Source: Sulfuricurvum sp. (GTDB lineage Bacteria > Campylobacterota > Campylobacteria > Campylobacterales > Sulfurimonadaceae). Taken from it: 40,884 nucleotides of DNA. The notes under the pieces are model-generated. The model saw only the letters and a list, made by a program, of their open reading frames with translations. It was not told the DNA's origin and searched no databases. A program made the position numbers and the translations under genes. The stretch lies in NCBI GenBank assembly GCA_024637215.1, contig JAGXFM010000079.1:1-40884 (forward strand), given 5' to 3'. Shown piece by piece: positions 1-40,884 of this stretch. Every line of letters begins with the position of its first letter. Positions within the stretch are counted from its first letter, which is position 1.

Positions 1-164
1 ATTAATGAGCCTGCAACCATTTGCATGACCGATATACCGATCGCCTCTTTGATACCAAAACCTAAATAAAGTAAGATAGGAACACTTACCGTACCGCCGC
101 CGATGCCGAAAAAACCTGAGAGGAGACCTACTCCGATACCTAAAAGGGCTAACTCTATTGTCAT
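1..164 (-). CDS. TauE/SafE-family sulfite/organosulfonate permease (5' part only)
   Basis: Reading leftward from ATG at 164-162, the first 54 codons give a hydrophobic N-terminus, MTIELALLGIGVGLLSG, then a glycine-rich FFGIGGG stretch and a VPILLYLGFGIKEAIG segment. That glycine-rich loop after the first membrane helix is typical of the TauE/SafE (formerly DUF81) permeases, which are inner-membrane proteins proposed to export sulfite or other sulfur-containing anions. The gene runs off the left edge, so length and substrate cannot be judged. A purine-rich AAAGAATAAG lies just upstream of the ATG, and a TATAAT -10 element is at 197-202. The family call is firm for a fragment; the substrate is unknown. 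Confidence 0.8.
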   Translation of the reverse strand, partial: MTIELALLGIGVGLLSGFFGIGGGTVSVPILLYLGFGIKEAIGISVMQMVAGSL

Positions 165-196
165 CTTATTCTTTAGTATTTAGTTTGTGTCGCGCG

Positions 197-202
197 ATTA
201 TA
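197..202 (-). promoter_or_regulatory. -10 element of the TauE/SafE gene
   Basis: TATAAT on the minus strand, about 33 bases before the ATG. No clear -35 is visible, which is normal for sigma70 promoters in Campylobacterota. Called from sequence only. Confidence 0.5.
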
Positions 203-250
203 CTCCCTTAGTGCTTCAACGAATACCTTTTAAGTTCAATTGAATTTCGC

Positions 251-256
251 TATAAT
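251..256 (+). promoter_or_regulatory. -10 element of the cheX-fliN-fliO operon
   Basis: A perfect TATAAT 35 bases before the ATG at 291. Transcription would begin near 262. That rules out the longer reading frame opening at 240 and supports the start at 291, which has a GTGAGGA ribosome-binding site in front of it. Confidence 0.55.
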
Positions 257-290
257 CAATTATCATACTTTAAAAAAGAGTGAGGATAGA

Positions 291-716
291 ATGTTACCTA
301 TAATTGTCGAAGCTGCAACTAATTTTTGTCTTCATCAAATACGTCTTCCTTACGATCTTACAACCGCTCCCCCTAAAAAGAGAACACTTTTTGCTTATAT
401 TGATATTGAAACGTCAAATGGAGATGCACACCGTGCTTATATCGGGTGCGATGAAATGTTGATTCAAACCATTACTGAGATATTTTTAGGTGAGGATGAA
501 AGTGATGAACAAACACTTATCGATATGCTTTTGGAAACAACCAATATGATTGTCGGAAGTGCAAAAGTACTTGCCGGTGAATTGTACGAGACTACAATCA
601 CTATTACAACACCTTTTGTTTTGACTCACGAAGAGATAGCACATCTTCAATTGGATAAATCGCAATGCATAGGAATTGACGGCGGTGCAATGACAATCGC
701 ATTACAAAGGCTTTAA
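291..716 (+). CDS. CheX/CheC-type chemotaxis phosphatase domain protein
   Basis: This 141-residue cytoplasmic protein probably dephosphorylates CheY-P. It carries the signature of the CheC/CheX/FliY phosphatases: D78-xxx-E82-xx-N85, then exactly 22 residues to P108. Glu and Asn are the catalytic pair in that family. Length and single-domain form fit CheX rather than the longer FliY. The ATG at 291 is preferred because it follows a good Shine-Dalgarno (GTGAGGA) and a -10 at 251-256; an in-frame codon at 240 lies upstream of that promoter. fliN begins 3 bases after the stop codon, so the product may act at or near the flagellar switch. The motif is seen directly; the substrate is inferred. Confidence 0.75.
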   Translation: MLPIIVEAATNFCLHQIRLPYDLTTAPPKKRTLFAYIDIETSNGDAHRAYIGCDEMLIQTITEIFLGEDESDEQTLIDMLLETTNMIVGSAKVLAGELYETTITITTPFVLTHEEIAHLQLDKSQCIGIDGGAMTIALQRL

Positions 717-719
717 GAG

Positions 720-1061
720 ATGGATGAAACTGCAGTAGACCACCACCTTTCAAAAGATCATGTTTTTGATCCGGATAGAGAACTCTCATGGATGGATTAC
801 GATGGATTACTCGATATGGAAGTGGAGTTTGTTTCCGATTTGGGACAGACAACCCTTTCACTTGAAGAGATTCTTAAACTGGAAAAAGGGTCCGTTATTG
901 ATTTGGGCAAACCTGCAGGTGAAAGTGTCGAATCGTATGTTAATCGACGTATTATCGGCAAAGGGGAAGTGATGGTTTATGAAAAGAATTTAGCGATACG
1001 GATCAATGAGGTGCTTGATTCAAGTGCCGTACTTTACTACCTTTCAAAAGAGAGATTATGA
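720..1061 (+). CDS. fliN: Flagellar motor switch protein FliN
   Basis: A 113-residue SpoA-domain (surface presentation of antigens) protein of usual FliN length. The core, residues about 28-105, has the typical order of a short beta strand (DMEVEFVSDLGQTTLSLEEI), then LEKGSVIDLGKPAGESVES, then a GEVMVYEKNLAIRINEVL strand pair. FliN forms the lower C-ring of the flagellar switch and helps dock export cargo. The N-terminal 25 residues are acidic and less conserved in look. The stop overlaps the next gene's start (ATGA at 1058-1061), indicating translational coupling with the FliO-like gene. The assignment is secure at family level; a separate FliY elsewhere in the genome is expected but cannot be seen here. 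Confidence 0.88.
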   Translation: MDETAVDHHLSKDHVFDPDRELSWMDYDGLLDMEVEFVSDLGQTTLSLEEILKLEKGSVIDLGKPAGESVESYVNRRIIGKGEVMVYEKNLAIRINEVLDSSAVLYYLSKERL

Positions 1062-1951
1062 GATATTTACTCCTGTTACTTCTGCTTCCGGCATTTTTGT
1101 GGGGCGCCAAAATTTTAAGCTACAATATTTATGATCGTAATGATCGTGTTGATGTTATGTTGACTTTTGACACTCCCTATGAAGGGGTACTTCGTCAAAA
1201 TCGTCAAGGCAATACGGTTATTGTTAAACTCGAAGAAGCCTTTATCGAAGATCCAAAAGTTAAAAGTGTAAATTCCAAGTATTTAAATAAACTTACGATC
1301 TCTCCACAAGACGAATACATTGAAATTATTGCTGAAGTCTCCAATGATGTCGTTATGCAGGCCTCTAAAACATCAGATTCGTATGGTTTACGTCTCCGTT
1401 TTACCCATCCTGTATCTACCGGTATGGCAGGAGAAGCTTCGCCGGTTGATGAAGCTTCCATCGGAGCTATTCCCACTAAAAAAAGTAATGAATTTGAACA
1501 AAGCTATTATGTCGTGATCGGCATTTTAGTGATCGGAATCGGTATCTTATTTTGGTTAAAACAAAATATTACCAAGCGTGCCGCAACGATTCAAAGTGAA
1601 CCCAAAACGCCATGGCTTTTTAATAAAACAGCCGCAGAGACAAAAGCAACAATCTCTTCCCCTCTTTCGATTGCAGGCGACGGAGGCGGCATTCATATTC
1701 GATTTCAAAAGTCTCTTGATCAAGGACATACCGTAGCGATGCTTGATTACGGAACGATGAGCTATTTGGTTCTTTTAGGAAACAACACCCTTATTTTGGA
1801 CAAATTTCAAGATAATATACCGATTACACAGAATGATTTTGAGACTCTCCTGCAGTCTAAACACCGTGAACTTGACGGTTATTTTCAACTGGCTCCCGCA
1901 CAGGATGAAGTATTTGACTCTTACAAAGAAAAAGCATCCGGAGTGTATTAA
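1058..1951 (+). CDS. fliO: FliO-like flagellar export protein with AMIN-like periplasmic domain
   Basis: Membrane protein of 297 residues. Residues 1-17 form a signal peptide (run of Leu, then FLWGA). Residues 18-117 alternate beta strands in a pattern that resembles an AMIN domain. Residues 150-167 form one transmembrane helix followed by KQNITKR, so the C-terminus should be cytoplasmic. Residues 211-250 (HIRFQKSL, TVAMLDYGTMSYLVLLG, TLILDKF) resemble the short FliO beta domain that follows the membrane helix in other FliO proteins. The position directly after fliN is where FliO is expected. From memory, Helicobacter pylori FliO also has an enlarged periplasmic N-terminus; I have not verified this. 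FliO assists FliP assembly in the flagellar export gate. Topology is firm, the FliO name moderately so. Confidence 0.65.
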   Translation: MRYLLLLLLLPAFLWGAKILSYNIYDRNDRVDVMLTFDTPYEGVLRQNRQGNTVIVKLEEAFIEDPKVKSVNSKYLNKLTISPQDEYIEIIAEVSNDVVMQASKTSDSYGLRLRFTHPVSTGMAGEASPVDEASIGAIPTKKSNEFEQSYYVVIGILVIGIGILFWLKQNITKRAATIQSEPKTPWLFNKTAAETKATISSPLSIAGDGGGIHIRFQKSLDQGHTVAMLDYGTMSYLVLLGNNTLILDKFQDNIPITQNDFETLLQSKHRELDGYFQLAPAQDEVFDSYKEKASGVY

Positions 1952-1954
1952 GAG

Positions 1955-2185
1955 ATGGATCTAAAACAGAAGCTTATTAATTATGGTTGTGGAATTGAAT
2001 TTGTGGAAATTGCACTTGGGTATCAAAAGTATTATAATCCGGAAAATGAGCTTGAACCGTTTATCGAATTTGTAGAAGAAGAACATGCAAAAGTTGAAGA
2101 AGCCGAAGCCCTAAAAGAGAGGGAGAAAGAGATTGTCGATGCATCGGGTCTTTTGTTAGAGTTTGAAGATGAGAAACAGAGCTAA
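1955..2185 (+). CDS. Small acidic coiled-coil-like protein of the fliN operon
   Basis: A 76-residue protein of unknown function. The first 36 residues look like a compact helical segment (NYGCGIEFVEIALGYQKYY). Residues 37-70 are dominated by Glu, Lys and Ala (EFVEEEHAKVEEAEALKE), suggesting a charged helix or coiled coil. There is no signal peptide or membrane segment, so it is probably cytoplasmic. It starts 3 bases after the FliO-like gene and so is the last gene of this operon. Its stop overlaps the stop of the convergent DTW gene by four bases. It is believable as a gene from spacing and composition; a link to flagella rests on context only. Confidence 0.6.
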   Translation: MDLKQKLINYGCGIEFVEIALGYQKYYNPENELEPFIEFVEEEHAKVEEAEALKEREKEIVDASGLLLEFEDEKQS

Positions 2186-2898
2186 CCCTCTTCTCTTCTT
2201 GGTTTAAACCGGACACTGTGATTTTCCGAGTGTGAAGCACAATCTATTTGATATTTTACCATCGACGTAAACGGGGTCAGAAATTTTTCAAATTTTTCTG
2301 TTTCGATATCTTCTATCCCCTGTTTGTGGAGCAATTCTAAAACACTCAAAGTGGATTCAATCGTTGAGAGACAAAACTCTTTGGGTTGCTCTTTAATCAT
2401 AAATTGCGAACATTTGGAATGGGTAAAACTTACTTTAGGTAACTGTTGAAGATTTTTACTTACCCTAAGCATTTTTACCGAACACGGCCATGTGGAATCA
2501 ATAATAAAGATGACGATTCGCTTCTCTCCAGCCTCAATTTTCTGAGTATTTAGATTAAGGCTGTTTTTCCCCGGATAGAGGACATAGCAGAGATGATCGG
2601 GATTATCGATCAAGGCATTGACAGCGTTATGGTTGCTAAAATCATCATCGACATAAAGCTCTGAATTCGGAAGTGAAAGATGGGTTAGTCGTCCTGTACC
2701 GTTTTTGGTCTTTTTGAACTCTTTCGGATGCATTAAGATGATAAATTTTGTTTGTGTTGGAATCGCTCTGATGTATCCGCACATGCATGAACTCATTGGG
2801 CGGTAGCACTGATAGCATTTTTTTCTACCCTCTGTTAATTCATTCATAGGTAGATCATTTTTTTCTTTATATTCATGCGAAACTTTTTTTTTCGTCAT
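2182..2898 (-). CDS. DTW-domain tRNA-uridine aminocarboxypropyltransferase
   Basis: The family motif D-S-T-W is present (FIIDSTWPCSVKML), together with the N-terminal cysteine cluster CYQCYRPMSSCMC found in DTW proteins. Enzymes of this family use S-adenosylmethionine to add an aminocarboxypropyl group to a uridine of tRNA (acp3U; E. coli TapT is the reference). The product is cytoplasmic, about 238 residues. The start is uncertain. ATG at 2898 is used here; GTG at 2913 would add five residues, and ATG at 2847 would remove seventeen. A TATAAT sequence overlaps the 2898 start, so a shorter form is possible. The gene is convergent with the flagellar operon and overlaps it by four bases. Confidence 0.82.
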   Translation of the reverse strand: MTKKKVSHEYKEKNDLPMNELTEGRKKCYQCYRPMSSCMCGYIRAIPTQTKFIILMHPKEFKKTKNGTGRLTHLSLPNSELYVDDDFSNHNAVNALIDNPDHLCYVLYPGKNSLNLNTQKIEAGEKRIVIFIIDSTWPCSVKMLRVSKNLQQLPKVSFTHSKCSQFMIKEQPKEFCLSTIESTLSVLELLHKQGIEDIETEKFEKFLTPFTSMVKYQIDCASHSENHSVRFKPRREEG

Positions 2899-2953
2899 TA
2901 TAACGGAAATCACCGAGACTAAAATTTTGATATCATCTTGACAAGATAAGGGT

Positions 2954-2959
2954 TACAAT
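2954..2959 (+). promoter_or_regulatory. -10 element of the potassium operon
   Basis: TACAAT 24 bases before the ATG at 2983. A TTGACA lies at 2938-2943, but the 10-base spacing is too short for a standard -35. It is the best promoter candidate between the divergent DTW gene and the small membrane protein gene. Confidence 0.4.
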
Positions 2960-2982
2960 TTCTCCAAAAAAGATAGGAACCT

Positions 2983-3087
2983 ATGCATTTCACAGATAAT
3001 ATTTGGGTTGTAGTCATTGAGGGGATAATTTTATTCGGTCTGATTATTGCTATATTAGTAAAAATTGCATCAACGATGGACAAATGA
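2983..3087 (+). CDS. 34-residue single-span membrane peptide leading the potassium operon
   Basis: A short gene from ATG at 2983 to TGA at 3085-3087, encoding 34 residues. A polar start (MHFTDNIW) is followed by a hydrophobic helix (VVVIEGIILFGLIIAILV) and a short basic/polar tail ending STMDK. A good ribosome-binding site (TAGGAA) sits four bases before the ATG. The TGA overlaps the kinase start as ATGA, the usual sign of translational coupling and of a real gene. In size and position it recalls KdpF of E. coli, a roughly 29-residue peptide of the Kdp potassium pump, but I see no sequence match and there is no kdpABC in this window. It may be a regulatory peptide for the kinase or transporter, or may mainly provide coupling. 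Confidence 0.65.
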   Translation: MHFTDNIWVVVIEGIILFGLIIAILVKIASTMDK

Positions 3088-4109
3088 TATTTATATATCC
3101 GTATCGCCACTATGTGGTTTCTTTTTTATTGCTTAGCATGATTACTATGGTAAGCCAGCTGTTTAGAATTGAGCTGGGACTTATTAACATCGCATTGATC
3201 CATTTAATTCCGGTTATCGTCATGGCACTTCGCGGAAATATGGGATCGACTATGGTTGTGACCGCCGGTTCCGTTGTCTTATTTGATCTGCTGTATGTTC
3301 CGCCTGAATACAGTTTTGATGTACATGATCTCACCTATATCTGGAGCTTTTTTATTTTTTTTGCGGTGGGCTATACAATCAGTGCCCAGGCAAAACGGAT
3401 TCAGGCGAATACGATCAAAGAGATATTTTTAAGTACCCTTTCGCATGATTTAAAAACGCCCCTCTCCTCTATTTTAGGAAATGCCTCTTTGTTGCTAAAA
3501 GATCAAATGTATGATGCTGCAACCCGACGGGAGGTATTGATACAAATCAATGATTCAGGGCAAAGGATGAACCGTTTAGTAGCGAATCTCCTTGATAGCG
3601 CTCGGTTACAAGACACTCACAGCGCTCTTCGTAAAGAGTGGTGTGATTTTGAAGATATTATCGGGGTAGCTTTGCAAGAATTTCGGTACAACCCCAAAGA
3701 GTCTCAGATTAGTGTTCGAATCGATCCCGATTTACGACTGTTTTGGGGAGATTGTGCATTGTTGGTCCGTTTAATCGTAAATTTGATTGACAATGCTTTA
3801 AAATACACCGATAACGGGAAACAAATACGCCTAAGCGTTACGTCTGACGCGAAGACAATTAAGCTTATTTGTTTCAATGAATCCACTCCGATTAAAAAGG
3901 CGGATCTTAAAAATATGTTTGATCGCTTTTACCGTATTGATCATATGGGAGATATTGGCGGCAGCGGTATCGGATTATCGATTTGTCGCGATATAGTGAA
4001 TGCACATTCTGGGGTAATTGAAGCGTATAATATTCAAAACGGTGTTTGCTTTGAAATCCGATTTTCCGTCAACAAATTGCCCTCAGAGCGATTAAAAGAG
4101 TTGCAATGA
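3084..4109 (+). CDS. KdpD-like sensor histidine kinase lacking the Kdp N-terminal sensor domains
   Basis: 341 residues. Residues 8-103 contain four closely spaced membrane helices ending in a VPPEYSFDVHDLTYIWSF stretch, the DUF4118 module of KdpD. A HisKA domain follows, with phospho-acceptor H121 (STLSHDLKTPLSSILG). The ATPase domain has the N box (N233/N237, NLIDNALKYT) and a GGSGIGLSI G2 loop at 292-300. Full KdpD is about 900 residues with an osmosensor domain and a universal-stress domain before the helices; both are absent. The G1 box is odd: the usual DxGxG is replaced by LICFNEST (around 261-268). The response regulator overlaps the end by four bases. Role inferred: sensing K+ or turgor and controlling the downstream uptake genes. 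Confidence 0.85.
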   Translation: MIFIYPYRHYVVSFLLLSMITMVSQLFRIELGLINIALIHLIPVIVMALRGNMGSTMVVTAGSVVLFDLLYVPPEYSFDVHDLTYIWSFFIFFAVGYTISAQAKRIQANTIKEIFLSTLSHDLKTPLSSILGNASLLLKDQMYDAATRREVLIQINDSGQRMNRLVANLLDSARLQDTHSALRKEWCDFEDIIGVALQEFRYNPKESQISVRIDPDLRLFWGDCALLVRLIVNLIDNALKYTDNGKQIRLSVTSDAKTIKLICFNESTPIKKADLKNMFDRFYRIDHMGDIGGSGIGLSICRDIVNAHSGVIEAYNIQNGVCFEIRFSVNKLPSERLKELQ

Positions 4110-4828
4110 AAGTTCAGGAACTAATTTTAATTATTGAAGATGATGACGCAATCTCAAAAATGGTGAGCTTGTCTCTTCACCAACAGGGGTATAAAACGCT
4201 CGTTACTCCCGATATTAAAAGTGCACTTCGTTTATTAAACGCTAACAGCCCTGATCTGATTCTTCTCGATCTTGGGCTTCCTGATGGAGATGGAAAAGGG
4301 TTAATCAAAACGGTTCGTTCAGAACTCTCTATCCCGATTATCGTCGTATCGGCAAGACATGAAGAAAAAGAGGTGATCGCTTCCCTCGATGCAGGTGCGG
4401 ATGATTATGTTATGAAGCCGTTTTCGATTGATGAACTGCTTGCACGTATACGTTCGGCACAACGCCGGTTTTTAGGTTTACAGCCTATGGTAAATGTTAT
4501 ACTATGTCATGAAATAAAACTTGATATCGAACACCATCTTGCTTGGAATGGTGATGAACTTTTAAAGTTGACTCCGACGGAGTTCAATTTGCTCAAATAT
4601 TTTATTCTTCACCGTAATCAGGTGCTTCCGTATGCGCGTATCCTCAAAGATGTATGGGGTGTCGGCTATCAAAATGAGATGCAGTATCTTCGGACCTATA
4701 TCAATACATTACGAAAAAAAATTGAAACCGATACGGCACGCCCTTCGTATATTCAAACCGAATTGGGGATCGGATACCGGTTTATTTGTGAACATTTTGA
4801 CAATACCATCTCATTAGAAAAGGATTAA
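4106..4828 (+). CDS. KdpE-like OmpR-family response regulator
   Basis: 240 residues in the standard two-domain layout. The receiver is residues 6-118, with acidic pocket E11/D12/D13, phospho-acceptor D55 in LLDLGLPDGDG, and K104 in VMKPF. The winged-helix DNA-binding domain is residues about 133-230 (LTPTEFNLLKYF, then YINTLRKKIE and TELGIGYRF). Overall resemblance is to KdpE, consistent with the KdpD-like kinase encoded just upstream (ATGA overlap at 4106-4109). Targets are not known; the transporter genes that follow in the same operon are obvious candidates. A strong Shine-Dalgarno for the next gene lies within the last codons of this one. Confidence 0.88.
   Translation: MKVQELILIIEDDDAISKMVSLSLHQQGYKTLVTPDIKSALRLLNANSPDLILLDLGLPDGDGKGLIKTVRSELSIPIIVVSARHEEKEVIASLDAGADDYVMKPFSIDELLARIRSAQRRFLGLQPMVNVILCHEIKLDIEHHLAWNGDELLKLTPTEFNLLKYFILHRNQVLPYARILKDVWGVGYQNEMQYLRTYINTLRKKIETDTARPSYIQTELGIGYRFICEHFDNTISLEKD
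4819..4824 (+). promoter_or_regulatory. Shine-Dalgarno that decides the ktrB start
   Basis: AAAGGA lies inside the end of the response-regulator gene. It is 6 bases before the in-frame AUA at 4831, 16 bases before an out-of-frame ATG at 4841, and 51 bases before the first conventional in-frame start (TTG 4876). Spacing favours AUA. Confidence 0.55.
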
Positions 4829-4830
4829 CA

Positions 4831-6153
4831 ATACATACGCATGAAATTAAACTCATCGTTTACAGCTTTATCGGATTGATAGTGCTAGGAACGCTACTGT
4901 TATTAATGCCATTTGCACACTATGGGGAGATTCGTTTTATCGATGCACTTTTCACCTCTACCTCTGCGGTATGTGTTACAGGGCTGATTGTTAAAGATAC
5001 CCCTGTTGACTTTACCCCCATCGGGCAGGTAATTATTATGATTCTGATACAAATAGGGGGATTGGGGTATATGACCGCAGTCACCTTTTTAGCGGTAATG
5101 CGTCGTCAAAAACTTGGACATCGTGACCGTTTGATCTTGCAAGAATCACTAAATTATCCGGGTATGGATGGATTGGTACGATTTTTAAAAATTGTTTTTG
5201 GCTCGATATTTATTATAGAAGTGATTGGGATGATCGTCCTAACACTCCGCTTTTGGGCCGATATGCCGATTGAGAAAGCGGCATGGTTCGGTATATTTCA
5301 TGCGGTGTCGGCATTTAATAATGCCGGTTTTTCCCTATTTAGCGATAATATGATGGGATATTCAAAAGACGTGGTGATCAATCTGACCATACCGATCCTG
5401 ATCATTTTAGGGGGCGTTGGATATTTGGTTCTGACCGAACTGTACCACTACCGTAAAAAAGAGATATTACGTCTCTCTACCCATACGAAGATTGTACTTA
5501 TTATGACCGTAATCCTTATTGTTATGGGGATGGGGTTGCTGCTGTCCTTGGAATGGAACAATGCGTTTAAAATGCTTTCATGGGATGAAAAACTTCTTGC
5601 GGCATGGTTTGCTTCGGTCAACTACCGTACGGCAGGATTTAATACTATCGATCTCTCTACGTTGAGCGATGCCAACCTCTTTTTCTCCACTTTTTTTATG
5701 ATGATTGGAGGGGCACCGGGAGGGACAGCCGGAGGTATTAAAATTACAGCCGTTGCATTAGCGCTTATCGGGGTGTGGTATACCCTTCGCGGTGACACCC
5801 ACGCCCATATCTTTAGACGGTCTATCTCTCAGTATCAAATCAACAAAGCATATGCGATCATTTTCATTGCATCGATCTATGTTGTTTTTTCTACCGTGCT
5901 ACTCAGCGAAGTTGAGAGATTACCGTTTTTAAGAACCTTATTTGAGGCATGTTCAGCTTTCGGTACGGTCGGTTTATCGACAGGTAATGGGGGCGTTCTT
6001 AGCTACAGTGCCCTTTTTAGTGATTGGGGTAAAGCCAATATCATACTTTTGATGTTTATGGGGCGAATCGGAGTATTTGCGTTTACACTCGTAATTGTTG
6101 GAAAAGCGGTTCAAAGCCGCATAAAATATGCAGAAGGAAAAGTAATATTATGA
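4831..6153 (+). CDS. KtrB/TrkH-type potassium transporter subunit
   Basis: Integral membrane protein of the SKT (TrkH/KtrB) family, moving K+ across the inner membrane. Counting from the TTG at 4876, the four pore loops are visible with their filter glycines: G36 (TSAVCVTGL), G151 (SAFNNAGFS), G254 (NYRTAGFNT) and G366 (SAFGTVGLST). The gate region GGAPGGTAGGIK lies at 278-289. Short length and a single-RCK partner suggest a Ktr-type system. From TTG 4876 the protein has 425 residues but lacks half of the first membrane helix. The frame stays open back to 4801 with no ATG, GTG or TTG. Starting at AUA 4831, after AAAGGA, restores HTHEIKLIVYSFIGL and gives 440 residues. The start given here is therefore non-canonical and tentative; the gene itself is certain. 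Confidence 0.88.
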   Translation: MHTHEIKLIVYSFIGLIVLGTLLLLMPFAHYGEIRFIDALFTSTSAVCVTGLIVKDTPVDFTPIGQVIIMILIQIGGLGYMTAVTFLAVMRRQKLGHRDRLILQESLNYPGMDGLVRFLKIVFGSIFIIEVIGMIVLTLRFWADMPIEKAAWFGIFHAVSAFNNAGFSLFSDNMMGYSKDVVINLTIPILIILGGVGYLVLTELYHYRKKEILRLSTHTKIVLIMTVILIVMGMGLLLSLEWNNAFKMLSWDEKLLAAWFASVNYRTAGFNTIDLSTLSDANLFFSTFFMMIGGAPGGTAGGIKITAVALALIGVWYTLRGDTHAHIFRRSISQYQINKAYAIIFIASIYVVFSTVLLSEVERLPFLRTLFEACSAFGTVGLSTGNGGVLSYSALFSDWGKANIILLMFMGRIGVFAFTLVIVGKAVQSRIKYAEGKVIL

Positions 6154-6800
6154 ATAATTTCGCAGTGATCGGTTTAGGAAAATTTGGATTTCATGTTGCC
6201 AAAGGGCTAGCACAACAGGGGCTCAGCGTTATTGCCGTTGATCAGGATGAGGAGCAAGTTCGAGAAATTAATGAATACGTACAAGATGCGATTGTAATGG
6301 ATTCTACCGATATTCGTGCATTGCGTGAAGCGGGGATCGGAAATGTCGATGTCGCGGTTGTCAGTATCGGAGAAAACATCGAGGCAAGTATTCTGACCGT
6401 TATGGCACTCAAAGAGCTTGGGGTGGAGACGGTGGTTGCTAAAGCGATTACACAGGTACATGGGCAAATCCTTTCCAAACTCGGGGCGGCAAAAGTGATC
6501 TATCCGGAAATGGAATCGGCTAAAAAAATCGTTAAAAAAATGGTGCAAAATATGCATTATGAGACGATTGACCTCTCCATTACGATGAAAATCGCCAAAC
6601 TTACCGTCCCCTCTTTTTGGGTCGGAACCTCGATACTCTCTCCGATTTTTGAAGCAGATTATGAAGTAAAACCTATCGCCTATAAACATCAAGGGGTATG
6701 GTATACCTCGTTTGAAAAAGATGATATTCTTGAAAAAGGGGATATTCTAGTCGTACTGGGGAACAGTGCCCATATTGAGGCGTTGAGTAAGAAGATTTAA
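6150..6800 (+). CDS. KtrA/TrkA-type RCK regulatory subunit of the potassium transporter
   Basis: 216 residues. An N-terminal Rossmann RCK_N domain holds the nucleotide loop G8-x-G10-xx-G13 (VIGLGKFGFHVA), with an acidic residue at the end of strand 2 (D31, VIAVDQDE). A C-terminal RCK_C domain, about 135-215, ends SAHIEALSKKI. Such proteins form a ring on the cytoplasmic side of the transporter and gate it in response to bound nucleotide. One RCK unit (not two, as in E. coli TrkA) is the KtrA pattern. The start overlaps the transporter stop (ATGA). The stop is only three bases from the end of the convergent PilZ gene, so no intergenic terminator separates them. Confidence 0.9.
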   Translation: MNNFAVIGLGKFGFHVAKGLAQQGLSVIAVDQDEEQVREINEYVQDAIVMDSTDIRALREAGIGNVDVAVVSIGENIEASILTVMALKELGVETVVAKAITQVHGQILSKLGAAKVIYPEMESAKKIVKKMVQNMHYETIDLSITMKIAKLTVPSFWVGTSILSPIFEADYEVKPIAYKHQGVWYTSFEKDDILEKGDILVVLGNSAHIEALSKKI

Positions 6801-6803
6801 TCT

Positions 6804-8696
6804 TTAGAGTCTGTTGGCAATCGTTTTGATTTCATTGACGAGCGCTTGCTGACGGGCATAAATATATTCGATCAGATAACTTTCATACGGCTCGGCAAGG
6901 TTTAGATCTACCACTACTTTTGTGAATTCTTCACTTTCATGAATATACTGCAAGCTACCGGGAACCACCATCGTCACCATTCCGCCATCAAAACGATCCA
7001 GCGGAAGATTGAATTGTAAATTGACGTTGCTTCCTAAGACTAGAGGAACTTTCGATACGCTGAGTTTGCACGCTATCGATTTAATCGAAATATCTAAAAT
7101 CGTTCCTGACATTACACTTTTAGCCGCCGTAATGGTGACATGCATTCGATGATCGCTTTGGATACGGATGTATTGACGGTTGTTACCGGAGGCTTGCAAC
7201 GGTTCAAAGTTTGACAAGACGGCAATTTTTTTCCCTACGTCAACAATTTTTACATTGGCTAAAATATCGAAAGGCATATTTGCCCCTTGTATGACGACAT
7301 TTTGCTCCAGTTTCATGGCATACCCTTGAATCTTTTCAATAGAGACATAGACTAAATCGTTCGAAATTTTTACAATACGTGCCGCTGTACTGATCCGAAT
7401 TCCTTTATAGAAATTTAACAACTTAATAGACGTTTTCGTCATAATCATTTTTTCGAGATAGTGAATCGCTTGATGGTAATTATCCTCTTCTTGCGGTGAT
7501 GCTGAAATCTCAAAATGGATAAGATGGGCTAAATCACGAGAAAGGAGCTGTTTTTGATTGATATGGTCAATAATTCCGATCGCCTTGTTGAGTTCAACTC
7601 CTTGCATATCGATAAGAAAAGAGTCAATCATAGGTGAAGCACCTTCGATCGAAATTTCAGCACTCAATCTCTCATGGAATTGTTCTAATTTATTTTTGAG
7701 TTCATTCAATAAAATAGTTGATGAAATAAGGGTGTAAATGTCTTTATCCCACTGGGCTATTTGTATGTCCAGATCAAAATGCAATTGGGCAAGGTTGAGA
7801 ATTTCTTTACACACTTCGTTGTAAATATTCTCACCCCTCATTTCAATAATTTTATCTGAGTTTTCGATATACATGACAATAACCGGGATGGCTTCATTCT
7901 CTTTTTTATGAACTTTAAATGCATCGGTAAGAAGTTCGATGAAGCTCATTCGATTAAGAAGCTGTTTTTTAGACGTTTCTATCGGTTCAGACAAGGGGAT
8001 CATCGTAACAAGAAATTCTTCATCTTTTAAAGGTTGATTGGTGACAAAAAACTCTTTGATTTCTCCGGATGCAGCTTTCTTAGAGATAATCTTTTGGGAT
8101 ATTTCAATCTTTTTAAGAAGCGGAGCCATCTCTTTATCATTAAAATATTGATCAAGCTCTGCCAAACTTTTGATTCCAAATTCTCGTTTTAACGTATCGT
8201 TGGCATAAACCGCTTTACTTTCTTTATGAATCCAAAAGAGATTGTTTGAATATTCAGAGATCGTTCGGTCATAATTATTTAGGACAGATTCGTTGTGCTT
8301 TTTAACCAGAGTAGAAAAAACACCCATCATGACATTGACAAATTCATCTTCATTAGAAGGGATACTGCTGACACTCGATGCACGAAGAGAAAGGGCAATT
8401 TTTAAAGCAGAAACATTGGTGTTTTCGGGAGTCAGAATAATCAATTCAAGGTACTGAGAAGCAGCAAGAATATTTTTAATTGTAGGAGACTTTAAAAAAT
8501 TGCTCGATCCGCAGAGGACGAACAAGTGAGAGTGTAAAGAAGTGGTTGAATCAATTGCTTCGATCGGCCGATAGTCTGATGTACGAAATATCGCATCTGC
8601 ATATTCACGAAAAGGGAGCGCTGCCCCTTCTTCATAGAGTACAACAAGATCAAAATGTTGGGCATACTTTGATATTTTTTGAATGGACACCTGCAT
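6804..8696 (-). CDS. Multidomain signalling protein with C-terminal PilZ-like domain
   Basis: 630 residues, no membrane segment or signal peptide. Residues 15-115 alternate strands and helices like a receiver domain, but I see no clear phosphorylation pocket. Residues 140-240 look like a PAS domain (NNLFWIHKESKAVYANDTLKR). Residues 248-395 have the general pattern of a degenerate GGDEF or related cyclase fold with no active-site motif. Residues 505-620 resemble PilZ: R507-xxx-R511, then DISIKS at 535-540 where the consensus is D/NxSxxG, so the last Gly is Ser. PilZ binds cyclic-di-GMP; whether this one does is open. ATG at 8696 directly abuts AGGG, whereas GTG at 8690 has AGGG at good spacing and could be the true start. 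Confidence 0.6.
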   Translation of the reverse strand: MQVSIQKISKYAQHFDLVVLYEEGAALPFREYADAIFRTSDYRPIEAIDSTTSLHSHLFVLCGSSNFLKSPTIKNILAASQYLELIILTPENTNVSALKIALSLRASSVSSIPSNEDEFVNVMMGVFSTLVKKHNESVLNNYDRTISEYSNNLFWIHKESKAVYANDTLKREFGIKSLAELDQYFNDKEMAPLLKKIEISQKIISKKAASGEIKEFFVTNQPLKDEEFLVTMIPLSEPIETSKKQLLNRMSFIELLTDAFKVHKKENEAIPVIVMYIENSDKIIEMRGENIYNEVCKEILNLAQLHFDLDIQIAQWDKDIYTLISSTILLNELKNKLEQFHERLSAEISIEGASPMIDSFLIDMQGVELNKAIGIIDHINQKQLLSRDLAHLIHFEISASPQEEDNYHQAIHYLEKMIMTKTSIKLLNFYKGIRISTAARIVKISNDLVYVSIEKIQGYAMKLEQNVVIQGANMPFDILANVKIVDVGKKIAVLSNFEPLQASGNNRQYIRIQSDHRMHVTITAAKSVMSGTILDISIKSIACKLSVSKVPLVLGSNVNLQFNLPLDRFDGGMVTMVVPGSLQYIHESEEFTKVVVDLNLAEPYESYLIEYIYARQQALVNEIKTIANRL

Positions 8697-8726
8697 CCCT
8701 AATGTTGCGATATAATTTATAGTGAT

Positions 8727-8732
8727 ATTGTA
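8727..8732 (-). promoter_or_regulatory. -10 element of the PilZ-protein gene
   Basis: TACAAT on the minus strand, about 31 bases before the ATG. A TATAAATTATAT tract also lies closer to the gene, so the exact promoter is uncertain. Confidence 0.35.
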
Positions 8733-8793
8733 CCCTATTCCGCTTTTCTCACCACTTAAATCCTGACAAAGTTAGCTTAAACACAGTTTCTGC

Positions 8794-8799
8794 TAATAT
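8794..8799 (+). promoter_or_regulatory. -10 element of the gltX2 operon
   Basis: TAATAT 25 bases before the ATG at 8824, with AGGAA at 8814-8818 as the ribosome-binding site. It is the best candidate in the divergent 127-base gap. Confidence 0.35.
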
Positions 8800-8823
8800 T
8801 GCAAAAAAGTTTTAGGAATATTT

Positions 8824-10122
8824 ATGCTTCGTTTTGCCCCAAGTCCGACCGGTGATATGCACATCGGAAATCTTCGTGTCGCTTTGTTTAACTACATTTC
8901 CTCAGTACAGCGTGAAGAGCCCCTTTTGATTCGTATAGAAGATACAGATAAAGAACGCAATATTCCGGGAAAAGAGAAAGAAATATTTGAAATTTTGGCA
9001 CTTTTTGGGATCAAACATCAAGAACAGCAGCTTCAAAGCGATAATTTACGATTTCATCGAGCAATGGCACTCCAACTGCTTCAGGATAAAAAAGCGTTTA
9101 ACTGTTTTTGCAGTGCCGAGACACTTGAAACCAAGCGTGAAGCATCGAAAGAAGGAAAAATCGCATATCGTTATGACGGAGCATGTGAAAATCTTCTAGA
9201 CGAAGAGGTGATTGATAATCCCCTCCCCTTTACAATTCGACTTAAAAAGCCGAACCATCCGATTACGGTAACCGATATTATCAAAGGTTCATCCACTTTT
9301 GCACCGGACGATATCGACAGTTTTATTTTAATGCGTGCCGATAAGTATCCAACTTATAATTTTGCGTGTGCGGTGGATGATATGCTCGCCGATATTTCAC
9401 TCATTATCAGAGGGGAAGATCATCTCAGTAATACCCCTAAGCAAATGGCAATTCATGAAGCACTCGGGTACACTAAAAAAATTGAATACGCTCATCTGCC
9501 GATTATCCTCGGAAACGAAGGTAAAAAGATGTCCAAGCGTGATGATGCTTCCAGTGTCAAATGGCTTTTAGAAGAGGGATTTTTGCCTGAAGCGATCACA
9601 AATTATTTGATTCTGATGGGGAATAAAACTCCGACTGAAATCTTCTCTCTTAAAGAGGCGATGAAGTGGTTTGATTTGAAAACAATCTCAAAAGCTCCCG
9701 CGCGTTTTGACATCGATAAACTAAAATTTATTAATCGTGAGCACCTTAAAGGGCTCGATCCTAAAGAACTTTCCCGTTATGTAGGATTTGCCGATGAAGA
9801 GATCGGATTACTTGCGAAAGTATTTTTGGAAGAGGCGAGTACACTCAAAGAACTTCGTCTCAAAATCAAAGCGATATTTGAGCCTAAAAATGTCCCTGAC
9901 GAGTATAAAGAGGGGTTCGATGTTTTACGTAAGCTTACTCTGTCCGCACCTCATTTTGATGATTATGAGTCATACAAAGCTTATTTGATGGAACACAGCG
10001 GTCTAAAAGGAAAAACTCTTTTCAAACCACTCCGAATCCTAATCGGCGGCGCCGAACATGGTCCTGAAATGGCTGATTTGTATGTGCATCTTAAAAATTA
10101 TTTGAAAGAGGTGGCGAAATGA
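8824..10122 (+). CDS. gltX: Glutamyl-tRNA synthetase, second type (GltX2, probably charging tRNA-Gln)
   Basis: 432-residue class I aminoacyl-tRNA synthetase. The HIGH motif is HIGN at 13-16 in [13 protein letters not shown], and KMSKR is at 235-239. A CFC pair occurs in the region of the GluRS zinc site. The N-terminus [18 protein letters not shown] closely matches what I recall of H. pylori GluRS2, which glutamylates tRNA-Gln for later amidation by GatCAB. Campylobacterota normally carry two GltX proteins and no GlnRS. The next genes, yggT and slt, follow in the same order as I recall for H. pylori and C. jejuni. Reaction and family are certain; specificity for tRNA-Gln is inferred. Confidence 0.92.
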
Positions 10123-10406
10123 TGGAAGGAATTATCTCAGGGCTTGGTGGTATTGTCCATTCGCTCTTAACGGTTTATACATGGATAGTTATTATTGGTG
10201 CTCTTTTGACGTGGGTACGTCCTGATCCTTATAATCCGATTGTTCAGATTATATATCGACTTACCGAACCTGCCTATCGTGCCGTGCGACGAATGATGCC
10301 GACCGTTTTTAATGGATTGGATTTGGCACCGATTATTTTGATTATTTTATTGAACATACTTGATGTAGTATTGGTCAATGTCATCAATGCGGTGGTTTTA
10401 CCGTGA
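10119..10406 (+). CDS. YggT-family membrane protein
   Basis: A 95-residue protein with two membrane helices (about 10-32 and 66-92) flanking the conserved YggT stretch [31 protein letters not shown]. Its role is poorly understood; family members have been linked to osmotic tolerance and, in some lineages, to positioning of cell-division or thylakoid proteins. The ATG overlaps the gltX2 stop (ATGA at 10119-10122), and its own stop overlaps the slt GTG start, so the three genes are tightly coupled. Family assignment is confident; function is not. Confidence 0.85.
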
Positions 10407-12058
10407 GATATTCATTCACTCTTGCCGTTTTTTTACTGTTAACCACTGTCCATGCGGTAACGATTGAAGAGATCAATGATAAACCCTCCTCACGTGAAAA
10501 AAACTTTTTAATCTGGCAATATTTGCGGCAAGATATTAATGCGACCCAAGCTTCGGAAGCATTCTATCAAGTGGATACGGTAAATGAGCGATTTTTATTC
10601 GATTACGCTAAAAAAACCGATGAGGCGGAAATTCGCTATACGGCTGAGTGTATGCAGAAAATTTCTACCGATTTGATGAATATTCAAGAAGATGATTGTC
10701 TTTATTTAGCCCTTTCTCCAATAAAAGCACAACATCTGCAAAGTTATGAACGTGAATTAATTGCTACCCGTTTGGGTGAACGTTTCGGCGATGTACAATG
10801 GCTTCGTACGATGAACCATAATAGCCATTTTTCACCGTTTAGCGATGCGGCATCATCGTTAAAACTTTTTCTTATTTCCGGTACACAATACCGAGCGGAT
10901 CACTTTAACCACACTATCGATAATGAGATTTTGGGACAACTCACCATGCTCAAAGGTTTTAATCACTTTGTTTATCTTAGCGCAACCGAACAGAAACTGG
11001 ATAAAGTGCAAGAATCTCTCGGCAACGTGAGCGGAGGTGTTTACGATTCCCAAACCCATTTTTATCTTGGAATGAATGCCCTCAAGTTTAAACGTCCGGA
11101 TAATGCACTTTTTCATCTTCGAGAAGCACGAGAAAAAGCACTATCTCCGATGGAACGGGATAAAACTATTTTTTGGTTGTATCGAATTACCCAAGAGGAA
11201 ACCCTTCTTAAAGAGTTGGCAGAGAGTCTGGATATTAATATGTATACGTTGTGGGCAAAAGAAAAGCTCTCTATGGAGACAGAAAACTATTTTACGACAC
11301 TTCCGACTCCGGATAAAGGGGGATTTAAAGGGGATAACCCATTTGAATGGAACCTTCTACATAAAGAGCTGATGGAAACCCCTCCGGAAAAACTTTATGA
11401 AATCGTTGAACGCTATGACGGAGAAGATTCACTTGCGGTGCAGGCGTACATGATTGAGCGTGTGTATCAACCTTATATTCATAACTTTACGATGCCGTAT
11501 GATCAGTACATGACAACACTCAGTACGGATAAAAAAGCGATGCTCTATGCATTGATGCGTCAAGAAACACGGATGATTCCGGGGTTGATTTCACGTTCAT
11601 TCGCCCTTGGATTGATGCAGATTATGCCATTTAATGTGGATTCAATCTCTAAAATTCATCCGATGAAAGTGACATCATACTATGATATGTTCAATCCGCA
11701 ATACGGTGTCGCTTACTCGATAGAACACATGAAACACATCGAAGCGACCCTGTATAATCCGGTTTTGATGGCGTATGCGTATAACGGAGGAATCGGATTT
11801 ACGAAACGTTTATTACTGAGTGGCGGATATTTTAATGTAGGTGAGCATGAACCGTTTATGAGTATGGAGCTTGTTGGAAATGCCGAGAGTCGAGAGTATG
11901 GCAAGAGAGTTCTTGCCAACTACGTCATCTATAAGAAAATTCTAGGAGAAAGTGTTTCAATTGCCGCTATTTTTGATAGCTTAACACAACCTTCCCTGTC
12001 TGATTATTTTCGAGCTGAAGAGCTAAAGAAGTCTCTCGTACTGAATCAAAGCGAATAA
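10403..12058 (+). CDS. slt: Soluble lytic murein transglycosylase Slt
   Basis: 551 residues. Signal peptide 1-18 (LAVFLLLTTVHA) sends it to the periplasm. Residues about 20-340 form the helical superhelix of Slt70-type enzymes, and the SLT catalytic domain starts near 375. The catalytic acid is E388 in LMRQETRMIPG, followed by FALGLMQIMP and the YAYNGG motif, all characteristic of family 1 lytic transglycosylases. It cleaves glycan strands to 1,6-anhydromuramic products during wall growth. The start is GTG at 10403, overlapping the yggT stop. The last 92 bases overlap the end of the convergent lipoprotein gene. Confidence 0.92.
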   Translation: MRYSFTLAVFLLLTTVHAVTIEEINDKPSSREKNFLIWQYLRQDINATQASEAFYQVDTVNERFLFDYAKKTDEAEIRYTAECMQKISTDLMNIQEDDCLYLALSPIKAQHLQSYERELIATRLGERFGDVQWLRTMNHNSHFSPFSDAASSLKLFLISGTQYRADHFNHTIDNEILGQLTMLKGFNHFVYLSATEQKLDKVQESLGNVSGGVYDSQTHFYLGMNALKFKRPDNALFHLREAREKALSPMERDKTIFWLYRITQEETLLKELAESLDINMYTLWAKEKLSMETENYFTTLPTPDKGGFKGDNPFEWNLLHKELMETPPEKLYEIVERYDGEDSLAVQAYMIERVYQPYIHNFTMPYDQYMTTLSTDKKAMLYALMRQETRMIPGLISRSFALGLMQIMPFNVDSISKIHPMKVTSYYDMFNPQYGVAYSIEHMKHIEATLYNPVLMAYAYNGGIGFTKRLLLSGGYFNVGEHEPFMSMELVGNAESREYGKRVLANYVIYKKILGESVSIAAIFDSLTQPSLSDYFRAEELKKSLVLNQSE

Positions 12059-12452
12059 AATAGTACCGATTCCAATTATTTTGGATCGGCATAAGAGAGC
12101 GTCTCGGATCTTTTTCATCAAGAGGTTCAATAGTTGTCGCTTTTTTACCGTTTAGGCTCAATTCATACCCATTCGTTTCCAACTCCCTCACTTTAATCGT
12201 CCGGTTATCTTTTTCAAAATAGACTGAAACAATGAAATATTCCCCGTCTTTATATTGAACCGGATCCATTTTATTGAGATACAAAGATGAAAAAATAGCT
12301 TTGGTCTCGAGTGAGAGGACTATCGAGTCACTGCGCAGCTGTTCTACGGCACGTTCATGTGCCTCATCCATCTTAAAAAGATCAAATGCCCCTTTTTGAG
12401 AACAACCGCTAAAGGCCAATAAAGCAGATATTGCTATCCATGAAAATCGCAT
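11967..12452 (-). CDS. Predicted lipoprotein
   Basis: 161 residues beginning with a short lipoprotein signal (MRFSWIAISALLAFSGC), so C17 would be the lipidated residue; F at the -3 position is slightly off the usual Leu. The mature part alternates beta strands (YFIVSVYFEKDNRTIKVREL, YELSLNGKKATTIEPL, YYFIRFDSV, LALQLENNQTGKVVLSY), suggesting a small beta-sandwich anchored to a membrane. No family is recognised. The gene lies between slt and mobB, a place where I recall C. jejuni also having a small exported protein. Its 3' end overlaps slt by 92 bases on the other strand, unusually long for convergent genes. Confidence 0.75.
   Translation of the reverse strand: MRFSWIAISALLAFSGCSQKGAFDLFKMDEAHERAVEQLRSDSIVLSLETKAIFSSLYLNKMDPVQYKDGEYFIVSVYFEKDNRTIKVRELETNGYELSLNGKKATTIEPLDEKDPRRSLMPIQNNWNRYYFIRFDSVRETSLALQLENNQTGKVVLSYQK
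12066..12089 (+). terminator. Imperfect hairpin just after the slt stop (possible slt terminator)
   Basis: CCGATTCCAA pairs with TTGGATCGG around a TTATT loop, with one unpaired base. It starts 8 bases after the slt stop codon. There is no following run of T on the plus strand, so it is not a classic Rho-independent terminator, and it lies within the coding sequence of the opposing lipoprotein gene. Weak call. Confidence 0.25.
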
Positions 12453-12480
12453 TGTAATCCTTTTGCATCGAATAATCGTT

Positions 12481-12486
12481 ATTATA
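12481..12486 (-). promoter_or_regulatory. -10 element of the lipoprotein gene
   Basis: TATAAT on the minus strand (ATTATA as written), 28 bases before the ATG at 12452, preceded by TTGACG directly against it rather than at -35 spacing. Confidence 0.45.
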
Positions 12487-12524
12487 CGTCAACTCGCCTT
12501 AACCAACTTTCAATGATTGTTGAC

Positions 12525-12530
12525 TATAAT
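12525..12530 (+). promoter_or_regulatory. -10 element of the mobB-fbp-metG operon
   Basis: TGACTATAAT, with TATAAT at 12525-12530, 29 bases before the TTG start of mobB. AGAGG at 12546-12550 is the ribosome-binding site. Confidence 0.5.
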
Positions 12531-12559
12531 ATCTCTCATTTTATTAGAGGTATGTTTTT

Positions 12560-13066
12560 TTGAAAAAACGTTTAGCGATTGCATTCACCGGACCCTCCAA
12601 CAGCGGCAAAACAACGCTGATTCTAAAAGTGGCACGAAAATTAATTCACGAACATCATTTAGAAGTTGCCATTATCAAAAATGACCCGAAAGATAAAGCT
12701 CAGTTTGATGTCCCGGGAAAGGACAGCTACAAGTTCAGCGATACGGGTGCTGAAGTGATCGTCACCTCCCCTACCCGCACCACCTATTTTTCACAGCGTC
12801 ATAAAGAACTTGATGAGTTGGTTACCCTTTTTAGTGATTTTGACGTCTTACTGGTTGAAGGGCTTAAAAATCTCCCTCTTCCACGGATCAGTATTTTTAG
12901 AGGCTCCATTGATACCGATTATTTCCCCTATATGAATGCATTGGCCATCGATGATACGGTCGATACCGCACACTACACTATACCCGAGGGGATCGATCTC
13001 CTCGATCTCAACAACCCCGATCAGGTGATCGAGTGGATTTTAGCTCATGCAAAGGTTATGAAATGA
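12560..13066 (+). CDS. mobB: Molybdopterin-guanine dinucleotide biosynthesis protein MobB
   Basis: 168-residue P-loop GTPase. Walker A is GPSNSGKTT at residues 11-19, followed by the MobB features [22 protein letters not shown] and the [12 protein letters not shown] strand that ends in an acidic-glycine motif. MobB helps MobA attach GMP to molybdopterin, for molybdenum enzymes such as nitrate and formate-type oxidoreductases. The start is TTG at 12560, nine bases after AGAGG; the nearby ATG at 12552 is out of frame and stops immediately. The stop overlaps the fbp ATG (ATGA at 13063-13066). Confidence 0.88.
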
Positions 13067-13908
13067 ATGTTATTTTAGAAGCGATCCAAAAAAGTGCCAT
13101 ACGGATCAAAAATGCTATTGATGTCAAAGATATCGGCTATTCGCAAGAGCAAAACAGTTCGGGTGAGACACAGCTTCAACTCGATATTCAAAGTGATTTG
13201 ATTATCGAAGAGGAACTTAGTCGTGTTGAGGGGGTTCATACTATCGCCAGTGAGGAGAAAGAACACCCGATGGTATTGAATGAAAGCGGTCACTATTTTA
13301 TAGCATTTGATCCGCTTGACGGTTCATCATTAGTAGATGTTAACCTCAGTGTCGGTTCTATCTTCGGCATTTATGAAGGTGCGTTTACCCCGAATAAAAT
13401 GGTTGCAAGCTGCTATGTTGTCTACGGCCCGCGTGTTGAGCTCGTATTTGCTGATGAGAAACATGTCTCCCTCTATCTCCTCCAAAACGGTGAGTTTGAG
13501 TTTGTCAAGCATATCCATTTGAATGAAAAAGGGAAAATTATGGCTCCGGGCGGTACACAACAGTACTGGGCCCCTTTCCATAAATCGATGATCGACAGCT
13601 TTTTTACACGCGGGTATCGTCTACGCTATTCGGGGGGAATGGTTCCCGATTTGCATCAAATCCTTCTCAAAGGGGGCGGATTGTTCAGCTATCCTGGGGC
13701 AAGCGATAAACCTGAGGGCAAACTTCGAATGTTGTTTGAAGTTTTTCCTTTTGCCTTTATTTTCGAAAAAGCGGGTGGGAAAGCAGTGGATGGGAATGCG
13801 CGTGTTTTGGAAAAAGAACCGCGTCATATCCATGATACTAGCCCTTGTTTTTTCGGTTCATCAGATGAAGTTAATGAGGTTTTGAGTGTCTATGCCGGAC
13901 AACAGTGA
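13063..13908 (+). CDS. fbp: Fructose-1,6-bisphosphatase, class I
   Basis: 281 residues. Metal-site motifs of class I FBPase are present: EE at 64-65 ([10 protein letters not shown]), FDPLDGSS at 82-89, and a later acidic residue in [16 protein letters not shown]. The substrate-binding segment [23 protein letters not shown] is also intact. It removes the 1-phosphate from fructose 1,6-bisphosphate in gluconeogenesis and, in an autotroph, supplies sugar phosphates made from fixed carbon. ATG at 13063 is chosen over the upstream GTG at 13033, because it overlaps the mobB stop in the common ATGA form and starts at the usual FBPase N-terminus. The product is slightly shorter than enterobacterial enzymes (about 330). 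Confidence 0.92.
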
Positions 13909-14083
13909 ATACGAAGTACGACTGGATGAAGCTATAAAAATTCTCCAAGAGTGCCAACAAGAGCATGATGTGAGCAGCTGCTACGTCTGTGTAAAATGTA
14001 TCGGATGTGAAATACGCACCAAATACATTCGAAGCGTCTATGAGAGTATGTCCAAGGGTGAAACCGGCGGATTTGATTTTTAA
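13886..14083 (+). CDS. Small CxxCxxCxxC protein between fbp and metG
   Basis: 65 residues, function unknown. The middle holds four regularly spaced cysteines, C32, C35, C38 and C41 ([10 protein letters not shown]), with a fifth at C23, suggesting a metal or Fe-S site. The rest is a charged helix ([16 protein letters not shown]) and a C-terminal helix followed by [12 protein letters not shown] at 13886 is chosen because GAGG lies six bases before it; ATG at 13892 would remove two residues. It overlaps the fbp end by 23 bases and ends 12 bases before metG. I recall a similarly placed small gene in C. jejuni (near Cj0839c), so it is probably a conserved Campylobacterota protein. Confidence 0.72.
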
Positions 14084-14095
14084 TAAGGAAAATAA

Positions 14096-16045
14096 ATGAA
14101 AAACTATATTACCACCCCAATTTATTACGTTAACGGTGAAGCCCATATCGGGCATGCGTATACAACGTTCATTGCCGACACCTTGGCACGTCATGGGCGA
14201 CTCATCGGTAATGAGACCTATTTTCTCACAGGAACGGATGAGCACGGACAAAAAATAGAAGAAGCGGCAAAAAAACTTTCAAAACCGACTCAGCAGTTTG
14301 CTGATGAGATTAGTGCGACGTTTAGAAATTTGTGGGATGAGTTTAATATTAGTTACGATCAATTTATCCGTACAACTGACAGTGAACATAAGAAAGGGGT
14401 TCAGGCTGCATTCTTAAAAATGTTCGAAAACGGCGATATTTATAAAGACTTTTATGAGGGGAACTACTGTGTCAGCTGTGAGACCTTTTTCCCTGAGTCC
14501 CAATTAATGGACGGCGGCGGCTGTCCTGATTGCGGCAGAGCGACCACTATCCTCAAAGAAGAGAGCTACTTTTTTCGCCTTTCAAAATATGAAAAACCTC
14601 TTTTGGAATATTATGAAGCACATCCGGAGTTCATCCTCCCTAAATCGCGTCGTAATGAAGTGATCAGCTTTGTAAAGGGGGGATTAAATGATCTCTCTGT
14701 CACCCGTACTAGTTTTAGCTGGGGAGTACACCTTCCTGAGTCGATGAATGAACCAAAGCACGTTATGTATGTTTGGCTCGATGCCCTTATGAACTACGTT
14801 ACGGCTCTTGGCTATGGCAGTGATGAAGCAAAAATGGAGTTCTGGCCTGCAAACGTCCAATTAGTAGGTAAAGATATCCTCCGCTTTCATGCTATTTATT
14901 GGCCGGCTTTTTTAATGAGTCTCGGACTTCCGCTCCCTAAACATATCGGTGCACACGGGTGGTGGACACGCGATGGCGAAAAAATGTCAAAATCCAAAGG
15001 AAACGTCGTTGATCCTAGAGAAGTTTCCAAACATTACGGTGTCGAAAACTTTCGTTACTTTATGATGCGTGAAGTTCCGTTCGGACAAGACGGCGATTTC
15101 TCTCAACGCGCTCTGATCGATCGTATGAATTCGGATCTAAGTAATGATTTGGGAAATCTTCTCAACCGTATTATTGGAATGAGCGAGAAATACTCCGATT
15201 TTGTCATCGATAGTTCTAATGTCGAAAAATATCATGCAAAAGAGTTGAATGACGCGCATGCTATTTTGGACTCTTTAGATACCTATTTGAGTGAATTACA
15301 GCTCCATCGTTACCTTGAAGAGCTTTGGAAAGTATTTACCATCGGCAACAAAGCGATCGAAGAACACGCTCCGTGGGTAAAAATAAAAGAGGGACGCAAT
15401 GATGAAGCCCTCGCTACGGTTGCATTGGTTGCCAATCTTCTGGCTAAAGCGTCGGTGATGCTACACTCTATTATGCCGAGCACGACATCAACAATTGCGG
15501 ATACACTCGGATTTGAGATTACAACGCAGAGCTACACAAAACTTATTCTCAATAAAGGACTTTTAGATACCTTTACCATCAAAAAAATCCCGCCCCTTTT
15601 CCCGCGTGTCGATGAGCCGTTGATGCAAGAAGCTCCGAAAGCAATGTTGGATGAAGCACCGAAAGGGGAACCGAAACCTAAAATGGAAGATAAAAAAGAG
15701 TCTACACTCTCCGAAGAGGGTCTTATTACCATTGATCAATTTTTCCAAACCTCGATTAAAATCGGAACCGTTCTGGATGCTGAAGAGGTTCCGAAAAGCT
15801 CTAAGCTTCTTAAACTCAAAGTCGATCTTGGAGAAGAGACTCCGCGCCAAATCGTAGCGGGTATCCGTGAATACTACAGTGCGGAATCGTTGATTGGAAC
15901 ACAAGTGTGCGTCGTTGCTAACCTTAAACCGGCAAAACTGATGGGGCTTCTTTCTGAGGGGATGATTCTAGCGGCTAAAGATGCAGATGGGTTGTCTCTT
16001 GTTCGACCTGAGAAGCCACGCATCAGTGGAAGTTCGGTGGGATGA
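14096..16045 (+). CDS. metG: Methionyl-tRNA synthetase
   Basis: 649 residues. The HIGH-type motif is at 17-20 (GEAHIGHAYTT), a CxxC-CxxC zinc knuckle at C125/C128/C143/C146, and KMSKS at 296-300. After the anticodon-binding helical domain comes a Lys/Glu-rich linker (about 505-545) and a C-terminal Trbp111-like tRNA-binding domain from about 545 (ITIDQFFQTSIKIGTVLDAEEVPKSSKLLKLKVDLG). This is the full-length dimeric form with the appended tRNA-binding domain. The ATG follows AAGGA closely. The stop overlaps the next start (ATGA at 16042-16045). Confidence 0.95.
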   Translation: MKNYITTPIYYVNGEAHIGHAYTTFIADTLARHGRLIGNETYFLTGTDEHGQKIEEAAKKLSKPTQQFADEISATFRNLWDEFNISYDQFIRTTDSEHKKGVQAAFLKMFENGDIYKDFYEGNYCVSCETFFPESQLMDGGGCPDCGRATTILKEESYFFRLSKYEKPLLEYYEAHPEFILPKSRRNEVISFVKGGLNDLSVTRTSFSWGVHLPESMNEPKHVMYVWLDALMNYVTALGYGSDEAKMEFWPANVQLVGKDILRFHAIYWPAFLMSLGLPLPKHIGAHGWWTRDGEKMSKSKGNVVDPREVSKHYGVENFRYFMMREVPFGQDGDFSQRALIDRMNSDLSNDLGNLLNRIIGMSEKYSDFVIDSSNVEKYHAKELNDAHAILDSLDTYLSELQLHRYLEELWKVFTIGNKAIEEHAPWVKIKEGRNDEALATVALVANLLAKASVMLHSIMPSTTSTIADTLGFEITTQSYTKLILNKGLLDTFTIKKIPPLFPRVDEPLMQEAPKAMLDEAPKGEPKPKMEDKKESTLSEEGLITIDQFFQTSIKIGTVLDAEEVPKSSKLLKLKVDLGEETPRQIVAGIREYYSAESLIGTQVCVVANLKPAKLMGLLSEGMILAAKDADGLSLVRPEKPRISGSSVG

Positions 16046-17046
16046 GACTCGAAAATATCCTCGCGCTGAGTAAAGGGAGCCTCTTAGGGGAACCCTCTGT
16101 CAGTCTCTTTGAAAGTGTCGTCTTTGAAGCTTCCAAAGTAAAGCGCGGATCATTTTTTATTGCCTATTCACCGGAAGATATCCCCGAAGCACTTCAAAAC
16201 GGTGCGTATGGAGTTATGTTTGATAAACCGACTCAAATCAGCGATAGTGAAATTGCTTGGATAAAAGTAGATAATATCGAAAGTGCTCTAAAAAAGCTTC
16301 TTCGTTTTTATCTCCTTGAAAAAGAGTTGCAAGCGTACGCATGTGATCCCATCACTTTACGTCTTTCTTCTATGATTTCCACCCCGCCGAACTTTTGTAA
16401 TATAGAGGGGTCGATGCAAAATATTTGGGAAAAACTGTGGGGGTTAGAAAAAAAGTCAATAGTACTTTTCTCCCCTGCCCTGAGTGACCCCGATATTTTT
16501 ATTGAATACTCTCAACTGATACGTGCGCAGGAAAGTACAATTACCATTATTGAGCAAACTTTATTTGAGACTTCTTTTATCCACAATGATACTTTTTACG
16601 AGCGTCAGATGCTCTCACCATTTTTCATCCCCTATTTGGAACATATCCTCTTTTTCTATACTTTTTTGCGTATTCCTTTTCAAATACGCGGATTTAGTAA
16701 AATGGGACATTTTATCCCTGTCTTTACCAATTCGAGATTGGAGAGTAAAGAGTTCGGAAGCAGTGATCGGGTAGTTATATTCGAACCCCTTCTTGAGCTG
16801 ATTGATGAGCAGATTGATTTTTTAGATGCACAGGCAGCATGGGCAAAAATAATTTATCTCCTACCTGAGAGTATGCGTTCAAGTATAACAATAGGGGTAG
16901 AGAATATTATTTTCTACCGTTATTCTGAAGAGGTATTGGCTATTTTACAATCGGCAGTTTTTCATTTTGCCCTTGTTGCAGGGGTGGACAAGGGGATATT
17001 AAACCCTACTCGATCTGCTATGAAACAGCTGGAACTTGACTTTTAA
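16042..17046 (+). CDS. Protein with Mur-ligase-like N-terminal domain, no ATP site
   Basis: 334 residues. Residues about 25-70 (VVFEASKVKRGSFFIAYS, EALQNGAYGVMFDKP) closely resemble the N-terminal UDP-MurNAc-binding domain of MurE/MurF. Beyond about 110 there is no P-loop (no GxxGKT) and no Mur-ligase lysine motif; instead it reads as an alpha/beta region with hydrophobic patches (ILFFYTFLRIPFQIRGF). It could bind a muropeptide precursor or regulate wall synthesis, but that is speculation. It is coupled to metG (ATGA), an arrangement I also recall from other Campylobacterota. No exact family name is claimed. Its stop overlaps that of the convergent metallopeptidase gene. Confidence 0.65.
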   Translation: MRLENILALSKGSLLGEPSVSLFESVVFEASKVKRGSFFIAYSPEDIPEALQNGAYGVMFDKPTQISDSEIAWIKVDNIESALKKLLRFYLLEKELQAYACDPITLRLSSMISTPPNFCNIEGSMQNIWEKLWGLEKKSIVLFSPALSDPDIFIEYSQLIRAQESTITIIEQTLFETSFIHNDTFYERQMLSPFFIPYLEHILFFYTFLRIPFQIRGFSKMGHFIPVFTNSRLESKEFGSSDRVVIFEPLLELIDEQIDFLDAQAAWAKIIYLLPESMRSSITIGVENIIFYRYSEEVLAILQSAVFHFALVAGVDKGILNPTRSAMKQLELDF

Positions 17047-17681
17047 CCTATTCGAATTTGTTTTAACTCACGACGTAAGAGTCTCTCATTATCTAAAATA
17101 CTCCGTACCAAATTATGAAAATCTTTAGAATGGTTCATATGGCGCAAGTGAGCTAATTCATGAACGATAATGTAATCGATATGCGTATAAGAGAGCTGCA
17201 TCATCATGGTATTAAGCGTTACGATTCCCTCGCTATTGCAGCTCCCCCAGCGTCGCCGCATCTTTTTAAATCGTATCTCGTTCGGGTGTAAATTCATCTT
17301 ACGTGCATAATGCGATACACGTGAAGGAAGGGTTAAAAGTGCTTCATTTTTATAAAAACTATTGTAATATTTTTCAATATTAACACTATTTTTTACTTTT
17401 TGTATACTTTCTAAAAGATTGGGTAATTGAGAGAGAGGTATGCATTCTCCCCTAAAACGTATTGTTTCACCGAGAGTGTGATGCGCTAGAGGAGCGGAGG
17501 CTATTGCGATAAGTTTAGAACGTATCCAACGCTCCCTTTCAGCTAAAATTGCACGAATACTTTGCTCGATTTTGATGGGGGTACGAACACACACTTCACC
17601 GCTGTGGGTAATGGTGATATAGGTGTTACGATTTCGAGGGCGATAATGGATCGTTATCGGTGAGGTGTGAGAATCAAACAT
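17043..17681 (-). CDS. YgjP-type zinc metallopeptidase domain protein
   Basis: 212 residues, no signal peptide. The N-terminal half is strands (ITIHYRPRNRNTYITIT) typical of the YgjP/DUF45 family. The C-terminal half has KKMRRRWGSCNSEGIVTLN, then the zinc site H174-E175-xx-H178 (VHELAHLRHMNHSKDFH), with H184 as the likely third ligand. The WGSC and HELxHxxxxNH pair is diagnostic of this SprT/WLM-like group. Substrate unknown. It overlaps queC by eight bases and is co-transcribed with it; the stop overlaps the convergent Mur-like gene by four bases. Confidence 0.85.
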   Translation of the reverse strand: MFDSHTSPITIHYRPRNRNTYITITHSGEVCVRTPIKIEQSIRAILAERERWIRSKLIAIASAPLAHHTLGETIRFRGECIPLSQLPNLLESIQKVKNSVNIEKYYNSFYKNEALLTLPSRVSHYARKMNLHPNEIRFKKMRRRWGSCNSEGIVTLNTMMMQLSYTHIDYIIVHELAHLRHMNHSKDFHNLVRSILDNERLLRRELKQIRIG

Positions 17682-18339
17682 ACGCTATAGGATCAACCGC
17701 TCCGGCACGTTCGAATCCGCGCAGACGCAGACGGCAGCTATCGCAGACACCGCACGCTCTCTCTTCGCTTTGGTAGCAGCTCCATGTAAGATGAAGCGGT
17801 GCACCCAGTCGAAGTGACTCTTCAACAATTTGAGATTTTTGCAGATGTACCAACGGCATCTCTATCGTAATATTTGTCGTCTCTTTCGTTCCCAAATTTG
17901 CCGCGTTCTGAAATGTCTCGATAAAGGCTTCCCGACAGTCGGGATACCCGCTGCTGTCCTCTTCGACGACACCGATAGCGATAACACTGCACCCCTCTTT
18001 TTCGGCGATTGCCGTTGCGATAGAGAGAAATATTCCATTACGAAACGGTACATAGGTGATCGGTACCCCCGATTCAACACCACCTGTAGGAACTGTGATA
18101 GTATGATCGGTTAGAGCTGAAGCACCGATGGTTTTGAAAAAATCGAGATCAATCTCATATTTTTCACTCACCCCTAAATCGTCACAAATATTTCTAAAAC
18201 AGGATAGTTCTTTCTCTACGGTGCGCTGTCCATAGTTGAAATGGAGAGCCACGATCTCGTAGCCGCGTGAGCGCATGATGTAAGCGACAAGAGTCGAATC
18301 CATACCACCGCTCATAATACAAAGTGCTTTCTTTTTCAT
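17674..18339 (-). CDS. queC: 7-cyano-7-deazaguanine synthase QueC
   Basis: 221 residues. The ATP-pyrophosphatase loop SGGMDST is at 10-16. The C-terminal zinc-binding cysteines are in SCYQSEERACGVCDSCRLR, as expected for QueC. It converts 7-carboxy-7-deazaguanine to preQ0 in queuosine biosynthesis. ATG at 18339 is chosen: it begins MKKKALCIMSGG as in the family and has a TAAAAT sequence shortly upstream. A TTG at 18375 would add 12 residues that do not look like QueC. No other queuosine gene is present in this window. Confidence 0.92.
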   Translation of the reverse strand: MKKKALCIMSGGMDSTLVAYIMRSRGYEIVALHFNYGQRTVEKELSCFRNICDDLGVSEKYEIDLDFFKTIGASALTDHTITVPTGGVESGVPITYVPFRNGIFLSIATAIAEKEGCSVIAIGVVEEDSSGYPDCREAFIETFQNAANLGTKETTNITIEMPLVHLQKSQIVEESLRLGAPLHLTWSCYQSEERACGVCDSCRLRLRGFERAGAVDPIAYV

Positions 18340-18514
18340 AGGAATAATTTTAGCAGGGAGTTGCTTAGGGAGCAATGGGATGTATAAAGATCCCCATCTC
18401 GTCCACTTCCGTGATTATTGTGTTACGATTTCATGTTTCGGAAGTGTTTTCAATGAGGAAAGAAATTATAGACGTTTCGGTATCAAAATGGGATCAAAAA
18501 AGTATCCCCTGTGT

Positions 18515-18520
18515 TACAAT
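18515..18520 (+). promoter_or_regulatory. -10 element immediately before ybeY
   Basis: TACAAT ends six bases before the YbeY ATG at 18527, so transcription starting at the usual distance would begin at or within a base or two of the start codon (leaderless mRNA). No Shine-Dalgarno is visible in between. Confidence 0.4.
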
Positions 18521-18526
18521 ATCATC

Positions 18527-18949
18527 ATGATAGAATTAGATAACCGAACCGACAAAAATTATAATTTTGACCTATTAGAACAAATAGCCGACGTCTTAAC
18601 AACACAAGAGATTGAGTTAATACTCACCGATAATAGTGAGATCGCCGAAATTAATCGTGAGTTTCGCGGTATTGACAATGCAACCGATGTCCTTAGTTTT
18701 CCGAGTGATCCATTCCCTAATGCGCCTCTTGGGAGTATCGTGATTAGTGTCCAAAAAGTTGAAAGTGTCGCACAAGCGCTCGGACATACGGAAAACGACG
18801 AAATCGCCCTACTCTTTATCCATGGAATACTTCATCTGCTTGGATTCGATCATGAGACTGACAAAGGGGAGATGCGGGAGAAAGAGGTAGAGATGATTGA
18901 AAAGTTCAATCTTCCTAAAAGTCTGATTGTCCGAACACTCGAAGAGTAA
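18527..18949 (+). CDS. ybeY: Endoribonuclease YbeY (rRNA maturation factor)
   Basis: 140 residues. The zinc motif H99-xxx-H103-xxxxx-H109 (HGILHLLGFDHETD) is exact for YbeY, as is the RGIDNATDVLSFP segment. It acts in 16S rRNA 3'-end maturation and ribosome quality control. The reading frame is open back to 18380, but ATG 18527 gives the usual family length and N-terminus; the upstream 49 codons do not resemble YbeY and contain the probable promoter. The stop codon sits directly against the end of the convergent PBP2 gene. Confidence 0.92.
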   Translation: MIELDNRTDKNYNFDLLEQIADVLTTQEIELILTDNSEIAEINREFRGIDNATDVLSFPSDPFPNAPLGSIVISVQKVESVAQALGHTENDEIALLFIHGILHLLGFDHETDKGEMREKEVEMIEKFNLPKSLIVRTLEE

Positions 18950-20755
18950 CTATTGTTCCTGAGGGGGAGCTTTTTTAATATACCCTAAATCGTCAAGTTT
19001 GTTATAGATAGATGAAATCATACCTCCCGTTGCTTCGCCGCCGTGTCCTCCATGCTCAACCATAACCGTAACGATAAACTGTGGATTGTCGGCAGGTCCA
19101 TAGGTTGTAAACCATGCGTGAGATCGGCTAAAATAATCCATTGAATGTTCGTTTTGACGCTCCTTTACCCCTTGAGCGATTCCGGTTGTTTGTGCTGTTC
19201 CGGTTTTACCTGCAATTGGAAATCGGGTATAAACATACGCTTTTGCCGTACCGCCTGGATCATTACATACGCCTCGCATCGCATCTTGAATGATCGGGAG
19301 TTTCTCTTTTTCGTGAGGGGTTAATACATCCAAAGGTTTTGGTGTATAGGGGTTATTTCCAATTCTTTTTGCAATATGGGGTATAGGTAGCAATCCTGTT
19401 GCCATAAGTGCTGTTTGCTGTGCAATCTGCATCGGTGTGACGAGAAAATCCCCTTGACCGATCGAGGTATTGAGGGTTTCACCCTGATACCATGGTTTTT
19501 TAAACTTTTCTCGCTTCCATGTACGGCTAGGGACTGTTCCTATAAATTCGTTCGGTAAGTCGATCCCTGTTTTTTTACCGAGTCCCATACGCATGAGCCC
19601 CGTACTCATCCGCTCGATACCGACTTGCAGCGATCCTTTGTAAAAATAATCATCACAACTTTGTGTAATGGCTTTCGGTAAATCTGTAGTTCCGTGACCA
19701 TGATTTTTCCAACAACGGAATGCACGGTTACCGAGTTTCATTGATCCGCTGCACTGTATAGAACTGTGCTCATTCAACATTCCGGAGGTAGTATAGATGA
19801 GTCCCATCTCTGTTTTAATAGTAGATCCCGGAGGATAGAGCCCATTAATCATTTTGTTGGTGAAAGGGGCATCCACGCTGGACATAAGTGCATTCCAATC
19901 CGTAGAGCTAATCCCTGATACAAAGGTATTAAGATCATATTCGGGATAGCTGCCCGCAGCGTATACCGCACCGTGAATATCCATAACAATGACAGCACCG
20001 ACCCGTTTTTCAAAAGCTTGTGTAATAAAATTTTGAAGGTTCATATCAATATTGAGTATTAAGTTACGATTCTCTTGCGTTGCGCTTCGCCCTAATTCTT
20101 CGATTTCAACATTGTGTGCATTTACTTTAATACGGCGTTCTCCCGCAACTCCTTGGAGGTAACGGTTGTAGTATTTCTCAATCCCATTTTTACCGACGTG
20201 ACCTAAAAGCTGTAAGGATGGGTCGGCATTGATCTCTTTTTGGTTGGCTTTTGCCACATATCCTATGAAATGCGATCCGACAAGTCCATAAGGATAGAGC
20301 CGTTTTGGTGAAGGGGATATTTTAATCGTTTCACGCAAATTCATTAATGCATAGAGGGGAATAACCGTTTCATGCGGGACAAAATCAACAACATCGATAA
20401 ATGCATGGTTATAGTAAGAATCCTGCTGTTTATAGGTTTTTGCTATTTTTTTGCCGTCCAATGTCGGAATCATTGAGAGTAAATAAGCGATCTCTTTTTC
20501 CAAACGCGTGGTATCCTTGCCTTTGGTCAAGTGCGGGGCAAAAGCGATTTTAAAACCCAACTCATTAATCGCAATAGGCTCATTGTTACGATCGAGTATT
20601 TCACCGCGTACCGGAGCAGAGAGTTCGGATTTTATACTATTGTTTTCTGAAAGATTTTCATAATAATCATTAGATTGAACAGAGAGATGGAATACCCGAA
20701 CAACGAGACCAATCCAGACAATAACAAAAAAAGTCAATAAAATTCTAATTTTCAT
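18950..20755 (-). CDS. mrdA: Penicillin-binding protein 2 (elongation-specific transpeptidase)
   Basis: 601 residues. A single N-terminal membrane anchor (ILLTFFVIVWIGLVVRVF) is followed by the PBP dimerisation region with PVRGEILDRNNEPIA. The transpeptidase domain has S311-T-I-K314 as the SxxK nucleophile motif, SCD as the SxN-type motif (QSCDDYFYKG), and K517-T-G (GKTGTAQTTG). It cross-links lateral-wall peptidoglycan in the rod complex. It is the last gene of the 13-gene envelope operon. It directly follows, with a four-base overlap, a small MreD-like membrane protein, consistent with rod-complex function. Confidence 0.93.
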   Translation of the reverse strand: MKIRILLTFFVIVWIGLVVRVFHLSVQSNDYYENLSENNSIKSELSAPVRGEILDRNNEPIAINELGFKIAFAPHLTKGKDTTRLEKEIAYLLSMIPTLDGKKIAKTYKQQDSYYNHAFIDVVDFVPHETVIPLYALMNLRETIKISPSPKRLYPYGLVGSHFIGYVAKANQKEINADPSLQLLGHVGKNGIEKYYNRYLQGVAGERRIKVNAHNVEIEELGRSATQENRNLILNIDMNLQNFITQAFEKRVGAVIVMDIHGAVYAAGSYPEYDLNTFVSGISSTDWNALMSSVDAPFTNKMINGLYPPGSTIKTEMGLIYTTSGMLNEHSSIQCSGSMKLGNRAFRCWKNHGHGTTDLPKAITQSCDDYFYKGSLQVGIERMSTGLMRMGLGKKTGIDLPNEFIGTVPSRTWKREKFKKPWYQGETLNTSIGQGDFLVTPMQIAQQTALMATGLLPIPHIAKRIGNNPYTPKPLDVLTPHEKEKLPIIQDAMRGVCNDPGGTAKAYVYTRFPIAGKTGTAQTTGIAQGVKERQNEHSMDYFSRSHAWFTTYGPADNPQFIVTVMVEHGGHGGEATGGMISSIYNKLDDLGYIKKAPPQEQ

Positions 20756-21207
20756 ACTAACGCCGCAATAATTAAAAATTCTATAATCATATAGAGAACA
20801 GTATGCCAGTCAATGACAGGAACACTCAATAAAAGCACTTGATTCACAAACCACATAAATACCCAATACCCAATGTACCCCAATGCAACAAAAATCCCGG
20901 CAATACAAGGTTTACATTGAATGGTCTGCTCAATTTTTGGAAGCAGATAACGGGATAAAAAGGTGAAAAATATAACGGTACTTCCAAACCAAAATCCTTT
21001 TTCAGCTTCAAATACCAGAAGCATAATGATTACCGTTACTAAAGCAAAAAGATCATTTTTAGTAAGTGCATCATAATAGAGAAAAAAAAGTAGTGCCAGC
21101 AAGGGTGGCAATAGGAGATACATGCTGCTCAGGCTAATGTAAATAACGAATAAGGCGACTAAAAAAAGTCGACTTATAACGTTTTGATAAGAGAAACTTC
21201 GTTGCAT
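20752..21207 (-). CDS. MreD-like small integral membrane protein
   Basis: 151 residues with about five hydrophobic helices (for example LFLVALFVIYISLSSMYLLLPPLLALLFFLYY, FALVTVIIMLLVFEAEKGF, FVALGYIGYWVFMWFVNQVLLL). The pattern of short helices and the place just upstream of PBP2 resemble MreD, which links MreC and PBP2 in the rod complex. Sequence similarity to MreD is not obvious to me; I recall a comparable integral membrane protein before the PBP gene in C. jejuni. The start overlaps the preceding acetyltransferase gene by 34 bases, with no clear ribosome-binding site, so translation is probably coupled. Confidence 0.55.
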   Translation of the reverse strand: MQRSFSYQNVISRLFLVALFVIYISLSSMYLLLPPLLALLFFLYYDALTKNDLFALVTVIIMLLVFEAEKGFWFGSTVIFFTFLSRYLLPKIEQTIQCKPCIAGIFVALGYIGYWVFMWFVNQVLLLSVPVIDWHTVLYMIIEFLIIAALV

Positions 21208-21635
21208 ATCGGAAAGTGTTTACATTTAATACAATCTGCCCAGATTTTATGTTCGGGGATAGATTCTTTGGGAATTTCAATAAATCCCAAACGTTCAAAA
21301 AAGCGTTGTTGATACGTCAACGCTAAAACCTCTTTTAAACCTAAACGGCGACCTTCTTCACACGCATTTTCAACTAAATTACTCCCAATATTACGTCCTC
21401 GATAGTCTGTATCGATGATCATAGATCGAAGTTCCGCTAAAGAGGGAGAATGGATATGTAACGCAACAAATCCGACTAACTTCTCACTATCCATAGCTAA
21501 AAAATAAGATCGTATGTTGGTGGCGATTTCATCATTGCTGCGAGGCAAAATTACACCGCTCTCTATTTCAGGAGCTACTAATAACTGCATTGCGGGAATA
21601 TCATGAAGGGTCGGTTTTTTATAGGTAATACTCAT
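21174..21635 (-). CDS. GNAT acetyltransferase, probably short-form N-acetylglutamate synthase (ArgA)
   Basis: 153 residues. The acetyl-CoA loop of the GNAT fold is visible (DTDYRGRNIGSNLVENAC). The C-terminal segment FFERLGFIEIPKESIPEHK, followed by WADCIKCKHFPICNE, is characteristic of the short ArgA-type enzymes that lack the kinase-like domain of E. coli ArgA. These make N-acetylglutamate for arginine synthesis. The cysteine cluster in the tail is common in that group. It overlaps engB by four bases. The family call (GNAT) is firm; the ArgA substrate is a good inference from the tail motif. Confidence 0.75.
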   Translation of the reverse strand: MSITYKKPTLHDIPAMQLLVAPEIESGVILPRSNDEIATNIRSYFLAMDSEKLVGFVALHIHSPSLAELRSMIIDTDYRGRNIGSNLVENACEEGRRLGLKEVLALTYQQRFFERLGFIEIPKESIPEHKIWADCIKCKHFPICNEVSLIKTL

Positions 21636-22243
21636 GCTTCATTACTTTTCAGCAATCGGTAGAGATGTTCGACAATGGCGTCAACTCCACGACGTTTTGA
21701 ATTAGAGACCATGATGGCACCCGGAAACCGTTTTTTTAACTCATTAAGCTCTTTTTGATTTAATTTATCGATTTTTGTAAAAATGGTGACAATCGTTTGA
21801 TCCTGAGTGCAAATTTCATCTAAATAGCTACTGACAGAGCGGTCAATCTCTAAATCGGGGTGACGGCAATCGATCAGGTGGACAAAAATACGTATTTGTT
21901 TTCGTTCAGAGATAAAGCCTGTGAGATTGCTTTCCCAATCGGTTTTAAGTGATTTGGCTACTTTCGCATATCCAAATCCCGGCAAGTCAACAAATTTGGC
22001 ACTTAAGCGCTCATTCGTATCCCGATCGGCAAATATCACATCGAAATAGTTGATTAAGCGGGTTTTACCCGGTGTTGCAGAAACTTTTGCAAGTGATTTA
22101 CGTTTGGTAAGGGTATTAAGCAGTGAACTTTTCCCTGTATTGGAACGAGCCATAAATGCCACTTCGTTTTGATACTCATTTTCCGGCGTTAAGCGGATAT
22201 TCGGAGCCGATGTGACAAAGACAGAGTCGATAATTTCAATCAT
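21632..22243 (-). CDS. engB: Ribosome biogenesis GTP-binding protein EngB (YsxC/YihA)
   Basis: 203 residues. G1 is ARSNTGKSS at 32-40 (the usual first Gly is Ala), G2 lies in TPGKTRLINYF, G3 is DLPGFGYAKV, G4 is TKIDKL, and G5 is near MVSNSKRRGVDAI. This order and size are those of EngB, which assists 50S subunit assembly. It overlaps lptA (ATGA) and the acetyltransferase by four bases each. Confidence 0.93.
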   Translation of the reverse strand: MIEIIDSVFVTSAPNIRLTPENEYQNEVAFMARSNTGKSSLLNTLTKRKSLAKVSATPGKTRLINYFDVIFADRDTNERLSAKFVDLPGFGYAKVAKSLKTDWESNLTGFISERKQIRIFVHLIDCRHPDLEIDRSVSSYLDEICTQDQTIVTIFTKIDKLNQKELNELKKRFPGAIMVSNSKRRGVDAIVEHLYRLLKSNEA

Positions 22244-22734
22244 TTGAGAGGACTTTTTTCTTTTGATTTTTTATCTTGGAGGGTGAATGTCATCACTACC
22301 GGTTCATCATTGGCACTTTCAGCCGAAGCATGTCCTTGTATGGTATTAATGACCACTTTGTCCCCTTTTACACGACGATAATCATCAATACGGATCAAGT
22401 CAACTTTTTTGTAAAATTGGTATTCACTTTCAACCGGGAGGTAGATGGCCGTTTGAGATCTACCTTTATATTTTTCACCCAGTTCCGTTACGATGTAAAA
22501 AGATACGTCTCCCTCTGCAAAATATTTCGTCGGTTTGTTCTCTTTATCTGTGTAAATCGTCACTTTAGAAGCGTTGAGTTCATCACGTCCTTTTGTTACT
22601 TTTACATTTCCGGTAAAGACAGAGACCCCTTTTTGCTGGTCTCCTTTAAAGTTATCGGAAATTACTTTAAGTTCTTCGCTCCATGATAGAGCAAATAATA
22701 AGGGAGAAATGAATAGTAGATTTCGTATTATCAT
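22240..22734 (-). CDS. lptA: Lipopolysaccharide transport protein LptA
   Basis: 164-residue periplasmic protein. Signal peptide about 1-18 (LLFISPLLFALSWS). The rest is the OstA/LptA beta-jellyroll: KGVSVFTGNVKVTKGRDELNASKVTIYTDKENKPTKYFAEGDVSF, with the repeated F-x-G-x-V and A-x-x-x-x-I-Y pattern. It bridges LPS from the inner-membrane LptBFGC complex to LptD. It sits directly downstream of lptC and kdsC, forming an LPS-supply block. ATG follows TAGGAAT at good spacing. Confidence 0.88.
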   Translation of the reverse strand: MIIRNLLFISPLLFALSWSEELKVISDNFKGDQQKGVSVFTGNVKVTKGRDELNASKVTIYTDKENKPTKYFAEGDVSFYIVTELGEKYKGRSQTAIYLPVESEYQFYKKVDLIRIDDYRRVKGDKVVINTIQGHASAESANDEPVVMTFTLQDKKSKEKSPLK

Positions 22735-22744
22735 AATAATATTC

Positions 22745-23254
22745 CTATTTTAATTGGTAACTGCCGTGTACTTGATTCGCGGAAACGGTTTTAGCTTCCG
22801 TATTATAAAGCAATCCGTTACCGTCTATTCGATTCTTGTTTTGAGTGATAACAAAAGAACCGCGGGTATCGATAAGAGAGGCTTTTGTATTGTACGTCCC
22901 CTCGTTTGAGCGAAATTCCAAACCGTCATCTCTCTTATAATGTACATGACCGTTAAGCTTGATAATATCATTTCGATAATCGACAGTATCGGCTTGGATA
23001 GTATGAAATAAATTTTTCGTATTATCGCTAAATTTAGCTGATGTTATCACATAATACTCATCAAACTTTTTCCCCTTATCCCCTTCTAAAATATGATCAA
23101 TCCCTTTATGAGAAATTTCATAAAGTGTAAAATCGATGAGTTCTATTTTAGGAATCTCTTTGATCTCATGGACAGCAGCATAGTTCGGAGCGAAATAACC
23201 GTACATGCCCAATAATAATCCAAGAATTAAAACAAAAAAAAGGTTAATTGACAT
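22745..23254 (-). CDS. lptC: LPS export protein LptC
   Basis: 169 residues. One N-terminal membrane helix (INLFFVLILGLLLGMYGYFAP) is followed by a periplasmic LptC/OstA-like beta domain: FTLYEISHKGIDHILEGDKGKKFDEYYVI, then TVDYRNDIIKLNGHVHYKRDDGLEFRSNEGTYNTKASLI, with the strand pattern shared with LptA. It receives LPS from LptBFG and passes it to LptA. ATG at 23254 follows the kdsC stop directly (TAAATG). Confidence 0.85.
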   Translation of the reverse strand: MSINLFFVLILGLLLGMYGYFAPNYAAVHEIKEIPKIELIDFTLYEISHKGIDHILEGDKGKKFDEYYVITSAKFSDNTKNLFHTIQADTVDYRNDIIKLNGHVHYKRDDGLEFRSNEGTYNTKASLIDTRGSFVITQNKNRIDGNGLLYNTEAKTVSANQVHGSYQLK

Positions 23255-23746
23255 TTAGATCCACAATGCTAAAAATTTTTCTTCTTCGCCGTTACGACGA
23301 ATCACTTTTTCAATCATTTCCCGAACGCATGCATCACCGCCGCATCGATCCAAAACCTCTGCAAAGCTTTTCAGATATTCTGAACCGTCTTGTGGTGTAT
23401 ATGCCTGCCCTGCCCATTGCAGTAGATTGTAATCATTCAAATCATCGCCGATAACCGCAACTTCGTGCGGTTCAATCCCAAGCTCAGAACACATAGCTAT
23501 CGCAACGGCACGTTTGTCTTTTACCCCTTGATGTACATGTACTATATCAAGCTCTTTAGCTCTATTAGCTGTAATTGTTGAGTTACGTCCTGTGATAATA
23601 GCAGCACTATGCCCCATTTTAATCCACGATTTAATCGCAAACCCGTCTTTGACATTGAAGTTTTTGAGTTCCAGCCCATCAGCTGTATAAATCATTTTAC
23701 CGTCACTCATACATCCATCAATATCCAAAATCAGCAGTTTAATCAT
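23255..23746 (-). CDS. kdsC: 3-deoxy-D-manno-octulosonate 8-phosphate phosphatase KdsC
   Basis: 163 residues, a cap-less HAD-family phosphatase. Catalytic D8 and D10 lie in LILDIDGCMSDGKM, the Thr of motif II in IITGRNS, a Lys near KDKRAVA, and motif IV in VIGDDLNDYNLL. The size and the GCMSDG sequence are typical of KdsC, which makes Kdo for LPS inner core. Neighbouring lptC and lptA support this. The start overlaps the hisB stop (ATGA at 23743-23746). Confidence 0.9.
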   Translation of the reverse strand: MIKLLILDIDGCMSDGKMIYTADGLELKNFNVKDGFAIKSWIKMGHSAAIITGRNSTITANRAKELDIVHVHQGVKDKRAVAIAMCSELGIEPHEVAVIGDDLNDYNLLQWAGQAYTPQDGSEYLKSFAEVLDRCGGDACVREMIEKVIRRNGEEEKFLALWI

Positions 23747-24315
23747 AAAACACCTTTAGTGCTAGGGACTCCGGCACGATCATTACGATCCAGTGCGCGG
23801 CGAAGGGCAACGGCCAGTGATTTAAATGCCGCTTCGATAATATGGTGTTTGTTCTTACCACGTTGCATAATAATGTGCGCAGTGATCCCGGCGTTAAAGA
23901 CAACAGCACGGAAAAACTCTTCGGCAAGTTCGGCTTCAAACGCCCCGATTTTGCCTGATACAGGGACATCATACACTAAAAAAGGACGATTACTCAAATC
24001 CAAGTCGCATACCACTGCCGCTTCATCCATAACGATGGTAGCACTTCCAAAACGTTCTACATTTTCGATCGGATAGATTGCTTCACGCAGTGCTTGACCT
24101 AAAACAATACCGATGTCTTCGACACTGTGGTGATCGTCTATATGGACATCCCCATTACAGGTTAGTATCAGATCAATCTGCGAGTGTTTGGCAAAACTTT
24201 CCAACATATGATCCAAAAACCCCACTTTTGTCGAGATTGTACTTTTGCCCTCTCCTGCAATGCGGAGTGACAAGTCAATATCGGTCTCTTTGGTCTGACG
24301 TTTTTTTTGGATCAT
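23743..24315 (-). CDS. hisB: Imidazoleglycerol-phosphate dehydratase HisB
   Basis: 190-residue monofunctional enzyme of histidine synthesis. The two manganese-binding histidine motifs are clear: DHMLESFAKH with VHIDDHHSVEDIGI in the first half, and NKHHIIEAAFKSLAVALRRA in the second. The C-terminal VPSTKG is also conserved. There is no phosphatase domain, unlike E. coli HisB. Its place in an envelope operon, apart from other his genes, is unusual. The ATG follows AAGGGAATAAG, shared with the end of rlpA. Confidence 0.94.
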   Translation of the reverse strand: MIQKKRQTKETDIDLSLRIAGEGKSTISTKVGFLDHMLESFAKHSQIDLILTCNGDVHIDDHHSVEDIGIVLGQALREAIYPIENVERFGSATIVMDEAAVVCDLDLSNRPFLVYDVPVSGKIGAFEAELAEEFFRAVVFNAGITAHIIMQRGKNKHHIIEAAFKSLAVALRRALDRNDRAGVPSTKGVL

Positions 24316-24316
24316 C

Positions 24317-25123
24317 TTATTCCCTTATAATAAAGGAGCCTTCGAAATAGCCCCGTGAAATGAAATCGCGAGCTTCGGCTTCACTTTTAAATCCGCCGAG
24401 CCATACACGAAATAGTCGTTTGTTATTATACTCTGTATCTTTAATGATTGCAGAATAGCCATTGAAAGAAGTGTACTTCTGTTTCGTACTTAGCGCACCT
24501 TCAAATCGCTCGAATGATCCGATTTGGACAAAGAAAGCATTCAATACTGACTCTTTCGGACCTTTTGCCAACCGTGTCATGTCAATTGATCGCATATTTG
24601 TAGGCTCAAACCCTAATACTTCCAAAGTTACAGGAGCCGTCCCTTTTTTAGAAACGCCGATTTTCTCTGCCGCGGCGTAGGAGAGATCGATGATTCGGCT
24701 CTCAATAAACGGGCCACGGTCATTGATCCGAACAATCGTTTGGGCATTGTTCTCCATATTGGTAACTCTGACAACCGTATTCATCGGGAGTGTTTTATGG
24801 GCTGCTGTCATGGCATACATATCATAGGCTTCCCCGTTAGAGGTAGATTTGCCATGAAAATCTGGCCCGTACCAGCTCGCACGACCGCTAAAGGTATCCC
24901 CTACCCGTACAACGGTAGGATAATACTCTTTTCCGAAGACGGTATAGGGGCGCATAGTCGCGTGAAGTTCCCCATTCTTTTTATAGACATTTGACGGAGC
25001 CATCGCGAGTTGCTCAGATGGGTATTTTTGGGAGGGTTTTGGCTGATACGAGTAGGAACTGGTTTTAGTCGTACATCCTCCAAATAAAATAATCAGCACC
25101 ACTAAAAGGGTTTTAATCACCAA
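24317..25123 (-). CDS. rlpA: RlpA-family lipoprotein with SPOR domain
   Basis: 268 residues from TTG at 25123. The lipoprotein signal is VIKTLLVVLIILFGGC, with the lipidated Cys in FGGCTTK. The double-psi beta-barrel follows (GRASWYGPDFHGKSTSNGE, MTAAHKTLPMNTVVRV, INDRGPFIESRIIDLS), with the conserved ASWYG, HKTLP and NDRGP. A C-terminal SPOR domain, about the last 75 residues, binds denuded septal glycan (AFFVQIGSFERFEGA). RlpA is a septal lytic transglycosylase in other bacteria. The reading frame extends to 25153, but a strong GGAGAGGAG fits the TTG at 25123 or GTG at 25120. It overlaps the mltD stop. Confidence 0.88.
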   Translation of the reverse strand: MVIKTLLVVLIILFGGCTTKTSSYSYQPKPSQKYPSEQLAMAPSNVYKKNGELHATMRPYTVFGKEYYPTVVRVGDTFSGRASWYGPDFHGKSTSNGEAYDMYAMTAAHKTLPMNTVVRVTNMENNAQTIVRINDRGPFIESRIIDLSYAAAEKIGVSKKGTAPVTLEVLGFEPTNMRSIDMTRLAKGPKESVLNAFFVQIGSFERFEGALSTKQKYTSFNGYSAIIKDTEYNNKRLFRVWLGGFKSEAEARDFISRGYFEGSFIIRE

Positions 25124-26336
25124 TTCGTATCTCCTCTCCTTCATGCAATGCATTTGATATAAACGGATTTTTTAATTTAAGTTGATCAAGTGTTATATTA
25201 TACAATGTTGCTACTGAAGCAAGAGTTTCACCCGATTTTGCACTGTGCAGACGCGGATTTTTCAAAAATGGTTTATTAATAGGAATTCTTACATGTCGGT
25301 TGATCGTTCGATCTTCATTATCTCCGATCATATTTTCCATCATGATAGAAGTTTTAGGGACGTTGTAGCGCTTAGAGAGTTGCTCTATCGTCTCTCCTGA
25401 TTTTACCCGATGCATTAGAAAATAGCCCTGTAGCCCTTTAGTCCGATATTTTTGATGAAACTCATCCAACTTATTTTTAGGGATATAGACCGGATAGGAT
25501 TGCTCATTGGGAGGCGTTACCCCTTTTTTAAGATGGGTATTGAGGCTAAGGAGATTTTTTTTCGGCATTTCGAGTACAGCAGCAATTCTGTCAATCTTTT
25601 CACCTTCGGGAAGATATACGGTTGCGATAGGATTTTCTTGTGCCGTCTCAAGAGAAGTATCGAATTGAATTTTAGACAAAAAAATCTCATCCGTCGCCAA
25701 TAACGATAATGCGATAACTTTTCGAATATATTTACGGCTCTCAGGAGGAAGAAGTCCCCGTTTCGGATCGGTTAAAACGTGGATGTCGGTTGTCCCCGCT
25801 TTACGGATCGCACGTGAGAGTCTTCCATCGCCGCAGTTATAGGCTATCAATGCCAAGTACCATTTTCCAAACTGTTTTTTAAGGCTGCTTAAATATGCGA
25901 TAGCGGCACGGGTCGATTTAATATGATCACGACGTTCATCGACAAAATTATTGACGCGCAATCCATGTAGTTTTCCCGTACTCTCCATAAATTGCCATAT
26001 TCCTGCGGCACCGCGTGTCGATGTGGCACTTCCATGCAATTGAGACTCGACCAATGTAACAAATAAAAATTCACTCGGTAAATCGGATTGTGCGATCAAA
26101 GAGGTGAGCATTGGGATAAATACATCCGCATTTTCGGATAAGTCGGCAAATCCATCTAACGTACATTCACGCTTTTTCTGTGCATAGATATCGTGCAGAT
26201 AAGGATCTTTCAAATAAGATGCAGGGATATCAAAATGGCGAAGAACCTCAATCATTTTTTTATCTTTGGGGTCAAACCCTACCCCATTAAGAGCTACGGG
26301 GATAAGCAGTATCAATGCCAATAAATAATGCTTCAT
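25113..26336 (-). CDS. mltD: Membrane-bound lytic transglycosylase MltD with LysM repeats
   Basis: 407 residues. Signal peptide 1-18 (YLLALILLIPVALNG). The SLT catalytic domain has the acid in FVTLVESQLHGSATS, followed by RGAAGIWQFMESTGKLHGL and LIAYNCGDG, as in MltD. Two C-terminal LysM domains bind glycan: one beginning HRVKSGETIEQLSKRYNV, the second HSAKSGETLASVATLYNI and running to the C-terminus. It cleaves peptidoglycan in the periplasm. GAGGAGAGGGAT just before the ATG is a strong ribosome-binding site. Unlike E. coli MltD, no lipobox cysteine is seen in the signal, so it may be soluble. Confidence 0.9.
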   Translation of the reverse strand: MKHYLLALILLIPVALNGVGFDPKDKKMIEVLRHFDIPASYLKDPYLHDIYAQKKRECTLDGFADLSENADVFIPMLTSLIAQSDLPSEFLFVTLVESQLHGSATSTRGAAGIWQFMESTGKLHGLRVNNFVDERRDHIKSTRAAIAYLSSLKKQFGKWYLALIAYNCGDGRLSRAIRKAGTTDIHVLTDPKRGLLPPESRKYIRKVIALSLLATDEIFLSKIQFDTSLETAQENPIATVYLPEGEKIDRIAAVLEMPKKNLLSLNTHLKKGVTPPNEQSYPVYIPKNKLDEFHQKYRTKGLQGYFLMHRVKSGETIEQLSKRYNVPKTSIMMENMIGDNEDRTINRHVRIPINKPFLKNPRLHSAKSGETLASVATLYNITLDQLKLKNPFISNALHEGEEIRIGD

Positions 26337-26352
26337 ATCCCTCTCCTCTACC

Positions 26353-27129
26353 CTAGCCTAGTGCAAACAGCTTTTTTGCGTTCATGGTTGTAAGCGTCGC
26401 TATTTCAGAGCTGCTTTTTCCTAACAGCTCACCCATTTTATCCGCAATATAAAGAGTATAGGCACTCTCGTTTCGGCTTCCTCGATGGGGATGAGGGGTA
26501 AGGTAGGGGCCGTCGGTTTCAATCAGAAGTTTCTCTAGCGGAATGCGTGGGAGAATGTTGATGAGTTTTTTAGCATTTTGAAAGGTGACTACTCCTCCGA
26601 TACCGAAATAAAATCCTTGATTAGAGAGGGATAAAAGCTCATCATCGGCGTTGTAACAATGCAAAACACCGCCGACCTCACCGGCTCCTTCTTCAAGCAG
26701 TACGGTTTTCGCATCATGACTTGCATCACGGATATGGACTATTAACGGTTTTTGAAAGCGTTTTGCCAGTCTAATTTGGCGTCGAAAAACATCATCTTGA
26801 GTCTTTTTCTCGATCTGTTGCTCTTCATCTGACCCCTCAAGACGAAAATAATCCAACCCGCATTCACCGATAGCAACACATTTTTGATGAGATGCGTAGA
26901 GATCATAGTCAATAAAATCAATGCTCTCCTTATCGTAAGGGTGGACTCCGACTGCAAAATAAACATTTTCATACTGTTCGGATATTTCTAGGGCACGTTT
27001 TAAGGTACTAGGGTGTGCCCCCGGAATGATAAAGGCTTCCACTCCCGCATCATGTGCACGCTTCATCATGGCATCAAAGTCTTCCAAGTAGCGTTCGTCA
27101 TCCAAATGGACATGCGTATCGATAATCAT
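26353..27129 (-). CDS. tatD: TatD-family metal-dependent hydrolase
   Basis: 258 residues, TIM-barrel hydrolase. Metal-site motifs are present: DTHVHLDD near the N-terminus, AIGECGLDYFR with its metal-bridging Glu, PLIVHIRDASHDA, GGVLHCYNADDE, and LIETDGPYLTP near the C-terminus. Family members act as 3'-5' DNases/RNases (TatD/YcfH/YjjV). The start overlaps the recN stop (ATGA at 27126-27129). Confidence 0.92.
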   Translation of the reverse strand: MIIDTHVHLDDERYLEDFDAMMKRAHDAGVEAFIIPGAHPSTLKRALEISEQYENVYFAVGVHPYDKESIDFIDYDLYASHQKCVAIGECGLDYFRLEGSDEEQQIEKKTQDDVFRRQIRLAKRFQKPLIVHIRDASHDAKTVLLEEGAGEVGGVLHCYNADDELLSLSNQGFYFGIGGVVTFQNAKKLINILPRIPLEKLLIETDGPYLTPHPHRGSRNESAYTLYIADKMGELLGKSSSEIATLTTMNAKKLFALG

Positions 27130-28667
27130 CCTATGACCTTTGAACGTTCAAATAAATCTCGTGCAAATCCGCGCGCTTCATCACTCACACTATCACCGCT
27201 GATAATACGGGCAATCTCTTCGATACGCTCTTCATCATTTAACTCACGTACATGGCTTTCATCCTCTTTGTAAATCAAAAAGTGCTGCTGCCCCATTGAA
27301 GTAAGTTGAGGCTGATGGGAGATAACGAAAATTTGATAACGGGATGATAAATGGCGCAATACTTTGGCGACACTCATAGACTCTTCCCCGCTTAAGTTCG
27401 CATCGATCTCATCGAGCATTAACACGCCGCCGTTTCCTTCCATACTTTCAACCCCTAATGCCAGTAGTGCCAAGCGTAAACGGTTGAATTCTCCTGAACT
27501 GAGTTTATCCAGTTTTGTCCCTGAAAGACCGAGTAAGACTTTATCGCTTCCGGTCGCATTGAGTGGACATGGGGCAAGCTCTAACGTAGCTTCACGCAAA
27601 TAGAGCATCCCCAAATAACCGTTAAGGGATGCAAGGGTTGTATTAAGTGCCTCAAGACGTACGTGAGAGAGTTCTTTTGCAGAGTTTTCTAACGATCCTT
27701 TTAATGTAGTAATACGTTTGATCAAATCGCCTTTAGAGTGTTCAATACTCTCATACGACTCAAGCTCGTGAGCTTTTTGATCACGGTAGGCGAGAGCCTC
27801 TTCCACACTGCCATAACGTCGCTTGAGCTCAGAAATCTGTTCAATACGGTCCAATACGGATTCGACGGAAATATCTTCCAACTCTTCGAGGCGTTCCATT
27901 GAACTTTCAAAGAGATTTCGTAACTCATTCATGGCATCATCAAAAAAGGCACTCTCTGCTTCTAACAAGCTTAGTGCGGAGCTGACATGCGATTCATGGG
28001 TAAAAATGGCTTGTGCTTGTGTGATAGCCGTTTCGATCTTCTCTTTTTTAGAGAGTTGTTTTTTGATTTGATTTAACTCTTCATCTTCACCGATACACGG
28101 TTTGATGGCATCGATTTTAGTGATCTCGTAAAGGGCAAATTCTTTTAGTTCAGCAAGATTTTTTTCTTTTTCTTCAATAGCATTAAGCTCATCAGAGAGT
28201 GTTTTGTATTGGGCGTATTGGCTACGGTGTGATTCTAATACCAGAGTGTGCGTAGGTTGATGGGTACCGATTCGCTCATCCAGTAAAGAGAGCAATGCAG
28301 AGGGCTCGAAATCACTGTAATCTTTGAGACTCAAATGTCTTAGATAGCCGGAACTGATTGATTCCATTGATGATTTTGATGTGCTTTGGTTATTGATAAA
28401 ATAACGGGTCTTCTCTTTTTTAACATGCCGAAAAATGTTGATCGGTTCATTTTGAAGTCCGTAACGTTCTTCATCGATACTCCATGAAACACTCGATTCA
28501 CAAATTTGTGCCTCAACGTTTTCCAATCCGACAGACGCTAAAATAGAACGCATTAGAATCGATTTTCCGCTTCCGCTAGGTCCCGTAAAGACAACCAGAC
28601 CCGGATGAAATTCTAAATCGGCCTCTTTAAATGTCAAAAATTCCTTGAGATAAAACCTCTCGATCAT
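27126..28667 (-). CDS. recN: DNA repair protein RecN
   Basis: 513 residues, an SMC-like ATPase for double-strand-break repair. Walker A GPSGSGKS is near residue 33 (VVFTGPSGSGKSILMRSIL), with two coiled-coil arms in the middle (ELNAIEEKEKNLAELKE; QISELKRRYGSVEEAL). The ABC signature is in KLSSGEFNRLRLAL and Walker B in GVLMLDEIDANLSGEES. It is somewhat shorter than the 550-residue E. coli protein, with the N-terminal region reduced. ATG 28667 overlaps the nadK stop as TAATG and is preferred to GTG 28679. Confidence 0.92.
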   Translation of the reverse strand: MIERFYLKEFLTFKEADLEFHPGLVVFTGPSGSGKSILMRSILASVGLENVEAQICESSVSWSIDEERYGLQNEPINIFRHVKKEKTRYFINNQSTSKSSMESISSGYLRHLSLKDYSDFEPSALLSLLDERIGTHQPTHTLVLESHRSQYAQYKTLSDELNAIEEKEKNLAELKEFALYEITKIDAIKPCIGEDEELNQIKKQLSKKEKIETAITQAQAIFTHESHVSSALSLLEAESAFFDDAMNELRNLFESSMERLEELEDISVESVLDRIEQISELKRRYGSVEEALAYRDQKAHELESYESIEHSKGDLIKRITTLKGSLENSAKELSHVRLEALNTTLASLNGYLGMLYLREATLELAPCPLNATGSDKVLLGLSGTKLDKLSSGEFNRLRLALLALGVESMEGNGGVLMLDEIDANLSGEESMSVAKVLRHLSSRYQIFVISHQPQLTSMGQQHFLIYKEDESHVRELNDEERIEEIARIISGDSVSDEARGFARDLFERSKVIG

Positions 28668-29521
28668 TAATTCCCCCACCCCAATTTTTCTTTGAGAACT
28701 TCAAAATAATTAAACTCTTTACGGTGAATTAAATGGGCCGCACCGTCTGCTAGTTTAATATGTACCGTATCGCTATCGCTGATCTCTACCAAATCCTGTC
28801 CGTCGATAATAACCAACGCACTTGGATCGGGTGTTTTCATTTCAATCTCGAAATGTCCCGGTAATACCACAGGACGTTGGGTTAGAGAATGGGGACAAAT
28901 GGGGGTTAACGAAAAGACTTGCGTGAGAGGAAAGAGTACAGGGCCTCCGGCTGAGAGGTTATACGCAGTCGAGCCTGTCGGTGTAGAGATAACCACACCG
29001 TCACCGTAATAGGTGTTAAAGCTTCGTCCATCCACAAAGGTTTCGAGGTGAATCATTTTAGCGATGGAGGGACGGGTTAGAACGATATCGTTAAATGCAA
29101 AAATCTCATTCTCACCGCTTGGGGTTACGATTGTCGCTTGTAAAACGGCGCGCTGATCAATACGATACTCCCCCACTAACATTTTTTCCACAAAAGATTC
29201 AAGCTCAGAAAAATCGAGATCGGCTAGAAATCCGAGTTTTCCGGCATGAATACCTAAAACAGGGAGCTGATAGCGATACGAGCGGCGAACGGCGGATATC
29301 AGGGTCCCATCCCCTCCAATCGTTACTAAAAAGTCGGAACTTTGGCACATCATCTCAAAAGGCTGCCCCATTGACCCGATCATTCCTCCGCTGATATTAT
29401 CGATAATGACCTCAATACCTCGGGATTCGAAGATCCGTTTAGCTTCAAAAAACATATCTTTTAGCTCAGGTGTAGAGGGGCGCAGAAGGATTCCGACACG
29501 CTTAATATTAGTTAATTTCAA
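28667..29521 (-). CDS. nadK: NAD kinase
   Basis: 284 residues. The GGDGT motif is in LVTIGGDGTLISAV, the conserved NE/D-type stretch in FAFNDIVLTRPS, and the substrate loop in STPTGSTAYNLSAGGPVLFP. It phosphorylates NAD to NADP in the cytoplasm. The start is TTG at 29521, after a GGGGGCAG sequence; no in-frame ATG lies nearby. It is the first gene of the 13-gene envelope operon and follows a good -10 element. Confidence 0.92.
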   Translation of the reverse strand: MKLTNIKRVGILLRPSTPELKDMFFEAKRIFESRGIEVIIDNISGGMIGSMGQPFEMMCQSSDFLVTIGGDGTLISAVRRSYRYQLPVLGIHAGKLGFLADLDFSELESFVEKMLVGEYRIDQRAVLQATIVTPSGENEIFAFNDIVLTRPSIAKMIHLETFVDGRSFNTYYGDGVVISTPTGSTAYNLSAGGPVLFPLTQVFSLTPICPHSLTQRPVVLPGHFEIEMKTPDPSALVIIDGQDLVEISDSDTVHIKLADGAAHLIHRKEFNYFEVLKEKLGWGN

Positions 29522-29547
29522 TATTCTGCCCCCATTTTTTATTTTCT

Positions 29548-29553
29548 ATTATA
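29548..29553 (-). promoter_or_regulatory. -10 element of the nadK-to-PBP2 operon
   Basis: TATAAT on the minus strand, about 26 bases before the TTG start of nadK, in a 58-base gap after ppx. No terminator hairpin precedes it, so the ppx operon may also read into this one. Confidence 0.5.
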
Positions 29554-29579
29554 GCTAACTTCACGGGATGGTCAAAATT

Positions 29580-30461
29580 TTAGTGCACTTTGTAATATTC
29601 TAACGCTATCCCTTCTCTTAATCCATCATCAATAATAATGGCTTCTTCAGTGTGGAGTACTTCGTAGATTGCGGTTACCATTAAAATACCGGCAATAATA
29701 AGATTTTCTCTCCCTACCCCTACGTAACGTGCGCGTGTTGTCTCGTCCATCCCCAATAGAGCATCATAGACGCGGTAGCAATCGGATAGCGATAGTACAT
29801 ATCCGTTGATTTTTTTTGGATCATAACTTTCATAATCCATTCCGTTCAAATATGCCGCCATTGTTGTGGGGGTTCCTGCCGTAAGGACGAGCTGGACAGG
29901 TTTGGATAGGTGGAGTGATTCTCGGATTTTTGCTTTAAAAATTTGAATTTTTTCCTTGAGCTGCGATTCGGAGAAGACGCTTTCTGAGAGGGTTACGATT
30001 CCGATATTTAAACTGATAGAGTGATAGCTATCGTTTGTGTGCTGTATGAGTTCCGTAGATCCGCCGCCGATGTCGGCGAGAAGAAACGATGCAGGTTCAA
30101 GTGCAAGTTGATTTAGACGATAACGAACGGCGCCCAGTGTAAGCTCTGCCTCTTTTTCAGAGGTAATGATTTTAAATACGATACCGGTTTCAGTTTTGAT
30201 CGTATCAATGATATCTTGGCTGTTGGAGGCGAGCCTCATGGCTGCGGTAGTGTAGGCTACGACACTTTGATGGGAAAAATCGATATGGACTTTGGCTTCA
30301 TGGATCGCATCTATTATCCGACGAAGTGCCTGATCTGAAATTTGGTTGCTCTTTTGGAGTGCTTCCGCCGTTCTTACAATCTTTTCAAAACTTTTCCCCC
30401 AATAAACTCCGTCATACTCGATACATCGGATCGTATTCGATCCCAAATCAACGGCGATCAT
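29580..30461 (-). CDS. Ppx/GppA-family exopolyphosphatase / pppGpp phosphatase
   Basis: 293 residues, the short two-lobed actin-like form. Phosphate 1 motif: AVDLGSNTIRCIEYD at the N-terminus. Phosphate 2 motif: LLADIGGGSTELIQ. Also VVAYTTAAMRLASN, and the tail motif AIIIDDGLREGIALEY. Enzymes of this family hydrolyse polyphosphate or pppGpp; sequence alone does not decide which. It lacks the C-terminal HD-like domain of full E. coli Ppx. Its ATG directly follows the stop of the WD40 protein gene. Confidence 0.88.
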   Translation of the reverse strand: MIAVDLGSNTIRCIEYDGVYWGKSFEKIVRTAEALQKSNQISDQALRRIIDAIHEAKVHIDFSHQSVVAYTTAAMRLASNSQDIIDTIKTETGIVFKIITSEKEAELTLGAVRYRLNQLALEPASFLLADIGGGSTELIQHTNDSYHSISLNIGIVTLSESVFSESQLKEKIQIFKAKIRESLHLSKPVQLVLTAGTPTTMAAYLNGMDYESYDPKKINGYVLSLSDCYRVYDALLGMDETTRARYVGVGRENLIIAGILMVTAIYEVLHTEEAIIIDDGLREGIALEYYKVH

Positions 30462-32591
30462 TTAGACTCGTTGTGTAATGTCATGCAAAATATTAGAAGG
30501 GATCCATCCTTGCAAAGAGCCTTGGTCAAGCTGTTCCAGATCAAGGGTTGGTTGATATAATAATTTAAAATAATCGCACACACTCCTGATCCCCTCATCG
30601 ATTCCGAAGATTTCTACATAATTTTGTATGCCGTTTTCAATGATCTCTTGCGGGAGTTTGAATTGGATTTTTTGTTCAAGTTGAACGCAATAGGCCTGCG
30701 AAATCACCGCTGCCATCGCCGCATATTTGTCCCGTACATCAAAATAGGGCTGAAAAATTTCAAGGGTCTCCTGCGCGCTCCCGATAGAAGCAAATCGCCG
30801 TGCATCATCAACAATCTCATTCCATTGATGTTCTAATAATTTAGCCTCTGGGACATCATACAGCAGAGGATAAGTGCTGAGATAGGAGAACGCATTTGAG
30901 AGATTTTTTGATGTTATGGCGTCGTAGAAAAGGTGTTTCACCCGTATCGTATCTTCCATTTCCTGAGCTTCTTTTGCGAAATCAGGAAAAGAAACTAAAA
31001 TTTTACACGCTTTTTTTGCCGTCGCATAATCACCGTTGTTATACGCTTTTTGAGCTTGAATAAAAAGCATATTGGCGTACTCCATGACGGAAGCGTATTC
31101 TGCAAACTCTTTTAAAAACGGGTGCATTTTGACAAGAGCAAAAAATTTCACATAATCCTGCTGTCCAAGAATCTTTTTAATATAGGCATACATTTTACGT
31201 TGTTCAAAGAGTTGTTGAATCAGTACGGTTTTCTCTGATATTCCTCGAAATGGGGCTAGTAACTGCCGTGCCTGCTCTTCGCCTCTCGACTCCAAGATAA
31301 GCTCTTGTGCCTTGAAAAATAACTTTTTCCATCTTCGTTCTAATTTAAGATAGAGCTCTGTCTCCTGAAGAGCAGAATATTGTTTGGCTAAAGAATAGGC
31401 CAGAGGAAGATGCCCTTCCATCACATAAGTTTGGAATTGTTCATATTTTTCATACGAGCTGAGTATTTGGTTAATAATGGTATTTTTTTTCGGAACATCG
31501 CTGTAGAGGGAAAACAGCTCTGTGAGTTTTTGCCGTTCACTTTTTTCAATACAATGACGAGCCTCCTCAAGAATCTCTAACCATATTTGCTCTGCTAGTG
31601 CGTAAGACTCTGAATACAGTAGCATCGGATTTGCTTCAACTGCGGCATAAAATGTATTGTATTGCTGTTCACGAAGCATCTGCGCATACGTTTCTTCATC
31701 TTCTTTAAGGGTGTAAATACGAATTTTACCCTCAATAGTGCCGACAGCCAAACGGAGCGGATTATCTAAGAGGGTCAGAGAGGTTATCTCTTCGCTCTCT
31801 TTAATATAGCGGGGAGTAATTTGTTCCATGCTCTGCATATCGTACAGTCCGATATAGCCGAGTTTAGTTCCGACAAAAACGAATTGTTTATCGGAACTGA
31901 TGCACATAGCGGTAACATCATCATTCATTTTGGGGAGGCGTTTGGAGACTTTAGAGCTATTCATATCCCAAACAATCAACCCTCCCTCACGTTCAGCGGA
32001 GAGAATATGGGCATGAGGCAAGAAGATAATGGAGACTATTTTACTCGAATGTCCGAGCAATTTTATCGACTGTTGCATGGTTGAGATATTGAGCAGTTTA
32101 ATGCTTTTGTCATAACTTCCCGTAGCAACCCATTGACCGTTATCATGAAATGAAACCGTACTGATTACGTCAGAATGTTCAGGAAGGGTAAACGCCAAAC
32201 GTGAAGTTTCTATTACCCATGCGAATGCTTTGCCGTCTTTTCCGCATGTAACGCAATAGCGCCCCTCCGGATCGAATCCGACGCTCTCAACTTCACCGTC
32301 ATGTCGCCCTACTTTATTAAGCAGCCCTTTTTTGGATAAGCTAAATAAAGAGGCTTGATTGGTTCCCGATACCGCGGAAATAGAGTGTTCCCCATCGAGG
32401 GATATATCTGTAAAACTTCCGCTATAGCGTTCATGGACAATCTTGGTTTTGAAGCCGTCAATAACGCCATAATTTCCTGCATGGATAATACGAAGGGTGT
32501 TTTGGGCATCAATAACGCCCAAGTTTCCATTTAAAAGTGTTTTTAGAAGGAGTATCGGCTGTTTAAAATCGAATAATTTTAGAACCTCCAT
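30462..32591 (-). CDS. WD40 beta-propeller / helical-repeat protein
   Basis: 709 residues, no signal peptide or membrane helix. Residues 1-300 form WD40-type blades (VESVGFDPEGRYCVTCGKDGKAFAWV, ISTVSFHDNGQWVATGSYDKSIKLL, GLIVWDM, GKIRIYTLK), at least five clear and probably seven with the weak N-terminal ones. Residues 310-640 are purely helical and hold four repeats of 84-85 residues: P322/S406/P491/P575, L324/L408/L493/L577, W337/W421/A506/W590, A344/A428/A513/A597. The remaining 70 residues are unique. The order resembles eukaryotic coat and IFT proteins in outline only. Function is unknown; it is co-transcribed with ilvA and ppx. It probably serves as a scaffold. Confidence 0.85.
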   Translation of the reverse strand: MEVLKLFDFKQPILLLKTLLNGNLGVIDAQNTLRIIHAGNYGVIDGFKTKIVHERYSGSFTDISLDGEHSISAVSGTNQASLFSLSKKGLLNKVGRHDGEVESVGFDPEGRYCVTCGKDGKAFAWVIETSRLAFTLPEHSDVISTVSFHDNGQWVATGSYDKSIKLLNISTMQQSIKLLGHSSKIVSIIFLPHAHILSAEREGGLIVWDMNSSKVSKRLPKMNDDVTAMCISSDKQFVFVGTKLGYIGLYDMQSMEQITPRYIKESEEITSLTLLDNPLRLAVGTIEGKIRIYTLKEDEETYAQMLREQQYNTFYAAVEANPMLLYSESYALAEQIWLEILEEARHCIEKSERQKLTELFSLYSDVPKKNTIINQILSSYEKYEQFQTYVMEGHLPLAYSLAKQYSALQETELYLKLERRWKKLFFKAQELILESRGEEQARQLLAPFRGISEKTVLIQQLFEQRKMYAYIKKILGQQDYVKFFALVKMHPFLKEFAEYASVMEYANMLFIQAQKAYNNGDYATAKKACKILVSFPDFAKEAQEMEDTIRVKHLFYDAITSKNLSNAFSYLSTYPLLYDVPEAKLLEHQWNEIVDDARRFASIGSAQETLEIFQPYFDVRDKYAAMAAVISQAYCVQLEQKIQFKLPQEIIENGIQNYVEIFGIDEGIRSVCDYFKLLYQPTLDLEQLDQGSLQGWIPSNILHDITQRV

Positions 32592-32601
32592 TCCTCTATC
32601 C

Positions 32602-33813
32602 TTAATGCTCTTCGCTACTGAGATAGCGGTGTTCTTTTAATAATGTACGAATTTGCTGCTGATGATCCTGCCCTTTAGTCTCCAAATGGATCATAACATT
32701 GGCATCACCGTATGCCAGTGTCGTAGAGGTACGATCATACGCAATATGAACGATATTGGCGTTAAGTCCTTGCAGCATCTCTGTGAGATGCATCAATGCA
32801 CCCGGTTTATCAACCAGTGTGACCGTCAATTTCATCTTTCGACCCGATTTGATAAGCCCTTTTTCGATAATAATCGAGAGAAGCGTAACGTCCATATTTC
32901 CGCCGCTGAGGACAGCTCCCACCTTTTTGCCCCGATAGTGGCTTAATTTGTCGTGCAGCAATGCGGCAACCCCGACAGCCCCTGCCCCCTCAACCACCAG
33001 TTTCTGACGCTCTAGCAAAAACAAAATCGCATTGGCAATCTCTTCATCATCAACACTGACGATTTCATCAACCGTCTCAAGGATATGTCCTAACGTGATG
33101 GGTGAAGTATCACGAACCGCGATACCATCAGCAATAGTACGAACCGCAGTACTGTCTATGGGTGTTTTAGCTTCATACGATTCTCGCATTGCGGGAGCCC
33201 CCACTGCGTTAACACCGATAACACGGATATGAGGTGCTAACGCTTTGATGGCGGAAGCCATTCCCGAAATCAATCCCCCTCCTCCGACTGGGATGATGAT
33301 TGCATCCAAATCTTTGATTGAATCGATCATCTCTAATGCAATGGTTCCCTGCCCTGCCATAACCGCTTCATCGGCGAATGGATGGACAAATACCATACTA
33401 TGCTTTTCTCCGTAGGCGGATGCATACGCATACGCTTCATCATAGTTACTTCCGGCCAAAATAACTTCGGCTCCATAATAACGCACTCCGTTTATCTTTG
33501 TCAGCGGCGTTGATTCTGGCATAACAATCAATGCTTGGATGCCGAAGATTTGAGCGGCCATCGCGACACCTTGTGCATGATTCCCCGCACTTGCGGCTAT
33601 AACCCCTTGCGCCCGTTCGGATTCGCTCAAGGTAGCGATTTTGTTGTAAGCACCGCGAATTTTAAAAGCTCCGGTCACTTGGAGATTCTCTTTTTTGAGA
33701 TAGACTTCAATACCGCATTGTTCGCTCAATCTCGGTGCATAAGCAAAAGGAGTTTTAACAACGGTTCCGCGTATCCGTTCATGCGCTTCGTATATCGTGT
33801 TTAATTCGATCAA
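32602..33813 (-). CDS. ilvA: Threonine ammonia-lyase (threonine dehydratase)
   Basis: 403 residues. PLP-binding K51 is in LQVTGAFKIRGAYNK, the phosphate-binding loop in PVGGGGLISGM, and GNHAQGVA in the substrate region. A single C-terminal ACT-type regulatory domain (about 330-395) begins KLTVTLVDKPGALMHLTEML. It deaminates threonine to 2-oxobutanoate, the first step towards isoleucine. One ACT domain and 400 residues match the short form found in Campylobacterota and Gram-positives rather than the 514-residue E. coli IlvA. The start is TTG at 33813 after AAAGGGAAAAA. Confidence 0.92.
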   Translation of the reverse strand: MIELNTIYEAHERIRGTVVKTPFAYAPRLSEQCGIEVYLKKENLQVTGAFKIRGAYNKIATLSESERAQGVIAASAGNHAQGVAMAAQIFGIQALIVMPESTPLTKINGVRYYGAEVILAGSNYDEAYAYASAYGEKHSMVFVHPFADEAVMAGQGTIALEMIDSIKDLDAIIIPVGGGGLISGMASAIKALAPHIRVIGVNAVGAPAMRESYEAKTPIDSTAVRTIADGIAVRDTSPITLGHILETVDEIVSVDDEEIANAILFLLERQKLVVEGAGAVGVAALLHDKLSHYRGKKVGAVLSGGNMDVTLLSIIIEKGLIKSGRKMKLTVTLVDKPGALMHLTEMLQGLNANIVHIAYDRTSTTLAYGDANVMIHLETKGQDHQQQIRTLLKEHRYLSSEEH

Positions 33814-33822
33814 TTTTTCCCT

Positions 33823-34254
33823 TTAACCGTGTATCAGTCGATGTTCGACCATACTGCAATGATTTTGTACGACATCCATACCGCCACTACGTGCTTTTTC
33901 AGCAGCTTCGTTATTGACAATCCCTTTTTGTGCCCAGAACACTTTAACATCACCGCGTGCAATACACGCATCGGCAATGGCATCCAGTGCATCGGGCTTA
34001 CGGAAAATATTGACCATATCAACCGCACACGGAATCTCTGCGAGTGAACGGTATACCTTTTCCCCTAAAATAGTCTCTTCTTTAGGGTAGATCGGGATAA
34101 TCGTATAACCCGCATTTTTAAGATACTCGGCAACACGGTAACTGTCTTTGCTCGAATCGGGGGAGAGTCCTAGAACCGCAATCGTTTTTACTTTTTCAAA
34201 AATTATTTTTATTTCATTATTGGTTGCATTAATAGTGGGAAACTCACACTCCAT
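33823..34254 (-). CDS. CoA-binding domain protein (YccU type)
   Basis: 143 residues forming one Rossmann-like CoA-binding domain: IAVLGLSPDSSKDSYRVAEYLKNAGYTIIPIYPKEETILGEKVYRSLAEIP, then DMVNIFRKPDAL, VKVFWAQKGI and a terminal VVQNHCSMVEHRLI. The order of these segments, and the conserved Cys in NHCSMVEH, match the YccU group. The biological role in bacteria is unclear; it may bind CoA or a nucleotide. First gene of a four-gene operon with ilvA, the WD40 protein and ppx. A TAGGAG site precedes the ATG. Confidence 0.87.
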   Translation of the reverse strand: MECEFPTINATNNEIKIIFEKVKTIAVLGLSPDSSKDSYRVAEYLKNAGYTIIPIYPKEETILGEKVYRSLAEIPCAVDMVNIFRKPDALDAIADACIARGDVKVFWAQKGIVNNEAAEKARSGGMDVVQNHCSMVEHRLIHG

Positions 34255-34284
34255 AACGGCTCCTAAGCGGGGTACATATCTCTC

Positions 34285-34290
34285 ATTATA
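34285..34290 (-). promoter_or_regulatory. -10 element of the CoA-binding/ilvA/WD40/ppx operon
   Basis: TATAAT on the minus strand (ATTATA as written), 30 bases before the ATG at 34254. Confidence 0.5.
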
Positions 34291-34330
34291 CCAAATTAAC
34301 CGCTAAATAAAAGTTTTAGGCTAGCTGATA

Positions 34331-34336
34331 TACAAT
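34331..34336 (+). promoter_or_regulatory. -10 element of the sensor kinase / HD-GYP operon
   Basis: TATACAAT contains TACAAT at 34331-34336. A second possible -10 (TATACT) lies nearer the gene, so the choice is uncertain. Confidence 0.35.
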
Positions 34337-34392
34337 CAAAACTAATTCTTAATATACTACACTCTCTAGGCTCTATGGAAAGGGGAAAATTG

Positions 34393-37300
34393 ATGCAAAT
34401 CAATCTGCAAAGCCACAAAGAGATACGTTTTATTTTAATCGTATTTCTCCTCATATCCACTCTTATCATAATTTCAAAGCTTTATAGTCTTTATCAAATT
34501 CATGAAATGAAGAAAATCACACACGATCTTTTTGAATACCCTTTTAAAGTCTCTAATGCCACTTTAATGGTTCAATCGGATGTCTATAGAATTCATCGTG
34601 ATATGAAAGATATTGTTTTAGCCCAATCAGATGAAGAGTTGCAAAAAGGTATGAAAGAAGTTAATAAGCATGAGCAACATGTCTATCACTATCTAACGAT
34701 CATCCAAAAAAGCCTCAAAGATGAAGAGGGAAAAAAACTCGAAGAGCAGATAAGAGTGTTGTTTCGTGAGTGGAAACCGATACGTGATGATGTCATCCGA
34801 TTGCTCAAAAATAATAAAAGAGCAGAGGCTATTGCCATCACCAAAGGTAAAGGGGCCAATCAGGTTTTAAAATTAGAGGATTCAACGCTAAAACTTCATT
34901 TTTATGCACAAAAAAAAGCTAATAATTTTAAGCACTATTCCGATGCTGTACACGTAAAGTACCATAATATTAGTCTTTTAATAGGTTCATTATTATTGTT
35001 GTTGTTGTTTCTGATTTCTTATCATACGATACGAAAAATTTCAAAACATATCTTAAAAAATGCCCATTTAACCGATGTAATTTCTGTTATACGTGGTGTC
35101 AACCAACTGATTGTCAGAGAAAAAAACAAAGAGAAATTAGTAGAGGATATTTGTAATATCTTGGTTACAAACCGTGTTTACAGTAATGCATGGATTGTCC
35201 TCTACAATGAAGATCAAAGTGTCCACCATATTACCAGTGCCGATGATTCAGAAGATTTCAGTCGATTAAAAAATAAAATCGAAAGCGGATGGATTCCCAC
35301 TTGTATTCAAAGCGTCGCCGATCAAAGTGATGGCTTTTTATCGATTGATAATACGAAGAAAAGTTGCGCAGAATGTCCGTTTGCAGGTTTATATGAGAAT
35401 AATGGGGCTTTTAGCATACAGTTACAATATGGTGAAAGAGTATACGGCAATCTCACCCTCTCCGTTGATGCCGTTTATCTCAAGAATAAAGATGAAATTT
35501 CACTCTTGCAAGAAGTTGCTGGAGATATATCCTATGCCCTTTATAATTTTGAAACGGAGGATCATCTCAAAGCGCATGAGCGGTCTCTCACTCATATGAA
35601 AGAACTTTATGAAAATATTATCGACAGTGTTGATAATATCCTTTTTGTTAAAGATTCTGATTTCATTTATACCGTATGCAATCAAGCATTTGAAAAGTTT
35701 GTCGGAAAATCCAATCAAGAAATAATCGGTAAAAGCGATTACGAAATATTTGATAAAGAGGTTGCCGATTTCTTCAGAGAACATGACATAAAGATGCTTG
35801 AAGAGAATAAAAGCAAATCAAATTTCGAGTGGGTAACCTATCCAGATGGACGTAAAGTCTATCTCTTGACGGTCAAATCACCTCTTCATGATTTATCCGG
35901 CAAACCGATAGGACTTGTCGGAAATTCGGTCGATATTACAGAAAAAATGAACGCAATACAAGAACTAAAGAAAAGTCAGGAAAATTATCAACTGTTGGCC
36001 AATAATGCACTTGACCTTATTTGGAAAATGGATATGGGGCTATCGTTCACGTATGTCAACCCGATAATCAAAAAATTGTTGGGATACGAAGAAGAAGAGG
36101 TTATCGATACCAAACTCAATAAGTATTGTTCCGCCGATCAGTTTGAAAAAATAGAATCGCTCGTATCCAAAATGCTCCATAGTGAGAGTGATGATGGTAT
36201 TTCTATAGAAGCGATTCTGCTTAAAAAAGACGGAAGCGAAATTCCCTTGGAGGTCAACGGGAAAATAATTTTCGATGAAACCCACACTCCGATCGGTTTT
36301 CAGGGAGCGGCGAGAGATTTCACTCTTCAAAGCGAGGCACGAGAAAAACTCAAAGATGCGCTAGGTAAGCTTGAAAAGAAAACCATGGAACTCCAAACGA
36401 TTCTTCAAGAGGCTCCTAATCCTATCATGCTCCATAATGAAGCCGGAGAAGTACTTATGGTAAACAAAGTCTGGCAATCTCTCAGCGGTTATACCTTTGA
36501 AGAGATCAATACCGTAGCGAAATGGGCGGAAAAAGCATGTGATAAAAACAAACCGCTTATGCGTGAGTATATGGAGACACTTTACTCTTTGGAGCACAAG
36601 ATAGATATGGGGGAAGCTTCGGTCACGACAAAAGAGGGAAATACCCTTATTTGGCAGTTCAGCTCAGCACCTCTGGGAATTATTGATGGAAAACAAACGG
36701 TTGTAACCACGGCTATGGACATCACCGAGTTAAAGAAAAAAGATAAACTGATGATGACACAGTCTCGTCATGCCGCGATGGGTGAGATGATCGGAATGAT
36801 TGCCCATCAATGGCGCCAGCCAATTGCAGGTATTGCGATGGATGCCAATAATATGATGCTTGATATCGCATTTGAAACGTTTGATGCGACTACGGCTGAA
36901 GGGTATGCCAAAGATATTTTGGATCAGACACAACATTTATCAAAAACAATCGATGATTTTAGAAACTTTTTTAAACCGGATAAATCGGTTGTATCCGTTC
37001 ACTTAGAGGATATCATGAATGAGACGCTCAACATCGTCAAAGAGAGCCTTGCAAACAATGGCATTGCCATCAAAACGTTATACGCATCCGAGGCTGTCGT
37101 TGACGCCTATCCTCGGGAATTGATGCAAGTGTTTGTCAATATTATCAATAACGCTAAAGACTCATTACTCTCAAATCATACTAAAAATGCTCTCATTGAC
37201 ATTCACATCTATGATGAAGAATCGTATGTCTGCACCAAAGTATGTGATAATGGTGGAGGAATTACTGAAACGGTTTTACCAAAATTATTTGATCCCTATT

Positions 37301-37470
37301 TCTCAACCAAAGATGAAAAAACAGGAACCGGACTGGGACTGTACATGTCTAAAATGATTATTGAAGAGCATCTTCATGGGATAATCGACGCTTCAAATAA
37401 TGAAGATGGGGGGGCATGTTTTCAGGTACGATTATTGAAAAAATGTGCTATCCCTTCTAAGGATCAATGA
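34393..37470 (+). CDS. Multi-PAS sensor histidine kinase with Cys-containing GAF-like domain
   Basis: 1025 residues from ATG 34393; positions below count from ATG 34375. Two membrane helices at 18-36 and 199-218 flank a helical periplasmic sensor (about 40-195) of four-helix-bundle type. A GAF-like domain at 235-395 has C310, C331 and C334 (SCAECPF). Three PAS domains follow (about 408-525, 535-650, 672-785), then HisKA with H811 (GMIAHQWRQPIAGIA), and the ATPase domain with N922/N926, DNGGG 958-962 and GTGLGLYMS. It lacks a receiver, which its partner gene supplies through an ATGA overlap. ATG 34393 has GGGG seven bases upstream and is preferred to 34375. Stimulus unknown. Confidence 0.85.
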   Translation: MQINLQSHKEIRFILIVFLLISTLIIISKLYSLYQIHEMKKITHDLFEYPFKVSNATLMVQSDVYRIHRDMKDIVLAQSDEELQKGMKEVNKHEQHVYHYLTIIQKSLKDEEGKKLEEQIRVLFREWKPIRDDVIRLLKNNKRAEAIAITKGKGANQVLKLEDSTLKLHFYAQKKANNFKHYSDAVHVKYHNISLLIGSLLLLLLFLISYHTIRKISKHILKNAHLTDVISVIRGVNQLIVREKNKEKLVEDICNILVTNRVYSNAWIVLYNEDQSVHHITSADDSEDFSRLKNKIESGWIPTCIQSVADQSDGFLSIDNTKKSCAECPFAGLYENNGAFSIQLQYGERVYGNLTLSVDAVYLKNKDEISLLQEVAGDISYALYNFETEDHLKAHERSLTHMKELYENIIDSVDNILFVKDSDFIYTVCNQAFEKFVGKSNQEIIGKSDYEIFDKEVADFFREHDIKMLEENKSKSNFEWVTYPDGRKVYLLTVKSPLHDLSGKPIGLVGNSVDITEKMNAIQELKKSQENYQLLANNALDLIWKMDMGLSFTYVNPIIKKLLGYEEEEVIDTKLNKYCSADQFEKIESLVSKMLHSESDDGISIEAILLKKDGSEIPLEVNGKIIFDETHTPIGFQGAARDFTLQSEAREKLKDALGKLEKKTMELQTILQEAPNPIMLHNEAGEVLMVNKVWQSLSGYTFEEINTVAKWAEKACDKNKPLMREYMETLYSLEHKIDMGEASVTTKEGNTLIWQFSSAPLGIIDGKQTVVTTAMDITELKKKDKLMMTQSRHAAMGEMIGMIAHQWRQPIAGIAMDANNMMLDIAFETFDATTAEGYAKDILDQTQHLSKTIDDFRNFFKPDKSVVSVHLEDIMNETLNIVKESLANNGIAIKTLYASEAVVDAYPRELMQVFVNIINNAKDSLLSNHTKNALIDIHIYDEESYVCTKVCDNGGGITETVLPKLFDPYFSTKDEKTGTGLGLYMSKMIIEEHLHGIIDASNNEDGGACFQVRLLKKCAIPSKDQ

Positions 37471-38987
37471 TGACCATTGATATTTTAAAGAAAAAAGTAG
37501 AAACATTAAAAGAAAAAGGGAAATATTTTTCTATTCTTTACGTTGAAGATGAAACAAGCCTGCGTGAAAAAGCAGCACTCTTCTTTCATAAAATTTTCGA
37601 CCATGTTGATACCGCTGCTGATGGTGTTGAAGGGCTTGCTATGTATCGTCAACATCAGTATGATATCGTCCTCACCGATATGATGATGCCAAAAATGGAT
37701 GGGCTGGAGTTAATACAAAATATCCGACACTATAATGAAAAGCAAGAGATTATTATCCTTTCAGCCGATGCGAGTTCACATATCATGTCACAGTGTATAC
37801 AATTAGGGGTGACCGGCTATTTGATAAAGCCGATGGACTTTACTCAAGTCATCACGGTCGTGGAACTCTCTATTGATAAATTAAATGCATTTCGAGAAAA
37901 TGAAATGTATAAAACACAACTGGAATCGATGGTCAATGAACGGACTCAAAAAGTTCTTCATTTGCAAAATCAGCAAGCGTCTAACTACGATCATGCCATT
38001 CACTCTTTGGTAAAAATGATAGAAGGGCGAGATACCTATACCGGTGGTCACAGTGAACGAGTTGCATTCTATTCACAAAAAATTGCTGAAGCTATGGGAT
38101 GTACATCCGAAGAGTGTGCATTGATTTATCAAGCCGGTATTTTACATGATATCGGGAAAATCATCACCCCTGATGCTATTTTATTAAAGCCCGGAAAATT
38201 AACAAACAGTGAATATTCTCTCATCAAAAACCACGTAACGGCTGGGTATGAAATCCTTTCAGAAGTGCCAATGTATAGCCAGTTTGTCAATATAATTTAT
38301 GCACATCATGAACATTATGACGGTAGCGGATACCCACGTTCTCTAAAAGGGGAAGAGATTCCAATACTTGCCCGTATCATGGCAGTTGCCGATGCATTTG
38401 ATGCCATGACGACAGGACGAATCTATAAATCGAAGAAAACACCCAATGAAGCGATCAACGAACTCAAACAACTGAGCGGTATTTGGTATGATCCTAAAGT
38501 GATTGAGATTGCTCTTGATATTTTGAAATCAATAATGGTGGATGAACATATTACTCAGGAGCCAAAATCTCATTTAGATGATGAACGTTTTGCCTACTTT
38601 TACAAAGATTCTTTGACCCATCTCTATAACCATCAATATCTCGATTTTATCCTCCAAAAAAACAAAGAGGATCAAAAACTTCTGTGTTTAAATCTCGTTA
38701 ATATCAAAAATTTCACCTCCTATAATCGACGCTATGGATGGAGCGAAGGGGATATACTTTTAAGCCAATTTAGTGAATTTCTAGCGTCCAAATTTTCAGA
38801 GTATCAGATTTTTCGTATTTTTGGTGATGATTTCGCGCTTTTGAGCACTACACATCAAGAGATTAATATTGATACAATAAATACTCTCCCCTTATTAAAA
38901 GAGAATAATCTTTATTGCGAACATATCCATTTAGATTTACCAAATCCCGCTATCAATTCCTATACGGATTTACAAGCACGCGCTTAA
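37467..38987 (+). CDS. Response regulator: REC, HD-GYP, degenerate GGDEF
   Basis: 506 residues. Receiver domain 21-140: acidic pair E27/D28, phospho-acceptor D71 (IVLTDMMMPKMDG), K121. A coiled linker leads to HD-GYP at about 175-360, with HD at 227-228 (ILHDIGK) and HHEHYDGSGYP at 280-290, the signature of active c-di-GMP phosphodiesterases. The C-terminal part (about 375-460) begins DSLTHLYNHQYLD, like a GGDEF domain, but its active motif reads FGDDF at 452-456, so diguanylate cyclase activity is unlikely. It is the probable target of the upstream kinase and would lower c-di-GMP when activated or relieved. The stop is three bases from the end of the convergent citrate synthase gene. Confidence 0.88.
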   Translation: MMTIDILKKKVETLKEKGKYFSILYVEDETSLREKAALFFHKIFDHVDTAADGVEGLAMYRQHQYDIVLTDMMMPKMDGLELIQNIRHYNEKQEIIILSADASSHIMSQCIQLGVTGYLIKPMDFTQVITVVELSIDKLNAFRENEMYKTQLESMVNERTQKVLHLQNQQASNYDHAIHSLVKMIEGRDTYTGGHSERVAFYSQKIAEAMGCTSEECALIYQAGILHDIGKIITPDAILLKPGKLTNSEYSLIKNHVTAGYEILSEVPMYSQFVNIIYAHHEHYDGSGYPRSLKGEEIPILARIMAVADAFDAMTTGRIYKSKKTPNEAINELKQLSGIWYDPKVIEIALDILKSIMVDEHITQEPKSHLDDERFAYFYKDSLTHLYNHQYLDFILQKNKEDQKLLCLNLVNIKNFTSYNRRYGWSEGDILLSQFSEFLASKFSEYQIFRIFGDDFALLSTTHQEINIDTINTLPLLKENNLYCEHIHLDLPNPAINSYTDLQARA

Positions 38988-38990
38988 TCT

Positions 38991-40259
38991 TTATATCCCT
39001 TTTTTCTTCTCACCTATATAGCGCTGACGAGGACGTGAAATCTTCATTTCCGGATCGTTTTTCAGTTCGATCCATTGGGCTACCCACCCAACTGAGCGTC
39101 CAATGACAAAGATAATCGTAAACATTGATTTCGGTATTTTAAGAGCCGTTAGAATAAGACCGGAATAAAAATCGATATTGGGATAAAGTTTGCGCTGAAT
39201 AAAATACTCATCTTGGAGTGCAATCTGTTCAATTCTCTCGGCAATTTTCAATAAATCGTTATCAACTCCCAACTCGTCTTTAAGCTGATCGAGGAGATTT
39301 TTGAGAATTTTGGCACGCGGGTCGAAATTTTTATAAACCCGATGACCGAATCCCATCAATTTGAAATCATCATTCGGATCTTTCGCCCGCGCAATAAAAT
39401 CATCCACCTTATCGACGCTTCCGATGTATTCGAGCTGGGCGATCACCGATTCATTCGCTCCGCCGTGCGCTCTCCCCCAAAGGGCATTGATTCCGGCAGA
39501 TAACGAGGCATACGGGTGTGCTCCCGTGGAGGCGACGGCCCGTACCGTAGAGGTAGAGGCATTTTGCTCATGATCCGCATGGAGGGTAAAGATTGTATCG
39601 AGTGCTTTAACCTCAACATCGCGAATTTCGAGATTTTCTCCCGGATACGCGCGCATCATGTAGAGAAAATTTTCGGTAAAGGGGCGTTCGATATCGGGAT
39701 AAATGTAAGGGATTCCAAACATTCGTCGATGGGTAAACGCGGCCAATGTCGGGATTTTGGCAATAATTCGACGTGCCATTACTTGAGCTTCTTCATTCGT
39801 AGTGACGTTAAGGTGCTCAAAATAAAAAGTCGAAAGCGCCGATACGGCAGAGGACATCATTGCCATCGGATGGGCTTTATCAGGAAAGGCGTCGAAAAGG
39901 CGTTTGAGACCTTCGTGGACAAAGGAGCGCTTTCGCAATTCGATATCGAATTCCGCCCGCTCTTTTTCATTGGGGAGTTTTCCGACCAAAAGGAGATAGG
40001 CAACATCCAAATAGGTTTTTTTAGTTGCCAAATCACTAATATCATATCCACGATAGAGCAACTCCCCTTTTTCACCGTCAATATAGGTAATTGCGGAACT
40101 ACAGCTCGCCGTAGAAGTAAACCCCGGATCGTAGGTGAACATCCCTGTCTCTTTGTAGAGGGTACGAACATCGATAACATCAGGCCCTACACTGGGATGA
40201 AGAATGGAAAACTCATAACTTTTACCGGTGCGGTTATCGGTGAGGGTAACGGTGCTCAT
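38991..40259 (-). CDS. gltA: Citrate synthase (type II, hexameric)
   Basis: 422 residues, matching the type II bacterial enzymes. Catalytic segments are present: TLHADHEQNASTSTVR with its active-site His, LMGFGHRVYKNFDPRAKIL with the second His, and the catalytic Asp in NIDFYSGLILTALKIP. It condenses oxaloacetate and acetyl-CoA. The ATG has an AAGGAG site. In many Campylobacterota the reductive TCA cycle also runs, so the enzyme's flux direction in this organism cannot be inferred. It is divergent from the malate:quinone oxidoreductase-like gene. Confidence 0.93.
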   Translation of the reverse strand: MSTVTLTDNRTGKSYEFSILHPSVGPDVIDVRTLYKETGMFTYDPGFTSTASCSSAITYIDGEKGELLYRGYDISDLATKKTYLDVAYLLLVGKLPNEKERAEFDIELRKRSFVHEGLKRLFDAFPDKAHPMAMMSSAVSALSTFYFEHLNVTTNEEAQVMARRIIAKIPTLAAFTHRRMFGIPYIYPDIERPFTENFLYMMRAYPGENLEIRDVEVKALDTIFTLHADHEQNASTSTVRAVASTGAHPYASLSAGINALWGRAHGGANESVIAQLEYIGSVDKVDDFIARAKDPNDDFKLMGFGHRVYKNFDPRAKILKNLLDQLKDELGVDNDLLKIAERIEQIALQDEYFIQRKLYPNIDFYSGLILTALKIPKSMFTIIFVIGRSVGWVAQWIELKNDPEMKISRPRQRYIGEKKKGI

Positions 40260-40291
40260 ACCATCTCCTTTTTCAGATTACGTTAAGAGGT

Positions 40292-40297
40292 AATATA
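40292..40297 (-). promoter_or_regulatory. -10 element of gltA
   Basis: TATATT on the minus strand, about 33 bases before the ATG at 40259. Confidence 0.35.
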
Positions 40298-40348
40298 ACA
40301 TTTTTTTCCCGTAATTTTTCTCTTACAAGAACTTTTTGATCTTTATAG

Positions 40349-40356
40349 TATAAAAT
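40349..40356 (+). promoter_or_regulatory. -10 region of the mqo-like gene
   Basis: TATAAAAT, about 33 bases before the ATG at 40389; no -35 at standard spacing. Confidence 0.35.
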
Positions 40357-40388
40357 AACCTTATTTCTCACACAATTGAAAGGGCTTT

Positions 40389-40884
40389 ATGAAAGATAAC
40401 CATTATGAAGTTATTATCGTAGGAGCGGGAATATCGGGATGCGCTTTGGCGTATGAAATGGCTCGCTATACCGATATAAGTAAAATCGCGGTTATTGAAA
40501 AATACGGTGATATTGCAACCTTAAACTCTAAAGGAACCGCCAATTCCCAAACGATTCATGTTGGTGACATCGAAACCAACTATACCCTCTCCAAAGCCTC
40601 TATCACCAAACGAACCGCCAAAATGGTCGAGAAATATTGCCTTCAATACGGTTATCAAAACAGCATTATCTTTTCCCATCAAAAAATGGCACTCGGTATT
40701 GGTGCAGAAGAGGTTGAATTTCTCCTTCACCGTTATGAGGAGTTTTCCGAACTTTTCCCTTATCTCGAAGTATGGGATAAAGAGAGACTTAAAGCTCTCG
40801 AACCCCGCGTCGTTTTTGATGAAGAGGGAAACGAACGTCCTGAAACAATTGTCGGAATCGGAGCGATCGGGCAGTGGACAACGG
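40389..40884 (+). CDS. FAD-dependent malate:quinone oxidoreductase-like protein (5' part only)
   Basis: The first 165 codons are in the window. They show a dinucleotide-binding N-terminus (EVIIVGAGISGCALAYEMA), the ribose-binding acidic residue in IAVIEKYGDIAT, then SKGTANSQTIHVGDIETNYTLSKA, where the NSxTIHxGxxETNY pattern is typical of Mqo-type membrane-associated flavoproteins. Such enzymes oxidise malate to oxaloacetate and pass electrons to quinone, supplying citrate synthase, whose gene lies divergent next door. The ATG at 40389 is preceded by AAAGGG. The gene runs off the right edge, so the catalytic C-terminus cannot be checked. Mqo-like is favoured over other FAD oxidoreductases but not proven. 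Confidence 0.78.
   Translation, partial: MKDNHYEVIIVGAGISGCALAYEMARYTDISKIAVIEKYGDIATLNSKGTANSQTIHVGDIETNYTLSKASITKRTAKMVEKYCLQYGYQNSIIFSHQKMALGIGAEEVEFLLHRYEEFSELFPYLEVWDKERLKALEPRVVFDEEGNERPETIVGIGAIGQWTT

Follow-up and report, generated by a model that had tools for sequence, protein, structure and literature searches.

The membrane coat-like proteins of PVC bacteria are defined by an architecture that places stacked pairs of helices C-terminally of an N-terminal beta-propeller (Santarella-Mellwig et al. 2010, PMC2799638). Outside eukaryotes, this domain order was reported in 2010 for PVC bacteria only, and it has served as an argument as to how the endomembrane system originated (PMC2799638). 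Three PVC examples described there comprise about 1,040-1,290 residues, whereby one of them localises at vesicle membranes (PMC2799638). At the level of predicted structure, the same order is present in a protein family of Campylobacterota, which resembles the PVC proteins in being bacterial and in its sequence of domains but differs in its length of about 700 residues, in its four regular 84-residue repeats and in its signalling or metabolic gene neighbours, the comparison being one of architecture alone. As judged from predicted structures, the propeller-then-solenoid order is thereby found in a phylum beyond PVC and stands there in a signalling, not a membrane, context; a compact and widespread family of this kind would mean that membrane coats cannot be read from the order alone. 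No earlier description of the family was retrieved from the (incomplete) library searched, and the main text of a survey of prokaryotic WD40 proteins (PMC5587647) makes no mention of Campylobacter, Helicobacter, TPR or response regulators.

The gene and the predicted architecture of its product

The window, i.e., the whole stretch of 40,884 nucleotides analysed, stems from a Sulfuricurvum contig and encodes the propeller-solenoid protein on its minus strand (30462-32591, ATG to TAA, 709 residues), the plus strand of the same interval containing many stops. According to the list of open reading frames, the gene lies within a run of three on the same strand, flanked directly upstream by what we take to be ilvA, encoding threonine deaminase (32602-33813), and directly downstream by what is presumably ppx, encoding a Ppx/GppA-type phosphatase (29580-30461). 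The ilvA stop is separated by 10 bp from the start of the propeller-solenoid gene, the stop of which abuts the ppx ATG with a gap of 0. In two Sulfuricurvum records a tandem duplicate of the orthologous gene is found between ilvA and ppx (L001:5837-10130 and L002:3061-7360). On the opposite strand, positions 34375-38987 of the window encode a putative large sensor kinase and a putative response regulator containing both an HD-GYP-like and a GGDEF-like part, as read from the sequence.

The first 296 residues (31704-32591, minus strand) form a WD40 beta-propeller, as the preliminary description had assumed: the Pfam model PF00400 scored 75.1 bits (E 3.6e-21; cut-off 27), and the strands of the AlphaFold2 model are arranged in seven blades, whereby the N-terminal strand 3-8 is taken, from the list of predicted strands, to close the last blade. 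When compared with solved structures by VIA-align, this part matched the propellers of G-beta, PkwA and LIS1 with Z values of about 33. PkwA from Thermomonospora curvata is a protein in which a propeller is joined to a Ser/Thr kinase. Its seven-bladed WD40 propeller is among the structurally closest (Z 32.8, 20% identity), but the propeller described here is joined to a solenoid instead. A recognised catalytic domain was found neither in Pfam nor in NCBIfam, and neither a signal peptide nor a membrane helix is apparent upon reading the sequence.

Structure prediction with AlphaFold2 was based on six aligned sequences, namely that of the window protein and those of five relatives taken from three genome records of Sulfuricurvum, and yielded a mean pLDDT of 75 for the whole protein and of 86.7 for the helical part when folded alone. 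With a pTM of 0.48, neither the overall curvature nor the position of the propeller relative to the solenoid is reliable. The residues following the propeller are predicted to be all-helical up to about residue 688, so that the architecture shown by the model is that of a seven-bladed propeller with a subsequent open helical solenoid, which bears out the preliminary description in this respect.

Within residues 310-640, which correspond exactly to window positions 31664-30672, a repeat with a period of 84 or 85 residues had been proposed on the basis of individual positions, all of which were confirmed: Pro, Ser, Pro and Pro at 322, 406, 491 and 575, Leu at 324, 408, 493 and 577, Trp, Trp, Ala and Trp at 337, 421, 506 and 590, and Ala at 344, 428, 513 and 597, followed by Arg, Gln, Gln and Arg, respectively. 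The period itself was found to lie far above chance. In a profile built from 63 family members the strongest self-offsets of the helical region were 169, 84, 253 and 85, and the best off-diagonal gapped self-alignment scored 204 as compared to 66 +/- 8 in block-shuffled controls. Separate profiles of the four repeats, compared all against all with hhalign, matched with probabilities of 96.6-99.5% (E 6e-10 to 2e-22), the reversed controls reaching 15% at most. In the window protein alone, six positions are identical in at least three of the four repeats, with 1.5 being expected (p = 0.003). On these sequence comparisons, the four repeats of 84 or 85 residues each are shown to be homologous.

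The repeats were delimited by self-alignment, by their common pattern and by the profile-profile comparison, and they comprise, on the minus strand, residues 310-393 (31413-31664), 394-478 (31158-31412), 479-562 (30906-31157) and 563-647 (30651-30905), whereby the first, second and fourth are additionally delineated by predicted helices and the third, which is the most TPR-like, by local structural matches to TPR pairs. Across all repeats and members their pattern reads roughly nY..ay.l.e.yPfLke...Y..le..w.k...ka..ll.kg....akell.pf..ip.k...i..ll. Each unit is predicted to start with a helix of 10 residues, to turn at the conserved proline and to continue with a helix of 5 residues, followed by helices of about 21, 11 and 25 residues. 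Next to the main period, self-alignment of the family profile revealed a weaker sub-period of 42, which is explained by each 84-residue repeat consisting of two predicted helical hairpins of about 42 residues. The protein ends with a partial fifth unit and a C-terminal cap (residues 648-709; 30465-30650, minus strand), of which the former extends to about residue 678 with predicted helices at 648-662 and 666-678, and the conserved motif Y658..G663.D665 within this C-terminal part falls into near-invariant columns of the family alignment.

Distribution of the family

The picture of a lone oddity tied to ilvA and ppx, the co-occurrence with which was to be followed according to the preliminary description, is not supported. 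Profile searches with the helical part, carried out on a sample of Campylobacterota, identified relatives in 90 of 298 genomes and in 23 of the 58 genera sampled, and the family is hence a large one, most branches of which are unlinked to those two genes. Within the genus of the window 35 of 41 genomes possess relatives, with up to six matches each. The relatives mostly comprise about 700-730 residues, and also distant members retain the N-terminal propeller. No relative of the helical part was found by tblastn among plasmids and phages. A tree, derived by a quick method and containing several long branches, divides the family into the group that includes the window protein and another large one, referred to below as the second group. 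On another contig of the window genome, two further family members, both very divergent, are encoded next to each other (L054:5186-9510), with genes for response regulators in the vicinity on the opposite strand.

Linkage of the family to signal-receiving genes

Neighbouring genes encoding REC, REC-PAS and PAS proteins were identified by Pfam in the second group of the family. REC genes lie immediately upstream in 8 of 90 members, which represent six lineages, the distances ranging from -25 to 72 bp, and further members of this group have a PAS protein encoded upstream or a membrane-anchored PAS protein downstream. In a further lineage (L128-L130) the gene for a REC protein of about 340 residues overlaps or closely follows the propeller-solenoid gene (L128:9017-10036, L129:9246-10313 and L130:8731-9753); this response regulator has a different C-terminus, and in L130 it is one of many response regulators clustered together. 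At L048:5505-9247, three genes in a row encode a histidine kinase-like protein, a response regulator and a propeller-solenoid protein, the last gene being broken into two open reading frames.

By-eye comparison of the REC, REC-PAS and PAS neighbours, which differ in their input parts, identified a common C-terminal domain of about 130 residues with the motifs IPxPS, N..F and DWK in this order (examples from alignment A5, among others, being L041:6094-6492, L042:9589-10011 and L084:6608-7027). Leave-one-out profiles recovered every one of these partner domains with E values of 5e-8 to 2e-20. No significant Pfam match was obtained for the domain, PAS_8 being weakly matched in 3 of 12 members (best E 0.0077), and judged from its sequence it may be a degenerate PAS domain.

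The alignment of the partner domain was built from neighbours of the family, but the subsequent whole-genome searches, covering the phylum sample and the genus, were free to find the domain anywhere, and for this reason the linkage constitutes a test and is not circular. These searches yielded 31 different matches at E below 1e-9. A propeller-solenoid gene is adjacent to 29 of these, and the remaining two are located close to the end of a contig. The gene linkage is thus shown to be strict as far as gene order tells, since all 29 strong matches with a continuing contig adjoin a member of the family, one of them with another partner gene copy lying between the two. Twelve matches with E values from about 1e-8 to 1e-3, mostly within long open reading frames, were left out of this count; ten of these loci were retrieved, and none has a family gene within 1.5 kb. 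Weak stand-alone matches (E 5e-4 to 7e-4), obtained in two relatives as well as in the window genome, fall into short open reading frames of 108-132 residues among housekeeping genes and were dismissed as chance. Partner domain and propeller-solenoid protein were moreover shown to diverge in parallel, their sequence divergences being correlated with a Mantel r of 0.67 (p 0.0008), a value obtained with one pair per clade and uncorrected for shared species history.

Proposed function and alternatives

Considering this linkage, we suggest, with a little more confidence than doubt, that the propeller-solenoid protein is a cytosolic docking hub, which in several branches would act downstream of a signal-receiving protein as its dedicated partner. 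The hub would consist of the propeller and the open helical solenoid and would be devoid of enzyme activity. A signal would alter the REC or PAS input part of the partner protein, the conserved C-terminal domain of which would then contact the propeller or the solenoid of the hub, and the hub would in turn hold or release further client proteins, whereby the clients and the direction of signalling are likewise postulated. A scaffold role had been a guess in the preliminary description; a hub or scaffold is still the best one, as several paralogous branches show conserved linkage to REC and PAS proteins with a private domain, while the contact itself is one that we infer.

The copy in the window probably represents the same hub, in a version that forms part of the ilvA-ppx operon. 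This copy and its orthologues lie in an operon without a REC or PAS neighbour, a convincing match to the partner domain was not found in the window genome (84% complete), and the domain is also absent beside many branches of the second group. Its partner might be encoded elsewhere or be an operon neighbour, IlvA and Ppx being candidates by their position.

Somewhat more tentatively, and at slightly less than even weight, Campylobacterota may possess a hitherto undescribed two-part signalling module in which a sensor or response regulator with the private PAS-like domain acts on the coat-shaped propeller-solenoid protein as a non-enzymatic output hub. If so, a eukaryote-like architecture would have been recruited in bacteria for signalling and not for membranes. 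The private partner domain suggests an output route for response regulators which lack a usual output domain, and together with the hub it represents a concrete and testable pair of proteins.

Among the alternatives, the one faring best assumes an operon-specific metabolic scaffold, in which the window copy would hold or tune IlvA and Ppx (IlvB elsewhere) and signalling would be confined to paralogues. Gene order is consistent with this, as ilvA lies directly upstream of members of the window group throughout the genus and also in Sulfurimonas-like genomes and three further families. The gene directly downstream is ppx throughout the genus and in family f4, mostly with near-zero gaps or overlaps, and an ilvB-like gene in the Sulfurimonas-like genomes. 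The reactions of IlvA and Ppx are unrelated, though, polA is the neighbour of other members of the same group instead, and conserved neighbours may mean shared expression alone, all of which makes this assumption an unlikely one.

Less probable still is that the protein is a generic TPR-type adaptor of unusual spacing with no particular signalling role, its association with REC and PAS genes being opportunistic. Like TPR-type alpha-solenoids it would consist of stacked helical hairpins, and repeat 3 locally resembles TPR pairs, about 50 residues being superposed with an rmsd of 1.3-2 A. Among the best PDB profile matches are TPR-like proteins, either designed or with a solved structure; 4y6c, a TPR-like kinesin light-chain entry, ranks first both with the whole helical region (E 0.006) and with the single-repeat profile (E 1.8e-4). 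TPR_14 was matched at 2.7e-4 in 1 of 45 family members, so that TPR likeness is at most weak and seen in few relatives. Against this stands the dominant period of 84 or 85 with its sub-period of 42, as opposed to the 34 residues of TPR, in a unit that is a double hairpin with long helices below Pfam TPR detection. No TPR model scored above its cut-off on the protein, an outcome in favour of the preliminary description, in which the helical part had been matched to no described family, and the consensus TPR matched the repeat profile with a probability of 3.8% in hhalign. The adjoining of all 29 testable partner-domain matches to the family would furthermore be unexpected if the linkage were opportunistic. 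We hence call the helical part a TPR-like solenoid with a unit length of its own and not a TPR domain. That it belongs to no described family, as stated initially, agrees with the absence of any Pfam family above cut-off on this part and with the best matches obtained for it in the PDB profile search and with Foldseek.

For structural searches the solenoid was folded and searched alone, because the VIA-align list of the full-length protein was filled with propellers. Foldseek returned nothing below E 0.14, the best match being 8bbg_C of IFT-A, and with VIA-align no chain exceeded Z 7.3, a level which is non-specific for helical repeats according to the aligner's own notes. The likeness to eukaryotic coat, clathrin and intraflagellar transport proteins drawn in the preliminary description holds for the order of domains and for IFT-A chains as weak structural neighbours, at values (E above 0.1, TM-scores of 0.2 or less) that do not show a relationship; the protein also differs from them by its single propeller, by the lack of a membrane context and of any significant match of its solenoid in sequence or fold. 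That the protein polymerises on or near a membrane as a coat-like, membrane-shaping scaffold, as PVC or eukaryotic coats do, therefore appears very improbable despite the shared order of propeller and stacked helix pairs (PMC2799638) and the IFT-A neighbours, as the searches revealed no coat protein related to it in sequence, the structural matches lack significance and the conserved neighbours are signalling or metabolic, not membrane-trafficking, genes.

A role in anti-phage defence was considered and rejected, since PADLOC yielded only a short match of the propeller (E 2.3e-6), which covers about 107 of the 1972 positions in the HEAT-ARM_XIII profile. In family f14 (L073, L078, L080 and L083) the propeller-solenoid gene directly precedes what is presumably a dprA-like gene, with a presumed minD-like gene two or three genes upstream, and in L073 the dprA-like gene is followed by what we take to be a ruvX-like gene.
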